From Clavibacter michiganensis (GTDB lineage: Bacteria > Actinomycetota > Actinomycetes > Actinomycetales > Microbacteriaceae), in assembly GCF_002151125.1 (NCBI RefSeq), contig NZ_MDJZ01000005.1, forward strand, positions 186,001 to 250,000: a stretch of DNA of 64,000 nucleotides, in the 5' to 3' direction. Positions 1 to 64,000 of the stretch are shown piece after piece; the first letter of the stretch is position 1; each line of letters starts with the position of its first letter. The notes beneath the pieces are model-generated. The model did no database searches. It was given only the letters and a program-made list of their open reading frames with translations, and had not been told where the DNA came from. A program made the translations under genes and the position numbers.

Positions 1-51
1 GGAGAGGTCCCCGCTGGCGCCGAGGACGAGGAGCGTGGAGGTCGCGGGCAT
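1..51 (-). CDS. zwf: Glucose-6-phosphate dehydrogenase, N-terminal fragment (cut by window edge)
   Basis: Only the first 17 codons lie in the window, read leftward from an ATG at 51. They encode MPATSTLLVLGASGDLS. The GASGDL turn close to the N-terminus is the NADP-binding fingerprint of glucose-6-phosphate dehydrogenase, which oxidises glucose 6-phosphate at the entry to the pentose phosphate pathway. The gene is divergent from the GH15 gene, with 57 bases between the two starts. The length is too short for certainty: a related NAD(P)-binding oxidoreductase is the alternative. Confidence 0.6.
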   Translation of the reverse strand, partial: MPATSTLLVLGASGDLS

Positions 52-108
52 GCGGCCAGGCTACGCGCGGCGGCAGGGAGCCGTCAGGGCGCCGTGGGAC
101 CATGGCGC

Positions 109-1977
109 ATGGCCATGCGCATCGAGGACTACGCACTCATCGGGGACTGCCACACGGGAGCGCTGGTCGGCCGCGACGGCTCCATCGACTGGCTGTGCCT
201 CCCGCGGTTCGACTCCGCCTCCATGTTCGGGGCGCTCCTCGGCACGGACGAGCACGGATCATGGCGCCTCGCCCCGGCGCATCCCGACGCCTCGGTGTCG
301 ATGCGCACCTACCTCGGCAACACGTTCGTCCTCTGGACCCGGTGGGAGACCCCCGACGGCGCCGTCGAGGTCACCGACTTCATGTCCATGGGCGACCGGC
401 GGGCGGACGTCGTCCGGCGCGTCCGCGGGATCAGCGGCACGGTCCGGATGCAGGGCGACCTCCGCCTGCGCTTCGGCTACGCGACGGCCCTGCCGTGGAT
501 CCGCAAGCTCGACGACGGCGACCCGCGCCTCGTCGCCGTGGCCGGCCCCGACGCCGTGGTCGTCCGCGGCCCCGAGCTCACCGCGACGAACCACCACCAC
601 GGCGTGGCCTTCGACGTCGCGGCCGGCGAGACCGTCGACCTCACGCTCACCTGGTACCCCTCGCACCGCAGCGAGCCTCCCGCGTTCGACGTGGACGCGG
701 CCCTGGAGCACACGACCGAGTGGTGGGAGAGCTGGGCGAGCTCCATCGAGCACGCCGGCCCGCACCAGGCCGCCGTCCGCCGGTCCCTGCTGGTGCTCCG
801 CGCGCTCACCCACGAGGACACGGGCGGCATCGTCGCCGCCGCGACCACGAGCCTCCCCGAGCAGTTCGGCGGATCCCGCAACTGGGACTACCGCTACGTC
901 TGGCTCCGCGACGCGTCGCTCACCCTCGAGGTGCTGCTCGCGCACGGCTTCGACGACGAGGCCGACGAGTGGCGCACGTGGCTCCTGCGGGCCATCGCGG
1001 GGGATCCGGGCGACGTGCAGATCATGTACGGCCTGAGCGGCGAGCGGTACCTCCCCGAGCGCGACCTCGACAGCCTCCCCGGCTACCAGGGGTCGGGTCC
1101 GGTGCGCGTGGGCAACGGCGCGTTCGAGCAGTACCAGGCCGACGTGATCGGCGAGGTGATGCTCGCGCTCCAGGCGGCGCGCGACGCCGGCGTCGGCGAG
1201 ACCGAGTTCTCCTGGCCGCTGCAGCGCGCGCTCATCGGCTTCGTCGAGGAGAACTGGGAGCGGCAGGACAGCGGCATCTGGGAGATCCGCGGCGCCGAGC
1301 AGCACTTCACGCACTCGCGGGCGATGATCTGGGCCGCGCTCGACTGCGCGGTGCAGGGCGTCGAGCGGCACGGGCTCGACGGGCCCGTGGAGCAGTGGAA
1401 GGACCTGCGCGACCGGGTGCGCGACGAGATCCTCGACAGGGGCGTGGATCCCGCGACCGGCGCCTTCCGCCAGCACTACGGCACGACCGAGGTCGACGCC
1501 TCGCTCCTGATCCTCGCCCAGGCCGGCTTCTGCGCCTACGACGACCCGCGCATGCTCGCGACCGTCGAGGTGATGGAGCGGACCCTCATGCACGAGGGCT
1601 TCCTGCTGCGCTACGACACGAGCGCGGGCGTCGACGGCCTGCCTGCGGGCGAGTACCCGTTCCTCGCCTGCTCGTTCTGGCTCGTCGAGCAGTACGCCCG
1701 GTCCGGCCGCGAGGCCGACGGACGCGAGCTGATGGACCGGCTGGTCGCCCTGTCCAACGACGTCGGCCTGCTCTCCGAGGAGTACGACCCGGTCGGCCGG
1801 CGCCAGGCGGGCAACGTGCCGCAGGCGCTGTCGCACCTCGCGCTCGTGCGGGCGGCGGATGCGCTGGAGGCCGCGGCCGCCGCGCACCCCGACGACCTCG
1901 ACTGCGCGCACCAGGACGGGAGCGCCGCCCTGGCCCACGCCGAGGCGGCGCGCGGCGACTCCGTCCCGGCGGCCTGA
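109..1977 (+). CDS. Glycoside hydrolase family 15 protein (glucoamylase or trehalase type)
   Basis: A roughly 620-residue cytoplasmic protein of the actinobacterial GH15 family, which hydrolyses alpha-glucosidic bonds in maltodextrin or trehalose. The start carries the family hallmark IEDYALIGDCHTGALVGRDG followed by SIDWLCLPRFDS. An N-terminal beta-sandwich occupies about residues 1-220 and an (alpha/alpha)6 barrel follows, with RNWDYRYVWLRDAS near residue 260. No signal peptide is seen. In-frame starts are GTG 94, ATG 109 and ATG 115; none has a well-spaced ribosome site, and 109 is a compromise. Actinobacterial homologues include true trehalases, so the substrate is not settled. Confidence 0.9.
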   Translation: MAMRIEDYALIGDCHTGALVGRDGSIDWLCLPRFDSASMFGALLGTDEHGSWRLAPAHPDASVSMRTYLGNTFVLWTRWETPDGAVEVTDFMSMGDRRADVVRRVRGISGTVRMQGDLRLRFGYATALPWIRKLDDGDPRLVAVAGPDAVVVRGPELTATNHHHGVAFDVAAGETVDLTLTWYPSHRSEPPAFDVDAALEHTTEWWESWASSIEHAGPHQAAVRRSLLVLRALTHEDTGGIVAAATTSLPEQFGGSRNWDYRYVWLRDASLTLEVLLAHGFDDEADEWRTWLLRAIAGDPGDVQIMYGLSGERYLPERDLDSLPGYQGSGPVRVGNGAFEQYQADVIGEVMLALQAARDAGVGETEFSWPLQRALIGFVEENWERQDSGIWEIRGAEQHFTHSRAMIWAALDCAVQGVERHGLDGPVEQWKDLRDRVRDEILDRGVDPATGAFRQHYGTTEVDASLLILAQAGFCAYDDPRMLATVEVMERTLMHEGFLLRYDTSAGVDGLPAGEYPFLACSFWLVEQYARSGREADGRELMDRLVALSNDVGLLSEEYDPVGRRQAGNVPQALSHLALVRAADALEAAAAAHPDDLDCAHQDGSAALAHAEAARGDSVPAA

Positions 1978-1999
1978 CCCGGGGCGCTCGGGGCACCCG

Positions 2000-2818
2000 T
2001 CAGAGCGCGTCGAGGAAGCCCGCCACCGCGGGCAGCGCGTCGGGGTGGCGCGGGGTGTCGGCGTGCGTGGCGCCCGCGAGCTCCACGAACGCGGCGTCCG
2101 GTCGGAGCGCCTTCACCTGGTGCGCGGCGCGGAGGCGCTCGGGATCGCGCGTGCCCGCCACGAGCAGCAGCGGCACCGCGGATCCCGCGACGACGGCGTC
2201 GGGCACGCCGGCGTCCCGCTCCGACTCGCGCATGTACGCGGCGAGCGCCCGGGCGTCGTCCGCGAGGAACGCCCCGCGCGTCGCGGGGTCCACGGGGCGC
2301 CCGGCGTGCCGCTCCCACGCGTCGAGGAAGCCGGGCATGCCGCCCGTCTCCAGCGTGGCGATGCAGCCGGGGAAGAACACGCGGTCGAAGACGCCCACGC
2401 CGCTGCGCGGGGATCCGCCGAGGCTCGACGCGGACAGCAGCCGGTCGGGGTGGGTCGCGGCCAGCGAGAAGCCGACCCGCGCGCCGAGGCTGTAGCCCAC
2501 GTGGTGCACGACGTCTACGCCCGCCGCGTCGAGCACGGCCACGACGTCGGCGACCATGAGGTCCATCGCGTAGGCCGCGGGCTCGTGCGGCGTGCCGCTG
2601 CGGCCGTGTCCGCGGAGGTCGAGCGTGATCACCCGTCGCGTCGGCGACAGGCCGCGCACCCAGCCGGATCCGCGCCAGACCGCCTGCGAGAGGGCCGTGC
2701 CGTGCACGAGCACGACGGGCGCGTGGGCCGGGTCGCGCGGATCCTCGTCGGCCGGCCGGGCGCCGAACGACCGGTAGGCGATGCGCGTGCCGTCGAGGGG
2801 GTTGGTCGCGGTGTCCAC
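2000..2818 (-). CDS. Alpha/beta-fold hydrolase
   Basis: 272 residues with the complete alpha/beta-hydrolase signature. The oxyanion-side motif is LVHGTALS (about 37-44), DLRGHGRSG is at about 67-75, and the nucleophile elbow is GYSLGA with Ser110. A late Asp in AGTRDPERL and a His in GATHADTPRH complete the triad. Substrate cannot be deduced; esterase, lactonase and haloperoxidase-like enzymes share this layout. The start is GTG 2818. A TACCCT -10 box ends 8 bases before it, so the mRNA is probably leaderless. It converges on the GH15 gene with 22 bases between stops. Confidence 0.85.
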   Translation of the reverse strand: MDTATNPLDGTRIAYRSFGARPADEDPRDPAHAPVVLVHGTALSQAVWRGSGWVRGLSPTRRVITLDLRGHGRSGTPHEPAAYAMDLMVADVVAVLDAAGVDVVHHVGYSLGARVGFSLAATHPDRLLSASSLGGSPRSGVGVFDRVFFPGCIATLETGGMPGFLDAWERHAGRPVDPATRGAFLADDARALAAYMRESERDAGVPDAVVAGSAVPLLLVAGTRDPERLRAAHQVKALRPDAAFVELAGATHADTPRHPDALPAVAGFLDAL

Positions 2819-2826
2819 GGGGATCC

Positions 2827-2832
2827 AGGGTA
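2827..2832 (-). promoter_or_regulatory. -10 box for the alpha/beta hydrolase gene
   Basis: TACCCT on the minus strand, 8 bases before the GTG start. A transcript beginning about 7 bases downstream would have essentially no leader. Confidence 0.45.
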
Positions 2833-2838
2833 CCCAGC

Positions 2839-2870
2839 CGCGATCCCCGCCCTTCCGGGCGGGGATCGCG
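2839..2870 (-). terminator. Rho-independent-type hairpin
   Basis: A perfect 14-bp inverted repeat (CGCGATCCCCGCCC) with a TTCC loop. It lies just past the stop of the small acidic gene at 2888-3067 and upstream of the hydrolase promoter. There is no clear T-tail, as is common for actinobacterial terminators. Confidence 0.65.
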
Positions 2871-2887
2871 GGCGGGTGCGCGGCGGG

Positions 2888-3067
2888 CTAGGCGGACGCG
2901 CCGTCCTCGTCCTCGTCCGTGCGGTGCGGGGTGTCCTCCTCGGGCTCGAAGTGGTCGTTCCCGCCGTCGTGGCCGGCCGCGACGCCCGTCGCGCCCGCCG
3001 GGATCGTCCCGTCGCCGCCGAGGGCCTCGTCGTCGTGCGCGTCGGAAGTGCCGTCGTGGTGGGTCAT
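2888..3067 (-). CDS. Small acidic hypothetical protein
   Basis: A 59-residue protein starting MTHHDGTSDAHDDEA, rich in Asp, Glu, His and Gly and lacking hydrophobic segments. It is probably soluble and disordered. The start is chosen because GAGGAGG lies about 8 bases upstream of ATG 3067. A strong hairpin follows the stop, so it looks like a single-gene unit. No family is recognised and no function is claimed. Confidence 0.6.
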   Translation of the reverse strand: MTHHDGTSDAHDDEALGGDGTIPAGATGVAAGHDGGNDHFEPEEDTPHRTDEDEDGASA

Positions 3068-3223
3068 GTCCGTGCCTCCTCTGGTCGCGCGGCCCGTGCC
3101 CGCGTCGTCGCGGGTGCATCGCGGCCGGCGATGTCCTCCCATCCTGCCCGGCCGGACCGCGCGCGTGCCCCGCCGTGTCCGGCTGCGGCCGCCTCGCAGC
3201 ATCCCGTCACGCGCGCCCGCTCG

Positions 3224-3250
3224 TTAGCAGGACTAATGAGCTAGCCTAAG
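3224..3250. promoter_or_regulatory. MarR promoter with candidate operator
   Basis: TTAGCAGGACTAA (3224-3236) is an inverted TTAG/CTAA repeat, and a second CTAA follows at about 3246-3249. A TAGCCT -10 box at 3242-3247 ends 6 bases before the MarR ATG, implying a leaderless mRNA. The position fits self-repression by the MarR protein, which is an inference. Confidence 0.5.
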
Positions 3251-3253
3251 CAC

Positions 3254-3676
3254 ATGCCCGACTCCCCCGACCTCAGCCAGAGCCTGCGCGCGGGCGTCAT
3301 GCGCCTCGCGCGCCGGCTCCGCGCCGAGAAGGCCGACCACGAGCTGAGCGACAGCCAGTTCGTCGTGCTCGCCCTGCTGCTCCGCGACGGACCCACGAGC
3401 CCGGGGAGGCTGGCCGAGATCGAGCGCGTCACCGCCCCCAGCATGAACCGCACGGTCAACTGCCTGGTCGAGGCCGGCTACGCCGAGCGCTCCCCCGCGC
3501 CGGACGACGGCCGCCGCGTCACGGTGTCCGTCACGGATCCCGGCCGCCGGGTCGTGCAGGAGACCCGACGGCAGCGGAACGCCTGGCTGTCCCTCCGCCT
3601 CGCGGAGCTCACCCCCGCCGAGCGCGCCACCCTCGGCGACGCCGCCGCCCTCCTCGGCCGCATGGCCGCATCGTGA
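3254..3676 (+). CDS. MarR family transcriptional regulator
   Basis: 140 residues with the winged-helix MarR fold. The recognition helix region is around RVTAPSMNRTVNCLVEAGY and the wing contains DDGRR at about 82-86. MarR proteins bind DNA as dimers and usually release it on binding small phenolic or toxic compounds. The gene overlaps the next gene, an MFS transporter, by four bases (GTGA), so the two are translationally coupled. The pair looks like a regulator and its efflux pump. An inverted repeat at the promoter suggests autoregulation. Confidence 0.93.
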   Translation: MPDSPDLSQSLRAGVMRLARRLRAEKADHELSDSQFVVLALLLRDGPTSPGRLAEIERVTAPSMNRTVNCLVEAGYAERSPAPDDGRRVTVSVTDPGRRVVQETRRQRNAWLSLRLAELTPAERATLGDAAALLGRMAAS

Positions 3677-5001
3677 GCGCCGTCTTCCGCAGCCTCCGCG
3701 CGCCGAACTACCGCATCTGGTTCGCGGGCGCCCTCGTCTCCAACGTCGGCACGTGGATGCAGCGCACCGCCCAGGACTGGATCGTCCTCACCGAGCTCAC
3801 CCGCTACGACGCGACGGCCGTGGGCATCGTCATGGCCCTGCAGTTCGGCCCCATGCTCCTGCTGTCCCCCTACGCCGGCCTCATCGCCGACCGCTACGAC
3901 AAGCGGCGCGTGCTGATGATCACGCAGGGCACCATGGCGGTCCTCGGCCTCGGGCTCGGCCTGGTGGTGCTCTCGGGCCGAGCCGAGCTCTGGCACGTCT
4001 ACCTCTTCGCGCTGCTGCTGGGCGTCGCGTCGGCGCTCGACGCCCCCGCCCGCCAGTCCTTCGTCTCCGAGCTCGTGTCCGACGACGACCTGTCGAACGC
4101 CGTCGCCCTCAACTCGGCGTCCTTCAGCGCGGCGCGCATGATCGGGCCGGCCGTCGCGGGCGTGCTCATCGCGGGCGTCGGCACCGGCTGGGTCTTCCTC
4201 ATCAACGCCGTGAGCTTCGTCGCCGTGCTGATCGCGCTCACGCGGCTGCGCGTCGGCGAGCTCCGCCGTCCCGAGCGCGTCGCCCGGTCCCGCGGCCAGC
4301 TGCGCGAGGGCTTCCGCTACATCGGCGGCCGGCCGGACATCATGGTGATCCTGGTGATCGTGTTCCTCGTCGGCGCGTTCGGCTACAACTTCCCGATCTT
4401 CACCTCCACGATGGCGAGCGTCGAGTTCGGCAAGGGGGCCACCGAGTTCGGGCTGCTCTCCTCGAGCCTCGCCGTGGGATCCGTCGCCGGCGCGCTGCTG
4501 TCGGCCCGGCGCGAGCGGCCGCGGATCCGGCTGGTGTTCGTGGGCGCCGCGCTCTTCGGGCTCGCGACGGCGCTGGCGGCCGTCGCCCCCACCTACCTGC
4601 TCTTCGCCGGCGCCCTCGTGATCGTGGGGGTCGTGTCGCAGACGCTCATGACGAGCGCCAACAGCACGGTCCAGCTCACGGTGGAGCCGCGCATGCGGGG
4701 CCGCGTGATGGCCGTCTACATGGCGATCTTCGTCGGCGGCACCCCGCTCGGCGCGCCGATCGTGGGCTGGGTCGCGAACACCTGGGGCCCGCGTGCGGCC
4801 GTCATGGTGGGAGCGGCCAGCGGCATCATCGCCGCCCTCATCGCCGTCGCCTGGCTCGTCCTGCACCGGCACCTGCGCGTCTCGTACCGGATCCGCCGCA
4901 CGCCGCACCTGCTCGTCACGCACGACGGCGACGGGCGCGACCGCCGGGAGGACGCGCGCGAGGACATCGAGGCGGACGAGGCGGTCGCCCGCCGCACCTG
5001 A
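3673..5001 (+). CDS. MFS transporter (MFS_3/EntS-like exporter)
   Basis: 442 residues and about 12 transmembrane helices. The start (FRSLRAPNYRIWFAGALVSN) and TWMQRTAQDW are typical of the MFS_3 drug or siderophore exporter group. The inter-helix motif ADRYDKRR is near residue 76. A charged cytoplasmic tail of about 45 residues ends the protein. The GTG start overlaps the MarR stop. The partner regulator suggests drug or metabolite efflux. The substrate cannot be read from sequence. Confidence 0.9.
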   Translation: MSAVFRSLRAPNYRIWFAGALVSNVGTWMQRTAQDWIVLTELTRYDATAVGIVMALQFGPMLLLSPYAGLIADRYDKRRVLMITQGTMAVLGLGLGLVVLSGRAELWHVYLFALLLGVASALDAPARQSFVSELVSDDDLSNAVALNSASFSAARMIGPAVAGVLIAGVGTGWVFLINAVSFVAVLIALTRLRVGELRRPERVARSRGQLREGFRYIGGRPDIMVILVIVFLVGAFGYNFPIFTSTMASVEFGKGATEFGLLSSSLAVGSVAGALLSARRERPRIRLVFVGAALFGLATALAAVAPTYLLFAGALVIVGVVSQTLMTSANSTVQLTVEPRMRGRVMAVYMAIFVGGTPLGAPIVGWVANTWGPRAAVMVGAASGIIAALIAVAWLVLHRHLRVSYRIRRTPHLLVTHDGDGRDRREDAREDIEADEAVARRT

Positions 5002-5037
5002 CTCGCGGCGCGCGCGTCCCGTGTCGTCGACGCGGCC

Positions 5038-5610
5038 TCAGGGAGCGGGGGCCGGGGTGGCGCTCGGCGGCACGTACCCGACGTCGTCGAGGCAGTAGTC
5101 GAGGAACGCGCTCGTCGCGCGCAGGTACTGCCCGGTGTCGAGCGACGCCCCGTCCGTGTCGGCTCCCGAGCGCAGGGCGTCCAGCTCGTCGACGATCGTC
5201 GAGAACGACGTGACGAGCGGCTGCATGTTCTCGGGCGCCATGCCGGCGAGCGCCGCGTCGCCCTGCTTCACGCGGTCGAGGAGGGTCGGATCCACCGCCT
5301 TCCCGTCGCCGAGCGCCTGCACGAGCTTCGTGGAGTCGGGCAGCACCTGCGCCAGCGTCGAGCACGTGGCGAGCTCGTCCTCCGTCGGCGGGCCGGGGGC
5401 GCGCGTCACGCTCGGCTCGGGGCTCGCGCTGCCGCCGGATCCCGCTTCCGCGCCCGCGTCGGCGGGTGCGCTGGCGGCGGGCGGCGTCGTCTCGGGGGCG
5501 GGCTGCCCCCCGTCCGTCGTGCACCCCGCGAGCAGGAGCGCCCCCGCCGCCACCGCGACCACCGGCGCCCAGGATCGCGGCGGGCGAGCGGTTCGGTGCG
5601 TGCGGGACAT
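5038..5610 (-). CDS. Putative lipoprotein, function unknown
   Basis: 190 residues. A basic N-terminus and hydrophobic stretch lead to the lipobox LLLAGC with Cys30, so the mature protein should be lipid-anchored outside the membrane. A Pro/Ala/Ser-rich linker runs to about residue 65. The remainder is a helical domain with two cysteines (in ELATCSTL and LDYCLDD) that could form a disulfide. The start follows GAGGAGG about 7 bases upstream. It converges on the MFS gene. No named domain is recognised. Confidence 0.8.
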
Positions 5611-5706
5611 GCGGGCCTCCTCGGCGCCTATCACAGGTGGACTGCCCCACGGAAGTCGATGGACGCGGGTGTCAGCGCGGATGTCCCGCGGCACTACCGT
5701 ATTCGG

Positions 5707-7239
5707 ATGACTCGAAGCGACAGCGACCGCAGCACCGTCACGCCGGATCCGGAGTTCGTGGCGCAGGACTTCAGCCACGAGCAGGAGGGCTACCAGCACG
5801 GGTTGAAACCCCGCCAGCTCCAGATGATCGCCATCGGCGGGGCGATCGGCACCGGGCTCTTCCTCGGCGCCGGCGGCCGCCTGGCCTCCGCGGGTCCCGC
5901 CCTCGCGATCGTCTTCCTGATCTGCGGCGTCTTCGCCTTCTTCATCCTCCGCGCGCTCGGCGAGCTGGTGCTGCACCGCCCGAGCTCCGGATCCTTCATC
6001 TCCTACGCCCGCGAGTTCTTCGGCGAGAAGTTCGCCTACGCCGCGGGCTGGATGTACTTCCTCAACTGGGCGACCACCGCGATCGTCGACGTGACAGCCG
6101 TGGCGCTCTACATGCACTACTGGTCGGCGTTCACCGCGGCGCCGCAGTGGCTGCTCGCCCTCATCGCCCTGGCCATCGTGCTCGCTCTGAACCTCGTCGC
6201 GGTGAAGGTCTTCGGCGAGATGGAGTTCTGGTTCGCGCTCGTGAAGGTCGCCGCCCTCGTCGTCTTCCTCATCGTGGGCATCGTCTGGCTCGCCTGGAGC
6301 TTCCCCGTCACGGTCGGCGGCGCCGAGGTCCAGACCGGCTGGACCGTGCTGCAGCAGAACGGCGGCGTCTTCCCGCAGGGTCTCGTCCCCGTGGTGCTCG
6401 TCGTGCAGGGCGTCGTCTTCGCCTACGCCGCGATCGAGCTCGTCGGCACCGCGAGCGGCGAGACGCAGGACGTGGAGAAGGTCATCCCCCGCGCCATCAA
6501 CTCCGTCGTCTTCCGCATCGCGATCTTCTACGTCGGATCCATCGTGCTGCTCTCGCTCCTGCTCCCCTACACGGCCTACAGCGCCGACCAGAGCCCGTTC
6601 GTGACGTTCTTCTCCAGCCTCGGGTCGCCCGAGGTGGGCGCGATCGCCGGATCCGTCATGAACTTCGTCGTGCTGACCGCCGCCATGTCGAGCCTGAACG
6701 CGGGCCTCTACAGCACGGGCCGCGTGCTCCACTCCATGGGCATGAACGGCTCCGCGCCGCGGTTCACCACCGTCATGTCGAAGGGCGGCGTGCCCTTCGG
6801 CGGGATCCTCCTCACCGGCTCCATCACCCTGCTCGGCGTCGCCCTCAACGCCGTCGTGCCCGACCAGGCGTTCGAGATCGTGCTGAACGTCGCCGCGCTC
6901 GGCATCGTGGCGGGCTGGGCCACCATCATCCTGTGCCAGATGCGCCTGCGTGCGTGGGCGAAGCAGGGCAAGGCGAAGGAGCCGACGTTCCGCCTGCCCG
7001 GCGCGCCCGTCACCTCGTGGCTCACGCTCGCGTTCCTCGTCAGCGTGCTCGTGCTCATGGCCTTCGACTGGCCGATCGGCACGCTGACCATCGCGTCCCT
7101 CGTCGTGATCATCCCGCTGCTCGTCGTGGGCTGGTACCTGCAGCGCGATCGGATCCTCGAGATCGCGCGCGTGCGCGAGGGCGTCACCGGGCCGTTCCCC
7201 GTCACCGGGCGGGACGCGGCCGACCAGCGGAAGCGCTGA
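5707..7239 (+). CDS. ansP: L-asparagine permease (APC family)
   Basis: 510 residues and 12 predicted transmembrane helices. The region from [20 protein letters not shown] through [18 protein letters not shown] and [16 protein letters not shown] matches, by recollection, the E. coli AnsP pattern closely, so asparagine/proton symport is the best call. D-Ser/Ala/Gly permease CycA is the nearest alternative. ATG 5707 is chosen because the preceding in-frame sequence is unlike the family. The gene stands alone and converges on the next gene with an 8-base gap. Confidence 0.88.
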
Positions 7240-7247
7240 CCCGCCCG

Positions 7248-7625
7248 TCAGCGCGACCCGACGCCGCCGCCTCCCGCCCCGGGGACGGCGGCGTCGTCCG
7301 TCGGGGCGGTGGGTTGCGCCGGATCCGGCCGCAGCCGCCGCCCGAACGCCAGCAGCTCGGCGTCGTTCTGCATCACCCAGGCGACCGCGGCGTTCAGGCT
7401 CTCGCGCCGCGCGACCCACACCCGCAGCCCGTCCGATCCGAGGCCGCAGGCGTAGACCTCGTAGGAGAAGGGCGCCGCGAGGTCGTCCCGGTGGCGGAGG
7501 ACCCAGCCGAGGGCCGGCCCGTCGCCCACGCGCACGAGCCACGCGCCGCGCACGGGATGGGCGTGCGGATGCTCCGGCACCGGGCTGATGGTGCCGGTCG
7601 CGTCGCCGCTCTGCTTGCTCCACAT
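7248..7625 (-). CDS. Hypothetical protein
   Basis: 125 residues, soluble, with a compact N-terminal domain containing RGAWLVRVGDGPALGWVLRH and LNAAVAWVMQNDAELL. A Pro/Gly-rich disordered tail follows. No family is recognised. ATG 7625 is chosen because GGAGA sits 5 bases before it; the frame stays open to 7709. The gene is probably monocistronic. Confidence 0.65.
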   Translation of the reverse strand: MWSKQSGDATGTISPVPEHPHAHPVRGAWLVRVGDGPALGWVLRHRDDLAAPFSYEVYACGLGSDGLRVWVARRESLNAAVAWVMQNDAELLAFGRRLRPDPAQPTAPTDDAAVPGAGGGGVGSR

Positions 7626-7730
7626 GCGGATCTCCTCGGGTCCGTCCGACGCGGACGCCACGCCCGCACCGACGCCCGGCCGCGTCGAGCCGAGCGTACG
7701 CGCGCGCACCGACGCCGCGGTCCGTGCGCC

Positions 7731-8561
7731 TCACGAGCAGGCCCCGAGCACGCGGTCGATCGCGCTCCGGTCCGCGTCGTCGATCGACAGGCCGTACCTG
7801 CTCACGACGAAGGCGAACCGGGTCACGTACAGGCACCGGTAGTCCGCGTCGGGCGGGAGCCACGTCCCCGGCCCCTGGTCCGACTTCTCCTGGTTGGCGG
7901 GGCCGTCGACCGCCTGCAGCTCGTCGACGTCGGTGGCGAGGCGCTCGCGCCGCTCCTCGGACCACGACCACGCGCCGTGCTGCCACGCCCAGGACAGCGG
8001 CACGAAGTGGTCGATCTGCACGGCCGCGCTCGTGCGGGGACCCCGCACGAAGTCGATGCCGCGCCCCGTGTAGACGTCGACGAGGTGCCCCGCGACCACC
8101 GTGCAGCCCGGGTCGGACGGGGAGAAGGCGACGCGGGAGAGGTCCCGCACGAGCACGTCGTCGCGCTGGTCGCAGCCGTTCCCGTCCGTGTCCGCCCAGG
8201 CCGGGCCGAAGGCGTCGCGGTCGTAGCGCGGGTGGCGCCCGCGCCCGTCGGCGGCGATGGCGTCGGTCATCGCCCGTACCGCCGCCACGTCGATGCGACC
8301 GTCCCGCACGAGCCCCGCGCGCCCGAGCGTGCGCACGACCTCCCCGTCGGCGACCTGGGCGGTGAGCCGGCCGCCGCCCGAGTCCGGACCGAGGAGCGCC
8401 TCGCGCGCTCCCACGACGACCGCCGAGGCCGCGATGGCCACCGCGAGGACCGCGAGGAGCACGCGGACGACATGCCGTCGCCGGAACGGGAGCCGGAGCT
8501 GGAGCGCCGCCAGCGCGTCGCGGACCGTCGTCCTGGCGCCACCTCGCCGCCGCCCGTCCAT
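7731..8561 (-). CDS. Exported or membrane-anchored HNH endonuclease-like protein (DUF1524/GmrSD C-terminal type)
   Basis: 276 residues with one transmembrane or signal segment (VVRVLLAVLAVAIAASAVVV, about 31-50) after a basic N-terminus. The second half carries the HNH-type signature IDHFVPLSWAWQHGA and a later QAVDGPANQEKSDQGPGTWL, which together form the metal-binding beta-beta-alpha nuclease motif of the DUF1524 group. Many actinobacteria have secreted versions of this fold, where it may degrade extracellular DNA. Paired cysteines (DGNGCDQ, DPGCTVV) suggest an exported, oxidised domain. Its natural substrate is unknown. Confidence 0.85.
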   Translation of the reverse strand: MDGRRRGGARTTVRDALAALQLRLPFRRRHVVRVLLAVLAVAIAASAVVVGAREALLGPDSGGGRLTAQVADGEVVRTLGRAGLVRDGRIDVAAVRAMTDAIAADGRGRHPRYDRDAFGPAWADTDGNGCDQRDDVLVRDLSRVAFSPSDPGCTVVAGHLVDVYTGRGIDFVRGPRTSAAVQIDHFVPLSWAWQHGAWSWSEERRERLATDVDELQAVDGPANQEKSDQGPGTWLPPDADYRCLYVTRFAFVVSRYGLSIDDADRSAIDRVLGACS

Positions 8562-8737
8562 CTCGCCCCCGCCCCGAGAGGCCCACGGCCCCGTCCCCGC
8601 ATGCAGGGATACACGAGCGCCGGTAGGCGGCGTCGCCCCGCGGCGTCAGCCGGGGATCACAGGACGAGGCGTGGCTGGGGAGGACGCGACCGGCATCCGG
8701 CCGGCCGGCGACGCGTCAGCAGCCGGTCGGTGCCGGG

Positions 8738-8968
8738 TCAGACGAGGAGACGCAGGGCCTGGGCCATGTCCGCGATCTCGCCCAACGAGGAGGGCCCGGG
8801 CGTGTTCTGCCCGGCGGTCGCGAGGCGCATGAGGGCGAAGGCGATCACGGCGATGATCACGACCGCGGCGATCACGTAGATCCAGATCCGCAGGCCGCGT
8901 CGCGCCGGCTGGAGCGGGTTCTGCTCGAGGGGGCCGTCGTGGTCGGGTCGTTCGGGGTGATCGCGCAT
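8738..8968 (-). CDS. Small single-pass membrane protein
   Basis: 76 residues: a charged N-terminal tail, one hydrophobic helix (IWIYVIAAVVIIAVIAFALM, about 29-48) and a short outer tail. This resembles the small DUF6480-like membrane peptides of Actinobacteria, but I do not assign it to a family. It lies downstream of carD on the same strand, but a strong hairpin separates them. Confidence 0.6.
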   Translation of the reverse strand: MRDHPERPDHDGPLEQNPLQPARRGLRIWIYVIAAVVIIAVIAFALMRLATAGQNTPGPSSLGEIADMAQALRLLV

Positions 8969-9015
8969 GATCGCACCCTACGCCGGTCGCCGCGTCGGTC
9001 GACGGGCCCGGATGC

Positions 9016-9057
9016 GCCGACGGGCGGTCCCCCGAGGTCGAGGGACCGCCCGTCGGC
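9016..9057 (-). terminator. Terminator of carD
   Basis: A 16-bp perfect inverted repeat (GCCGACGGGCGGTCCC) with a 10-base loop, about 30 bases past the carD stop. Confidence 0.7.
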
Positions 9058-9089
9058 GGCGATGCGTCCGGGAGGACGCGTCAGGTGGT

Positions 9090-9593
9090 TCAGGCGGGGG
9101 AGGCGGAGATGCTCTGCGCGAGGACGCCGTCGAGGACGACGGACGCCTCCTCGTCGGTGGACTTCTGCGCGAGCGCGAGCTCCGAGACGAGGATCTGACG
9201 GGCCTTCGCCAGCATCCGCTTCTCGCCGGCCGAGACGCCCGAGTCCTGGTCGCGGCGCCACAGGTCGCGGACGACCTCGCTGACGCGGCGGACGTCGCCG
9301 GAGCCCATCTTCTCGGTGTTGGCCTTGAAGCGGCGCGACCAGTTGCCGGCCTCCTCCTCCACGTCGCCGCGGAGCACGTCGAACACGGCCTCCACGCCGG
9401 AGCTGTCGATGACGTCGCGCAGCCCGACGAGCTCGGCGTTGTCGACCGGCACGTCGATCACCAGCTCGCTCTGGTGGATCTGGAGGGTGATGTACTTCTT
9501 GTCGACCCCCTTGATGGTGCGGGTCTTGACCGCGGTGATCGTGGCTGCGCCGTGGTGGGGGTACACGACGGTCTCCCCTACTTCGAAAATCAT
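9090..9593 (-). CDS. carD: CarD-family transcriptional regulator
   Basis: 167 residues. The protein starts [19 protein letters not shown], the RNA-polymerase-interacting Tudor-like domain (about 1-60) that binds the beta subunit. A helical DNA-binding domain follows with [20 protein letters not shown] (about 85-104). In mycobacteria CarD stabilises open complexes at rRNA and other promoters and is essential. ATG 9593 matches the conserved family start; an upstream in-frame extension is open but unlikely. It is monocistronic with its own terminator. Confidence 0.96.
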
Positions 9594-9884
9594 GTAGTGC
9601 TGTCCTTCGATCCCTCGAGATGTGTGCCGGAGATGTCGCGCACGCGCATGCACAGCCGCGTGGACGCCGGCGTCCGCGCCGCGACGCACGCCGTGGGCGT
9701 GGCCGTGGTGCGTGGCCGGTGCACCGAGATCACCGGCCGCCGCGGCGCTCTGCTAGGGGCGTCCGCGGTGATGGTCCGACCGGTATTCTCTCATGCTTCG
9801 CTCGCCCTCATCGACGCGGCGGGCGTCGGGCGGATCGGGATCCCGACGAAATCCTCGGACGAGCCCGCGAATGCGGAGAACAGA

Positions 9885-9960
<76 letters not shown>

Positions 9961-10113
9961 AGGCGAGGACCCCGTCGAGCGGGGTACCGGACCGAGAGAT
10001 GACACTAGCACCACGTCCGGGCGGACGCGAATCGGGGTCGTGGAGCGCCCGGCCGAGCCTCGGCCGCGCGGCTCTACCATGGACGTCGACACCCGCGATC
10101 GAGAGGCTCCCCC

Positions 10114-10593
10114 ATGACCGAGACCACCCGCCTCGAGAAGGGGCAGCCCGCCCCCGACTTCACCCTCCCCGACCAGGACGGCTCGCCCGTCAGCCTCTCG
10201 GACCTCCGCGGCCAGGACGTCATCGTGTACTTCTACCCCGCCGCCGGCACCCCGGGGTGCACCACCCAGGCGTGCGACTTTCGCGACAGCATGGGCTCCC
10301 TCCAGGCCGCCGGATACCGCGTGCTCGGCATCTCGAAGGACCCCCAGGAGGACCTCGCCCGGTTCCGCGAGGAGCAGGGCCTGGGCTTCACGCTCCTGTC
10401 GGATCCCGACCTCGAGGTCCACCGCGCCTACGCCGCGTACGGGGAGAAGTCGCTCTACGGCAAGAAGGTCACCGGCGTCATCCGCTCCACGGTCGTCGTG
10501 GACGGCGAGGGACGCGTCGCCCTGCCGCTCTACAACGTGAAGGCGACGGGGCACGTGGCGTCGCTGCGGAAGAAGCTCGGCATCGACGCCTGA
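10114..10593 (+). CDS. bcp: Thioredoxin-dependent peroxiredoxin (Bcp/PrxQ)
   Basis: 159 residues, the usual Bcp length, cytoplasmic. It reduces hydroperoxides using thioredoxin. The peroxidatic motif AAGTPGCTTQACDFRD places the reactive Cys at 49 and the resolving Cys at 54, the alpha-helical PrxQ spacing. ATG 10114 follows GAGAGG, and TACCAT at 10075-10080 is a plausible -10. It converges with the membrane-protein gene, with 17 bases between stops. Confidence 0.95.
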   Translation: MTETTRLEKGQPAPDFTLPDQDGSPVSLSDLRGQDVIVYFYPAAGTPGCTTQACDFRDSMGSLQAAGYRVLGISKDPQEDLARFREEQGLGFTLLSDPDLEVHRAYAAYGEKSLYGKKVTGVIRSTVVVDGEGRVALPLYNVKATGHVASLRKKLGIDA

Positions 10594-10610
10594 CGCCACG
10601 CGCGGCCGGG

Positions 10611-11042
10611 TCAGTCGCGTCGGCTCGTGGCGAGGAGCACGGACCTCGTGAACAGCAGCACCAGCACGACAGCCGACGGCACGATGAGTCCCCAGCCCAG
10701 GTCCTGACGGGCATCCGCCCCCTGCAGGCTGCCGACGCCGACGGCGATCTGCAGCACCTGCCAGGTCACGGCCGCGGGCCGGACCCAGCTGCGACCCCGG
10801 AGGATCCCCCGCACGACGGCACATAGGAACACGGTGGCGAGCGCGGCCAGGGCGATGAGCGCGACGGCGCTGGCCAGGGACGACGGCGTCGAGGTCAGCA
10901 GGTCGACCACGAGCAGGGCCGTGACGCCGGCCATCCCCAGCGCCTCGAGTCCGATGAGGACCGTGAGCAGGATCACGGCGGGAGATCGGCGGGGCCCGTC
11001 TCCGGGCGCACGCGGGTCGAGGGCCTCACCGGTTCCGGTCAC
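10611..11042 (-). CDS. Four-helix membrane protein, function unknown
   Basis: 143 residues with four hydrophobic segments at about 22-48, 57-80, 90-108 and 117-135, and a Pro/Gly-rich cytoplasmic N-terminus. There are no enzymatic motifs. The layout is that of small actinobacterial integral membrane proteins often found near regulators; no function is claimed. Confidence 0.75.
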   Translation of the reverse strand: MTGTGEALDPRAPGDGPRRSPAVILLTVLIGLEALGMAGVTALLVVDLLTSTPSSLASAVALIALAALATVFLCAVVRGILRGRSWVRPAAVTWQVLQIAVGVGSLQGADARQDLGWGLIVPSAVVLVLLFTRSVLLATSRRD

Positions 11043-11287
11043 AGCACGTTCCCATACAAAGCTATTGATTGATCGTTGGCTCTATGCGACGATATTCGAG
11101 GTCGAGTTCGTTCACAGGGTGGTGAGCAGATCCGGAACCGAGCTTACAAGGGACGCATTCCCGAAGCTGAGCATCTCACGAGGAGGGGCATCGCGCCCCG
11201 TCCCGATGCGGTTCCCGGACGCCTCGCCCCACCCCCATCCCGCGGCAGATCCGCCGTGCAACGAGTACCGACCTGAGGAGCACCCCT
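11043..11287 (+). promoter_or_regulatory. Upstream region of whiB1
   Basis: A 245-base non-coding stretch. Its first 55 bases are clearly AT-richer than the rest of the window (CAAAGCTATTGATTGATCG, later GACGATATTCGAGG). The canonical ribosome site GAGGAG lies at about 11275-11280, 8 bases before the whiB1 ATG. The long leader, unlike the leaderless genes nearby, leaves room for WhiB or cAMP-receptor-type regulation, though no consensus site is claimed. Confidence 0.4.
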
Positions 11288-11536
11288 ATGGACTGGCGTG
11301 ACAAGGCAGCCTGCCTGACTGTGGACCCCGAGCTGTTCTTCCCCGTGGGGAACACCGGCCCGGCCGTGGACCAGATCGACAAGGCCAAGGCCGTCTGCGG
11401 CCGCTGCTCCGTCACCGAGATGTGCCTGCAGTACGCCCTCGAGACCGGCCAGGACTCGGGCGTCTGGGGCGGGCTGAGCGAGGACGAGCGCCGCGCCCTC
11501 AAGCGCCGCGCCGCACGCGCCCGCCGCGCCAGCTGA
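11288..11536 (+). CDS. whiB1: WhiB1, iron-sulfur transcription factor
   Basis: 82 residues. Four cysteines, Cys9, Cys37, Cys40 and Cys46, ligate a 4Fe-4S cluster in the WhiB pattern. The GVWGG turn (58-62) and basic C-terminus (RRALKRRAARARRA) bind RNA polymerase sigma region 4 and DNA. The start MDWRDKAACL and PELFFPVGN are specific to the WhiB1 subgroup, whose mycobacterial member is essential and NO-sensitive. It is followed by a hairpin shared with pdtaS, the same neighbour as in M. tuberculosis. Confidence 0.95.
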   Translation: MDWRDKAACLTVDPELFFPVGNTGPAVDQIDKAKAVCGRCSVTEMCLQYALETGQDSGVWGGLSEDERRALKRRAARARRAS

Positions 11537-11557
11537 CGCGACCGCATCACGCACCAC

Positions 11558-11599
11558 CGACGAGAGCCGGGCAGCCCACGGGCAGCCCGGCTCTCGTCG
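11558..11599. terminator. Bidirectional terminator between whiB1 and pdtaS
   Basis: A perfect 15-bp inverted repeat (CGACGAGAGCCGGGC) with a 12-base loop, between convergent genes. It can serve both strands. Confidence 0.75.
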
Positions 11600-11636
11600 T
11601 CCGTGGACGCGGCGTCCGCTGCGCCGCCGGATCGGC

Positions 11637-13139
11637 TCAGCTCGCGACGGGCGCCAACCAGCGCAACGGGACCTCGATGGTGACCTCGGTGCCGCTGCCC
11701 ATGAGCGTGTGCCAGTCGATGGTGCCGCCGAGCTCCCCCTGGATCAGCGTCCGCACGATCTGCGTGCCCAACCCGGTGCCGACCTTGCCCTCGGGCAGGC
11801 CCACGCCGTCGTCGCGGACGCTGACGGTGAGCGTCTCCTCGGTGCGCGCGGCCTCGATGGTCACCTCGCCCGACCGCCCTGCGAGCCCGTGCTCGACGGC
11901 GTTGGTGACCAGCTCGGTGAGCGCGAGGGCGAGGGGTGTCGCATAGGCGCTGGGCAGCACGCCGAAGCTGCCGAGGATCTTCGGGTGCACGCGCGTGTTG
12001 TGCGCGGACGCCACCTCGGCGATGAGGAGCAGGACGCGGTCGAACACCGCGTCGAAGTCGACGTTCTGGTTGAGCCCCTCGCTGAGCGTGTCGTGCACCA
12101 CGGCGATCGCGCCCACCCTGCGCTGCGCGTGGCCGAGGGCCTCGCGCGCCTCCTCGGTGTGCGAGCGACGGGCCTGGATCCGCAGGAGGCTCGCCACGGT
12201 CTGCAGGTTGTTCTTCACCCGGTGGTGGATCTCCCGGATGGTCGCGTCCTTGGTGATCAGCTCGCGCTCCTGGTGGCGCAGCTCCGTCACGTCGCGACAG
12301 AGGACGACGGCGCCGACCCGCTCCCCGTGGCTGCGGATCGGGATCGCTCGGAGCGACACGGTGACGCCCCGCGACTCGATGTCCGTGCGCCACGGTGCGC
12401 GGCCGGCGACGATGAGCGGCAGCGACTCGTCGACGGTCAGGCGCTTGCCGGTGAGCAGGCTCGACGTGGCGTCGGCGAGGGACTCGCCCTCGAGCTCCTC
12501 GGAGAAGCCCATCCTGTTGAACGCGCTCAGGGCGTTGGGGCTGGCGAAGGTCGTGATGCCGTCCACGTCGAGACGCAGCAGGCCGTCGGACGCGCGAGGC
12601 GCTCCGCGTCGGGGACCGGTCGGGGAGCCGAGGTCGGGGAAGTCGCCGTCCGCGATCATCGCGAACAGGTCGTTCGCACACTCGTTGAACGTGAGCTCCT
12701 GACGGCTGGGCGTCCGCGTCTCGCTGAGGTTCGTGTGCCGCGTGATGACGGCGATCGGGGTGTCGGTGGTCTCGGGGCTGCCCTGGGCCAGGCGACGCAG
12801 GACGGGCACCGCCCGCACGCGCGTGGGGGTCTCCTCGTACCAGTCCGGCGCGGACGAGTCGATGATGCGCGCGGTCTCGTGGGCGTCCGTCACCTGCTTC
12901 CGCCACTCCGCCTTGATCGGCTGCCCCACGAAGTCGCGGTAGAAGAGCGTGGCCGAGCTCGACGGCCGGGCATGGGCGACCGCGACGAAGCTGCCGCTCA
13001 CGGTGGGGACCCACAGCACGATGTCCGCGAACGCGAGGTCGGCGAGGAGCTGCCAGTCGCCGACGAGCAGGTGCAGCCATTCGACGTCGGCGTCGGAGGA
13101 CAGACCCTGGGCATGCACGAGATCGCTGAGCGTGGACAC
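11637..13139 (-). CDS. pdtaS: Sensor histidine kinase PdtaS-like (GAF-PAS-HisKA_2)
   Basis: 500 residues, no membrane segment. An N-terminal GAF-like domain spans about 1-165 and a PAS domain about 185-290. Then comes the HisKA_2 motif IREIHHRVKNNLQTVASLLR with the phospho-acceptor His305. The HATPase has TELVTNAVEHG, DDGVGLP and GTGLGTQIV. PdtaS is the cytosolic kinase for the antiterminator PdtaR in mycobacteria and responds to NO, copper and nutrient signals. No PdtaR gene is in the window. It is last in a minus-strand run behind the CpaE-like gene (9-base gap). Confidence 0.92.
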   Translation of the reverse strand: MSTLSDLVHAQGLSSDADVEWLHLLVGDWQLLADLAFADIVLWVPTVSGSFVAVAHARPSSSATLFYRDFVGQPIKAEWRKQVTDAHETARIIDSSAPDWYEETPTRVRAVPVLRRLAQGSPETTDTPIAVITRHTNLSETRTPSRQELTFNECANDLFAMIADGDFPDLGSPTGPRRGAPRASDGLLRLDVDGITTFASPNALSAFNRMGFSEELEGESLADATSSLLTGKRLTVDESLPLIVAGRAPWRTDIESRGVTVSLRAIPIRSHGERVGAVVLCRDVTELRHQERELITKDATIREIHHRVKNNLQTVASLLRIQARRSHTEEAREALGHAQRRVGAIAVVHDTLSEGLNQNVDFDAVFDRVLLLIAEVASAHNTRVHPKILGSFGVLPSAYATPLALALTELVTNAVEHGLAGRSGEVTIEAARTEETLTVSVRDDGVGLPEGKVGTGLGTQIVRTLIQGELGGTIDWHTLMGSGTEVTIEVPLRWLAPVAS

Positions 13140-13148
13140 GGCTACAGC

Positions 13149-14768
13149 CTATGCGGGCCGGGTGGGCTCCTCCCCCGCGCGATCGGCGCCTCGCCGGCGC
13201 GTGCCGCCCGTCCGCCGCATCCTCCGCGGTGCATCCTCGGGAAGCAGCAGCGTCGTGCGGGTGAACCGCGACCACTCCACGAGGGCGGGCGACCGCGGGG
13301 CGATGTCGCGGAGCGTCGCCCCCGCGAGCACGGCGGCGTCGAGCGCCTCCCGGTCCTCGGGGACGTACGCCGCAGCCTCCACGCTCCCGAAGCGGAAGAG
13401 CGTGCGGCGCACCTGGTTCGCGGCGTCCCATCCGCCCGCGCTGGGCCGGACCCGGTTGACGAGCACGGAGACCCGTGACGGGTCGACGATCTCGAGGAGC
13501 TGCACGTAAGCGCGGAAGAAGCGCGAGAGGCCGACCGTGTCCGCGGAGACCACGGCGACGACGTGGTCCGCGCCGCGCAGCACCGCGTGCGTGGCCGCGT
13601 TGCGACGGGGCGCGAACATGTCGCTCGAGATCTCCTCGTCGTCCTCGAGGTTGAACGAGGCGTCGACCACGGTGTAGTCGCGCCAGTCCCGGCAGGCCCG
13701 CAGCACGGCGGAGACCCGGCCCTCCGCGAGCTCCGGCCACCGGTCGGGGCGGGAGATGCCCGTCAGGATCGAGAACCCGGGTGCCCGCGTCGACGGGTGG
13801 TGCTGGGCGATCCGCTCCAGCTCCTCGATCGTGAGGCTGTCGGCGGCGGCGAGACGGCATGCCGCCGCGAAGCCCGGCGCCTCGTCCAGCAGGCCGAGGG
13901 TGGCGGCCACGGTGCCGCCGTGGACGTCGGCATCCACCAGCACGGCCGATCGACCTGCCGCCGCCACCTCTCCCGCGATCGCCAGGGCCGTGGCGGTCCT
14001 CCCGGGAGCACCCTGCGGACCCCATACGGCGATCACCCGACCCGCCGCACCGCGACCGTCGGCGCCAGCCTCGCCCGCATCCTGCTCCCGGATCACGGGA
14101 GCCGGCACGCGCGGACGTCGGACGAGCCCGAGGCGCGCGCGCAGCGGTCGAGCACGGCGGTCCGGCAGCCCGTCCCTCCGTGAGCCGGCTGCTGGCCCCG
14201 TGCTCCTTCCGTCGCGTGAGGGGCCGTCGGCGCCGTCCCACCCGCCGAGCGCATCGGCACGGCGGTCGGCCGCGCCGGATGACCGTCGGGATCCTGGCCC
14301 GGAGAGCCGGAACCGGTCCGGCGGGTCGCCCGGGGTGCCGCGCTCGGGAGGAACGCCCTCCAGGTGCGGCGCGACGGCATCCGCGCGCCGGACGCCGGTC
14401 GCCTCGCCTCCGGCAGTGCCCCACGGTCGCACCGTCAGCAGGAGCTCCTCGATCTCGCGCCAGGTGGCGCCCTCGTCCACGACCTCGTGATGCCCGAGCG
14501 CCTGCGCGTTCCGCCGGTCGGCCTCGCTCGAGGCGACGGCGACCGCTCGTGCGCCCCGCGCGTCGAGAGCCGCGAGCACGTCGCGGTCGAGGGTCGACGC
14601 GGACGCCGCGATGACCAGGTGCAGCGGTTCGGCCGTCGCCGCCCGGACCGCCGCGATCACCTCCGACGCGCCCGTGACCCGCGCGAGGACGGTGTGACCG
14701 GCCTCAACCACGTCGCGGAGGAGCGCGTCCTCCACACGCGGCGGGAGGGCGAGGACGAGGGAGGCCAC
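13149..14768 (-). CDS. CpaE-like MinD/ParA-family ATPase
   Basis: 539 residues in three parts: a receiver-like N-terminal domain (about 1-115), a long disordered Arg/Gly/Pro-rich linker (about 115-235), and a MinD/ParA-type P-loop domain. The Walker A is GPQGAPGRTAT rather than the usual KGGxGKT, with Arg where Lys is expected, followed by the Walker A' VLVDADVHGGT. TVVDASFNLEDD is the Walker B region. CpaE proteins localise Flp/Tad pilus machines. Two bases separate it from the upstream SAF gene. No other tad genes are in view, so the role is uncertain. Confidence 0.8.
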   Translation of the reverse strand: MASLVLALPPRVEDALLRDVVEAGHTVLARVTGASEVIAAVRAATAEPLHLVIAASASTLDRDVLAALDARGARAVAVASSEADRRNAQALGHHEVVDEGATWREIEELLLTVRPWGTAGGEATGVRRADAVAPHLEGVPPERGTPGDPPDRFRLSGPGSRRSSGAADRRADALGGWDGADGPSRDGRSTGPAAGSRRDGLPDRRARPLRARLGLVRRPRVPAPVIREQDAGEAGADGRGAAGRVIAVWGPQGAPGRTATALAIAGEVAAAGRSAVLVDADVHGGTVAATLGLLDEAPGFAAACRLAAADSLTIEELERIAQHHPSTRAPGFSILTGISRPDRWPELAEGRVSAVLRACRDWRDYTVVDASFNLEDDEEISSDMFAPRRNAATHAVLRGADHVVAVVSADTVGLSRFFRAYVQLLEIVDPSRVSVLVNRVRPSAGGWDAANQVRRTLFRFGSVEAAAYVPEDREALDAAVLAGATLRDIAPRSPALVEWSRFTRTTLLLPEDAPRRMRRTGGTRRRGADRAGEEPTRPA

Positions 14769-14770
14769 GA

Positions 14771-15409
14771 TCAGGCCCCCGCGTCGCCGACGGGCACGAG
14801 CGTGATCTGATCCCGCGCGTCCGTGGACTGGAGCACCGCCGCCACGTCCTCGCGGGGCACGGTCAGCTTCACCTGCGTGTGGTCCTGGTCCGCGACGAAG
14901 CCCTCGGGCCGGATGACCTGCGCGACCGTCGCTCCGGAGACGATGACGCGCGGGGCGTCGTACGCGTTCGTGCCCGAGCCCTTGGCCGCGGCAGCCCAGA
15001 TGTCGACGACCGTGCCGGCCCCGACGAGGTGGTCGGCGCCCGCGGCGGTGGGGATGACGACGGAGGCGGTGGTGCGCGCATCCGCCGACGCGATCGAGGA
15101 CCGCGGGACCAGCTCGCCCGCGCCGATGAATCGCGTGACGACGAGGCCGTCGACCGAGTCCGGGGAGACGTAGAGGCCGGCCGCGCCGTCGATGCGCACC
15201 CGCACCGGCACGAGGTCGTCAGCGTGGATCGTGCTCCCCGCGTCGAGGGCGGACCCCGCCGCCATGACGACGACCGAGGAATCCGCGGAACGCAGGAGGG
15301 CCACGACGCCGCCCGTGGACACGAGGACGAGGACGAGCCCGACGACGAAGCGAGGATCCAGCCAGACGGGACGGCGCGCCGGGCGCGCGGGACGAGAGGT
15401 GGGACGCAT
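14771..15409 (-). CDS. SAF-domain protein (CpaB/RcpC-like)
   Basis: About 212 residues: basic N-terminus, one transmembrane helix (VVGLVLVLVSTGGVVALL), then a SAF domain (about residues 45-110, including ALDAGSTIHADDLVPVRV and GAGELVPRSSI) and a CpaB-type C-terminal region. CpaB/RcpC proteins act in Flp pilus assembly, where the SAF domain is proposed to bind peptidoglycan or the secretin. ATG 15409 is favoured by protein layout; GTG 15457 in the same frame is also possible, and neither has a clear ribosome site. It is cotranscribed with the CpaE-like ATPase. Confidence 0.75.
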   Translation of the reverse strand: MRPTSRPARPARRPVWLDPRFVVGLVLVLVSTGGVVALLRSADSSVVVMAAGSALDAGSTIHADDLVPVRVRIDGAAGLYVSPDSVDGLVVTRFIGAGELVPRSSIASADARTTASVVIPTAAGADHLVGAGTVVDIWAAAAKGSGTNAYDAPRVIVSGATVAQVIRPEGFVADQDHTQVKLTVPREDVAAVLQSTDARDQITLVPVGDAGA

Positions 15410-15478
15410 GCCGGTCAATGTCGGGGACGGCGTGCTCGGGCGTCGTGCGTTCTCCACATGCCGCGCGGGACCGTGCCC

Positions 15479-16150
15479 TCAGACCCGGACCAGGACGATG
15501 GCGGCGAGGGGCACGAGCCGGTAGCCGGAGACGGCGGACGCCCGCCGCGGCGTGCCCGTCTCGTGGACCGCGACGTCGACGTGGTCGCGGGCGACGCGGT
15601 CCAACGTGCCGCCGACGACGGTGTCGCGGAGCCTCAGCTCGACCCGCGCTCGGCGGCGGCACAGGTCCCGGAGGACGAACGGCAACCCGATGCGGTCGAC
15701 GATGCCGCGCTCGGGAGGGAGCTCCGAGACCGGAGCCAGGCTCGACAGCACCTGCTCCCGGTCCAGCGCGAGCGCGTGGATCGACGCCAACGGCAGGATG
15801 CAGGCCCGCTCCTCCCGCGCCGTCGTCGCCTCCCCCGGGACGACGAGCTCCCCCGACAGCCAGTCGCGTCCGAGCACCTTCGCCCGGAGGTCGATCCACG
15901 TGCCGTCCGCCAGCGACACCCGCAGCACCTGGGCCCGGTCGGACGCGGTGAGCGCCCGGAGCCGGTCGCGCATCACGGTGCGCGCGACCCGCACGCGCTC
16001 CTCCTCGACGCGCTGATCCCGCTCCTCGGCGAGCCGCGCCGTCTCCCACTGGCCCTCGAGGTCGTCGAAGAGGTTCTCCCACCTCATCGGAGGCCGATCC
16101 GGCGGGTCCGGAGCGGGAGGGGCGGCGGCGGGGTCGGCTGGGACATCCAC
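15479..16150 (-). CDS. Conserved hypothetical protein, first gene of the CpaB/CpaE-like cluster
   Basis: 223 residues, soluble. After a Pro/Ala-rich start comes MRWENLFDDLEGQWE, an acidic coiled segment (AEERDQRVEEERVRVART), then an all-beta region with two repeats of the type VSLADGTWIDLRAKVLGRDW. No catalytic motif is seen. GTG 16150 has a purine-rich AAGGAAGGG-type site upstream; an internal ATG at 16087 also fits the conserved part. Tight spacing to the SAF gene suggests one operon. Confidence 0.7.
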   Translation of the reverse strand: MDVPADPAAAPPAPDPPDRPPMRWENLFDDLEGQWETARLAEERDQRVEEERVRVARTVMRDRLRALTASDRAQVLRVSLADGTWIDLRAKVLGRDWLSGELVVPGEATTAREERACILPLASIHALALDREQVLSSLAPVSELPPERGIVDRIGLPFVLRDLCRRRARVELRLRDTVVGGTLDRVARDHVDVAVHETGTPRRASAVSGYRLVPLAAIVLVRV

Positions 16151-16294
16151 GTCACCCTGGGTCCCTTCCTTGAGATCCGCTCTCAGTTCTCCACATCTTG
16201 TGCGCTGGACGTGCGCCGAGCCTCTCGCACTGTCACAGTTGACCAGTCATCGTGGTCCCCCGATCGGGGGGGAGCACCGGGATGGGAGTGACGC

Positions 16295-16882
16295 ATGAGT
16301 GAAGCAGTGCCACGGGAGGAACTCCCCGACCGCCGGAGCACCGTCGCCGGGAACCCAGAAGGCTCGTCCGCACGACGGTCCGGCTCCCGGAAGCCGGCCT
16401 CCGCGCCCGCTGCAGGGCAGAACGCCGCCGCAGGATCCTCGGCCACGGCGATCCCCTCGGCGACGGCGACCGTGCGGGGCACGGTCCGCAAGCGCTTCGA
16501 CGTCGACGACTTCTTCGGACGCCAGCCCTGCAGCAGCAGGGACCTCCCCCCGTCCGGTCCGCTGCTCGAGAACCTCACCAGGTGCGTCATCGAGATCCTC
16601 GCCGGAGCGCGCGAGCTCGACCAGATCGCGCGATGGGTCAGCGACGACGTGTACCGCCACCTCCTGAAGCGCGTGGTCCTCAGCGCACGTGCCCGTCGCA
16701 CGAAGGGCCAGTCCGTGACGCGCCCCGTGTTCACCATCGGGACCGTCACGTCGTTCTCGCCGCGCGACGGCGTCATCGAGGCCGTCATCGTGGTCCACGG
16801 CCGCGCGCGTGCCCGCGCGGTCGCCATCCGACTCGAGGGGCTGGACCGTCGCTGGCGTGCCACCGCCATCAACGTGCTGTAG
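16295..16882 (+). CDS. Rv3235-like protein
   Basis: 195 residues. A disordered Ala/Ser/Arg-rich N-terminus of about 65 residues precedes a compact domain with FFGRQPCSSRDLP, LLENLTRCVIEILAGAREL, QIARWVSDDVYRHLLKR and RAVAIRLEGLDRRWRATAI. By recollection this matches the Rv3235 family, which sits beside secA in many actinobacteria, as it does here. Biochemical function is unknown. It converges on secA across a strong palindromic terminator. Confidence 0.85.
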   Translation: MSEAVPREELPDRRSTVAGNPEGSSARRSGSRKPASAPAAGQNAAAGSSATAIPSATATVRGTVRKRFDVDDFFGRQPCSSRDLPPSGPLLENLTRCVIEILAGARELDQIARWVSDDVYRHLLKRVVLSARARRTKGQSVTRPVFTIGTVTSFSPRDGVIEAVIVVHGRARARAVAIRLEGLDRRWRATAINVL

Positions 16883-16893
16883 CGACCGCTCGC

Positions 16894-16937
16894 ACGACGA
16901 AGGGCGCACCTCCCGCGGGAGGTGCGCCCTTCGTCGT
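16894..16937. terminator. Bidirectional terminator, 44-base perfect palindrome
   Basis: Two 22-base arms meet at CCCGCGGG with no unpaired loop in the DNA; the outer bases are ACGACGAAGGGCG. It lies between the convergent Rv3235-like and secA genes, so it can stop both transcripts. Confidence 0.85.
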
Positions 16938-17012
16938 GTACGGACCGACGTCGAGTGCCGGCCGGATCCCGCGCGGTCCCGGGCCGACGGGGAACCGTCG
17001 ACCCGGGAGGAG

Positions 17013-19838
<2,826 letters not shown>

Positions 19839-19985
19839 CGGTGTCTCCCTGCGTAGATGGGCGGGCGTCGGATGACGACGACCGCCTGGACGGCGCGCGG
19901 ATGTCGCCGCCGACGAGCTTCGCCATAGTACCGGCTCGTCCGCCCCGCTTCCCGGGAGCGCCCTGACCCGTGGACCCGGACACGC

Positions 19986-20021
19986 AGGAGGCCCCGCGCG
20001 CCGGGGCGCGCGGGGCCTCCT
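19986..20021 (-). terminator. Hairpin between hpf and secA
   Basis: A 15-bp perfect inverted repeat (AGGAGGCCCCGCGCG) around a 6-base loop, 14 bases after the hpf stop. It should end hpf transcription and separate it from secA. Confidence 0.7.
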
Positions 20022-20035
20022 CAGGAGGGTGCGGA

Positions 20036-20725
20036 TCAGCGGCGCAGCGACCGCGATCCGGCGCCGGCCCCGGCGAGCTCTTGGTCGCCGTCGGCCAGGC
20101 CGATGACGCCGTAGTCCCAGCCCTTGCGGCGGTAGACGACGCTCGGGCGGTCGGTCTCCGCGTCGATGAAGAGGAAGAAGTCGTGGCCCACGAGCTCCAT
20201 GTGCTCGAGCGCCTGGTCGACCGTCATGGACTGCGACGGGAAGACCTTGGTGCGGATGACCACGGGGCAGTAGTCGTCCTCGTCGACGGGCTGGTCGACG
20301 GGCGCGACGCTCTTCCCGTTGACGCGCTCGATGAGCTCCGCGTCGGCCGGGTCGAGGTCGATCTGCGCGAAGCCCTCGGTGGCCGCCTCGTGGAGCGAGA
20401 CGGGACGGTGGTTGCCGCGGTGGATCTTCTTCTTGTCCTTCGCGCGGCGCAGCCGTTCGAGCATGCGGCCCATGGCGAGGTCGAAGGCCGCGAACTTGTC
20501 GGCGGCGCTGCTCTCGGCGCGGATGACGGGGCCGGGCCCCACCAGCGTGATCTCCACGCGGTCGTCCCCGGCGGATCCGCCGGACTTCTCGCTGTGCCGC
20601 GAGACCTTGATGTCGAGCGAGATGGACTTCTCGGCGAGCTGGACGATCTTGTCGGCCTTCTCGGTGGCGTACACGCGGAATCGGTCGGTGATCTCCGCGT
20701 TGCGGCCGGTGATGTTGATGTCCAT
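20036..20725 (-). CDS. hpf: Long-form ribosome hibernation promoting factor
   Basis: 229 residues. The N-terminal S30AE domain starts [20 protein letters not shown] and binds the small subunit in place of tRNA and mRNA. A linker and a C-terminal dimerisation domain follow, with [20 protein letters not shown] and [20 protein letters not shown] (about 165-215), which joins two ribosomes into inactive 100S particles. ATG 20725 has GGAGGT 6 bases upstream. The secA-hpf-comF-lpqB order matches mycobacteria. Confidence 0.95.
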
Positions 20726-20878
20726 GACGTACCTCCAGATCATGACGCGCCGCCCGCTGGAAGAGGGCGATCACTTTCACGCCTTTCGGGCGAGCCTAGA
20801 CCTCGGGCTCCTGCCCGCGCGAGGCATCCGGCGGGTGGACCGCGAGCGCATCGGACATGCACAGGGAGCGACGGCATG

Positions 20879-21661
20879 TCAGGCCGCGCGCGTCGTGCCG
20901 CGGCGGGATCGGTCGGGCACGGCGGTGAGGACGGCGCACGCGACGACCTCGCCGCCCGCGGCGCGCACGGCACGGCAGGTCTCCCGGAGGGTCGCGCCGG
21001 TGGTGAGGACGTCGTCGACCACGAGGATCCGGCGACCGGCGAGATCGACGCGCGCGACGAGGCAGCCGTCCACGTTGGCCGCGCGGGCGGCGACGCCGAG
21101 GCCGGCCTGGTCGGCAGGCCTCCGGGCGAACCGGAGCGGATGGCGCCCGAGCCCCGGGAGGCCCGGCGCGCGCAGCGGGCGGATGCCGGCGCGCGCGAGC
21201 AGGACCTCGACGGGCGCGTAGCCGCGACGGCGGAGGGAGGCGGCGGGCGAGGGCACGGGGATCACGTCGACGGGCGGCGCGCCGACCTCCCCCGCGGCGG
21301 CGAGGGCCGCGCGGACGGCACGGCCGAGCGGCGCCGCCATCGCCCGGGCCGCGTCGGTGCGGCCCTCCTCCTTGAGGGCGGACAGGAGCTGCGGCCACGG
21401 GGGCGCGTAGGCGCTCCCGCAACCGACCGGCAGCACGCGGGCGGGCTCGCGTCCGCGAGGCGAGGCGACGGCCGGGAGCGCGAGGGCCCGGACATGCGGC
21501 CGTCCGTCGAGCGCGGCCCGGCAGGGCGGGCACACGGCGCGGTCCGGGGACCCGCATCCGGCGCACGTCACGGGGGCGACCACCGCGAGGGCGTCGAGCA
21601 GGGCGGAGCGCAGGGCGGGCGGGACACGGGAGGGGGCGGGCGGCGACGGCTCGGGGATCAC
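20879..21661 (-). CDS. comF: ComF-family phosphoribosyltransferase-like protein
   Basis: About 260 residues. A short N-terminal zinc-finger-like element (TCAGCGSPDRAVCPPC, four Cys) precedes a type I PRTase fold. PVPSPAASLRRRGY and the PRPP loop RILVVDDVLTTGATLRE are clear. ComF proteins support DNA uptake or nucleotide salvage in other bacteria; here competence is not implied. GTG 21661 is chosen because upstream sequence would overlap lpqB. It follows lpqB by 61 bases. Confidence 0.88.
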   Translation of the reverse strand: MIPEPSPPAPSRVPPALRSALLDALAVVAPVTCAGCGSPDRAVCPPCRAALDGRPHVRALALPAVASPRGREPARVLPVGCGSAYAPPWPQLLSALKEEGRTDAARAMAAPLGRAVRAALAAAGEVGAPPVDVIPVPSPAASLRRRGYAPVEVLLARAGIRPLRAPGLPGLGRHPLRFARRPADQAGLGVAARAANVDGCLVARVDLAGRRILVVDDVLTTGATLRETCRAVRAAGGEVVACAVLTAVPDRSRRGTTRAA

Positions 21662-21722
21662 GCGCGGAGGGTCGCACGCCCGCGACCCGGACGGGACGGA
21701 GCCGACGGATCCGTGGAGCGCG

Positions 21723-23459
21723 TCAGCGCTTGGTGGCCACGAAGGAGACGCCGGTCGCCGTCTGCTGCCACGTGCTGCCACGGGGCGTGAGCAGGGCGCC
21801 CGCGCTCGTGAGCACGCGGAGCCCGGTCGCGTCGTTGGCGCCCGTGATCGAGACGCCGTCCGCCGCGGATCCCATGTCCTCGGACGGACCGCCCACCTGG
21901 TGCAGCTCGACCTTGCGCTCGCCGTCGGGGGCGAGGGTCAGGGTGGCGACGTCGAGCTCGTCGACCCAGGTCGCGTCGAGAGGGGTGCCCGGCGAGGCGA
22001 GGAGCTCGAGCGGCGTGGTCGTGAGGGAGATCGGGACGCCGCCGTCGCGCACGATCGAGGCGACGAGCAGCTGCGGCCCGGCGCCCGTCTCCAGCTGGAC
22101 GAGGACGCGGGCGCCGTCGCGCGCGACCTCGAGCGAGACGACGCGGCCCGTGGCGGTCCAGCTGACGGCCACGGGGTGGCCGACGCCGTCCGGCCCCCAG
22201 GCGACGAGCCCGCGGGGATCCGACGCGGGCGTCGACCAGACGTAGCCCTGGGCGTCGAGCGACGGCGCCACGAGGCCCGGGCGCGTGTCGAGGAGGACCG
22301 CGTCGCGATCGCCGTCGCCCACCGACCACACGCCCGACCCGTTCCGGACCGCCGCCTGCTGTCCGTCGGCGCTGAGCGTCGCCGCGTCGGCCCCGAGCGC
22401 CGTGACGCGGGTGCCCAGCGTCCCGAGCGGGACGACCTCTCCCCCGCCCAGGTACCCGAAGGCGCCCTGGGCGAGGACGAGCGGACGCGACTCCGCCTGG
22501 GGGTCCTTGACGGGTCCGCGCCCGCCGAGGTCCGCGACGGTGAGGGGCGTGCCGTCGACGAGCATCTGCACGTCGAGCACGGACGGGATGTTGGACAGGC
22601 TCTGCCGCAGCTGCAGCTTCATCCGCTGCTGCGTGACGTCGTCGGCGGCGCGCGCCTCCGTCGAGAGGTCGACCTGCGGGGTGCCGCCCGCGGTCGTGAC
22701 GGCGGACGACGCCAGCTGCGTGCCCTCCGGGAACGCGGTGACGACCGCGGGCTGGGACAGCCACGGCGACGGGCCCTGCAGGAGGGACTTGACGATGCGC
22801 GTGCTGACGCTCTGGGATGCACGCGTGACGAAGAAGCGGAGGTCCGGCACGAGGAACGAGAACGTGGGATCGAAGAAGTACAGGGCGTGCGCGCTGAAGA
22901 TCTCGCGGAAGTAGGTGGAGCGGAGCGCGATCCCGTCGGGCGCCCTCGCGATCCGCCATTCGCCGCGCTCCTGCACGAGCTGGAAGGACAGGCGCGTCTC
23001 CTGGTCGCTGCCGACCTCGCGGTAGTGGCCCTGGCCGTCGACCGTGGCGATCGTCGTGACGGAGTAGCTGTAGCTGCCGTCGACCTCCTCCGAGGTGCTC
23101 GCCTGGCCCTCCCAGACGACGACGCTCGCGAACGGGTCCCAGCGCGACGCGAAGTCGGACGAGAGGAACTGGCGGGCGACGCCGTACTGGTCGGCGGAGC
23201 TGGTGGCGGCGTCGACGAACCCGGCGATGACGTCGTCCGGGGCGTCGCCGTCCTGCGGCCCGTCCGGCTGGTAGCTGACGCCGGACTCGTCCGTGACGGT
23301 GGCGGGGTCGCCCTCGGAGACGGGGCCGCCGGACGGGATGGAGACGCAGCCGGAGAGGAGGACCGCGCAGGCGGCGACCAGCGCGACGGCGGCCGCGCGG
23401 GCGGACCGGCGGGGCGCGCGGCGCGGACGGGGGCGGTGCGGATCAGGTGCTGGGGACAC
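21723..23459 (-). CDS. lpqB: LpqB, MtrAB-associated lipoprotein
   Basis: 578 residues. The lipobox is VLLSGC, with Cys38 as the lipidation site. Next come an N-terminal domain, a GerMN domain (roughly 215-300, including VKSLLQGPSPWL) and a C-terminal beta-propeller-like half. In mycobacteria LpqB binds the MtrB extracellular domain and tunes MtrA phosphorylation and cell division. Its start overlaps the mtrB stop by 17 bases, which indicates coupling. Confidence 0.95.
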   Translation of the reverse strand: MSPAPDPHRPRPRRAPRRSARAAAVALVAACAVLLSGCVSIPSGGPVSEGDPATVTDESGVSYQPDGPQDGDAPDDVIAGFVDAATSSADQYGVARQFLSSDFASRWDPFASVVVWEGQASTSEEVDGSYSYSVTTIATVDGQGHYREVGSDQETRLSFQLVQERGEWRIARAPDGIALRSTYFREIFSAHALYFFDPTFSFLVPDLRFFVTRASQSVSTRIVKSLLQGPSPWLSQPAVVTAFPEGTQLASSAVTTAGGTPQVDLSTEARAADDVTQQRMKLQLRQSLSNIPSVLDVQMLVDGTPLTVADLGGRGPVKDPQAESRPLVLAQGAFGYLGGGEVVPLGTLGTRVTALGADAATLSADGQQAAVRNGSGVWSVGDGDRDAVLLDTRPGLVAPSLDAQGYVWSTPASDPRGLVAWGPDGVGHPVAVSWTATGRVVSLEVARDGARVLVQLETGAGPQLLVASIVRDGGVPISLTTTPLELLASPGTPLDATWVDELDVATLTLAPDGERKVELHQVGGPSEDMGSAADGVSITGANDATGLRVLTSAGALLTPRGSTWQQTATGVSFVATKR

Positions 23460-25077
23460 GGGCGTCCTCCTCGTCGGCGCGGTCGTCCGCGGGGTCGTCG
23501 GGCGGCAGCGCGACGGGCGAGCTGTCGAAGGGGACGTCGGGGCGCCGCGGCAGGGTCAGGCGGAAGCAGGATCCCTCGCCCGGCCGCGACCACAGCTGCA
23601 GCCAGCCGTGGTGCAGGTTCGCGTCCTCGAGGGAGATCGCGAGGCCGAGGCCGGTGCCGCCCGTGGTGCGCTGGCGCGACGGATCCGCCCGCCAGAACCG
23701 GTCGAACACGTGGCCCATCTCCTCGTGCGTCATGCCGACGCCGTAGTCGCGGACGGCGAGCGCGACGGCGTCCCGGTCGCTGTCGACCGTGATCACGATG
23801 GGCCGCCCCTCGCCGTGGTCGACCGCGTTGCCCACGAGGTTCGTGACGATGCGGCGCACCCGGCGGGCGTCCATCTCCGCGTCGAAGTACCCGCCCGGCG
23901 CGACCAGCCGGAGCTCCGAGCCCTTCTGCGCGGCGAGCCCCTCGAACTCCTCGATGGAGTCCTCGACGAGCCGGACGAGGTTGGTCGGCTCGGTCACGAG
24001 GTCGACGGCGCCCGCGTCGAACCGGCTGATCTCCAGCAGGTCGGCGAGCAGGGTCTCGAACCGCTCCACCTGCGTGTGCAGCAGCTCCGCGCTGCGGGCG
24101 GCCGGCGGGCTGAAGTCCTCGCGCAGGTCGTAGAGCACGCCGCCGGCGAGCCGGATGGTGGTGAGCGGCGTGCGGAGCTCGTGCGAGACGTCGGAGACGA
24201 AGCGCTGCTGCAGCTGCGAGAGGTCGGCGAGCTGCGTGATCTGCGACTGCAGCGAGTCGGCCATGCCGTTGAAGGAGCGCGCGAGCGTCGCGATCACGTC
24301 CTCGCCCTTCACGGGCAGGCGCTCCTCGAGCTGCCCGGCCGCGAGCTTCTGGCTCGTGTCGGCGGCGACGCGGATGGGCGCGACGACGAGCCGCACGACG
24401 AGCCACGCGATCGCGCCGATGAGCACGATGAGGAAGAGGAACGCCAGGAGGATCGTGCCGGCGACGAAGTCCAGGGTCTGCTGGATGTCGCCGAGGTCGT
24501 AGACGAGGTACAGCTCGTAGCGGCCGGCCGACGGGATGTCGATGCTGGAGCCGACGACGATGCCGGGGCTGGTGGCGCCCTGGTCGCCCACGGGGATCGC
24601 GACCGACTGCCACTGCTGAGTGCCCGTGCCCTCGCCGACCGCGCGGCGGAGGTCGGCACTCAGGAGGCTGTCGACGTAGTCGGCGGTGGACGCGTTCTGC
24701 AGGATGTTGCGCGCCTCCGTGCCGGGCGTGCGGCGGAAGGCGAAGTCGGAGAGGTTGATGGCGCTGCCGCGGAGCTCGTCGAAGACCTGCGTGCGCAGCT
24801 GCTCGAGCTCGGTCTGGTCGGAGGCGTCGGAGGAGGTGAACTGCTCCTGCATCCGGCTCGTGGCGCTGTTCGACTGCTGCAGCACGGTGTCGAGCCGCTG
24901 GCGGAAGAGGTCGCTCGAGATGCTCTGCGTCATGAGGATGCCGATGAGCAGCACGGTGACGCCCGAGAGCGCGACCGTGATGAGGACGGTGCGGAACTGG
25001 AGGGACACCGCCCAGATCCGGACGAGGCGGCGCGGCCACGACCTCCAGTCGACGAGCCACACGGGCAGGGGGCGCAT
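23443..25077 (-). CDS. mtrB: Sensor histidine kinase MtrB
   Basis: 544 residues. Two transmembrane helices (about 30-50 and 205-235) flank an extracellular sensor domain. HAMP follows, then HisKA with DVSHELRTPLTTIRLA (His299) and HATPase motifs NLVGNAVDHG, RDYGVGM and TGGTGLGLAI. It phosphorylates MtrA and controls septation, osmotic response and cell-wall hydrolases. mtrA, mtrB and lpqB form one operon; mtrB begins 4 bases after the mtrA stop. Confidence 0.96.
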   Translation of the reverse strand: MRPLPVWLVDWRSWPRRLVRIWAVSLQFRTVLITVALSGVTVLLIGILMTQSISSDLFRQRLDTVLQQSNSATSRMQEQFTSSDASDQTELEQLRTQVFDELRGSAINLSDFAFRRTPGTEARNILQNASTADYVDSLLSADLRRAVGEGTGTQQWQSVAIPVGDQGATSPGIVVGSSIDIPSAGRYELYLVYDLGDIQQTLDFVAGTILLAFLFLIVLIGAIAWLVVRLVVAPIRVAADTSQKLAAGQLEERLPVKGEDVIATLARSFNGMADSLQSQITQLADLSQLQQRFVSDVSHELRTPLTTIRLAGGVLYDLREDFSPPAARSAELLHTQVERFETLLADLLEISRFDAGAVDLVTEPTNLVRLVEDSIEEFEGLAAQKGSELRLVAPGGYFDAEMDARRVRRIVTNLVGNAVDHGEGRPIVITVDSDRDAVALAVRDYGVGMTHEEMGHVFDRFWRADPSRQRTTGGTGLGLAISLEDANLHHGWLQLWSRPGEGSCFRLTLPRRPDVPFDSSPVALPPDDPADDRADEEDARVPST

Positions 25078-25081
25078 CGGG

Positions 25082-25762
25082 CTAGGCCGCGGCCCCCGCG
25101 CGGTAGCCGACGCCGCGTACGGTCATGACGATGCGCGGGTTGTCCGGGTCGTCCTCCACCTTCGCGCGCAGGCGCTGCACGTGGACGTTGACGAGACGCG
25201 TGTCGGCCTTGTACTGGTAGCCCCAGACCTGCTCGAGGAGCATCTCGCGCGTGAACACCTGCTGCGGCCGGCTGGCCAGCGCGTGCAGGAGGTCGAACTC
25301 GAGGGGCGTGAGGTTGATCCGCTCCTCGCCGCGGCGCACCTCGTGGCCCTCGACGTCGACGACGAGGTCGCCGACCTGGAGGAGGCCGGGCGAGGCGGCG
25401 GCCGCGGGGCGCAGGCGCGTGCGGATGCGGGCGACGAGCTCCTTGGGGTTGAACGGCTTGACGATGTAGTCGTCCGCGCCGGACTCGAGGCCCTTCACGA
25501 CGTCCGCCGTGTCGGACTTCGCCGTGAGCATGATGATGGGGACGCCGGACTCGGCGCGGATGAGGTCGCACACCTGGATGCCGTCGAGGCCCGGAAGCAT
25601 GAGGTCGAGCAGCACCAGGTCGGGCTTGCCCTCGTGGAACGCGGCGAGCGCCTGGCCGCCGTCCGCGCAGAAGGAGGGCTCGAAGCCCTCGGTGCGGAGG
25701 ACGATGCCGATCATCTCGGCGAGCGCGGTGTCGTCGTCGACCACCAGGATCCGTGCTGTCAT
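25082..25762 (-). CDS. mtrA: Response regulator MtrA
   Basis: 226 residues, OmpR/PhoB class. The receiver domain has the acidic pocket at DDD (9-11), phospho-acceptor Asp53 in LLDLMLPG, and KPFN near 103. The C-terminal winged helix has INLTPLEFDLLHALASRP and RLVNVHVQRLRAKVE. MtrA is the essential regulator of cell-wall and division genes in actinobacteria. A TACCCT -10 candidate lies about 33-38 bases upstream of ATG 25762. Confidence 0.97.
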   Translation of the reverse strand: MTARILVVDDDTALAEMIGIVLRTEGFEPSFCADGGQALAAFHEGKPDLVLLDLMLPGLDGIQVCDLIRAESGVPIIMLTAKSDTADVVKGLESGADDYIVKPFNPKELVARIRTRLRPAAAASPGLLQVGDLVVDVEGHEVRRGEERINLTPLEFDLLHALASRPQQVFTREMLLEQVWGYQYKADTRLVNVHVQRLRAKVEDDPDNPRIVMTVRGVGYRAGAAA

Positions 25763-25885
25763 GTGATCTGGGTTCCCTGTCCTCGTAGGCCCCCAGGGTA
25801 GCCGGTGGATCCGCCGGAACCGCGGGGCGCGCGCGGACCGGGCGCCGCGGTGACTTCGGCGAGAGCCTGTGGGAGGCTGGCGGGC

Positions 25886-27166
25886 GTGACCGATGACCAG
25901 AGCTGGCAGGCCCCGGGCGGCGCACCGTCCGGTCCCGGGGGGTCCCCGGATCCGGATCGCACGGGCGCAGGGGCCCCGACACCGCCGGCTCCCGGGTCGA
26001 CCGGCGCCCCATCCGCCGGCGCGTACGGCGCCCCGCCCGCGCCCGGCTTCCCGCCGCCTCCCGGCTGGGGCGCCGCGCCCGGCTGGACCCCGCCGCCGAA
26101 GCCCGGCCTGCTGCCGCTGCGGCCGCTCAGCCTCGGCGCGATCCTCGCGGGCTCCTTCCAGACGCTGCGCCGGAACCCGGGCGCCACGGTCGGCAGCGCC
26201 CTCCTCATCCAGGGCCTCGTCGGCGTCGTGACCCTCGTGATCGTGGGCGGCGTCACCGGCTTCGTGGTCACGCGGATACTCTCCGCACGCGAGGCGGACC
26301 AGGGGCCGATCATCGCGGGCGGCGTGGCCGCGGTCGTGGTCGCCGCCCTCGTCACGATCGTGCTGTCGATCGTCGCGTCCGCGTTCCTGCAGGGCGTGGT
26401 CGCGAGCGAGGTTGCCCGCGGCACGCTCGGCGAGCGCCTCCGCATGCGGGCGCTGTGGCGCCTCGCCCGACCGCGTCTCGTGCCGCTCGTGCTGTGGAGC
26501 CTCTCGCTCACGGCCGCGTGGACGCTCGTCTTCGGCGTGCTCACGGGCATCGTGGTGCTGCTCGTGCTCGCCGGCGGCGCGGGCGTCGCCGCGGGGATCA
26601 TCGTGGGCGTGCTCGGCGTGCTCGGCCTCGTGGTGCTCGCCGCGTGGGTCTCCACGCGCCTCGCCCTCGTTCCCAGCGCGATCGTGATCGAGCGCCTCCG
26701 GCCGCTGGCGGCGGCCCGTCGGTCGTGGGCGCTCACGATCGGCTCGTTCTGGCGCGTGCTCGGGATCCTGCTGCTCACCGCGGTGATCGTGTCCGCGGCC
26801 ACGAACGTGGTGACGGTGCCGCTGACGCTGCTGACCTCGATCCTGCAGACGGTGCTCTTCCCGAACGGGGAGCTCGACTTCGAGACCTTCGACGCCTCGG
26901 TCGTTTTCTACGTCGGCGCGCAGCTCGTGACGCTCGTGGTGAGCGTCGTGGTGGGGAGCATCGGCGCCGTCGTCACGTCGGCGAACGCGGCCATCCTCTA
27001 CATCGACCTGCGGATGCGGCGCGAGGGGCTCGACCTCGAGCTCGCGCGCTTCGCCGAGGAGCGCGCGGCCGGCGCGGAGTCGGCCGCGGGGCCGGCGGCG
27101 CGGGACCCGTACGCGGCGCCCGCCGGCGCGCCCGGCACGACCGCCGGCGGCCCGGGACGCGCGTGA
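25886..27166 (+). CDS. Multi-pass membrane protein (GDPD-like membrane domain)
   Basis: 426 residues. A Pro/Gly-rich cytoplasmic N-terminus of about 80 residues is followed by six to eight hydrophobic segments and a short Ala/Pro tail. It has the look of the glycerophosphodiester-phosphodiesterase membrane domain without the enzyme part. GTG 25886 has GGGAGG about 9 bases upstream. It starts a plus-strand operon (this gene, DUF4129, DUF4350, MoxR, DUF58) like Rv3690-Rv3693 of M. tuberculosis. Function is unknown. Confidence 0.8.
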   Translation: MTDDQSWQAPGGAPSGPGGSPDPDRTGAGAPTPPAPGSTGAPSAGAYGAPPAPGFPPPPGWGAAPGWTPPPKPGLLPLRPLSLGAILAGSFQTLRRNPGATVGSALLIQGLVGVVTLVIVGGVTGFVVTRILSAREADQGPIIAGGVAAVVVAALVTIVLSIVASAFLQGVVASEVARGTLGERLRMRALWRLARPRLVPLVLWSLSLTAAWTLVFGVLTGIVVLLVLAGGAGVAAGIIVGVLGVLGLVVLAAWVSTRLALVPSAIVIERLRPLAAARRSWALTIGSFWRVLGILLLTAVIVSAATNVVTVPLTLLTSILQTVLFPNGELDFETFDASVVFYVGAQLVTLVVSVVVGSIGAVVTSANAAILYIDLRMRREGLDLELARFAEERAAGAESAAGPAARDPYAAPAGAPGTTAGGPGRA

Positions 27167-27849
27167 CCGCCTCCCCCCTCCTGTCGGCTACCGCGCGCGG
27201 GGCCGCGGTCCCGCTGGATCCCGACGCCGACGACGCGCGGCGCCTCCTCCTCGACGAGCTCGCGAAGCCGGAGTACGAGGCCGCCCGGCCGAACGCGCTC
27301 GACCTCGCGGCGCAGGCCGTGGGCGACTGGATCGCCGGGCTCCTCGACGGCGCGGGCGGCGGCCTCGCCGACCTCGCGCCCGTGGTGATCGGGGTGCTCG
27401 TGCTCGCGGTCGTCGTCGTGGCCTTCCTCGTCTTCGGGGCGCCGCGCCGGGACCGCAGGCGGGCGGCCGCGCGCGGCGACGGGCTCTTCGGATCCGACGA
27501 CCGGCGCTCCGCCGAGGAGCTGCGCCGGGCGGCCGAGGCGTCCCGCCGGGCGGGCGACCTCGCGGCGGCCGGGTCCGACCTGTTCCGGGCCATCGCGCGC
27601 GAGCAGGCCGAGCGCACGATCGTGGCGGTGGATCCCGGCACCACGGCCCGCGGGTTCGCCCGCCGGGCGGGATCCGCGCACCCGGACCACGCCGCGCGCC
27701 TCGTCGTCGCGGCCGACGACTTCGACGCCGTCCGCTACCTCGGCCGACCCGGCACCGAGGAGATGCTCGACCGGCTGTCCGCGCTCGACCGCGACCTGCG
27801 GACGGCCGTGCCGGTGCTGCAGGAGCCCGTCGGCGCGGGTCCCCGATGA
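27163..27849 (+). CDS. DUF4129 domain protein
   Basis: 228 residues with one transmembrane helix (VVIGVLVLAVVVVAFLVFGA, about 71-90). The DUF4129 region after it carries SAEELRRAAEASRRAGDLA, DLFRAIAREQAER and PGTTARGFARRAG. Such proteins often accompany MoxR/DUF58 modules and transglutaminase-like proteins. GTGA overlaps the upstream stop and ATGA overlaps the next gene, so translation is coupled throughout the operon. Confidence 0.85.
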   Translation: MTASPLLSATARGAAVPLDPDADDARRLLLDELAKPEYEAARPNALDLAAQAVGDWIAGLLDGAGGGLADLAPVVIGVLVLAVVVVAFLVFGAPRRDRRRAAARGDGLFGSDDRRSAEELRRAAEASRRAGDLAAAGSDLFRAIAREQAERTIVAVDPGTTARGFARRAGSAHPDHAARLVVAADDFDAVRYLGRPGTEEMLDRLSALDRDLRTAVPVLQEPVGAGPR

Positions 27850-29084
27850 GCGCGCCCGCGCCCGCCCCGGCCGCCCTCGCGACGGCCGAGACCCGGACGC
27901 CCCGGCAGGCGCTCCGCCGGGCCGGCACGTGGATCGCCCTGGCCGCCCTCGCCGTCGTGGTCGCCCTGGCCTCGCTCGCGGTGTCGGGCGCCGCCCGGCA
28001 GGGCGACGCGCTCGCGCCGGACAACCCGGCACCCGGCGGCACGCAGGCGCTCGCCCGCGTGCTCCAGGCCCAGGGCGTGGAGGTCACGCTCGCGACGACG
28101 CTCGCCGAGGCGCGCGCCGCCGTCGGGGACGGGGACGACGCGACGCTCGTGCTCGGCCCCACCTCCGACCGGCTCGACGGCGATCGCCTCGCGGAGGTCG
28201 GCCGCCTGTCCACGCGCACGGTGCTCCTGGCCCCCGACTTCCGGACGCTGCAGGCGTTGGCGCCCGACGTCGCGGCGGGCGGCGCGGCCGAGTCCGCCGA
28301 CCGCGCGCTCGATGCCGCGTGCGCGCTCCCGCCCGCCCGCGCGGCGGGATCCGTGCCCGACGACGCGCCCGTGTTCCGGTACATCGGCGACGACCCCTCC
28401 ACCGCCGTCACGTGCTTCCCCGACGACACCGGCGCCGCGTACGCCCTCCTCCAGGTGCCCGCTGCCCTCGCACCCGGAGGCACCGTGACCGTGCTCGGCG
28501 CGGATCCGGTCCTCACGAACGACCGCATCGCCGAGCAGGGGTCCGCCGCGCTCGCGCTGGGCGTGCTCGGCGAGCGGCCGCGCCTCGTCTGGTACACGCC
28601 CTCGCCCGACGACGCCTCCGACGCGCCGCCCACGCTCGGCGAGCTGACGCCCGGGTGGGTCACCCCGGCGATCGTGCTGCTGGGCGCCGCCGCCCTCGCC
28701 GCCGCCGTGTGGCGCGGCCGCCGCCTCGGCCCGCTCGTGGTGGAGCGGCTGCCCGTCGTGGTGCGCGCCGACGAGACCGCCGAGGGCCGCGCCCGGCTCT
28801 ACCAGCGGGCGGACGCGCGCGAGCACGCCCTCGACGCGCTGCGCGTGGGCACGGTCGACCGGATCGCCACGACGCTCGCGCTCGGGCGCCTCGCCTCCGT
28901 CGAGGACGTGGTGGCCGCGTCCGCCGCCGCCCTCCGCGAGGACCCCGCGGGGATCCGCGCCCTCGTCCTCGACGACCTCCCCCGCACCGACCGCGACCTG
29001 GTCGACCTCGCCGGTCGCCTCGCCGACCTCGAGCGCCGGGTCGCCCGCGCCGCCGACCCCGCCACAGGAGAATGGATCCCATGA
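27846..29084 (+). CDS. DUF4350 domain protein
   Basis: 412 residues. One N-terminal transmembrane helix (about 29-50) leads into an extracytoplasmic DUF4350 domain (PGGTQALARVLQAQGVEV). A second helix (about 270-290) precedes a cytoplasmic tail with RADARGHALD-like helical sequence. The fold is related to the ThuA/IFT52-type glutamine-amidotransferase-like domains, without a visible catalytic triad. It is coupled on both sides by 4-base overlaps. Its role is probably in envelope maintenance with MoxR. Confidence 0.85.
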   Translation: MSAPAPAPAALATAETRTPRQALRRAGTWIALAALAVVVALASLAVSGAARQGDALAPDNPAPGGTQALARVLQAQGVEVTLATTLAEARAAVGDGDDATLVLGPTSDRLDGDRLAEVGRLSTRTVLLAPDFRTLQALAPDVAAGGAAESADRALDAACALPPARAAGSVPDDAPVFRYIGDDPSTAVTCFPDDTGAAYALLQVPAALAPGGTVTVLGADPVLTNDRIAEQGSAALALGVLGERPRLVWYTPSPDDASDAPPTLGELTPGWVTPAIVLLGAAALAAAVWRGRRLGPLVVERLPVVVRADETAEGRARLYQRADAREHALDALRVGTVDRIATTLALGRLASVEDVVAASAAALREDPAGIRALVLDDLPRTDRDLVDLAGRLADLERRVARAADPATGEWIP

Positions 29085-30034
29085 CCGACGACCTCCGCAC
29101 CAGCCTGCTCGCCGTCCGGACCGAGGTCGAGAAGGCCGTCGTCGGGCAGGACGGCGCCGTGACGGGCATGATCATCGCCCTCCTCGCGCGCGGCCACGTG
29201 CTCCTCGAGGGCGTGCCCGGCGTCGCGAAGACGCTGCTCGTCCGCTCGCTCAGCCACGCCCTCCGCCTCGACACCGCGCGCGTGCAGTTCACGCCCGACC
29301 TCATGCCGGGCGACATCACCGGATCCCTCGTCTACGACTCCCGCGAGGGCGCGTTCTCGTTCCGGCGCGGGCCCGTGTTCACGAGCATCCTGCTGGCGGA
29401 CGAGATCAACCGGACGCCGCCGAAGACCCAGTCGGCGCTGCTCGAGGCGATGGAGGAGCGGCAGGTCACGGTCGACGGCGAGAGCCACGCCCTGCCCGAC
29501 CCCTTCCTCGTCGCGGCCACGCAGAACCCCGTCGAGTACGAGGGCACCTACACGCTGCCCGAGGCGCAGCTCGACCGCTTCCTGCTGAAGCTCGTGCTCG
29601 ACCTGCCCGAGCGCGACGCCGAGGTGGAGGTGCTCCGCCGGCACTCGACGGGCTTCGACCCGCGCGACCTCGAGGCGGCGGGCGTCCGACCCGTCCTCGA
29701 CGCCGACGGGCTCCATCGCGCGCAGGCCGCTGTGCGCGAGGTGCGCGTCGGCGCCGACGTGCTCGCGTACATGGTCGATCTCGCGCGGGCGACCCGCCTG
29801 TCGCCGTCGGTGCAGCTCGGGGTGTCGCCCCGCGGATCCACGAGCCTGCTGGCCGCGAGCCGCGCGTGGGCGTGGCTGAGCGGCTTCGACGCCGTGACGC
29901 CCGACCACGTGCAGGAGATGGTGCTGCCCGTGCTCCGGCACCGCATCGCGCTCCGGCCCGAGGCCGAGCTCGAGGGCGTCTCCGTGGACGCCGTGCTCCG
30001 CGGCGTCATGGCGCAGGTGCAGGTGCCGATCTAG
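29081..30034 (+). CDS. MoxR-family AAA+ ATPase
   Basis: 317 residues. Walker A is GVPGVAKT (44-51), Walker B is LLADEINRTPPKTQSALLEA, and sensor and lid motifs (TQNPVEYEGTYTLPEAQLDRF) are complete. MoxR ATPases act as chaperones that mature partner proteins, often those with VWA or DUF58 domains, as encoded next door. ATG 29081 overlaps the DUF4350 stop (ATGA) and has ACAGGAGA about 10 bases upstream; ATG 29072 is too close to that site. Confidence 0.95.
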   Translation: MTDDLRTSLLAVRTEVEKAVVGQDGAVTGMIIALLARGHVLLEGVPGVAKTLLVRSLSHALRLDTARVQFTPDLMPGDITGSLVYDSREGAFSFRRGPVFTSILLADEINRTPPKTQSALLEAMEERQVTVDGESHALPDPFLVAATQNPVEYEGTYTLPEAQLDRFLLKLVLDLPERDAEVEVLRRHSTGFDPRDLEAAGVRPVLDADGLHRAQAAVREVRVGADVLAYMVDLARATRLSPSVQLGVSPRGSTSLLAASRAWAWLSGFDAVTPDHVQEMVLPVLRHRIALRPEAELEGVSVDAVLRGVMAQVQVPI

Positions 30035-30048
30035 TGGCGCGCCGCTAG

Positions 30049-31356
30049 ATGGCCCTCTCCGGCCGCACCGTCGCGCTCCTCCTCCTCGGGATCGCGCCGC
30101 TCGTCGCGCTCGGCGACGGGCCGGACGCGGCCTACGCGCTCCTCGGCGGGTGGATCCTCCTGGTCGCCCTGCTCGTCGCGCTCGACCTGGCCCTCGCCGC
30201 GAGCCCGCGCGCCGTGGCGCTCGAGCGCAGCCTGCCCGCCCGGATCCGCCTCGACGAGACGGGCGAGAGCGTTCTGCTCGTGACGAACCGCGGGACCCGC
30301 ACTCTGCGGGCCCTCGTGCGCGACGCCTGGCAGCCGTCCGCGGGTGCGTCCTCCACGCGCGACCGGGTGCGGATCCCCGCCGGCGAGCGTCGCGCCGTCC
30401 GCCTCTCCCTCACCCCCACCCGCCGCGGCGAGCGCCGCACAGAGCGCGTCACGATCCGGTCGGCGGGCCCGCTCGGCCTCGCCGCGCGCCAGGCGACGCT
30501 CCTCTCCCCCGGCGCCGTGCGCGTCCTGCCGCCCTTCCGCTCGCGCCGGCACCTGCCCTCCCGCCTCGCCCGCATGCGCGAGCTCGACGGGCGCACCGCG
30601 CTCATGGTCCGCGGCCAGGGCACCGAGTTCGACAGCCTGCGCGACTACGTGCGCGGCGACGACGTGCGCTCGATCGACTGGCGCGCGACCGCCCGCCGGC
30701 AAGACGTCGTCGTCCGCACCTGGCGACCCGAGCGCGACCGGCGCGTGGTGCTGGTGCTCGACACGGGCCGGACGGCCGCGGGGCGGATCCGCGACGAGAC
30801 GCGGCTCGACACGGCGTTCGAGGCGTCGCTGCTGCTCGCCGCGCTCGCCACCCGCTCGGGCGACCGGGTGGACCTCGTGGCGCACGACCGCCGCGTCCGC
30901 GCGCGCGTGCGGGCGGGATCCGGCGGCGACGTGGTCTCGCGCATGGTCGACGCGCTCGCGCCCGTGGACCCGGAGCTGCTCGAGACCGACTGGTCCGCGG
31001 TGCCCGCGCTCGTGCGCCGCATCGTCTCGCAGCGCTCGCTCGTGGTGCTGCTCACCGCCATCGACTCCCCCGGCAGCTCGCGCGCGCTCCTGCAGGTGCT
31101 GCCGCAGCTGACGCGCACGCACCACGTGCTGGTGGCCGCGGTCGTGGATCCGGGCCTCGCCGAGCGCGCCGCCGACCGCTCCGGCCGCGCCGCCGTCTAC
31201 CGCGCGGCCGCCGCCGAGCGCGCCCTGCTCGACGTGGCGCGCGTCGAGGCCGCGGTGCGCCGGCTCGGCGCGGACGTGGTCACGGGCGCGCCGGCCGACC
31301 TGCCGCCCGCGCTGGCGGACCGCTACATCCGGCTGAAGGCCACCGGGCGGCTCTGA
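30049..31356 (+). CDS. DUF58 domain protein, MoxR partner
   Basis: 435 residues. Two N-terminal transmembrane helices (about 5-50) precede a beta-rich segment, then the DUF58 signature RGDDVRSIDWRATARRQD (about 199-216) and a VWA-like remainder (VVLVLDTGRTA). DUF58 proteins pair with MoxR ATPases across bacteria. Its stop codon lies inside the first of three 17-bp tandem repeats that fill the gap to the next gene. Confidence 0.9.
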   Translation: MALSGRTVALLLLGIAPLVALGDGPDAAYALLGGWILLVALLVALDLALAASPRAVALERSLPARIRLDETGESVLLVTNRGTRTLRALVRDAWQPSAGASSTRDRVRIPAGERRAVRLSLTPTRRGERRTERVTIRSAGPLGLAARQATLLSPGAVRVLPPFRSRRHLPSRLARMRELDGRTALMVRGQGTEFDSLRDYVRGDDVRSIDWRATARRQDVVVRTWRPERDRRVVLVLDTGRTAAGRIRDETRLDTAFEASLLLAALATRSGDRVDLVAHDRRVRARVRAGSGGDVVSRMVDALAPVDPELLETDWSAVPALVRRIVSQRSLVVLLTAIDSPGSSRALLQVLPQLTRTHHVLVAAVVDPGLAERAADRSGRAAVYRAAAAERALLDVARVEAAVRRLGADVVTGAPADLPPALADRYIRLKATGRL

Positions 31357-31400
31357 GGGCGGGCCGGCTCTGAGGGCGGGCCGGCTCTGAGGGCGGGCCG
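31350..31400. repeat. Three perfect 17-bp tandem repeats
   Basis: The unit GCTCTGAGGGCGGGCCG occurs three times head to tail. The first copy carries the DUF58 stop codon and the third abuts the TetR stop. Because 17 is not divisible by three, the TGA in successive copies falls in all three plus-strand frames. Confidence 0.95.
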
Positions 31401-32036
31401 TCAGGCGCGCGCCGCGGCCGGATCCGCCGACGGGAGCGGGAGCGCCCCGCCGCTGAGCGCGCGGATCGCCCGCTCGAGCGCGTCGCGCATGTCGATCTCG
31501 GGCCGGTAGCTCCACTGCAGCTGGAGGCCGTCGCTCACCGCGACCGCGATGCGCGCGAACGCGTCGGCGTCGAGCCCCGCGGGCAGCTCCACCCCGAGGG
31601 TGCGCACCTGGTCGGCGACGGATCCCACCACGCGGGCGTAGCGGTCCGCGATGTAGGAGTGCGCGGGGTGCTCGGCGCCGGCCGCGTCGACGACGAGCCG
31701 CGAGTACAGGGCCACGAGACCGGGCGTCTCGGCGTTGTGCGAGCTCGCGCGGAGGAGCATGCCGACCATGTCGGTGGGATCCCCGTCGGGCAGCGCCTCG
31801 CGGTAGTCGGCCGCGGAGTGGGCGTCGCGCTCCTCGAGCACGGCGGCGATGAGCGCCTCGCGCGAGTCGAAGTAGTGCAGGACGCCGGCCTTGCTGATGC
31901 CCACGGCGTCGGCGATCTCCTGCAGCGACGAGGCCGAGTAGCCGCGCTCGGCGATGAGGGCGAGCGCCGCCTCGAGGATCTCGCGGCGCCGGGCCGCGCC
32001 TTTGGCGTAGCGCCGCGGGACCTCGTCGACTGCCAT
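31401..32036 (-). CDS. TetR-family transcriptional regulator
   Basis: 211 residues. The N-terminal HTH (RREILEAALALIAERGYS, then LQEIADAVGISKAGVLHYF) is a standard TetR DNA-binding domain. The C-terminal ligand domain resembles the TetR_C_6-type group. It is divergent from an MFS sugar transporter and beta-glucosidase and probably represses them, responding to a sugar or glucoside. A TAGGGT -10 ends 6 bases before the ATG, so its mRNA should be leaderless. Confidence 0.92.
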   Translation of the reverse strand: MAVDEVPRRYAKGAARRREILEAALALIAERGYSASSLQEIADAVGISKAGVLHYFDSREALIAAVLEERDAHSAADYREALPDGDPTDMVGMLLRASSHNAETPGLVALYSRLVVDAAGAEHPAHSYIADRYARVVGSVADQVRTLGVELPAGLDADAFARIAVAVSDGLQLQWSYRPEIDMRDALERAIRALSGGALPLPSADPAAARA

Positions 32037-32042
32037 GGCTCG

Positions 32043-32048
32043 ACCCTA
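32043..32048 (-). promoter_or_regulatory. -10 box of the TetR gene (leaderless)
   Basis: TAGGGT on the minus strand, 6 bases before ATG 32036. Transcription should begin at or next to the start codon. Confidence 0.55.
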
Positions 32049-32070
32049 GCGATCCGTGGCCCCCGTCAAT

Positions 32071-32087
32071 ACCTACCGCAGGTCGGT
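32071..32087. promoter_or_regulatory. Candidate TetR operator
   Basis: ACCTACCGCAGGTCGGT is a 7-3-7 inverted repeat with one mismatch, in the divergent region between the TetR and MFS genes. It overlaps the expected -35 zone of the MFS promoter, whose -10 candidate is TACCGT at 32097-32102. Binding is inferred from position and symmetry. Confidence 0.5.
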
Positions 32088-32146
32088 TTTGCGTGCTACC
32101 GTCGTGCCGATCCGCCGACGAGGGCGGACGGGAACCTGGAGGCACC

Positions 32147-33427
32147 GTGGCCGACGCAGTCCGAGACCAGCAGACCGAGGGCGCGTCGCGCGTCCGCAGC
32201 GGGACCGGGGAGGGCGCCCGTCCACCCGGGTCGCGCCGCGCCGAGATCGGGATGCCCGTCGCGCTCCTCGGGCTCTTCGTGGCCCTGCTGCCGCCCATCA
32301 TCGTGTCGCTCGCGCTCAAGGTGGCCGAGATCGCGCCGGACGACACCGCCGGCACCCTCAGCCTCGTGCTCGGCCTCGGCGCGCTCGTCGCCCTCGTCGT
32401 GAACCCCCTGGCCGGACGCCTCTCCGACCGCACGCCCGGCCGGTTCGGCATGCGGCGCCCGTGGATCATCGGCGGCGTCGTGCTCGGCTACGGCGCGCTG
32501 ATCCTGCTCACGCAGGCGACCACCGTGCTCGCGCTCGTGGGGGCGTGGATGCTCGTGCAGGGATGCTTCAACGCCGCCATCGCCGCGCTCATCGCCGTCA
32601 TGGCCGACTCCGCCCGTCCCCGCAACCGCGGCCGGGTCGCCGCCGCCGTCGGCGTCGCGCAGAACGGCTCGCTCGTGGTCGGCACCTTCATCGTGCAGCT
32701 GTTCACCACCACGACGCAGCAGGTGCTCGTGCCGGGCGCGATCGGCGTCGCCGTGGTCGTCGTCTTCGCGCTGGTCTTCCGCGACCGGGTGCTCGCCGAG
32801 CGGCCGACCGCGCGCCTCGGCGTGAAGGAGGTCCTCGGGTCCTTCGTGTTCGACCCGCGCCGCAACCCCGACTTCGGCTGGGCATGGCTCATGCGCTTCC
32901 TCCTCACGGCGAGCGCCGTGACGGCCACGAACTACCTCGCGTTCTACCTCATCGACGACCTCGGGGTCGCGCAGGCCGACGTCGCCAACGCGGTCTTCGT
33001 CGCCACCCTCTTCAACGTGATCGGCGTCGTCTCCACCACCTTCGTGGCCGGCTGGCTGAGCGACCGGCTCGGCCGCCGCAAGGTCTTCGTGGCCGCCGCG
33101 GCGCTCGTCGCGGTGATCGGCCTCGTGATCCTCGCCCTCGCGCCCAGCCTCGCCGTCGTCTACGTCGCGCAGCTCGTCATCGGCGCGGGCATCGGCTCGT
33201 TCTACGCGGTCGACCTCGCGCTCATCACCGACGTGCTGCCGAGCGACTCCGACAACGGCAAGGACCTCGGTGTCGTCAACATCGCGCAGGCGCTGCCGCA
33301 GTCGCTCGTGCCGACGGCCGCGAGCGGCGTGGTGGGGATCGCCGGCTACCCCGGCCTCTTCCTCGCCGGCGCCGCGGCCGGCCTCCTCGGCGCGGTGGCC
33401 GCCTTCCGCGTGAAGGGCGTCCGATGA
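32147..33427 (+). CDS. MFS transporter (sugar/glycoside type)
   Basis: 426 residues and 11-12 transmembrane helices. The loop motif GRLSDRTPGRFGMRRPWI near residue 85 is characteristic of the sugar-cation/SLC45-like and GPH-type MFS group. GWLSDRLGRRKVF is the second-half equivalent. GTG 32147 follows GGAGG with a 5-base gap. It is coupled to the beta-glucosidase gene by a 4-base overlap, so it probably imports the glucoside or oligosaccharide that enzyme cleaves. Confidence 0.88.
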   Translation: MADAVRDQQTEGASRVRSGTGEGARPPGSRRAEIGMPVALLGLFVALLPPIIVSLALKVAEIAPDDTAGTLSLVLGLGALVALVVNPLAGRLSDRTPGRFGMRRPWIIGGVVLGYGALILLTQATTVLALVGAWMLVQGCFNAAIAALIAVMADSARPRNRGRVAAAVGVAQNGSLVVGTFIVQLFTTTTQQVLVPGAIGVAVVVVFALVFRDRVLAERPTARLGVKEVLGSFVFDPRRNPDFGWAWLMRFLLTASAVTATNYLAFYLIDDLGVAQADVANAVFVATLFNVIGVVSTTFVAGWLSDRLGRRKVFVAAAALVAVIGLVILALAPSLAVVYVAQLVIGAGIGSFYAVDLALITDVLPSDSDNGKDLGVVNIAQALPQSLVPTAASGVVGIAGYPGLFLAGAAAGLLGAVAAFRVKGVR

Positions 33428-36030
33428 GCGCGGCGCCCGACCCCGAGGCCACCCGCCTGACCACCACGACCACCACGACCGGAGGCGAGCAGGATCGATC
33501 CGACGCCGACGTCCCCCGAGGAGCACCCATGGACCCGCACGACACCGCCCCGCACGACACCGCCCCGCACGCCCCCACCCCGCTCGACCCCGACACCACC
33601 CGCCTCGAGGAGCTCGCCGGGCGGCTCACGCTCGAGCAGAAGGTGCAGCTCGTCACGGGCCGCGACTTCTGGACCACCTGGCCCGTTGAGGGCATCGGCC
33701 TCCGCCGCATGCTCGTCTCCGACGGCCCGAGCGGCGTGCGCGGCGAGGTCTGGGACGAGCGCTCCCCGTCGCTCAACCTGCCGTCGGCGTCCGCGCTGTC
33801 CTCCAGCTGGGACACCGGGATCGCCGCCCGCTACGGCCGCGCCTCCGCGGTGGAGGCGCGCCGCAAGGGCGTCGACGTCGTGCTCGGCCCGACCATCAAC
33901 CTGCACCGCTCCCCCTACGGCGGGCGCCACTTCGAGGCCTTCAGCGAGGATCCGCTGCTCACCGCCGACCTCGCCGCCGCCTACGTGCGCGGCGTCCAGG
34001 AGAACGGCGTGGGCGCGACCCCCAAGCACTACGTCGCGAACGAGTACGAGACCGACCGCTTCACGGCCGACAGCGTCGTCTCCGAGCGCGCCCTCCGCGA
34101 GCTCTACCTCGCGGCGTTCGAGAAGGCCGTCGTCGAGTCGCGCGCGTGGCTCGTGATGAGCTCGTACAACTCGATCAACGGGGTCACCTCCACCGAGAAC
34201 GACCTGCTCGAGACGCCGCTCAACTCCGAGTGGGGCTTCGACGGCGTGGTCGTCAGCGACTGGACGGGCGTCCGCAGCGTCGACGCCGCGCGCGCGTCGC
34301 AGGACCTCGAGATGCCGGGCCCGGTCGGCGCCTGGGGCGACGCGCTCCTCGAGGCCGTCCGCGACGGCCGCGTGCCGGAGGCCGACCTCGACCGCAAGGT
34401 GATCCGCCTGCTCCGCCTCGCCGCCCGCGTCGGCGCGCTCGACGGCTTCGACGCCGTCGCGCCCGCGCCCGTCGAGGTCGAGGACGGCGTCGCGTTCGCG
34501 CGCACGGCCGCCGCCGCCGGCACCGTCCTGGTGCGCAACGAGGACGCGATCCTGCCGCTCGACGCGTCCGCGCTCCGCTCCGTCGCGGTCATCGGCCACA
34601 ACGCCGTCGAGGCGCGCACCCAGGGCGGCGGCAGCGCGACCGTCATCCCGGAGCACGTGGTCACGCCGCTCGACGGGATCCGCCAGGCGCTCGGCGACGG
34701 CGTGGACGTGCGGTACGCGCGCGGCGCGGTCGTGCAGAAGGGGATCCAGGAGCTGCCGCTCGCCGAGATCCGGAACCCCCGCACGGGCGGGCCCGGCGCC
34801 CTCGTGCGCTTCCTCGACGCGGACGGCGCGGAGGTGTTCGCCGAGGACCGCCGCGCGACGACGCTCATGTACTTCGGCGGCGACGCACCCACGGGCACGG
34901 CCGCGGTCATCGAGATCACCGCGCGCTGGACCCCGTCCGAGACCGGCGAGGTGCTGTTCGGCTTCAGCGCCGCGGGCCGCGGCCGCGTCCACGCCGACGG
35001 CGAGCTCCTCCGCGAGGACGGCGCGGCGCCCGTCGGCATGGACCTCGGCGCGAGCCTCATGTCGCCGCCGTCCATCTCCGCGCCGGTCGCCGCGGTGGCC
35101 GGGCAGCCGGTGGACCTCAAGGTCGAGTTCGAGCTGACCAGCATGCCCGGCGGCCTCGCCGGCATCCTCGGGATCACGGTCGGCCTCGAGGCCGACGAGT
35201 CGGAGCCCGAGCGCCTCCTGGACGAGGCCGTCGAGGCCGCGGCCGGGGCGGACGTCGCGATCGTCGTCGTCGGCACCAACGCGCAGGTCGAGTCCGAGGG
35301 CTTCGACCGCGACTCGCTCGCGCTCCCGGGCCGCCAGGACGAGCTGGTGCGCCGCGTCGCCGCCCGGAACCCGCGCACGATCGTCGTCGTCAACTCGGGA
35401 TCCCCCGTGCTCCTCCCCTGGCGCGACGACGTGCAGGCGCTGCTCCTCGCCTGGTTCGGCGGCCAGGAGTTCGGCGGCGCCCTCGCCGACGTGCTCTTCG
35501 GCGACGTCGAGCCGGGCGGCCGGCTCCCCACCACCTGGCCCGCCGCGGAGGAGGACGTGCCCGTCCGCTCGGTCACGCCGGTCGACGGGAAGGTGGTCTA
35601 CGACGAGGGGATCCACGTCGGCCACCGCGCCTGGCTCCGCTCGGGCGCGACCCCGGCGTACGAGTTCGGGCACGGCCTCGGCTACACGACGCACGCGCTC
35701 GACGACCTGCGCGTGGTCGAGGACGGCCAGGGCGGGATCACCGCGACCGTCGCCGTGACGAACACGGGCGACCGCCAGGGGAAGCAGGTCGTGCAGGCGT
35801 ACCTGTCGCGCGCGGGATCCGCGGTCGACCGCCCGGTCCGCTGGCTCGCGGGCTTCGCGTCCGTCGAGCTGGAGGCCGGCGCGTCCGCCGACGTGGCCGT
35901 CGCGATCGGCGCCCGGGCCTTCGCGCACTGGGACGGCGGCTGGCAGCGCGAGCCCGGCGCGTTCCGGCTGCACGTCGGCACCTCGGTGACGGCGACGCCG
36001 CTCGAGGCCGAGGTGGACCCGGCGGCCTGA
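33424..36030 (+). CDS. GH3 beta-glucosidase with PA14 insertion
   Basis: 868 residues from ATG 33424 (ATGA overlap with the MFS stop). GH3 N-domain with KHYVANEYETDR and nucleophile Asp279 in VVSDWTGV; the (alpha/beta)6 sandwich is interrupted by a PA14 domain (about residues 455-575), which binds sugar. A C-terminal FN3-like domain follows. No signal peptide, so it acts inside the cell on imported beta-glucosides. A second in-frame ATG at 33529 has GAGGAG 5 bases upstream and may be the real start (833 residues); the first 35 residues are Thr-rich and unlike a domain. Confidence 0.92.
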   Translation: MSAAPDPEATRLTTTTTTTGGEQDRSDADVPRGAPMDPHDTAPHDTAPHAPTPLDPDTTRLEELAGRLTLEQKVQLVTGRDFWTTWPVEGIGLRRMLVSDGPSGVRGEVWDERSPSLNLPSASALSSSWDTGIAARYGRASAVEARRKGVDVVLGPTINLHRSPYGGRHFEAFSEDPLLTADLAAAYVRGVQENGVGATPKHYVANEYETDRFTADSVVSERALRELYLAAFEKAVVESRAWLVMSSYNSINGVTSTENDLLETPLNSEWGFDGVVVSDWTGVRSVDAARASQDLEMPGPVGAWGDALLEAVRDGRVPEADLDRKVIRLLRLAARVGALDGFDAVAPAPVEVEDGVAFARTAAAAGTVLVRNEDAILPLDASALRSVAVIGHNAVEARTQGGGSATVIPEHVVTPLDGIRQALGDGVDVRYARGAVVQKGIQELPLAEIRNPRTGGPGALVRFLDADGAEVFAEDRRATTLMYFGGDAPTGTAAVIEITARWTPSETGEVLFGFSAAGRGRVHADGELLREDGAAPVGMDLGASLMSPPSISAPVAAVAGQPVDLKVEFELTSMPGGLAGILGITVGLEADESEPERLLDEAVEAAAGADVAIVVVGTNAQVESEGFDRDSLALPGRQDELVRRVAARNPRTIVVVNSGSPVLLPWRDDVQALLLAWFGGQEFGGALADVLFGDVEPGGRLPTTWPAAEEDVPVRSVTPVDGKVVYDEGIHVGHRAWLRSGATPAYEFGHGLGYTTHALDDLRVVEDGQGGITATVAVTNTGDRQGKQVVQAYLSRAGSAVDRPVRWLAGFASVELEAGASADVAVAIGARAFAHWDGGWQREPGAFRLHVGTSVTATPLEAEVDPAA

Positions 36031-36081
36031 CCCGCGCCGCCGCACGGCCCGCGAGGCGGGCGGCCGGTGGATCCCGAGGGC

Positions 36082-37077
36082 TCAGCCCGCGACGATCCGC
36101 CGGCCGCCCGCCTCGAACTCGTCCAGGTCGCCCGTCGCGCCCCCGCGCACCGCCCGGCCGCCGACGACCACCATGTAGAAGAGGAACGCCCCGAGCGCGA
36201 CCGCGCCGATCGCGATCTTCAGCGGCACGGGCCACGGCTGCGGCGTCACGAAGCCCTCGAGGATCCCGGAGACCAGCAGCACGAGCACGAGCCCCATGGC
36301 CACCGTGATGAGCGCGCGCCCGTCCTCGGCGAGCGCCTGCCCGCGCGTGCGGGCGCCGGGCGCGATCCACGACCACGAGATGCGCAGGCCCGCGGCGGCG
36401 GCCACGAAGATCGCCGTCAGCTCCAGCAGGCCGTGCGGGAGGATGTAGGAGAAGAACGTGCCGCCCTCTCCGTAGTGGAACATGACCGCGGTGGTGGTCC
36501 CGAGGCCCTGCGCGTTCTGCAGCATCACGAACGGCACCCAGAGCCCCGTGATCCCGAAGGCCACGCACTGCGCGGCTATCCACGCGTTGTTCGTCCAGAC
36601 CTGCCCCGTGAACGAGGCCGCCGGGTTCTCGCTGTAGTAGTCGATGAAGTCGTCCTCGACGTACCTGCGGAGGTCGGCGTCGCTGCCGAGGCTCGCGATC
36701 ATCGACGGGTCGCGGAGGATCCACGTGGCGTAGAGCGCGATGACGGCGATCGTGCCGAGTGCCACCGCGAGCGTCAGCCAGCGGATCCGGTACAGGGCCG
36801 CCGGCAGGTCGACGGCGAAGAAGGCGGGGATGCGGGACGCGACGTTCGTGCTCTGCCCGGTGAAGCGCATGCGGGCCCGCGACAGCGCCACCGAGAGCCG
36901 GTCGCCCTGCGCGGTGGATCCGGCCGCCGCCTGGATCGCCGACAGCTCGGCCGCGCCCGCCTGGTACCGGTCGACGAGCTCGTCGGACTCGGGTCCGCTG
37001 AGCCGGCGCCGGCCGGCGAGGCGGGCGAGCCGGTCCCAGTCGTCCCGGTGGGCGGCGGTGTAGGCGTCGAGGTCCAT
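36082..37077 (-). CDS. SpoIIM-family membrane protein
   Basis: 331 residues. A soluble helical N-terminus of about 90 residues (MDLDAYTAAHRDDWDRLARL) is followed by about five transmembrane helices. AASFTGQVWTNNAWIAAQCVAFG and HGLLELTAIFVAAAAGLRI are the SpoIIM signatures. Homologue Rv3694c occupies the same relative position beside the MoxR/DUF58 genes in M. tuberculosis. No sporulation is implied. The start has a TATAGT -10 seven bases upstream. Confidence 0.88.
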   Translation of the reverse strand: MDLDAYTAAHRDDWDRLARLAGRRRLSGPESDELVDRYQAGAAELSAIQAAAGSTAQGDRLSVALSRARMRFTGQSTNVASRIPAFFAVDLPAALYRIRWLTLAVALGTIAVIALYATWILRDPSMIASLGSDADLRRYVEDDFIDYYSENPAASFTGQVWTNNAWIAAQCVAFGITGLWVPFVMLQNAQGLGTTTAVMFHYGEGGTFFSYILPHGLLELTAIFVAAAAGLRISWSWIAPGARTRGQALAEDGRALITVAMGLVLVLLVSGILEGFVTPQPWPVPLKIAIGAVALGAFLFYMVVVGGRAVRGGATGDLDEFEAGGRRIVAG

Positions 37078-37084
37078 CTGCTTG

Positions 37085-37090
37085 ACTATA
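37085..37090 (-). promoter_or_regulatory. -10 box of the SpoIIM-like gene (leaderless)
   Basis: TATAGT on the minus strand, 7 bases before ATG 37077. It lies in the 16-base gap between two divergent starts, so any -35 must be inside the RDD gene. Confidence 0.55.
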
Positions 37091-37093
37091 TGC

Positions 37094-37963
37094 ATGGCGG
37101 CAGCCGACGCGCACGACCCGGATCGCTCGGACGGCCCCGACGCGCTCGTGGTCGGCGAGGCCGTCGCCCTCGACGTCCGGCCCGCGGGCTTCGTGCTGCG
37201 GGCCGCGGGCGCCGCGATCGACGTGGTCGCCTCGCTGGTCGTGGGCCTCCTGCTCGTGCTCCTCATCGGCCGGCTCGCCGAGGCGGGCCTCCTCGACGAC
37301 GCCTCGAGCGCCGCCTGCGCCATCGCCGCGGTCGTGCTCGCGATCGTCGTGCTGCCCGTGGTCGTGGAGGTCGCGTCGCGCGGCCGGTCGCTCGGGCGCT
37401 GGGCCGTCGGCGCGCGCATCGTGCGGGCGGACGGCGGCGGCATCGGGCTCCGGCACGCGGTGGCCCGGGCGCTGGTGGGGATCCTCGAGATCTACCTCAC
37501 GCTCGGCGGGCTCGCCGCGCTCGTGGGCCTCCTCAGCCCGGGCGCCCAGCGCCTCGGCGACCTGGTGGCCGGCACCCGCTCGCAGCACGAGCGCGTCCCC
37601 GCCTACCCCGCTCCCCTGCCGCCCGTGCCGCCGCACCTCGCGGGCTGGGCGTCCGAGGCCGACGTGGGCCGCCTCCCGGACGCGCTCGGCCGCCGCCTGG
37701 CGCGGTTCCTCGCGCAGCGCGAGGCCATGACCCCGGCCTCCCGCGGGCGACTCGCCGCGGAGCTCGCCAACGAGGCCGCGGTGCACGTGTCGCCGCTGCC
37801 CGCGACGGATCCCGAGTCCTTCGTCACCGCGGTCGGCGCCGTCCGCCGCGAGCGGGAGCACCGCGCGCTGATGCTGGAGCGCGACCGCATGGAGGCGCTC
37901 GAGCCGATCCTCACGGGGCTGCCGCACGGCTTCCCGGCGCGCGGCGGATCCACGCCCTCCTGA
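37094..37963 (+). CDS. RDD-family membrane protein
   Basis: 289 residues. Two to three transmembrane helices lie in the first 165 residues, with the RDD pattern RPAGFVLRAAGAAIDVV at 29-45 and GRSLGRWAVGARIVRADG. A soluble helical C-terminal half follows. RDD proteins are poorly understood; some transport ions. ATG 37094 is chosen over TTG 37082. Its start is only 16 bases from the divergent SpoIIM start, the same arrangement as Rv3694c/Rv3695. Confidence 0.87.
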   Translation: MAAADAHDPDRSDGPDALVVGEAVALDVRPAGFVLRAAGAAIDVVASLVVGLLLVLLIGRLAEAGLLDDASSAACAIAAVVLAIVVLPVVVEVASRGRSLGRWAVGARIVRADGGGIGLRHAVARALVGILEIYLTLGGLAALVGLLSPGAQRLGDLVAGTRSQHERVPAYPAPLPPVPPHLAGWASEADVGRLPDALGRRLARFLAQREAMTPASRGRLAAELANEAAVHVSPLPATDPESFVTAVGAVRREREHRALMLERDRMEALEPILTGLPHGFPARGGSTPS

Positions 37964-38024
37964 CCCGCCGGACGCCGCGGCGCCTGCCCCGCCCCGCGGC
38001 CGGCCCCGACGACCCCGCACGCGA

Positions 38025-38063
38025 CGACGCCGCCCGCCCCTGCGGAGGGGACGGACGGCGTCG
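38025..38063. terminator. Bidirectional terminator between RDD and ahcY genes
   Basis: A near-perfect stem with arms CGACGCCGCCCGCCCC and GGGGACGGACGGCGTCG and a 6-base loop, between convergent genes. Confidence 0.65.
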
Positions 38064-38078
38064 AGCGCATCCCGCGGA

Positions 38079-39563
<1,485 letters not shown>

Positions 39564-39590
39564 GCGTCCAGTCTCGCACCCGCCGCGTGA

Positions 39591-39617
39591 CGCCCGCCCG
39601 TGGATGACGGGCGGGCG
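39591..39617 (-). terminator. Terminator of the copper operon
   Basis: A 10-bp perfect inverted repeat (CGCCCGCCCG) with a TGGATGA loop, directly after the copA stop and before ahcY. Confidence 0.65.
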
Positions 39618-39625
39618 CCCGTGGG

Positions 39626-42106
39626 CTAGCGGAAGCGGCGCAGGCGCAGGCTGTTCGTGACGACGAAGACCGACGACAGCGCCATGGCGAGCCCCGCGAC
39701 GAGCGGGTTGAGGAGGCCCAGCATGGCCACTGGGATCGCGGCCGCGTTGTAGGCGAAGGCCCAGAACAGGTTGCCGCGGATCGTGCCGAGCGTGCGCCGC
39801 GCGAGCCGCACGGCGTCGGCCACCAGCACGAGGTCGCCGCGGACGATCGTGATGTCGCCCGCCTCGATGGCCGCGTCGGTGCCGGTGCCCATCGCGATGC
39901 CGAGGTCGGCCTGCGCGAGCGCGGCGGCGTCGTTCACGCCGTCTCCGACCATCGCGACCACGCGGCCCTCGGCCTGCAGGCGGCGGACCTGGTCGAGCTT
40001 GCCCTCGGGGAGGACGCCCGCGATGACCTCGTCGATGCCCACCTCCGCGGCGACGCGCTGCGCGGCGCCCGCGGTGTCGCCCGTGAGGAGGACGGGACGG
40101 AGCCCGAGCGCGCGGATCCGGCGGACGGCCTCGGCGCTCGTGGGCTTCACGGTGTCGGCGACGGCGAGGATCCCGCGCACGGCGCCGTCCCAGGCGACCG
40201 CGACCACGGTGGATCCGTCGGCCTCGGCCGCGCGGAGCGCCTCCGCGAGCGCGGCGTCCGGCTCGGCCGACCACGCCTCGGCGAGCCAGGACGGCCGCCC
40301 GACGGCCACCGCGCGGCCGTCGACCACGCCGTGGACGCCGAGGCCCGCGGAGGCGACGAAGCCCTCCACGGACGGGGCGGATCCGGCGCCCGCGGCCTCG
40401 ACGACGGCCCGCGCCACCGGGTGCTCCGACCGCTGCTCCAGGGCAGCGGCCACGCGCACGAGCTCGTCGGCGTCGACGCCGTCGGCCGGCACGGCGCGCA
40501 CGAGCGACATGACGCCCGTCGTGACGGTGCCCGTCTTGTCGAGCAGCACGGTGTCGATGCGTCGCGTGGACTCGAGCACCTCGGGGCCGGTGATGAGGAT
40601 CCCGAGCTGCGCGCCGCGTCCGGTGCCCACGAGGAGCGCCGTCGGGGTCGCGAGCCCGAGGGCGCACGGGCAGGCGATGATGAGCGTCGCCACCGCCGCC
40701 GTGAACGCCGCCTCGGGCGGGAAGCCGAGCAGGAGCCAGCCGACGAGCGTGCCGAGGGCGAGCACGAGCACGACGGGCACGAAGACGGCCGAGACGCGGT
40801 CGGCGAGGCGCTGGATCCGGGCCTTGCCGGTCTGCGCCTCCTCCACGAGCGCCGCCATGCGCGCCAGGCGCGTCTCCTCCCCCACGCGCGTGGCGCGCAC
40901 GAGGAGGCGGCCGCCGGCGTTGAGGGTCGCACCCGTGACGTCGTCGCCCGGCGCGACCTCCACCGGGAGGGACTCCCCCGTGAGGAGCGAGCGGTCGACC
41001 GCGCCGGACCCGTCCACGACCACGCCGTCGGTCGCGATGCGCTCGCCCGGCCGCACGACGAACTCCTCGCCGACGCGGAGATCCCGGATGGGGATCCGTG
41101 CCTCCACGCCGTCGCGCACCACGGACACGTCCTTGGCGGCGAGGTCGAGGAGCGCGGCGAGGGCGGCACCGGACGCGCGGGCGGCCCGAGCCTCCAGGTA
41201 GCGGCCGCCGAGGAGGAACACCGTGACGGCCGCGGCCACCTCGAGGTAGACGTCGCCGGATCCGCCGCCGGGCTCCGAGACGAGGCTCATGGTCATGCGC
41301 ATGCCGGGCCGGCCCGCGTCGCCGAGGAAGAGGGCGTACAGCGACCAGAGGAAGGCGGCCGCGACGCCGATGCTGACGAGCGTGTCCATGCCGACGCCGC
41401 CGTGCCGCGCGCTGACGGCGGCGGACCGGTGGAACGGCCACGCGCCCCAGACGGCGACGGGCGCGGCGAGCGCGAGGGAGAGCCACTGCCAGTCCTCGAA
41501 CTGCAGCGCGGGGATCATCGCCATGAGGAACACGGGGACGGTGAGGGCTGCCGACACGACGAGCCGCTGGCGCAGCGCGAGCTCGTCGGCGTCGGGGCGT
41601 CGGGCGGCGACGGCGTCGCGGGCGGCGGGCTCCGCCGAGGCAGGAGCAGGAGCAGGAGCGGGAGCGGACGCGGGATCCGGGGTGCCGGCATCGGGCCCGT
41701 CCGCGCCGGGGCGGATGCGCGGCGACTCGACCGCGACGGACGCGCGGCCGGAGGGGTCCACTCTCGCGGGCTCGGCCGCGGCGGGAGCAGGTGCGACGTC
41801 CTCGGCCGCTCCGCTCCCCCACCCGGCGCGCTCGGACGCCCGATATCCCGTGCGCTCGATGGTGCGGATCGCGTCCTCGACGCTCGTGCCCGCGGGCAGC
41901 TGCACGCGCGCCCGGTGCGTGGCGTAGTTGACGGCGGCCTCGACCCCGGGCATCCGGCCGAGCTTCCGCTCGATGCGCATGGCGCACGACGCGCACGTCA
42001 TGCCCTGCACGTCGAGGTCGACGCGCGTCAGCACGGCGCCCTCCTCGGCGGAGGGCGCGGCGTCGCCGGTCGCGGGCGTCGCGGATCCGGATGCGGGGTC
42101 GGTCAT
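39626..42106 (-). CDS. copA: Copper-translocating P1B-type ATPase
   Basis: 826 residues. The N-terminal heavy-metal domain has GMTCASC (Cys38, Cys41). A long Pro/Ala/Ser linker (about 100-170, with PAPAPAP runs) is unusual. Eight transmembrane helices follow, with the CPC metal site [14 protein letters not shown] near 480, phosphorylation motif DKTGTVTTG near 520, HP motif SEHPVARA and hinge [10 protein letters not shown]. Exports Cu(I). It begins 1 base after the copZ stop and is controlled by CsoR. Confidence 0.95.
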
Positions 42107-42107
42107 G

Positions 42108-42323
42108 TCAGAGCCCCGCGACGTACCCGGCCTCGTCGACCGCGGCGCGCACGGCCTCGGGGTCGAGCGGCCGGTCGCTCTCGACGGTGACGGTGGACGC
42201 GCCGCCGACGACCAGGTCGACGGCCACGGACGCGACGCCCGGCAGCTCGCCGACCTCCTCGGTGACGCTCGCGACGCAGTGCGCGCAGGTCATGCCGGTG
42301 ACGGGGAAGGTGGTGGTGGTCAT
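42108..42323 (-). CDS. copZ: Copper chaperone CopZ
   Basis: 71 residues, a single heavy-metal-associated domain with GMTCAHCVASV (Cys13, Cys16). It carries Cu(I) to CopA or CsoR. ATG 42323 follows AAGGAG. It is the middle gene of csoR-copZ-copA; its stop is one base from the copA start. Confidence 0.94.
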   Translation of the reverse strand: MTTTTFPVTGMTCAHCVASVTEEVGELPGVASVAVDLVVGGASTVTVESDRPLDPEAVRAAVDEAGYVAGL

Positions 42324-42366
42324 GGGGTCTCCTTCGTGTCGTGCGATGCGGGTGGGATGCGGCGGA

Positions 42367-42648
42367 TCAGGACCGGACGAGCCGCGCGATGGCCGCGGAG
42401 GCCTCGCGCACCTTGTCGTCCGCGACCTGGCCGCCCTCACGCGCGGCCTCGGCGAGGCAGTGCGCGAGGTGGTCGTCGAGCAGCTTGAGGGCGACGGTCT
42501 CCATGGCGCGCGTGACGGCCGAGACCTGCGTGAGCACGTCGATGCAGTACGTGTCGGACTCGACCATGCGCTCGATGCCGCGCACCTGGCCCTCCGCGCG
42601 ACGCAGCCGCTTGAGGATGTCGTCCTTGCCCTCGCTGTACCCGACCAT
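42367..42648 (-). CDS. csoR: Copper-sensing repressor CsoR
   Basis: 93 residues, all helical. The Cu(I) ligands are Cys35, His60 and Cys64 (in TYCID and DDHLAHC), the W-X-Y-Z fingerprint of true copper CsoR. It releases DNA on binding Cu(I). ATG 42648 has GGGAGGTGG upstream. It heads the operon and is preceded by two GC-rich palindromes. Confidence 0.95.
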   Translation of the reverse strand: MVGYSEGKDDILKRLRRAEGQVRGIERMVESDTYCIDVLTQVSAVTRAMETVALKLLDDHLAHCLAEAAREGGQVADDKVREASAAIARLVRS

Positions 42649-42675
42649 GGCGGCCACCTCCCGTTCCCCTCGATG

Positions 42676-42715
42676 GTACCCCCTAGGGGTATCGAATGGA
42701 ACCCCCAGGGGGTAT
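42676..42715. promoter_or_regulatory. Double CsoR operator
   Basis: Two palindromes, GTACCCCCTAGGGGTAT (42676-42692) and ACCCCCAGGGGGTAT (42701-42715), with centres about 23 bases apart. Each fits the TACCCC/GGGGTA core of CsoR operators. They lie 28-67 bases upstream of csoR. Confidence 0.8.
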
Positions 42716-42743
42716 GCCCAGGGGCGCATGCCCGGGCGCACGA

Positions 42744-42778
42744 CGACGCCGCGCCCCTCGAGGAGGGACGCGGCGTCG
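42744..42778 (-). terminator. Terminator of the phosphomannomutase gene
   Basis: Arms CGACGCCGCG and CGCGGCGTCG around a 15-base partly paired loop, about 20 bases past the manB stop. Confidence 0.6.
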
Positions 42779-42797
42779 GTGGTCGTGCGGGTCGGGA

Positions 42798-44225
42798 TCA
42801 GGCCCCGCGGATGAGACCCAGCAGCTCGTCGCGGAGGGCGGCCATCGTCTCCTCCGTGGACGCCTCGACGTTCAGGCGCAACAGCGGCTCGGTGTTCGAC
42901 GGGCGGACGCTGAACCACCAGAACGCGCCGTCGTCGCCGACCGGGCCGTCGACCGTGAGGCCGTCGAGCTCGTCGAACTCGCCGCGGCCGCGGAAGGCCT
43001 CGACGATGCGCTCGTAGGCTGCGGGCACGTCGTCGACCGTGCTGTTGATCTCGCCCGACAGCGCGTACGGCGTGTAGCGCGCCGAGAGGTCGGACATGAG
43101 GCCGTCGGTCTGGCCGAACTCGGCGAGCAGGTGCATCGCGGCGAGCATGCCGTTGTCGGCGCCCCAGAAGTCGCGGAAGTAGTAGTGCGCGGAGTGCTCG
43201 CCGCCGAAGACGGCGCCCGTGGCGGCCATCTGGTCCTTGATGAGCGAGTGGCCGACGCGCGTGCGGACGGCCGTGGCCCCCGCCGCCTCGATGGTCTCGG
43301 GGACGATGCGCGAGGTGATGAGGTTGTGCAGCACGGTGACGTCGTCGTCCGGCGACTGCGCCTTCACGCGGCTGATCTCGCGGAGCGCGACGATGGCGGC
43401 GACGGCGCTGGGCGTGACCGCCTGGCCCTTCTCGTCGACCACGAAGCAGCGGTCCGCGTCGCCGTCGAAGGCGAGGCCGAGGTCGGCGCCGTGCTCGACG
43501 ACGGCCTTCTGCAGGTCGACGAGGTTGGCGGGCTCGAGCGGGTTCGCCTCGTGGTTCGGGAAGGTGCCGTCGAGCTCGAAGTACAGCGGGATGATCTCGA
43601 TGGGCAGCTCGGGGAGGCCGGCCGCGGTGCCGAGCACGGCGGGGACGGTCATGCCGCCCATGCCGTTGCCCGCGTCGACGACGACGCGCAGCGGGCGGAT
43701 GCCGGAGAGGTCGACCAGCTGGCGGAGGTAGCCCGCGTAGTCCGCGAGCACGTCGCGCCCGCGGACCTCGCCGACCTCGTCGACCAGGGATATGCCGTCG
43801 GACAGGAAGCCGATGGCGCGGTCGCGGATGGCGGCGAGGCCCGTGTCGAGGCTGATGCCCTGCGCGCCCGCGCGGGAGAACTTGAGGCCGTTGTAGGTGG
43901 CCGGGTTGTGGCTCGCGGTGAACATGACCGCGGGGGCGTCGAGGGATCCCGACGCGAAGTAGGTCTCGTCCGTCGAGCACAGGCCGATGAGGAGCACGTC
44001 CGCTCCGCGGGCCGTGGCCCCCTGGGCGAAGGCCTCGGCGAAGGACGGCGAGGAGTCGCGCATGTCGTGGCCGACGACGATCTCGCGACCGGCGGCGCCG
44101 AGCTCGTCGACGAAGCCCGCGCCGAGCGCCGTGACGAGCTCCTCGGTGAGCTGGCTGCCGACGAGACCTCGCACGTCGTAGGTCTTCACGATGGCGGTCA
44201 GGGTCTCGGCGGCAGTCGTCGTCAT
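42798..44225 (-). CDS. manB: Phosphomannomutase/phosphoglucomutase
   Basis: 475 residues. It interconverts hexose 6- and 1-phosphates and feeds GDP-mannose and related sugar nucleotides. The phospho-serine loop TASHNP has Ser105; the metal loop is DGDADR (254-259); the sugar loop is GEHSAHYY; and the phosphate-binding loop is RPSNTEP. All four sites are intact. It starts 2 bases after the DUF3499 stop on the same strand, as in Rv3257c-Rv3258c. Confidence 0.95.
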   Translation of the reverse strand: MTTTAAETLTAIVKTYDVRGLVGSQLTEELVTALGAGFVDELGAAGREIVVGHDMRDSSPSFAEAFAQGATARGADVLLIGLCSTDETYFASGSLDAPAVMFTASHNPATYNGLKFSRAGAQGISLDTGLAAIRDRAIGFLSDGISLVDEVGEVRGRDVLADYAGYLRQLVDLSGIRPLRVVVDAGNGMGGMTVPAVLGTAAGLPELPIEIIPLYFELDGTFPNHEANPLEPANLVDLQKAVVEHGADLGLAFDGDADRCFVVDEKGQAVTPSAVAAIVALREISRVKAQSPDDDVTVLHNLITSRIVPETIEAAGATAVRTRVGHSLIKDQMAATGAVFGGEHSAHYYFRDFWGADNGMLAAMHLLAEFGQTDGLMSDLSARYTPYALSGEINSTVDDVPAAYERIVEAFRGRGEFDELDGLTVDGPVGDDGAFWWFSVRPSNTEPLLRLNVEASTEETMAALRDELLGLIRGA

Positions 44226-44227
44226 GC

Positions 44228-44443
44228 TCAGGAACCTACCTCACCGAGCACGCCGTGCCGGACGATCTGCCAGCCCTGCGGGGCCGAGAGGCGGGCCGCG
44301 TGGCGGTCGCAGAGGTCGTAGCTGTGCGGCTCGGAGTCGTGGCTGAGGGGACCGAGGACGGCCATGGAGTCCGCGTAGACGTAGGTGAGGGTGGTCGTGG
44401 CGCCGCCGGTGCAGCCGACGCGGGAGCAGGGCCTGTTCGTCAT
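44228..44443 (-). CDS. DUF3499 family protein
   Basis: 71 residues, starting MTNRPCSRVGCTGGATTTLTY. Two Cys at the N-terminus and a DLCDRHAARL motif form a likely zinc ribbon. It is conserved next to manB and whiB2 in Actinobacteria. Function is unknown. A TAGTGT -10 at 44453-44458 ends 9 bases before the ATG, giving a very short leader. Confidence 0.88.
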   Translation of the reverse strand: MTNRPCSRVGCTGGATTTLTYVYADSMAVLGPLSHDSEPHSYDLCDRHAARLSAPQGWQIVRHGVLGEVGS

Positions 44444-44452
44444 GTCGGGCCC

Positions 44453-44482
44453 ACACTACCGCCGACCCCGTGGCCGTACGAT
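44453..44482. promoter_or_regulatory. Divergent promoters for DUF3499 and metallopeptidase-like genes
   Basis: Minus-strand TAGTGT (44453-44458) and plus-strand TACGAT (44477-44482) drive opposite genes. The TACGAT box ends 6 bases before ATG 44489, so that transcript is leaderless. Only 45 bases separate the two genes. Confidence 0.55.
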
Positions 44483-44488
44483 GGGGCC

Positions 44489-44932
44489 ATGCCACGTTCG
44501 CGCCGCCGGGGAGGCCACGTCTCCATCCGGGGCTCCTGGCGGGATCGGCACGGCCGCGGCCTCCGCTCCCCCGTCACCGGTCCGGAGCTGCCCGTCCTGC
44601 GCACGCGCGCCGACGTCTTCGACCAGACCATCGCGTCCGCCGCCGAGTACCTGCGCGGCCTGTGGCCCGACGAGCTCGACCGCGTCTCGTTCGAGGTCGC
44701 CGCGCTGCCCGCCGAGAACAGCGAGCGCGACGGCATCGACCGCTGGAGCGTCCTCGCGGACGAGCGCCGCGTCGTCTTCTACCGGCTCCCCATCGAGCGC
44801 CTCGCGCACCTGCACGAGGACGACGACTACCACCAGCGCGCGCTCGTGGAGGGCTGCGTCTACCGCGCGGTCGCCGAGCTGCTCGGGAAGGACCCGTGGG
44901 ACCTCGCCCCCGACAGGTACGACCCGCACTAG
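44489..44932 (+). CDS. Metallopeptidase-family (zincin-like) protein lacking HExxH
   Basis: 147 residues. The core FDQTIASAAEYLRGLWPDELD and RWSVLADERRVVFYRLPIER match the actinobacterial zincin-like family (Rv3259). At the place where true members have HExxH the sequence is DDYHQRALVEGCVYRAVAELLG, so the zinc site is not intact and peptidase activity is doubtful. A basic N-terminus (PRSRRRGGH) precedes it. Conserved neighbour of manB and whiB2. Confidence 0.8.
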   Translation: MPRSRRRGGHVSIRGSWRDRHGRGLRSPVTGPELPVLRTRADVFDQTIASAAEYLRGLWPDELDRVSFEVAALPAENSERDGIDRWSVLADERRVVFYRLPIERLAHLHEDDDYHQRALVEGCVYRAVAELLGKDPWDLAPDRYDPH

Positions 44933-45028
44933 CCGCGGATCCCGAACGGGTGCCGGGGATCCGCGCACCGCCGGTCCGGTCGCCGGGTCGGGGCCGCCCG
45001 GCGCGTCACGCCGCTCCGGCGCCCGGCG

Positions 45029-46555
45029 TCAGGGGTGGACGCGGAGCGGGTCCGCGGCCGGCAGCACCGGCACGACGGGCAGGGCCGCGGATCGCCCGGG
45101 CTCGGCGAGCGTCACGGTCGCCGTGAGGCCGGCCGCCCCCTCGAGCAAATAGGTCCGCCCGGCGGCCACGGCGACGGACGCGGCGGATCCCGCGGGCACG
45201 TCGAGCGTCACCTGCTCGGATCCATCGGTCGGCCGGGCCGTGACGCTCGCCGCCTCGCCCCCGCCGTTGCGCAGGTGCAGGAGCGGCGCCGGGCCCGCGG
45301 GCACCGACACGAGCGCGTCGCGCGTGAGCGCCTCGGCGGACGGCAGCCACGCGAAGTCGGTCGCGCCGCCCTCGGCCGCGCCGGACACGCTGCGCACGGC
45401 CCCCGTGACGGGCACCGAGCTCTGCACGGTGACGGAGTAGCGGCCGTCCGGCAGGTCGGAGACGGGGACGTCGGTGGTGCGCCCCGCGTCGACCTGCACC
45501 GTGAAGGTCGTGCCCGTGCCGTCGGTGCCGTCCTCGGGGGCGACGCTCACGCTGACGTCGGCGTCCGCCGACCCGGGCACCACGATGCGCACCGCGGTCT
45601 CGCGGTCGGGGTCGGTGCCGGGATCGGAGCCGGCTCCCGGCGCGGAGCCGCCCTCCTCGGCGGCGGGCGCCTCCTCGCCCTCGACGGGGGCGACGGGCGC
45701 GGCCTGGGAGTCGATGCGGAGGCCGGTCATGGCGAGCGCGGTGGCCGGCGCCGCGGCGGGGCCGATCCAGTCGACGCCGCCCGCGAGGAGGCCGCGGACC
45801 GTGCTCTGCTCCATGCGCGCGACGACCTGGCCGCCGCGGCTCTGCACGTGCACGGCCGGGGACGAGAGGTCGGGGGCCAGGCCCGCCAGGCTGAGGACGC
45901 GGCGGCTGCCGGCCGGGACGGAGATCCCGCTGGCGCCGGGGGCGCTGACCGCGCCGTCCTCGCCCGTGATGGCCAGGTCGACCGTGGAGGAGACGCCGGA
46001 CGGGTTGTCGAGCACGACGAACGTGGTGCGGCCGGTCGTGGTCGCGCCGCCCACGAGCCACGCGTCGGCCGTGGCCTCGGAGCAGGGCGCGGCGGCGAGG
46101 CCGGCGAGGTCGGGCTCGGTCGCGATCTCGGACGCGGCGCCCGCGAGGTCGGTCGGCGCGCCGTCGACCGTGCCCGCGACGGCGAGGACGGAGGGGGCGC
46201 TCGACGCCTGGCCCTGCACCTCGGGGGCCTCGATGCGCGATGTGCGGACGTCGGGGCCGCCGGTGGATCCGGCCGCGGTCCCGGTCGTCGCGGATCCGCT
46301 CGTCACCGCGGAGCTGCCCACGGCGACGGCGGTGGTCGTGGCGGCGGCGTCCGCCTCGGGCGGGCGGAGCAGGCCGCCGGGGCAGACGCGCTGCTGGTCG
46401 GTCGCGACGGGGGTCACGAGCACGGAGGGCGCGCTCGCGTCGCCGGAGGCGGGCGGGAGCAGCAGCGCCCCGGTGACGACGACGCCGAGCACGGCGACCC
46501 CGGCGATCCCGGTGGTCACGCGCGTCGCGATGCGCACGGCGTCACGCCTGGCCAT
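45029..46555 (-). CDS. DUF5719 family secreted or membrane-anchored protein
   Basis: 508 residues. An N-terminal signal or anchor helix (TTGIAGVAVLGVVVTGALLL) is followed by an extracytoplasmic beta-sandwich-rich body with several VDAGRTTDVPVSDLPDG-type strands. Two Cys (RVCPGG, APCSEA) may pair. Its start overlaps the GT2 stop by 14 bases, so the two are co-produced. Family function is unknown; context points to envelope glycan assembly. Confidence 0.85.
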   Translation of the reverse strand: MARRDAVRIATRVTTGIAGVAVLGVVVTGALLLPPASGDASAPSVLVTPVATDQQRVCPGGLLRPPEADAAATTTAVAVGSSAVTSGSATTGTAAGSTGGPDVRTSRIEAPEVQGQASSAPSVLAVAGTVDGAPTDLAGAASEIATEPDLAGLAAAPCSEATADAWLVGGATTTGRTTFVVLDNPSGVSSTVDLAITGEDGAVSAPGASGISVPAGSRRVLSLAGLAPDLSSPAVHVQSRGGQVVARMEQSTVRGLLAGGVDWIGPAAAPATALAMTGLRIDSQAAPVAPVEGEEAPAAEEGGSAPGAGSDPGTDPDRETAVRIVVPGSADADVSVSVAPEDGTDGTGTTFTVQVDAGRTTDVPVSDLPDGRYSVTVQSSVPVTGAVRSVSGAAEGGATDFAWLPSAEALTRDALVSVPAGPAPLLHLRNGGGEAASVTARPTDGSEQVTLDVPAGSAASVAVAAGRTYLLEGAAGLTATVTLAEPGRSAALPVVPVLPAADPLRVHP

Positions 46556-49500
46556 CTGTCCTCCTGCTGTCGTCGTCGGGGCGGTCGGCGCGGTCGTCGT
46601 CGCGGTCGGCGGCGGGCGCGGATGCGACGTCGTCGCCCTCCCCGTCGTCGCCGGCGAGGCGCTCCCCCGCCTGCGGGATGTCGCCGAAGGCCGCGGCCTC
46701 CACGATCTGGCCCGTGGGCTCGTCGAGGTAGGCCGGCGTGCCGCGGTCGTCGTGCTCGGGCCGCGGCTCGACGGCGTCCGCCGGGCGCGCGTCGGGGGCG
46801 ACGACCGGCTCCCGGTAGGCGGGCAGCGGGCGGCTGCGCGCCGCGAGGCCGCCGGTGGGGATCGCGAGGAGCAGGGTGAGCGCGAACACGAGCGCCTGCG
46901 CCGCGAGCACGCCCGCGCGCCCCGGGTCGTCGAGGTTGCCGGGCCCGGCGACCCGGGCGGCGAGGTCGTCGCTCCCGACGAAGCGCCAGAGGAGCCCCGC
47001 CTCGGTCTGCCCGACCGCCGTGAAGACGGGGTCGTCGTCGAGGGCCGCGCGGGCGCGGTCGTGCACGGCGGCCTCCGCGTCGCCCGTGGGCGTCGCGAGC
47101 AGCACGTAGCTGACGCCGAGCGCCCGGAGGTCCTCGGTGGCGTCGAGGCCGGACCGTGAGGAGACGTTGCCCGCGAGCTCGGCGACGCGGGTCGCGGTGT
47201 CGGACAGCGGCCCGATGGCGGAGTCGACCGTGGACACCTGCTCGAGCGTGCGGCCCGCGCCGCGCTCGACGTCGGCGGACAGGGATCCGTCGTCCCCGGC
47301 GCGGAGGACGAGCGTGCCGACGGCGGGATCCGTGGCCGCCTCCGCGACCACGAGGCCGGGCAGCGAGGTGTCCGTGGTGGTGCGCAGCGCGGTGGATCCG
47401 GCCACGGAGGCCGAGACGAGCGGGACCACGAGCACGGCGAGGGTCACGGCGGCCACGATCCCCGGCACGACGGAGCGGCGGCCGAGCGTCGCGAACCCGA
47501 GCACGAGCGCGCCGGCGAGGCCGAGCCACAGCAGGCTGAGGCCGGATCCGGGCCAGACCGCGACGACGTCGGATCCGGTCGACTGCACCACCGTGCGCAC
47601 GGCGAGGACCGCGGTCGCGAAGCCGAGCACCGTCACGCCGAGCGCGAGGGCGGCGCGGTGGGACCCGCGGAGGAACAGCGCGGCGACCGCGCCCAGCACG
47701 AGGGGCGCGACGAGCACCGCGACCAGGACGAGCGGGACGGCGTCCGGCAGGCCGAGCCCGTCGACGGACGCGGACCAGCCGCCGAGGCCGGCGGTCGGGA
47801 ACCCGAGCGCGAGGCCCGGCACGTCGGCCGGCGTGAAGCCGGCGGGGACGGCCGGGTCGGCGGCGAGGGCCAGGGGCTGTCCCTGCATCACCCGGTAGAC
47901 GACGAGGGGCGCCACGAGCGCGAGGAGCGGGACGGGGATCGTCACGAGCCGGCCCGCGCGGCGCCCGGCCCGCACCGTGGCGACGAGCCAGAGCACGAGG
48001 ACGGCGGGGACGAGCGAGGGGGCGGACGCGCCGACGGCGGCCATCAGGATCCCCGCCACGGCGGACGCGGACCACGAGCGCGGCGCGCGCAGCACCGCGA
48101 GCGCGAGCCACGGGAGGAGCAGGTGCGCCAGCACGGCCGGCAGGCGGCCCTCGCCGAGCGCGACGTGCAGGGTGGGCGCGAGGGTCCACACGAGCGCGGC
48201 GAGCCCGCGCAGCCAGGCGTTCCGGGTGAGCTGGGCCGCGCACAGCCACGCGGCGAGGGCGGCGAGCGGGAGCGCGGCCACGAACAGCCCGAGCACGGCG
48301 AGCGAGGGCTCCCACGCGGTGACGCTGCCGAGGACCGCGAGCACGTAGGCGAAGGGGTCGGAGGGGGCGACCGGCCCGGCGCCGGATCCGCGGACGCCGA
48401 TGCCGACCTGCGCCCACAGCGCCCCCGCGCTGGGGCCGAGCGGCAGGAGCTGCCCGCCGACCAGGGCGGTGCCGGTCAGCCGCGGCAGCCACATGACGGC
48501 CGACAGGAGGAGCGCGACGAGCACGGTCCAGCCGCCGCCCGTCGCGAGGAACTCGACGCCGTCGGAGACGCCCATGTGCTCCACGCGGTACTGCTCGCGG
48601 GCCAGCGAGCGGCGTCGACGGCCGACCGCGAGCGGCTGCCGCAGGGACGCGATGCTCGCCCACGGCGCCGTCCGGGTGGCGGCGAGACGACGGCGGCTCG
48701 CGCGGATCCGCCCGGGCGCGACGGCCACGCGCACCGCGGCGCCTATCTCGCCGGGAGCGGCGGTCGGCCGCTTCCGGAGCATCTGCAGCAGGGCGCGGAG
48801 GATGGCGAGCGGCACGAGCGAGAGCCAGTGGAACGGCACGGCGGCCGGCGGCGCGTAGGCGAGGCGGCGGTGCAGCTCGGCCTGCCGGCGCAGCCGCCGC
48901 CGACGGCGACGCGACGTGCGCTTTCCGAGGAAGGCGGTGCCGGGGGCGGCGTCGCCCGCCGAGGCGACCCGTGCCGCGGGGACGACCACGACGCGGTGGC
49001 CGGCGAGGCGGGCGCGGACGCAGAGGTCGAGCGCGTCGTCGATGACGGGCAGGGCGTCGTCGAATCCCCCGAGCTCGTCCCACAGGCGGTGGCGCACGAG
49101 CATGCCGCCCGCGGCGACGCCGAGGACGTCGCTCATGTCGTCGTGCTGCGCCTGGTCGAGCTCGACGTCGACGACGGGGACCGATGCGCCGAGCGTGGTG
49201 AGCGTCGTCCCGAGCTCGTGGATGTAGCCGGGGTGGTCCCACTCCATGAGCTTGGGGCCGGCCACCGCGACGCTGGGCGACGCCTCGATCGCGGCGAGCA
49301 GGCGCTCGAGCGCGTCGGGGGCCGGGGCGTTGTCGGCCGACAGCAGCCAGAGCAGCTCGTGGTCGCCCTCGGGCGCGGGGATCACGCGGACGGCCTGGTC
49401 GACGGCCTGCCCGAAGGTCATGCGCGCCGGGCCCTGCACCATGCGCGTCGGGTCGGCGGCGGCGAGGAGGGCGGCGGATCCGTCGCGGGAGCCGAGGTCG

Positions 49501-49613
49501 ACCGCGACCACCTGGTCGGGCCGCCGGGTCTGGGCGGCGAGGGCCTGGAGGGTCCGGTCGAGGAACTGCGCGCCCTCGTGGGCGACGAGGATCGCGGTTA
49601 CTCGTGGCTGCAT
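46542..49613 (-). CDS. Large GT2 glycosyltransferase with multi-pass membrane region
   Basis: 1023 residues. The N-terminal GT2 domain (about 1-225) has VTAILVAHEGAQFLDRTLQA, AVDLGSRDGS and WLLSADNAP. A basic segment follows, then a membrane region of about 12 helices (about 365-700). An extracytoplasmic domain (about 715-890), a final helix near 900 and an acidic tail follow. The GT2-plus-membrane architecture suggests synthesis and export of a surface glycan; donor and acceptor are unknown. A TAGGGT -10 ends 10 bases before the ATG. Confidence 0.87.
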   Translation of the reverse strand: MQPRVTAILVAHEGAQFLDRTLQALAAQTRRPDQVVAVDLGSRDGSAALLAAADPTRMVQGPARMTFGQAVDQAVRVIPAPEGDHELLWLLSADNAPAPDALERLLAAIEASPSVAVAGPKLMEWDHPGYIHELGTTLTTLGASVPVVDVELDQAQHDDMSDVLGVAAGGMLVRHRLWDELGGFDDALPVIDDALDLCVRARLAGHRVVVVPAARVASAGDAAPGTAFLGKRTSRRRRRRLRRQAELHRRLAYAPPAAVPFHWLSLVPLAILRALLQMLRKRPTAAPGEIGAAVRVAVAPGRIRASRRRLAATRTAPWASIASLRQPLAVGRRRRSLAREQYRVEHMGVSDGVEFLATGGGWTVLVALLLSAVMWLPRLTGTALVGGQLLPLGPSAGALWAQVGIGVRGSGAGPVAPSDPFAYVLAVLGSVTAWEPSLAVLGLFVAALPLAALAAWLCAAQLTRNAWLRGLAALVWTLAPTLHVALGEGRLPAVLAHLLLPWLALAVLRAPRSWSASAVAGILMAAVGASAPSLVPAVLVLWLVATVRAGRRAGRLVTIPVPLLALVAPLVVYRVMQGQPLALAADPAVPAGFTPADVPGLALGFPTAGLGGWSASVDGLGLPDAVPLVLVAVLVAPLVLGAVAALFLRGSHRAALALGVTVLGFATAVLAVRTVVQSTGSDVVAVWPGSGLSLLWLGLAGALVLGFATLGRRSVVPGIVAAVTLAVLVVPLVSASVAGSTALRTTTDTSLPGLVVAEAATDPAVGTLVLRAGDDGSLSADVERGAGRTLEQVSTVDSAIGPLSDTATRVAELAGNVSSRSGLDATEDLRALGVSYVLLATPTGDAEAAVHDRARAALDDDPVFTAVGQTEAGLLWRFVGSDDLAARVAGPGNLDDPGRAGVLAAQALVFALTLLLAIPTGGLAARSRPLPAYREPVVAPDARPADAVEPRPEHDDRGTPAYLDEPTGQIVEAAAFGDIPQAGERLAGDDGEGDDVASAPAADRDDDRADRPDDDSRRTDGQA

Positions 49614-49706
49614 GACAGGGGAGACCCTACGTGGTGCGTGGTGGGGATCCGCCGCAGCCGGACGGCGCGCCGGGGAGCTGGCGCCGCGACGGCGCGGTCG
49701 GCCGGG

Positions 49707-50024
49707 TCAGACCGCGCGCTTGCGGAGCTTGCGGCGCTCGCGCTCGGAGAGGCCGCCCCAGATGCCGAAGCGCTCGTCGTTCTCCAGCGCGTACTCGAGG
49801 CACTCGCTGCGCACCTCGCAGGAGCCGCAGATCTTCTTGGCGTCGCGGGTGGATCCGCCCTTCTCGGGGAAGAACGCCTCGGGGTCGGTCTGCGCGCAGA
49901 GCGAGTCGGCCTGCCAGGCCAGCGGATCGCCGTCGTCGACGCCGCGGACGCCCGGGACCCCGAGTCGGACGGGGTCGACGAACCAGTCGTCGGGGACTCC
50001 GGCGTGGTACTCAGGTAGTGCCAT
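49707..50024 (-). CDS. whiB2: WhiB2/WhmD iron-sulfur regulator
   Basis: 105 residues. The cluster ligands are Cys43, Cys66, Cys69 and Cys75, followed by the GIWGG turn and basic ERERRKLRKRAV tail. N-terminal extension and sequence fit WhiB2 (WhmD), needed for septation in mycobacteria. ATG 50024 has GGGGAGA upstream; an upstream in-frame ATG at 50054 is less likely. Upstream lies a perfect TTACACCGGTGTAA palindrome. Confidence 0.94.
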   Translation of the reverse strand: MALPEYHAGVPDDWFVDPVRLGVPGVRGVDDGDPLAWQADSLCAQTDPEAFFPEKGGSTRDAKKICGSCEVRSECLEYALENDERFGIWGGLSERERRKLRKRAV

Positions 50025-50076
50025 GTCACGATCTCCCCACGCGGCAAGGGGCACCCGGCCGGCCCCAGCTCATCGT

Positions 50077-50095
50077 CATAATTACACCGGTGTAA
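50077..50095 (-). promoter_or_regulatory. whiB2 promoter with palindromic operator
   Basis: TTACACCGGTGTAA (50082-50095) is a perfect 14-bp palindrome. It overlaps a minus-strand TAATTAT -10-like element at 50077-50083. The AT-rich box is conspicuous in this GC-rich DNA. It lies 53-71 bases before the whiB2 start. Confidence 0.6.
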
Positions 50096-50174
50096 CTCGC
50101 TCCCGTCAAGCCGCGGAGGGTAAACCCTCAGCCGCCCCTCGAGGGTTGCGACGCGCCGCCGCTCGCTGCCGGCG

Positions 50175-51143
50175 CTAGGCCGCGGTGCCGGCCTGGCGGG
50201 CCCGCCAGGCGCTCGAGACCATGTCGTCCAGCGTGTGGCGCATGGCCCAGTCGATGTCGCGCGCCGCGAGCTCGCCGGAGGCGACGATCCGCGCCGGGTC
50301 GCCGGGTCGGCGGTCGTGCAGCTCGGGCTCGAACGCGATGCCGGTGGCGTCCGCGATGGCCGTCATGATCTCGCGGACGCTGACGCCCGCGCCGCTGCCG
50401 AGGCAGTAGACCGGCTCGACCGGCTCCCCCGCCTCGAGCCGCCGGGCGGCGGCCACGTGCGACGCCGCGAGGTCGACGACGTGGATGTAGTCCCGGACGC
50501 ACGTCCCGTCGGGCGTCGGGTAGTCCGTCCCGTAGACGCGCGGGGTCCGCCCGTCGAGCAGCGCGTCGAACACGAGCGGGAAGAGGTTGTGGGGGCTGGT
50601 GTCGAAGTAGCCCTCGTCGCCGGATCCGACGACATTGAAGTACCGCAGCGACGCGTGGCGGAGGCCCGCGGCGACGCCCTGGTCCCGGAGCAGCCACTCG
50701 CCGATGAGCTTGGACTCGCCGTAGGGCGACTCGGGCGCCTTCGGGGTCCGCTCGTCGACGAGGTCGACGTCGGTCGTGCCGTACACGGCCGCGGAGGAGG
50801 AGAACACGATGCTGTCGACGCCCGCGCGCTCCATCTCCTCCAGCAGGACGGCCGTGGCGGTCACGTTCTGCTCGTAGGTGTGCAGCGGGCGCTGCACGGA
50901 GACGCCGGCGTACTTGTAGCCCGCGACGTGGACCACGCCCCGGATGTCGCCCGAGCCGAGGATGCTCGCGAGGAGCTCGCGGTCGAGCACGGATCCGCGG
51001 TGGAAGGGGACGCCCTCCGGCACGAAGGACGCGTGGCCGCTCGAGAGGTCGTCGAGGACGACCGTGTCGATGCCGGCGCGTGCGAACGCGGAGACGATGT
51101 GCGAACCGATGTAGCCGGCGCCGCCGGTGACCAACCATGTCAT
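50175..51143 (-). CDS. galE: UDP-glucose 4-epimerase
   Basis: 322 residues, extended SDR. The NAD loop is TGGAGYIG (6-13), the catalytic Ser lies in FSSSAAVYG (Ser115-117) and the YxxxK pair is Tyr141/Lys145. It interconverts UDP-glucose and UDP-galactose for envelope glycans. A TAGGGT -10 ends 6 bases before ATG 51143, so it has its own leaderless promoter in the 34-base gap after manA. Confidence 0.95.
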   Translation of the reverse strand: MTWLVTGGAGYIGSHIVSAFARAGIDTVVLDDLSSGHASFVPEGVPFHRGSVLDRELLASILGSGDIRGVVHVAGYKYAGVSVQRPLHTYEQNVTATAVLLEEMERAGVDSIVFSSSAAVYGTTDVDLVDERTPKAPESPYGESKLIGEWLLRDQGVAAGLRHASLRYFNVVGSGDEGYFDTSPHNLFPLVFDALLDGRTPRVYGTDYPTPDGTCVRDYIHVVDLAASHVAAARRLEAGEPVEPVYCLGSGAGVSVREIMTAIADATGIAFEPELHDRRPGDPARIVASGELAARDIDWAMRHTLDDMVSSAWRARQAGTAA

Positions 51144-51149
51144 GCGGCA

Positions 51150-51155
51150 ACCCTA
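51150..51155 (-). promoter_or_regulatory. -10 box of galE (leaderless)
   Basis: TAGGGT on the minus strand, 6 bases before the galE ATG, between the manA stop and galE. Confidence 0.55.
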
Positions 51156-51177
51156 TCGACGGCCGGGAGGGGGCCGA

Positions 51178-52494
51178 TCACGCGGCGGCGGCGTCCGGGT
51201 CGTCCGCGTCGAGGTCGCCCGGGCCGGGCGCCGGGGTGGTCGCGAGGAACGCCTCGCCCTCCCCCGTGACCACGACCCGGCCCTCGTCGGGCGTGACGAA
51301 CACGGCGTCGCCGCGGCCGACGACGATCGACGACGCCTCGCCGCGGAGGGCCACCTCGCCGGAGGTGCAGAGCACGATCGCCGGTCCGTCGACGACGACG
51401 ACGCTCGCCCCCGCGTCGCCGTCGGCCGCGTCGCGCGTGGCGGGGACGATGCGCGCGAGGAGGAAGTCGGGCACGTCCGGCCGGTAGAGCTCGACGCCCG
51501 GGGCGGCGTGCTCGGGCGCGAGGTACGGCACGGGCAGCGCCTGGAACTCGAGCACGTCGAGCAGCTCGGGGACGTCCACGTGCTTGGGCGTGAGGCCCCC
51601 GCGGAGCACGTTGTCCGAGGCGGCCATCAACTCGATCCCGAGGCCGTGCAGGTACGCGTGGATGTTGCCCGCGGGCAGGTACAGCGCCTCGCCGCGACGG
51701 AGGGTCACGCGGTTGAGGAGGAGGGAGGTCACGATGCCGGGGTCGCCCGGGTACGCCTCGGCGAGCTCGCGGACGGTGCGCATCTCGGTCGAGAACTCGC
51801 GGCACTGCCGGTCGGAGGCGAGGTTCGCCAGCAGGGTGACGCGGTCGACGAGGCGGCGCACCTCGGATCCGCCGCCCATGAGGAAGGCGAAGACGTCGCG
51901 CAGCACGTCCGCCTCGGAGCCGGTGAGGCGCGAGAGCACCGTGCGGATGACGGCCGGGTCGGAGTCGGGCCCGGACGCGTCGAGCGTGAGCAGCAGCGTG
52001 AAGACGTCCCGCACCTCGCCGAGCGGCCGGAAGCCGCAGAGCGCGTGGAACTCGTCGCTCAGCGCGTAGACGAGCTCGGGCTTGTGCAGCGGGTCCTTGT
52101 AGTTGCGGTGGGGCGCGTCGAGGGGGATCCCGCGCCCCTCCTCCTCGCGGAAGCCGAGGCGCGCGCGGTGCAGGTCCGGGTGCGCCTGCAGCGACAGCGG
52201 GCCGCCCGCGGCGAGCACCTTGAGGAGGAACGGGAGGCCGGGACCGTCGCCCGGGCGGAGCCCGGAGGCGAGCGGGCCGAGGGTGGCATCGGGGTCGGCG
52301 CGGATCCACTCTGCCAGGGTCGTGGCGCCGCCCGCGGACGCGGGGTCGACCACGCGCGTCGGCGATCCGCCGTGCGCCCCGAGCCACAGCTCCGCCTCCG
52401 GGCCGCCGGACGGCTCGCGGCCGAGGAGCTCGGCGATGGCGGTGCGGGACCCCCACGCGTAGTCGCGGGGGGTGTTGGCGAGGGAGGTGAACAC
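51178..52494 (-). CDS. manA: Mannose-6-phosphate isomerase, class I
   Basis: 438 residues. It interconverts fructose 6- and mannose 6-phosphate, supplying manB. The cupin zinc site includes LQAHPD (Gln, His) and the later ALYLPAGNIHAYLHG. The start YAWGSRTAIAELLG is characteristic. GTG 52494 is the start, with a weak ribosome site (CAGGATC). It lies just upstream of galE. Confidence 0.94.
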   Translation of the reverse strand: MFTSLANTPRDYAWGSRTAIAELLGREPSGGPEAELWLGAHGGSPTRVVDPASAGGATTLAEWIRADPDATLGPLASGLRPGDGPGLPFLLKVLAAGGPLSLQAHPDLHRARLGFREEEGRGIPLDAPHRNYKDPLHKPELVYALSDEFHALCGFRPLGEVRDVFTLLLTLDASGPDSDPAVIRTVLSRLTGSEADVLRDVFAFLMGGGSEVRRLVDRVTLLANLASDRQCREFSTEMRTVRELAEAYPGDPGIVTSLLLNRVTLRRGEALYLPAGNIHAYLHGLGIELMAASDNVLRGGLTPKHVDVPELLDVLEFQALPVPYLAPEHAAPGVELYRPDVPDFLLARIVPATRDAADGDAGASVVVVDGPAIVLCTSGEVALRGEASSIVVGRGDAVFVTPDEGRVVVTGEGEAFLATTPAPGPGDLDADDPDAAAA

Positions 52495-52658
52495 TTCGGA
52501 TCCTGTCGGGCTTGGCGGCTACCTACAACGCCCGAGGGCGCGCGTCCTGTCCGGACGCGACCAAAGTACCAACCGATGACGGCGCGTCGGAGACGCCGAC
52601 CTAGGCTCGGCCGCAGGCGCCCGTCCCCGAGGGCGCCGACGAAACGCAATGGAGCATC

Positions 52659-53837
52659 GTGTCCCTCACCCCCCTCATCGGCGACTTCTACGGCTACGAG
52701 TCCAGGCTCGGCGACAGGGAGAAGGAGTCCCTCGCCGACCTCCGCGCCTACCTCGAGGCCGAGGTCCGGCCCCACGTCAACGGGCTCTGGGCCCGGGCCG
52801 AGTTCCCGCGGCACGTGGTCGCGGGGCTCGCCGAGCGCGGCATCTTCGGCATGCCCTTCCCCGAGACGCGCCCCTTCGAGAACTCGGCCGTCTACCGCGG
52901 CTGGGCGGCGCTCGAGCTCGGCCGCGTCGACGCGAGCATCGCGACCCTCGTCGGCATGCAGAGCGGCCTCGTGATGGGCAGCGTCGCCGTCGCCGGATCC
53001 CCCGAGCAGCGCGCCGAGTGGCTGCCGCGGTTCGCGTCCGGCGAGATCCTCGGGTCGTTCGGGCTCACCGAGCCGCTGTCCGGATCCGACTCCGCGCGGG
53101 GCCTGCGCACCGTGGCCACGCGCCGGGGCGACGAGTGGAGCATCACGGGATCCAAGCGCTGGATCGGCAACGGCACCGTCAGCGACGTCACCGTCATCTG
53201 GGCGAAGGACGCCGACGACGGCCAGGTGAAGGGCTTCCTCGTCCCGAACGACTCCCCCGGCTTCCGCGCCACCCGGATCGAGGACAAGCAGGCGCTGCGC
53301 ATCGTGCAGAACGCGGACATCGAGCTCGACGCCGTGATCGTGCCCGAGCGGAACCGGCTGCAGGAGTCCCGCTCGTTCGCCGACACCGCGAAGGTGCTGC
53401 GCCTCACCCGCGCCGAGGTGGCGTGGGCCGCCATCGGGATCTCGATCGGCGCCTACGAGGCCGCCGTCGCGTACACGGGCGAGCGCCAGCAGTTCGGCAA
53501 GCCGCTCGGCGCGCACCAGCTGATCCAGGACCTCCTCGTCCGCAGCCTCGGCAACATCACGGCGTCCATCGGGCTGGTGACGCGCGCGTCCGAGATGGTC
53601 GACGAGGGCACCCAGTCCGACGAGCACTCCGCGCTCGCCAAGGCCTACGCCACGAGCCGGATGCGCGAGACCGTCGCCTGGTGCCGCGAGGCCTTCGGCG
53701 GCAACGGCATCGTGCTCGACTACGACGTGGCCCGCTTCTTCGCCGACGCCGAGGCCATCTACTCCTACGAGGGCACGCGCGAGATGAACACGCTCATCGT
53801 CGGCCGCGCCATCACGGGGCACGCGGCGTTCGTCTGA
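52659..53837 (+). CDS. Acyl-CoA dehydrogenase (glutaryl-CoA dehydrogenase-like)
   Basis: 392 residues, FAD enzyme. FGLTEPLSGSDSARGLRT is the flavin-binding region, QFGKPLGAHQLIQD the substrate helix, and YEGTREMNTLIVGRAITG near the C-terminus contains the catalytic Glu in the glutaryl-CoA dehydrogenase position. GTG 52659 has GGAG 5 bases upstream. A TAGGCT -10 lies at 52602-52607. It stands alone among glycan genes; the exact substrate is uncertain. Confidence 0.9.
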   Translation: MSLTPLIGDFYGYESRLGDREKESLADLRAYLEAEVRPHVNGLWARAEFPRHVVAGLAERGIFGMPFPETRPFENSAVYRGWAALELGRVDASIATLVGMQSGLVMGSVAVAGSPEQRAEWLPRFASGEILGSFGLTEPLSGSDSARGLRTVATRRGDEWSITGSKRWIGNGTVSDVTVIWAKDADDGQVKGFLVPNDSPGFRATRIEDKQALRIVQNADIELDAVIVPERNRLQESRSFADTAKVLRLTRAEVAWAAIGISIGAYEAAVAYTGERQQFGKPLGAHQLIQDLLVRSLGNITASIGLVTRASEMVDEGTQSDEHSALAKAYATSRMRETVAWCREAFGGNGIVLDYDVARFFADAEAIYSYEGTREMNTLIVGRAITGHAAFV

Positions 53838-53924
53838 TGGACAGCGGGGCGGGCGGCGCGCCGGTGACCGACCGGGCCGCGCCCCCGCTCCCCTCAGGCG
53901 GCGGGACGCGGGCCCCGGGCCGGA

Positions 53925-53930
53925 TACCCT
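53925..53930 (+). promoter_or_regulatory. -10 box of the first O-antigen-ligase-like gene (leaderless)
   Basis: TACCCT ends 7 bases before ATG 53938. This spacing supports 53938, not ATG 53932, as the start. Confidence 0.5.
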
Positions 53931-53937
53931 GATGGGC

Positions 53938-55362
53938 ATGCCCACCGCCAGCCGCCGAGCCCTCCGGAGCTTCGCGACCTTCGTCCTCGTCACCACGTTC
54001 GCCGGTGACATGTGGCGCGACAGCCTCAGCTGGTGGGGATTCGGCGCGATCGCGCTCGCCGTGCTGGTCACCTGCATCACGCTCCTCGTGCGCTCCCGGC
54101 CCCTCCCGCGCGTGCGGGTGCTGCCGATCCCGCTCCTCGCGTTCACGGGCATCGCGGTGCTGTCCATCGCGTGGTCCCAGTACCGGCCGGAGTCGGCGCT
54201 GGGGGTGCTCATCCAGCTCTCGACCACCATCGCGGCGCTGACGCTCGTCGTGCTGCTGTCGTGGTCGGAGATCGTGCAGGGCCTCGGCCGCGCGTTCCGC
54301 ATCATCCTCGGGCTCTCGCTCGCCTTCGAGCTGTTCGTCGCGGTCGTCGTGCGCCAGCCGGTCATGCCGTTCTTCACCGACTACGGCCCCGGTGCGCCGG
54401 CCGCGTTCGCCTGGACCCGCGGGGAGCTGCTCAGCGGCGGCCGGATCCAGGGCGTCGTCGGCAACGCGAACCTCCTGGCCATGGTCGCGCTGCTCGGCCT
54501 CATCGTCTTCTCCCTCCAGTACGCGGCGCGCACCGTCCGCCGCCGCGACGCCGGGCTCTGGATCCTCGTGGCCCTCCTCACGCTGACCCTCACCGGCAGC
54601 TCCACGGTCCTGGTCGCGCTCGTCATGACGGGCGTCGTCGCCGCGCTCGCCCTCGTCGCCCGCCGCGTCGGCATCCGCGGGCGCCTCGTGCTGGCGGGAG
54701 GCGTCGCCGTGGCCGCCGTGGCCGGGGCCCTGGTCGTGTCGACGCGCACGGCCGACGTCTTCGACCTCCTCGGCCGCTCCCCCGACCTCACCGGTCGGTT
54801 CGAGATCTGGGAGTCGGTGCTCGGCCTCGCGCAGCAGCACCCGATCGTCGGCTGGGGCTGGATCGGCTACTGGGCGCCCTGGGTGCACCCGTTCCAGGGC
54901 CTCGCCGTGCGCAGCGGCGTCACGTACCTGCAGGCGCACGACGCCTACCTCGACGTCCTGCTGCAGGTGGGGGCGATCGGCCTGCTCGTCTTCGCCTGCT
55001 TCGTCGTCACCACGTACGTGCGCTCCTGGTGGGCCGCCATCGACCGCCCGCAGCACCGCCGCGACCGCGTCGAGCCCTACTCGACGCTCGCGCTGGCGCC
55101 GCTGCTGCTCATGACCGCCCTGGTCGTCCAGAGCCTCGCCGAGAGCCGGCTCCTGTACGAGGGCAACTGGCTCCTCCTCGTCGTCGTCGCGATCGCCACC
55201 AAGTCGGGCATGGTCGCGCGCGAGGACGTGCCGGGCCCCGTCGACTCGCGTCGGGCCGCGGTCCCCGCCGAGCGGGCGTCGGCCGCCGCGCACGCGCCGT
55301 CGCCCCTCGCGGGCGCAGCCCCCGCCCCGGCTCCCGCCGCCGCCGACCCCGGCGTCGCCTGA
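53938..55362 (+). CDS. O-antigen ligase/Wzy-like polymerase, first copy
   Basis: 474 residues and about 10-12 transmembrane helices. The Wzy_C region has GRSPDLTGRFEIWESVLGLA and GWGWIGYW, then QAHDAYLDVLLQVGAIG, typical of the large extracytoplasmic loop of ligases and polymerases. A Pro/Ala tail ends it. It probably joins or polymerises lipid-linked glycan units outside the membrane. A paralogue follows after a 48-base gap. Confidence 0.88.
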   Translation: MPTASRRALRSFATFVLVTTFAGDMWRDSLSWWGFGAIALAVLVTCITLLVRSRPLPRVRVLPIPLLAFTGIAVLSIAWSQYRPESALGVLIQLSTTIAALTLVVLLSWSEIVQGLGRAFRIILGLSLAFELFVAVVVRQPVMPFFTDYGPGAPAAFAWTRGELLSGGRIQGVVGNANLLAMVALLGLIVFSLQYAARTVRRRDAGLWILVALLTLTLTGSSTVLVALVMTGVVAALALVARRVGIRGRLVLAGGVAVAAVAGALVVSTRTADVFDLLGRSPDLTGRFEIWESVLGLAQQHPIVGWGWIGYWAPWVHPFQGLAVRSGVTYLQAHDAYLDVLLQVGAIGLLVFACFVVTTYVRSWWAAIDRPQHRRDRVEPYSTLALAPLLLMTALVVQSLAESRLLYEGNWLLLVVVAIATKSGMVAREDVPGPVDSRRAAVPAERASAAAHAPSPLAGAAPAPAPAAADPGVA

Positions 55363-55410
55363 TCCGCGCGGCCACCCGGTGCCCCGCCGACCGCACGTGA
55401 CCGCCCGCGC

Positions 55411-56706
55411 ATGACCCGACCCGCCCGCCTGCCGCTCCCGGAGCGCCTGCCCGACCTCCTCGGGTCGGCGCGCTTCTCGGCCGCGCTCACCCACTGCATC
55501 CTCGGCACGGCGATCCTCTCGCACGCCATCAGGTCCACCATGGGCTGGGCCGGGCTCGTCGCGATCGTCACCGCCCTGGTGGCCATGGCCGCGGGATCCC
55601 TCGCCGCGAAGCGGGGCGACTGGGAGTGGCGGGGCCTCCTCCCCATCTCCCTGCTGGTCCTCGTGGGCTGGTGCGCGGTGACGCTGCTCTGGACGGCCTA
55701 CCAGCCGGACGCGGTCGGCGGCGTGCTCTACCTCGCGGCGTCCGCGTTCCTCGCGGTGTACGTGGGCGTCGTCCGCGACCTCATCCAGATCGTGCGCGCG
55801 GCCGGGGACGTGCTGCGGCTGGTGCTGGTGTCGTCGCTCGCCCTCGAGGTGCTCGCCGGGCTGCTCATCGACGGCCCCATCCCCTTCCTCGGCATCCGCG
55901 GGGCGCTCGAGCGCCTCGGACCGATCCAGGGGCTCCTCGGCGAGCGCAACGCCCTCGGGATCGTGGCGCTCGTCGCCGCGGTGACCTTCGCGGTCGAGCT
56001 GATGACCCGGTCCGTCTCGCGCGGGCGCGGCATCGGCTCCCTCGCGGTCGCGCTCCTCGTGGCGTCGCTCACGCGGTCGTCCGTGATCCTCGGCACGTTC
56101 CTCGTGCTCGCCGTCGCGGCCCTGGCGATGCTCGCCCTGCGTCACCTGGCGCGGCAGGCGAGGCCGCTGGCGAACAGCGCGGTGCTGGTGCTCGCCGCGA
56201 TCGTCGCCGTGCTGGTCGTGGCCTTCCGCTCCCCCGTGCTGCAGGTGCTGCAGGCCCGACCCGACTACCTCCAGCGCGTCGCGCTGTGGCGGGAGATGCT
56301 CCGCCTCATCGACCTCAACACCATCGAGGGCTGGGGCTTCGTCGGGTTCTGGCGCCGGGACGCGTACCCGTACACGGCCCTCGACCTCGTCAGCCGGGGC
56401 GCGCAGGAGACCGGCCGGAACGCCTACCTCGACCTCTACCTGCAGGCCGGGCTCGTCGGCCTCGTGCTGTTCGCCGCGTTCTGCGCGCTCGCGCTCGGGC
56501 GCTCCTGGGTGCTCGCGACCAGCAAGCGCGGCGTCGGCTACGTCTGGACGCCGCTCGTGCTCGTGGTCCTCGTGGTCGCGTCCCTCGCCGAGAGCGTCAC
56601 GCTCGTGGAGTGGGGGTGGGTCCTGCTCGTGATCTGCGCGGTCAAGGCGGCGCAGGGCCGCAGCTGGCGGCACGGTCTCCCGCAGCAGGATCCGACGACG
56701 ACCTAG
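55411..56706 (+). CDS. O-antigen ligase/Wzy-like polymerase, second copy
   Basis: 431 residues, about 10 transmembrane helices. It shares the arrangement of its neighbour: RPDYLQRVALWREMLRLI, EGWGFVGFW and TGRNAYLDLYLQAGLVG. The similarity suggests tandem duplication and divergence. Two adjacent members may act on different acceptors or act as ligase and polymerase; sequence does not say which. No clear -10 or ribosome site precedes ATG 55411, so it may be cotranscribed. Confidence 0.87.
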   Translation: MTRPARLPLPERLPDLLGSARFSAALTHCILGTAILSHAIRSTMGWAGLVAIVTALVAMAAGSLAAKRGDWEWRGLLPISLLVLVGWCAVTLLWTAYQPDAVGGVLYLAASAFLAVYVGVVRDLIQIVRAAGDVLRLVLVSSLALEVLAGLLIDGPIPFLGIRGALERLGPIQGLLGERNALGIVALVAAVTFAVELMTRSVSRGRGIGSLAVALLVASLTRSSVILGTFLVLAVAALAMLALRHLARQARPLANSAVLVLAAIVAVLVVAFRSPVLQVLQARPDYLQRVALWREMLRLIDLNTIEGWGFVGFWRRDAYPYTALDLVSRGAQETGRNAYLDLYLQAGLVGLVLFAAFCALALGRSWVLATSKRGVGYVWTPLVLVVLVVASLAESVTLVEWGWVLLVICAVKAAQGRSWRHGLPQQDPTTT

Positions 56707-56734
56707 GCGGCGCCCGGAGGGCCGGGCCGCCCGG

Positions 56735-57382
56735 TCAGACCGCGCCGGTGTCCGTGGACGCGGCCAGCAGCCCGGGCGACGGGGCCCAGTAGCCGACCTC
56801 GCGGAACCCGTCCGCGGTGGGCTCGAACGAGGTGATGCTCGACAGCGCGCAGCGGCGCTTCCGCGGGTCGTGGAACAGCGGCCTCCCCGTGACGCTGCGG
56901 TGCGCCATCCAGATCGGCAGCTGGTGGCCGACGAGGATCGCGTCCGTGCCGTCCGGCGCGTCCGCGGCCGCGGCCGCGAGCTCGGCCCGCATGCGCGCGG
57001 CGACCTGCGCGAACGGCTCGCCCCAGCTGGGCCGGAGCGGGTTCACCAGGTACCGCCATGCGGCCGGCTTCGCGAGGATCTTGAGGCTCACGTCGAAGCG
57101 GCCGCCCTCGAGGCGGCTGGACGCCTCGACGAGGCCCGGCCGCTGCTCGGGGTCGAGGCCGAGCGCGGCGGCCAGGGGCGCCGTCGACTCGAGCGCGCGC
57201 TGCAGCGGCGACGTGCGGAGGAGGCCGACCTCGCGGCCCTCCGCCACGACGTGCTCCGCGGCGGCCTCGGCCATGCGGCGACCGAGCGCCGTGAGGCCGA
57301 AGCCGGGGAGGCGGCCGTAGAGGATGCCGTCGGGGTTGTCGACCTCGCCGTGTCGCACGAGGTGGATCCTGGCTGCCGTCAC
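56735..57382 (-). CDS. Histidine phosphatase family protein
   Basis: 215 residues. The phospho-histidine motif is LVRHGEVDN (Arg10, His11, Gly12). Later Glu in ASSRLEGG and His in VGHQLPIW complete the acid phosphatase/phosphoglycerate-mutase-like site. Substrate unknown. It is divergent from the DPPR synthase gene and converges with the polymerase. A TAGGGT -10 lies about 35-40 bases before GTG 57382. Confidence 0.88.
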   Translation of the reverse strand: MTAARIHLVRHGEVDNPDGILYGRLPGFGLTALGRRMAEAAAEHVVAEGREVGLLRTSPLQRALESTAPLAAALGLDPEQRPGLVEASSRLEGGRFDVSLKILAKPAAWRYLVNPLRPSWGEPFAQVAARMRAELAAAAADAPDGTDAILVGHQLPIWMAHRSVTGRPLFHDPRKRRCALSSITSFEPTADGFREVGYWAPSPGLLAASTDTGAV

Positions 57383-57500
57383 AGGTGGATGTTCCGTCGG
57401 ATCTGCACCCGACGACCCTATCCGCTCGGCCGGTCGGCGGACCCCCGGCCCGGCGTCGCCGCCGCGGCCCGCCGTTTCGGCACCTGACCCGCCGACCGGC

Positions 57501-57506
57501 TACGGT
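57501..57506 (+). promoter_or_regulatory. -10 candidate of the UbiA gene
   Basis: TACGGT, about 30 bases before the inferred start. It leaves a short leader that includes AGGAGG at 57525-57530. Confidence 0.4.
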
Positions 57507-57536
57507 GACTCTGATCGCCCGACCAGGAGGACCACC

Positions 57537-58460
57537 ATCAGCGAACCAGACCTCGTCCCCCGCACGCCCGGCGGCAGCAGCACGTCGGTCATCGGCGGAG
57601 TCATCCGCACCGCGCGCGTCCGCCAGTGGATGAAGAACGTGCTGGTGTTCGCCGCCCCGGTCGCCGCAGGAGCGCTCTTCGAGCCGTCGCTCGTGGGCGC
57701 GGTCCTCGCCTTCGTCGCCTTCTGCCTCGCCGCGTCCGGCATCTACTTCCTGAACGACATCCTCGACGTCGAGGCCGACCGCGCCCACCCGCGGAAGCGC
57801 TCGCGGCCCATCGCCGCCGGCGTCGTCCCGGTGCCGGTCGCCGTGGTGGTCGCCGTCGTGCTCCTGGTCGGCGGCCTCGCTGTCGCCTTCGCCGGCGGGC
57901 TCGAGCTCGCCGCCGTGGTCCTCTGCTACGAGCTCGTGCAGATCGCGTACTGCATCTGGCTCAAGCACATCACCATCCTCGACATCGCCGTCGTCTCGTC
58001 CGGCTTCCTGCTGCGGGCCATCGCCGGCGGCGCGGCCACGGGCGTCGTCCTCAGCCAGTGGTTCCTGCTGGTCGCCGTCTTCGGCTCGCTCCTCATGGTC
58101 TCGGGCAAGCGCTACGGCGAGCTCGCGAGCAACCCCGACCTCCAGGGCGACGTGCGCGGATCCCTCAAGGGCTACACGCTCGGGTACCTCGGCTTCATCT
58201 GGCACTCGGCCGCGACGATCCTGATCCTCGGCTACAGCCTCTGGGCCTTCGAGCTCTTCACCGACCTGCGGAACCTGTGGCTCTCCGTGTCGGTGGCGCC
58301 GTTCGTCCTCGCGGTGCTGCGCTACGGCCAGCACATCGACCGCGGCGACGCGCAGGCGCCCGAGGAGATCGCACTAGGCGACCGCATGCTGCAGGTGCTC
58401 GCGGGCGTGTGGCTCGTGATCCTCGTCATCGGCCTCTACGTGCAGCCCGGGGTGCTCTGA
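57537..58460 (+). CDS. Decaprenyl-phosphate phosphoribosyltransferase (UbiA family), apparent ATC start
   Basis: 307 residues and about 8 transmembrane helices. NDILDVEADRAHPRKRSRPI is the DPPR-synthase version of the UbiA metal site; a second motif (SGKRYGELASNPDLQGD) follows. The mycobacterial homologue Rv3806c transfers phosphoribose from PRPP to decaprenyl phosphate, the first step to decaprenyl-phosphoarabinose. AGGAGG at 57525-57530 is ideally spaced for ATC 57537; no ATG, GTG or TTG lies nearby in frame, and the next ATG falls inside the protein at QWMKN. The start is therefore unusual or marks a recent mutation. Confidence 0.85.
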   Translation: MSEPDLVPRTPGGSSTSVIGGVIRTARVRQWMKNVLVFAAPVAAGALFEPSLVGAVLAFVAFCLAASGIYFLNDILDVEADRAHPRKRSRPIAAGVVPVPVAVVVAVVLLVGGLAVAFAGGLELAAVVLCYELVQIAYCIWLKHITILDIAVVSSGFLLRAIAGGAATGVVLSQWFLLVAVFGSLLMVSGKRYGELASNPDLQGDVRGSLKGYTLGYLGFIWHSAATILILGYSLWAFELFTDLRNLWLSVSVAPFVLAVLRYGQHIDRGDAQAPEEIALGDRMLQVLAGVWLVILVIGLYVQPGVL

Positions 58461-58471
58461 GCGCCTGGCGG

Positions 58472-58507
58472 GTGAGCGCGTGAGCGCGTGAGCGCGTGAG
58501 CGCGTGA
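58472..58507. repeat. 8-bp tandem repeats after the UbiA stop
   Basis: GTGAGCGC repeated four times perfectly plus GTGA. Eight is not divisible by three, so TGA falls in all three plus-strand frames. Confidence 0.9.
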
Positions 58508-58555
58508 CGCTCTCCCGCCCGGATCCGGGGCGGCGACCGACGCCGGCGCGACCGG

Positions 58556-59668
58556 TCAGCGCGCGAGCGAGGCGAACAGCTCCTCGTAGGCGCGCGTCGC
58601 CGCCTCGACCCCGTACAGCTCCTCCGCCCGCGCGGCCATCGCGGGGACGTCGTCGGTGCGGTCGGCGATGTCCTCGAGCGCGCGGGTGATCGCGGCGGAG
58701 TCGCGCGGGGGCACGACCACCCCGAACCCGGTCGTCCGCACGGGCTGGCGGACGCCCGGGAGGTCCGACGCGATGGCGGGGACCCCCGCGATCATGGCCT
58801 CGACCTGCACGATGCCGAAGGCCTCGAAGGCGTTGACCGAGGTGAGCGCGAAGGCGTCCACGGAGGCGTACAGGTCGGGGACGTCCTCGTCCGCGACGAA
58901 GCCGAGCAGGCGGATCCGGTCGTCGCCCGCGATGCGCTCCTTGACCCGGTCGATGACCGAGCCGCCGGCGACCTTCGAGAAGTCGCCGCCGATGATCAGG
59001 CGCGCGTCCGGACGGTCGAGGGCCGAGAATCCCTCGACGAGGTACTCGATGCCCTTCTCCTCCACGATGCGGCCGAGGAAGCCGACGTGCAGGCCGTCGG
59101 TCTCCCGGAAGGCCGGCCGCCCGCCGCTGCGGTCGTGGCAGCCGGGCGCGATGACGGCGCGGCCCCGCACGAGGGCGGAGGCGATGCGGGAGTGGTCGGC
59201 GTAGTCGTCGCTCGTGACGACCACGCGCGTGGAGCTGCGGGCCGCGAGCACGCTCGAGCGGTCCATGACCGTGCGCTGGACCGCGTTCACCAGCCCGCTC
59301 GGCAGGTCGACGTCGCAGTGGTAGGTGGTGACGACCCGCGTGATCCGCGCCGCGCGCCACGCCAGCGGCCCGGCCTCGACCATGGGCGCGTGGATGTTCA
59401 CGACGTCGGCGTGCCGCGCCTCGCGGAGCACGGTGGGGATGAACGCCGGGCTGATGACGCCCTTGCCGAGCTGGAGCGCCACGGGCGTGCGCACCACGCG
59501 GACGCCGGCGATCGTCTCCTCGACGGGGAGGGCGGCGTCGTGCCGCGTGGTGACCACCGTGACGCGGTGGCCGCGCTCGACGAGGCCCTCCGCGACGTCG
59601 CGGGCCACGTTGGTGAGCCCGCTGACGTAGGGCGCGTAGTAGGTGAGGGCGATGACGACGTCGGTCAT
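58556..59668 (-). CDS. GT4-family glycosyltransferase
   Basis: 370 residues, GT-B fold. The N-terminal half has YYAPYVSGLTNVARDVAEGL and the C-terminal half has HVGFLGRIVEEKGIEYLVEG and EAFGIVQVEAMIAGVP, the donor-binding EX7E motif. It probably adds one sugar to a lipid-linked glycan in the cytoplasm. ATG 59668 overlaps the upstream flippase stop (ATGA), so the two are one operon. Confidence 0.9.
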   Translation of the reverse strand: MTDVVIALTYYAPYVSGLTNVARDVAEGLVERGHRVTVVTTRHDAALPVEETIAGVRVVRTPVALQLGKGVISPAFIPTVLREARHADVVNIHAPMVEAGPLAWRAARITRVVTTYHCDVDLPSGLVNAVQRTVMDRSSVLAARSSTRVVVTSDDYADHSRIASALVRGRAVIAPGCHDRSGGRPAFRETDGLHVGFLGRIVEEKGIEYLVEGFSALDRPDARLIIGGDFSKVAGGSVIDRVKERIAGDDRIRLLGFVADEDVPDLYASVDAFALTSVNAFEAFGIVQVEAMIAGVPAIASDLPGVRQPVRTTGFGVVVPPRDSAAITRALEDIADRTDDVPAMAARAEELYGVEAATRAYEELFASLAR

Positions 59669-61056
59669 GGGGTCTCCTTGTTCGTGTGCGCCCGCGCGAG
59701 GCGGGCCTGCCGGGTCCCCACGGCGCGCAGCCGCAGCAGCGCCGTGATCCAGCCGATGAGCGATCCCGCGCCGAAGCCCGCCGCGATGGCCGTGGCCCAG
59801 CCGAGCGGGCCCTGGAGCAGCGCGGTCGCCGCGGCGGCGGCCGCCAGGGCGATGACCCAGGCGAGCGACGAGTCGCGGTGGCGGTCGGTGGCGATGAGGG
59901 CCTGCGTCCCGATGACCAGGCCGACGTGGGCGAAGACCCCGAGCACGAGGATCCCCACGTCGAGCGCCGGCAGCGACCGGCCGGTGCCGAACACCAGCGT
60001 GATGACCCACGGCCCCGCGAGCGCCGCGACGACGCCCGCGACCACGCCGACGCCGGCGATGGCCGCCGCGAGGAGCGACATCCGGCGGATGAGGGCCGCG
60101 GTCTCCCCGCGGCGGACGTAGGCGACGAGCGGCGGGACGATGAGCCCCTGCAGCGGCACGAGCATGAACAGCGGGACGCGGGCGACGCTGAAGGTGGCCT
60201 GGAACGCGCCGGCCGTGCCGACCGTGCGGTCGAGCGCCGCGATGACGACGGGACCCGCGTTCAGCAGCAGCTGCGCGCAGATGCCGGCGCCGAGGAGGGC
60301 GAGGTACGCCCGGCGGATGCCCGCGCCCGGACCCTCGTCGGCCTCGTCGACGACGGCGCCCTCGACCGCGACGAGGGCGGGATCCACGGCGTCGCCCGGA
60401 CGCGCGGCGGCGGGGACGGCATCCCCGCCGCGCGAGCGGAGGCGCAGCAGCACCGGCACGTGCGCGAGCCCGATGGCCGCGAGCAGCGCCGCGGCGAACC
60501 AGGAGACCGCGTCGGGCAGGTCGGTCAGGGTGAGGAGCAGGAGGACGCCGAGGGCCAGGACGACGCGCAGGCCGGAGTCCGCGAGCAGCACGCGGGAGTA
60601 GGCGGGCACGTCGCCGCGCGCCACCATGGCGCCGCGGGCCGTGAACTGCAGCGCGGAGACCGGCGCGACGAGCGCGTACGCGACCACCAGGCCGGGCGGC
60701 ATCCCCGCGCCGAGCAGGAGGGGCGAGGCAGCCGCGACCGCGACGACGCCGGCGAGCGCGACGACCGAGGAGAGCGCGAGGGCGGACCGCACGGCCGCCC
60801 GGACGTCGCGTCCGTGCGCGCCCAGGCGGGCGAGCTCCTGCTCGACCGGCAGGAAGAGGCCGAAGCCGACGACCAGGGCGACGGACCAGAAGACGGAGAA
60901 CAGGTCGAACGCGGCGTCGCCCGTCGCGGCGTCCGGCGCGAGGGCGGCGACCCCGCGGGAGACGATGCCGAGGAAGACGTAGGTGACGAGGCCGGTGACG
61001 ACCGTCGCTCCCATGACCAGCAGCGCCCTTCGGGAGGCGCTGGGGAGGGCGGTCAT
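59665..61056 (-). CDS. Polysaccharide flippase-like membrane protein (MATE/Wzx type)
   Basis: 463 residues and about 12-14 transmembrane helices with a charged mid-loop (about 205-235). The layout is that of Wzx/MurJ-type lipid-linked oligosaccharide flippases. FSVARVPLFMLVPLQGLIVPPLVAYV is a typical stretch. It should move the glycan made by the neighbours across the membrane. A TAGCCT -10 ends 6 bases before ATG 61056. Confidence 0.83.
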   Translation of the reverse strand: MTALPSASRRALLVMGATVVTGLVTYVFLGIVSRGVAALAPDAATGDAAFDLFSVFWSVALVVGFGLFLPVEQELARLGAHGRDVRAAVRSALALSSVVALAGVVAVAAASPLLLGAGMPPGLVVAYALVAPVSALQFTARGAMVARGDVPAYSRVLLADSGLRVVLALGVLLLLTLTDLPDAVSWFAAALLAAIGLAHVPVLLRLRSRGGDAVPAAARPGDAVDPALVAVEGAVVDEADEGPGAGIRRAYLALLGAGICAQLLLNAGPVVIAALDRTVGTAGAFQATFSVARVPLFMLVPLQGLIVPPLVAYVRRGETAALIRRMSLLAAAIAGVGVVAGVVAALAGPWVITLVFGTGRSLPALDVGILVLGVFAHVGLVIGTQALIATDRHRDSSLAWVIALAAAAAATALLQGPLGWATAIAAGFGAGSLIGWITALLRLRAVGTRQARLARAHTNKETP

Positions 61057-61062
61057 CGCATC

Positions 61063-61068
61063 AGGCTA
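61063..61068 (-). promoter_or_regulatory. -10 box of the flippase-GT4 operon (leaderless)
   Basis: TAGCCT on the minus strand, 6 bases before ATG 61056. Confidence 0.55.
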
Positions 61069-61097
61069 CCGTCCGGGATCCGGCGCACCCGATCCTG

Positions 61098-61103
61098 TAC
61101 CCT
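61098..61103 (+). promoter_or_regulatory. -10 box of the Emb-like gene
   Basis: TACCCT preceded by TG (extended -10), 9 bases before GTG 61113. It predicts a leader of two or three bases. Confidence 0.5.
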
Positions 61104-61112
61104 CGGGTCACT

Positions 61113-64000
61113 GTGCCGTCCTCCTCCCCTGCGCCCGCGTCCGACTCCCCCGCGACCCCCCGGAGCGCGACCCGCCGGCCCCGGTCCGCGATGCTGGCCG
61201 GCCTGCTCGGTGCGGTGGCCGTCGTCTCCGGCGGCCTCCTCGCGCTGGCCCCCGTCGACACCGCGGACGTCCGCGTCGCGTGGCCCCAGGACGCGTCCGA
61301 CATCCGCTCCACCTCGCTCCTGCTGACCAACCAGACGCCGCACGCGCTCGACGCCTCCTTCACGTCCCGGGCCGTCGACGCGGCCGCTGCGACGGACGAC
61401 GGCGTCCTGCTGGCCACCATCGACCCGGCCGAGCCCGAGGCCGCGACCGACGGCCTCGTGCTCACCGCCAGCGGCACGGCGCTCACGCTCCAGGTGGACG
61501 GCACGACCGAGCGCCTCCCCGTCTCCCCGGGCGACGACGTCTCCTACTCCCTGCACTCGGACGTCCACGGGCTCACGCTCGACGCCGACGGATCCCGCGT
61601 CGTCGACCTGCCCGGCACCCTCCCCCCGCAGATCGACGCGCTCGTCAGCAGCGTGACCTCGGTGGCGGCCCCCTCCGACCTCGCCGTCGGCGTCCACGTG
61701 GTCGACGACTTCGACAGCACGCCCAGCGGGATCAAGATCGCCGTCATGGTGCTCATGTGGGTGAGCCTCATCGCCGCCCTCGTGCTCCTCGCCCGCGACG
61801 ACCGCCGCCGCCGCCGGGACCGCGCGGCCGCCACCGTGGCCGACCCGGACGACACGGCTGCCGCCGCGGGCGCCGCGGCCCCCGTCGACGCCCGCGCCGC
61901 CTCCGACGCCGCGACCCCGCGCCGCGGCCGGGCCTCCCGGGTCCTTCGCGCCCTGCGCCCGGTCGACGCGGTGGTGGTCGCGGTGCTCACCCTCTGGATA
62001 TTCATCGGTCCGATGACCGACGACGACGGCTACTACGCCGCCATGTCGCTCAACGACGGCGTCGCCGGGTTCGTCGGCAACTACTACCAGATGTTCAACC
62101 AGTCGTTCACGCCCTTCACCTGGTTCTGGCAGCTGCTCGGCGCCTGGCAGGAGCTCGGCGGGCGCTCGCCCGTGTGGCTGCGCGTGCCCGCGCTCGTCGC
62201 GGGCGTGGCCGCCTGGTTCGTCACGCGCCACCTGCTCGAGCGGGCCGCCGTCCGCCTCTCGCGCCGCGCCCGCCTCTGGGCCCGCGGCCTCCTCGCCGCC
62301 ACGTTCCTCATCTGGTGGCTCTCGTACACGATCGGCAGCCGACCCGAGATCCTGGGATCGCTCGCCGGCGTCGTCGTCGTCGCGCTCGTCCTGCGCTCCC
62401 GCGACCGCGGCACGCTGCTTCCCGCCGCCATCGCCGCCCTCGTCGCCGGCCTCGCGTTCGCCGCGCACCCCACGGGCATCGTCGCGTTCGCGCCGCTGCT
62501 CCTCGGCATCCCCGGGTTCTGGCGGCTCGCGTACCAGGGCGGCTCCCGCCTGGCCGCCACCGCCCGCACCCTCGCCGTCCTCTCCGTCGGATCCGTGGCC
62601 CTGTTCGCCGCCTTCGCCGACGCGACCCTGTCCGACGCGCTCACGGGGCCGAAGCGCTTCGCCGCGGTCGAGACCCCGCTCACCTGGCTCAACGAGTGGT
62701 CGCGGTACGCCCTCCTCATGAACGACATCCCGATGGGGTCGTACGCGAAGCGTTCCGTCGTCCTCCTCGCCCTCGTGCTCCTGATCTGGTGGGTCGCCAC
62801 CTACGCCGCCTCCCGCATGTCGCCGCGCGCGGCCCGGCTCATCCCGGCCCCCCTCGAGCTCGCCGGCTGGGGCCTCGCGCTCTCGTTCGTGCTCCTGTGG
62901 ATCACCCCGAGCAAGTGGACCCACCACTTCGGCGCCATCTCCTCCGTCGGTCCGCTGTTCGTCACGCTGATCCTCGTCCTCGCCCCCGGGATCGTCGCCG
63001 GCCTGCTGCACGGCCGCCGTGCGCCGTGGTGGCTGACGCCGCTCGCGGTGGCGAGCCTCATCCCCGTCATCGTCTTCTCCCTGCACGGGCCAAACGCGTG
63101 GGCGTACGCCTGGGGCCAGGGCATGTTCGGCGACGGGCGCGAGCCCGGCTTCGGGCCCATCCACTTCGGCGCGCTGCCCATCTGGGTCCTCCTCGCGTTC
63201 GCGGTCGTCGCCGTCGCCGTCGTCGTCCAGCGCCGCGCAGGCCGCACCTGGTCGGAGCCGCGGAGCCTCTGGTCCGTCACGGCGCTCGCGACCGTGTTCG
63301 CGCTCGTCACGGGCGGCTACCTCGTGGGCACCTTCTCCCTCGCCGCCGCACGTGGCCTCGACGGCTACTCGGTCGGCGCCGCGAACCTCGAGGATCCGTC
63401 CGGGTCGCAGTGCCTCACGGGCGCGGCCATCACCACCTGGGACGCGAGCGCCGGCCGCCCCCTCGCGATCGACGAGGGCACCGAGGCCGACGCCGCCGAT
63501 CCCGCGTCCTTCGCGCTCGACGGCGGCTGGCCCGAGTCCGACCCGCCGCCCGCCCTGGCCGACGGCATCGCCCTCTGGGGCAGCTACGCCGACGGGGGCG
63601 ACACGGTGGGCAGCATGACCACGCCGTGGTACCGGGTCCCCGAGACGGACGACCGCCAGCGCATCGCGGTCCTCGTCGGCGGCGAGCTGGCCGCGGGCGA
63701 CTCCGACCGGCTGCGCCTCCAGATCCGGGACGCCGACGACCGCGTCATCGACCTCGGCGGCGTGCCCGTCGAGGACACGGTCGACCGGCCCGGCTGGCGC
63801 ACCATCGCGATCGACCCGTCCCGTCTCGCGCCGGGCGACGAGATCCGCCTGCAGGCCGAGGACGGCACCACCGGCGCGGACGGCTGGTTCGGCTTCACCG
63901 CGCCCGTGCTCGTCGACCCGGTGTCGTTCAACGACCTCGCCGCGCCCGACGCGCCGACCGCCGTGACGTGGACCTCCTCCTTCTGGTTCCCCTGCCAGCG
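61113..64000 (+). CDS. EmbC-like arabinosyltransferase, 3' end outside window
   Basis: At least 962 codons, open to the window edge. An N-terminal transmembrane helix (about 27-47) and an extracytoplasmic beta domain (about 50-200) precede a GT-C membrane core. GPMTDDDGYYAAMS (Asp303-305) followed by GFVGNYYQMFNQSFTPFTW matches the catalytic loop of mycobacterial EmbA/B/C closely. SKWTHHFGAI and a C-terminal carbohydrate-binding region with SGSQCL follow. The family uses decaprenyl-phosphoarabinose to extend arabinan. It is divergent from the flippase operon. Confidence 0.9.
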   Translation, partial: MPSSSPAPASDSPATPRSATRRPRSAMLAGLLGAVAVVSGGLLALAPVDTADVRVAWPQDASDIRSTSLLLTNQTPHALDASFTSRAVDAAAATDDGVLLATIDPAEPEAATDGLVLTASGTALTLQVDGTTERLPVSPGDDVSYSLHSDVHGLTLDADGSRVVDLPGTLPPQIDALVSSVTSVAAPSDLAVGVHVVDDFDSTPSGIKIAVMVLMWVSLIAALVLLARDDRRRRRDRAAATVADPDDTAAAAGAAAPVDARAASDAATPRRGRASRVLRALRPVDAVVVAVLTLWIFIGPMTDDDGYYAAMSLNDGVAGFVGNYYQMFNQSFTPFTWFWQLLGAWQELGGRSPVWLRVPALVAGVAAWFVTRHLLERAAVRLSRRARLWARGLLAATFLIWWLSYTIGSRPEILGSLAGVVVVALVLRSRDRGTLLPAAIAALVAGLAFAAHPTGIVAFAPLLLGIPGFWRLAYQGGSRLAATARTLAVLSVGSVALFAAFADATLSDALTGPKRFAAVETPLTWLNEWSRYALLMNDIPMGSYAKRSVVLLALVLLIWWVATYAASRMSPRAARLIPAPLELAGWGLALSFVLLWITPSKWTHHFGAISSVGPLFVTLILVLAPGIVAGLLHGRRAPWWLTPLAVASLIPVIVFSLHGPNAWAYAWGQGMFGDGREPGFGPIHFGALPIWVLLAFAVVAVAVVVQRRAGRTWSEPRSLWSVTALATVFALVTGGYLVGTFSLAAARGLDGYSVGAANLEDPSGSQCLTGAAITTWDASAGRPLAIDEGTEADAADPASFALDGGWPESDPPPALADGIALWGSYADGGDTVGSMTTPWYRVPETDDRQRIAVLVGGELAAGDSDRLRLQIRDADDRVIDLGGVPVEDTVDRPGWRTIAIDPSRLAPGDEIRLQAEDGTTGADGWFGFTAPVLVDPVSFNDLAAPDAPTAVTWTSSFWFPCQ

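What the first reader, a model, noticed from the sequence alone, without database searches (positions are those of the whole stretch)
57520..57660. Probable ATC start codon on an envelope gene
A perfect AGGAGG sits 6 bases before ATC at 57537 and the coding frame begins there in a sensible way. No ATG, GTG or TTG is available in frame nearby: the upstream GTG at 57324 would overlap the divergent phosphatase start and has no ribosome site, and the next ATG is within the protein at about residue 32. Either AUC initiates, lowering expression, or a G-to-C change inactivated an ATG or altered a GTG.
Basis: partly seen in the sequence, partly recalled or inferred. Interest (0 to 1): 0.7.

Follow-up and report, generated by a model that had tools for sequence, protein, structure and literature searches.

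The report
Conserved AUC/AUU start on envelope gene
A bacterial cell-envelope gene appears to begin with the unusual start codon AUC instead of AUG, and its relatives in four bacterial genera keep AUC or AUU at the same place, which suggests a deliberately weak, probably regulated start rather than a mutation.

Summary
AGGAGG (57525-57530), a 6-nt spacer and ATC (57537) precede a 307-residue decaprenyl-phosphate phosphoribosyltransferase frame in a Clavibacter genome. One detail is wrong: the in-frame codon at 57324 is ATG, not GTG. SD+ATC alone proves little (9 matches in the window, 2.19 expected), but comparison does. The ATC is identical in the 5 Clavibacter genomes (of 18 searched) that carry the gene. 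The 10 orthologs found with the (I)SEPDLIP-type N-terminus, from 4 genera, all have ATC (8) or ATT (2) behind a Shine-Dalgarno sequence; 5 of 10 have no ATG/GTG/TTG in frame between the upstream stop and this codon. The 10 form one clade (99/98). So it is neither a sequencing error nor a recent G-to-C mutation. Control: infC (IF3) starts ATC AGC GAT CC in 12 of 12 genomes of the same family. Most likely this is a conserved near-cognate start that keeps synthesis low and exposes it to IF3; initiation, output and IF3 control were not tested. Known kind (infC, pcnB, sigR, ccpN), new gene. In passing: guaA appears to start ATT/ATC in 7 of 16 genomes.

The parts
57501..57506 (+). TACGGT, a -10-like TANNNT element 30 nt before the start codon (suggested promoter)
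   Evidence: Present in 5 of 5 Clavibacter; a TANNNT lies 28-54 nt before the start in 10 of 10 orthologs. Not tested against a background.
57525..57530 (+). Shine-Dalgarno sequence AGGAGG
   Evidence: SD element with 5-9 nt spacer in 10 of 10 orthologs
57537..57539 (+). ATC, proposed start codon
   Evidence: ATC in 8 and ATT in 2 of 10 orthologs
57537..58460 (+). Decaprenyl-phosphate phosphoribosyltransferase (UbiA superfamily), 307 residues
   Evidence: NF008978 388.5 bits, cut-off 207; PF01040; PDB 8j8j/8j8k by sequence
56735..57382 (-). Divergent histidine phosphatase gene, the constant neighbour
   Evidence: PF00300; a gene of the same type next to the orthologs in 8 of 9 relatives' stretches by ORF calling, in the ninth by DNA alignment of its beginning

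Best explanation
ATC at 57537 is the true initiation codon of a decaprenyl-phosphate phosphoribosyltransferase (DPPR synthase) gene. It is an evolutionarily kept near-cognate start (AUC or AUU), read by initiator tRNA with the help of a strong Shine-Dalgarno sequence. The codon keeps synthesis of this membrane enzyme low and, as for infC in the same genomes, should make it sensitive to the IF3/ribosome ratio. Shown here: the sequence, its conservation, the absence of upstream canonical alternatives in half of the orthologs, and the infC comparison. Inferred: initiation itself, low output and IF3 control. The reason for restraint (the enzyme spends PRPP and a scarce lipid carrier) is also inference.
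For: ATC in 5 of 5 Clavibacter with the gene; ATC or ATT in 10 of 10 orthologs of this type from 4 genera. Five of 10 have no canonical codon upstream in frame, and 7 of 10 have none downstream before codon 31. None of the 10 has a canonical codon with an SD-like 4-mer in the 40 codons before the R-x-x-Q-W motif, against 22 of 37 outgroup homologs. Codons 4-6 vary only at the third base and codon 1 only between C and T. The 36 nt before ATC are identical at 35 of 36 sites in 5 Clavibacter, against 18 of 44 farther up. One clade, 99/98. infC starts ATC AGC GAT CC in 12 of 12 genomes. Precedent: IF3 represses sigR with its GTC start, and infC is ATC in Streptomyces (PMC5472188, passages).
Against: No protein or ribosome data. 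SD+ATC is common by itself. Five of 10 orthologs do have canonical codons upstream in frame: G150 an ATG only 6 codons up, G319 a TTG 15 and an ATG 16 up, three Clavibacter 28 or more up; G147, G056 and G150 have a GTG or ATG at codons 14, 16 and 17. The ten sequences share one origin, so they are not ten independent events. No RNA structure signal.
Confidence: 0.82

Rival explanations
1. The protein starts further downstream at a canonical codon (ATG at codon 32 in Clavibacter), and the SEPDLIP stretch is untranslated.
For: ATG at codon 32 exists in 5 of 5 Clavibacter; G147, G056 and G150 have a GTG or ATG at codons 14, 16 and 17.
Against: In the 5 Clavibacter, G373 and G319 the first canonical codon (31-42) lies after the conserved R-x-x-Q-W motif, which is at residues 25-27 in the ten and is preceded by a canonical codon in 37 of 37 outgroup homologs. 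The alignment to PDB 8j8j begins at residue 16. Codons 1-8 show coding-type change. No SD-like 4-mer precedes the canonical codons found by the scan.
Confidence: 0.06
2. The protein starts upstream at a canonical codon and ATC is an internal isoleucine codon.
For: An in-frame ATG exists at 57324 and canonical codons exist upstream in 5 of 10 orthologs, only 6 codons up in G150.
Against: 5 of 10 orthologs have none before the stop. In Clavibacter the upstream frame is shifted between species by indels. The SD sits directly before ATC.
Confidence: 0.04
3. Sequencing error or a recent G-to-C mutation of an ATG or GTG.
For: None found.
Against: Same ATC in 5 Clavibacter assemblies and ATC or ATT in 5 further species of three other genera.
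Confidence: 0.01
4. The start is AUC/AUU, but only as a weak start kept by inertia or for low output, without any IF3-dependent regulation of physiological meaning.
For: No regulation was measured. In S. aureus the AUU start of cvfC1 showed no medium-dependent change (PMC13009471, passage).
Against: The codon switches between C and T at the third base yet is never G in 10 orthologs, which suggests selection against a strong start; IF3 discrimination is described as general for such codons (PMC5472188, passage).
Confidence: 0.35

Closest known systems
infC (IF3 gene) with AUU, AUC or AUA start and autoregulation
   Same: Near-cognate AUH start behind an SD; in these very genomes infC starts ATC AGC GAT CC, 10 of 11 letters as here. 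Streptomyces infC is ATC (PMC5472188, passage).
   Different: infC is a translation-factor gene with a feedback loop; this is an envelope-lipid enzyme with no such loop known.
sigR of Streptomyces (GTC start repressed by IF3)
   Same: Actinobacterial gene, conserved non-canonical start (GTC in 32 and GTT in 2 of 34 species), strong SD (PMC5472188, abstract and passages).
   Different: GTC rather than ATC; a sigma factor; experimentally shown, unlike here.
ccpN (AUA) and cvfC1 (AUU) of Staphylococcus aureus
   Same: Conserved non-canonical starts with strong SD; about 10% of AUG reporter output in poor medium (PMC13009471, passages).
   Different: Other phylum and other gene functions; found by ribosome profiling.
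pcnB of E. coli (AUU start)
   Same: A non-infC gene kept low by an AUU start (PMC1780047, passage).
   Different: Not an envelope gene (its function is recalled); other phylum.
Rv3806c-type decaprenyl-phosphate phosphoribosyltransferase (PDB 8j8j, 8j8k)
   Same: Same enzyme family by sequence, residues 16-295 aligned.
   Different: The start codon of that gene was not examined here. Organism name of the solved enzyme is recalled.

Membership tests
Genes with a conserved non-canonical (AUH) start codon | AUH with a well-placed SD at the start of the coding frame | tested here: met
   10 of 10 orthologs, SD spacer 5-9 nt
Genes with a conserved non-canonical (AUH) start codon | No canonical start that could serve instead | tested here: inconclusive
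   None upstream in 5 of 10; the other 5, G150 above all (ATG 6 codons up), have one; three have a GTG or ATG at codons 14-17
Genes with a conserved non-canonical (AUH) start codon | Kept across species | tested here: met
   4 genera, one clade 99/98
Genes with a conserved non-canonical (AUH) start codon | Initiation at that codon shown by peptide or footprint | not testable with these tools
   No proteomic or ribosome data at hand
IF3-regulated genes (infC, sigR kind) | Output falls with more IF3 and rises in IF3 fidelity mutants | not testable with these tools
   Inferred from the codon only
Decaprenyl-phosphate phosphoribosyltransferase (NF008978, UbiA superfamily) | Score above the curated cut-off of the family model | tested here: met
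   388.5 bits against 207; PF01040 89.5 against 34.2
Decaprenyl-phosphate phosphoribosyltransferase (NF008978, UbiA superfamily) | Enzymatic activity on PRPP and polyprenyl phosphate | not testable with these tools
   Sequence match to the solved enzymes 8j8j/8j8k only

The most novel reading that the evidence does not exclude
Microbacteriaceae use AUC/AUU starts as a small IF3-governed set beyond infC. IF3 (infC), the PRPP-spending DPPR synthase and, in several genera, GMP synthase (guaA, AUU overlapping the stop of the gene before it) share near-cognate starts, so that the IF3/ribosome ratio would tie envelope-lipid and GTP synthesis to translation capacity.
Probability: 0.22. Interest if true: 0.8.

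Novelty: new member of a known kind. Interest (0 to 1): 0.62.

Why it matters
Very few start codons other than AUG, GUG or UUG have been characterised in bacteria, and start prediction relies on these three (PMC5472188, passages). A case kept across four genera in an envelope-lipid gene, in genomes whose IF3 gene uses the same codon, is a ready test of how wide IF3-dependent control is, a question that the authors of the sigR study leave open (same passages). The N-termini of these proteins are probably misplaced in annotation; I did not check any annotation.

Tried and rejected
Sequencing error or recent mutation: rejected by the alignments. Upstream canonical start: rejected for the clade as a whole, though possible in single members. 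Downstream ATG at codon 32: disfavoured. SD+ATC as evidence by itself: rejected as too common. RNA structure hiding the start: four sequences folded, z-scores +0.5 to +1.1, so less structured than shuffles if anything. Link to a partner oxidase (PF04030, my stand-in for DprE1): 18 of 18 Clavibacter genomes have one match whether or not they have the gene, so uninformative. A second family search from another centre (397 genomes, stricter E-value) listed only genomes already found and is not independent evidence. Genus searches around G147, G056 and G150 (9, 1 and 2 genomes) gave no further ortholog of the SEPDL type. A further Clavibacter pattern hit (GGAGAGGTTCATCAGCGA) reads as antisense by its codon composition in the three copies inspected.

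Literature: three searches returned no paper ('non-canonical start codon' with AUC, AUU, infC; 'infC' with 'AUC start codon'; 'noncanonical start codons' with AUU, AUC). The capped listings for decaprenyl/phosphoribosyltransferase with start codon and AUC (10 of 22 shown), near-cognate start codon with IF3 (20 of 54), Clavibacter/Microbacteriaceae with start codon, AUC, AUU (12 of 381) and guaA/infC/IF3 with noncanonical start codon (10 of 12) showed no title or abstract start reporting this start. That is not proof that it is not in print.

Full report
What is there. The window lies in a Clavibacter genome: one search gives it as G000:C5:186001-250000, and the closest named relatives of the protein are Clavibacter sp. 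VKM Ac-2873 and C. lycopersici CFBP 8615, both 96% identical; the genus belongs to the Microbacteriaceae. At 57525-57530 stands AGGAGG, then six bases, then ATC at 57537, followed by AGC GAA CCA GAC CTC. The frame encodes 307 residues to the stop ending at 58460. The protein is a decaprenyl-phosphate phosphoribosyltransferase: NF008978 at 388.5 bits against a cut-off of 207, PF01040, and a phmmer match to PDB 8j8j and 8j8k.

Chance. AGGAGG followed by ATC at 4-9 nt occurs 9 times in the window, 2.19 expected in shuffles; with ATG or GTG, 18 times against 4.77. The motif alone does not make a start codon, and the case rests on comparison.

Conservation in the genus. Five of 18 Clavibacter genomes searched carry the gene at E <= 0.001, the window's own included. 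In all five the stretch AGGAGGACCACCATCAGCGAACCAGA is identical. The 36 nt before ATC are identical at 35 of 36 sites, against 18 of 44 at -100 to -57. Farther upstream, indels shift the frame, so the would-be N-terminal extension differs between species. L003 and L004 have no ATG, GTG or TTG in frame between the upstream stop and the ATC.

Conservation in the family. A search of 398 genomes of the family, drawn evenly from a larger group, gave 43 with any match at E <= 0.001. Eight of these matches align from residue 1 of the query; with two more Clavibacter they make ten orthologs in four genera (g1, g68, g40, g72). At the aligned place all ten have ATC (8) or ATT (2): five Clavibacter ATC, G147 ATC, G056 ATC, G319 ATC, G373 ATT, G150 ATT. 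All have an SD element with a spacer of 5-9 nt. In 5 of 10 (two Clavibacter, G147, G056, G373) there is no canonical codon upstream in frame. Against this, G150 has an ATG 6 codons upstream, G319 a TTG 15 and an ATG 16 codons upstream, and three Clavibacter, the window's own among them, have canonical codons 28 or more codons upstream. Downstream canonical codons come first at codon 31 or later in 7 of 10, and at 14, 16 and 17 in G147, G056 and G150. Over codons 1-8, codons 4, 5 and 6 (Pro, Asp, Leu) change only at the third base, as in coding sequence, and codon 1 changes only between C and T. A TANNNT motif lies 28-54 nt before the start in all ten; I did not test this against a background, so the promoter is a suggestion.

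Outgroup. The ten form one side of a branch with support 99/98 in a tree of 47 homologs built without the first 24 residues. By one rule, a canonical codon within 40 codons upstream of the R-x-x-Q-W motif, 37 of 37 outgroup homologs have one, 22 of them with an SD-like 4-mer before it; of the ten, 4 have one (G147, G056, G150, and G319 at the very limit), none with an SD-like 4-mer. The rule is generous: many outgroup codons it counts lie too close to the motif to be the true start. In a search of 396 genomes of the order (18 matches at E <= 1e-75, 16 of them from other families), several homologs from other families overlap the end of the gene before them with GTGA or ATGA; that upstream gene reads to me like a PAP2 phosphatase, a name that comes from no call. 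On this tree the near-cognate start needs only one origin. The ten also share a divergent histidine phosphatase gene: PF00300 in the window, a gene of the same type in 8 of 9 relatives' stretches by ORF calling, and in the ninth its beginning by DNA alignment.

Control gene. infC was looked up in 12 genomes (the ten above plus G040 and G330). In 12 of 12 it can be read from ATC AGC GAT CC behind an SD element with a 6-8 nt spacer, and in 5 of 12 no canonical codon is available upstream in frame. The gene studied here has 10 of the same first 11 letters. A pattern search for GGAG-N4-9-ATYAGCGA in the ten genomes gave 48 sites, 3-9 each, against 14 (0-4 each) for the reversed pattern. Of the 48, 30 were held as loci; of these, by my reading of frames and codon composition, 7 open infC, 6 open this gene and 1 opens guaA in G373, and the other 16 lie inside genes, antisense, or were not assigned.

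Mechanism. [quoted passage not shown] coli and ATC in Streptomyces and autoregulates, and shows that sigR, with a conserved GTC start, is repressed by IF3. PMC13009471 (passages) shows conserved AUU and AUA starts in S. aureus with about 10% of AUG output in poor medium, up to 30% for one gene in rich medium and no medium effect for another. By analogy the gene here should be made at low level and respond to IF3. Why low: the enzyme joins PRPP to a scarce lipid carrier, so excess could drain both; this is inference from general knowledge. I rate the ATC start at about 0.9, low output at about 0.8 and IF3-dependent regulation with physiological meaning at about 0.55. Folding of four initiation regions gave no structure signal.

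A third gene. guaA (GMP synthase) was found in 16 of 16 genomes. In 7 of 16 its frame appears to open at ATT (6) or ATC (1) behind GGAGG; the six Clavibacter have TTG there, two genomes of g72 ATG, and G319 an ATG farther up. In the six ATT cases the codon overlaps the TAG stop of the frame before it by one base, as in start-stop overlaps, so coupling to the upstream gene is likely. This widens the picture but was not studied further.

Verdict. It is a new member of a known kind. Initiation has not been shown directly.

Noticed in passing
L091, L092, L093, L100, L101, L102, L104 (guaA of G084, G285, G373, G040, G147, G330, G056): GMP synthase appears to start with ATT (6) or ATC (1) behind GGAGG in 7 of 16 genomes; in the six ATT cases it overlaps the TAG stop of the preceding frame (ATTAG). 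Six of the 7 have no canonical codon upstream in frame; G056 has a GTG 34 codons up, and G040 and G147 have GTGs downstream before the VDFG motif. Clavibacter uses TTG, g72 ATG.
   Followed up: partly
L040-L051 (infC of 12 genomes): infC can be read from ATC AGC GAT CC in 12 of 12 genomes, as known for Streptomyces (ATC; PMC5472188, passage).
   Followed up: yes
window 57537-58460: The gene is found in only 5 of 18 Clavibacter genomes at E <= 0.001, although the five copies are 95-100% identical; loss or transfer was not examined.
   Followed up: no
window 56735-57382 (-): A histidine phosphatase gene sits divergently beside this type of gene in the ten genomes, where some homologs of other families follow what looks like a PAP2 phosphatase; it may act on the product of the enzyme (inference).
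   Followed up: no
window 58473-58510: Short run of repeated gagcgcgt units just after the stop codon of the gene (seen).
   Followed up: no
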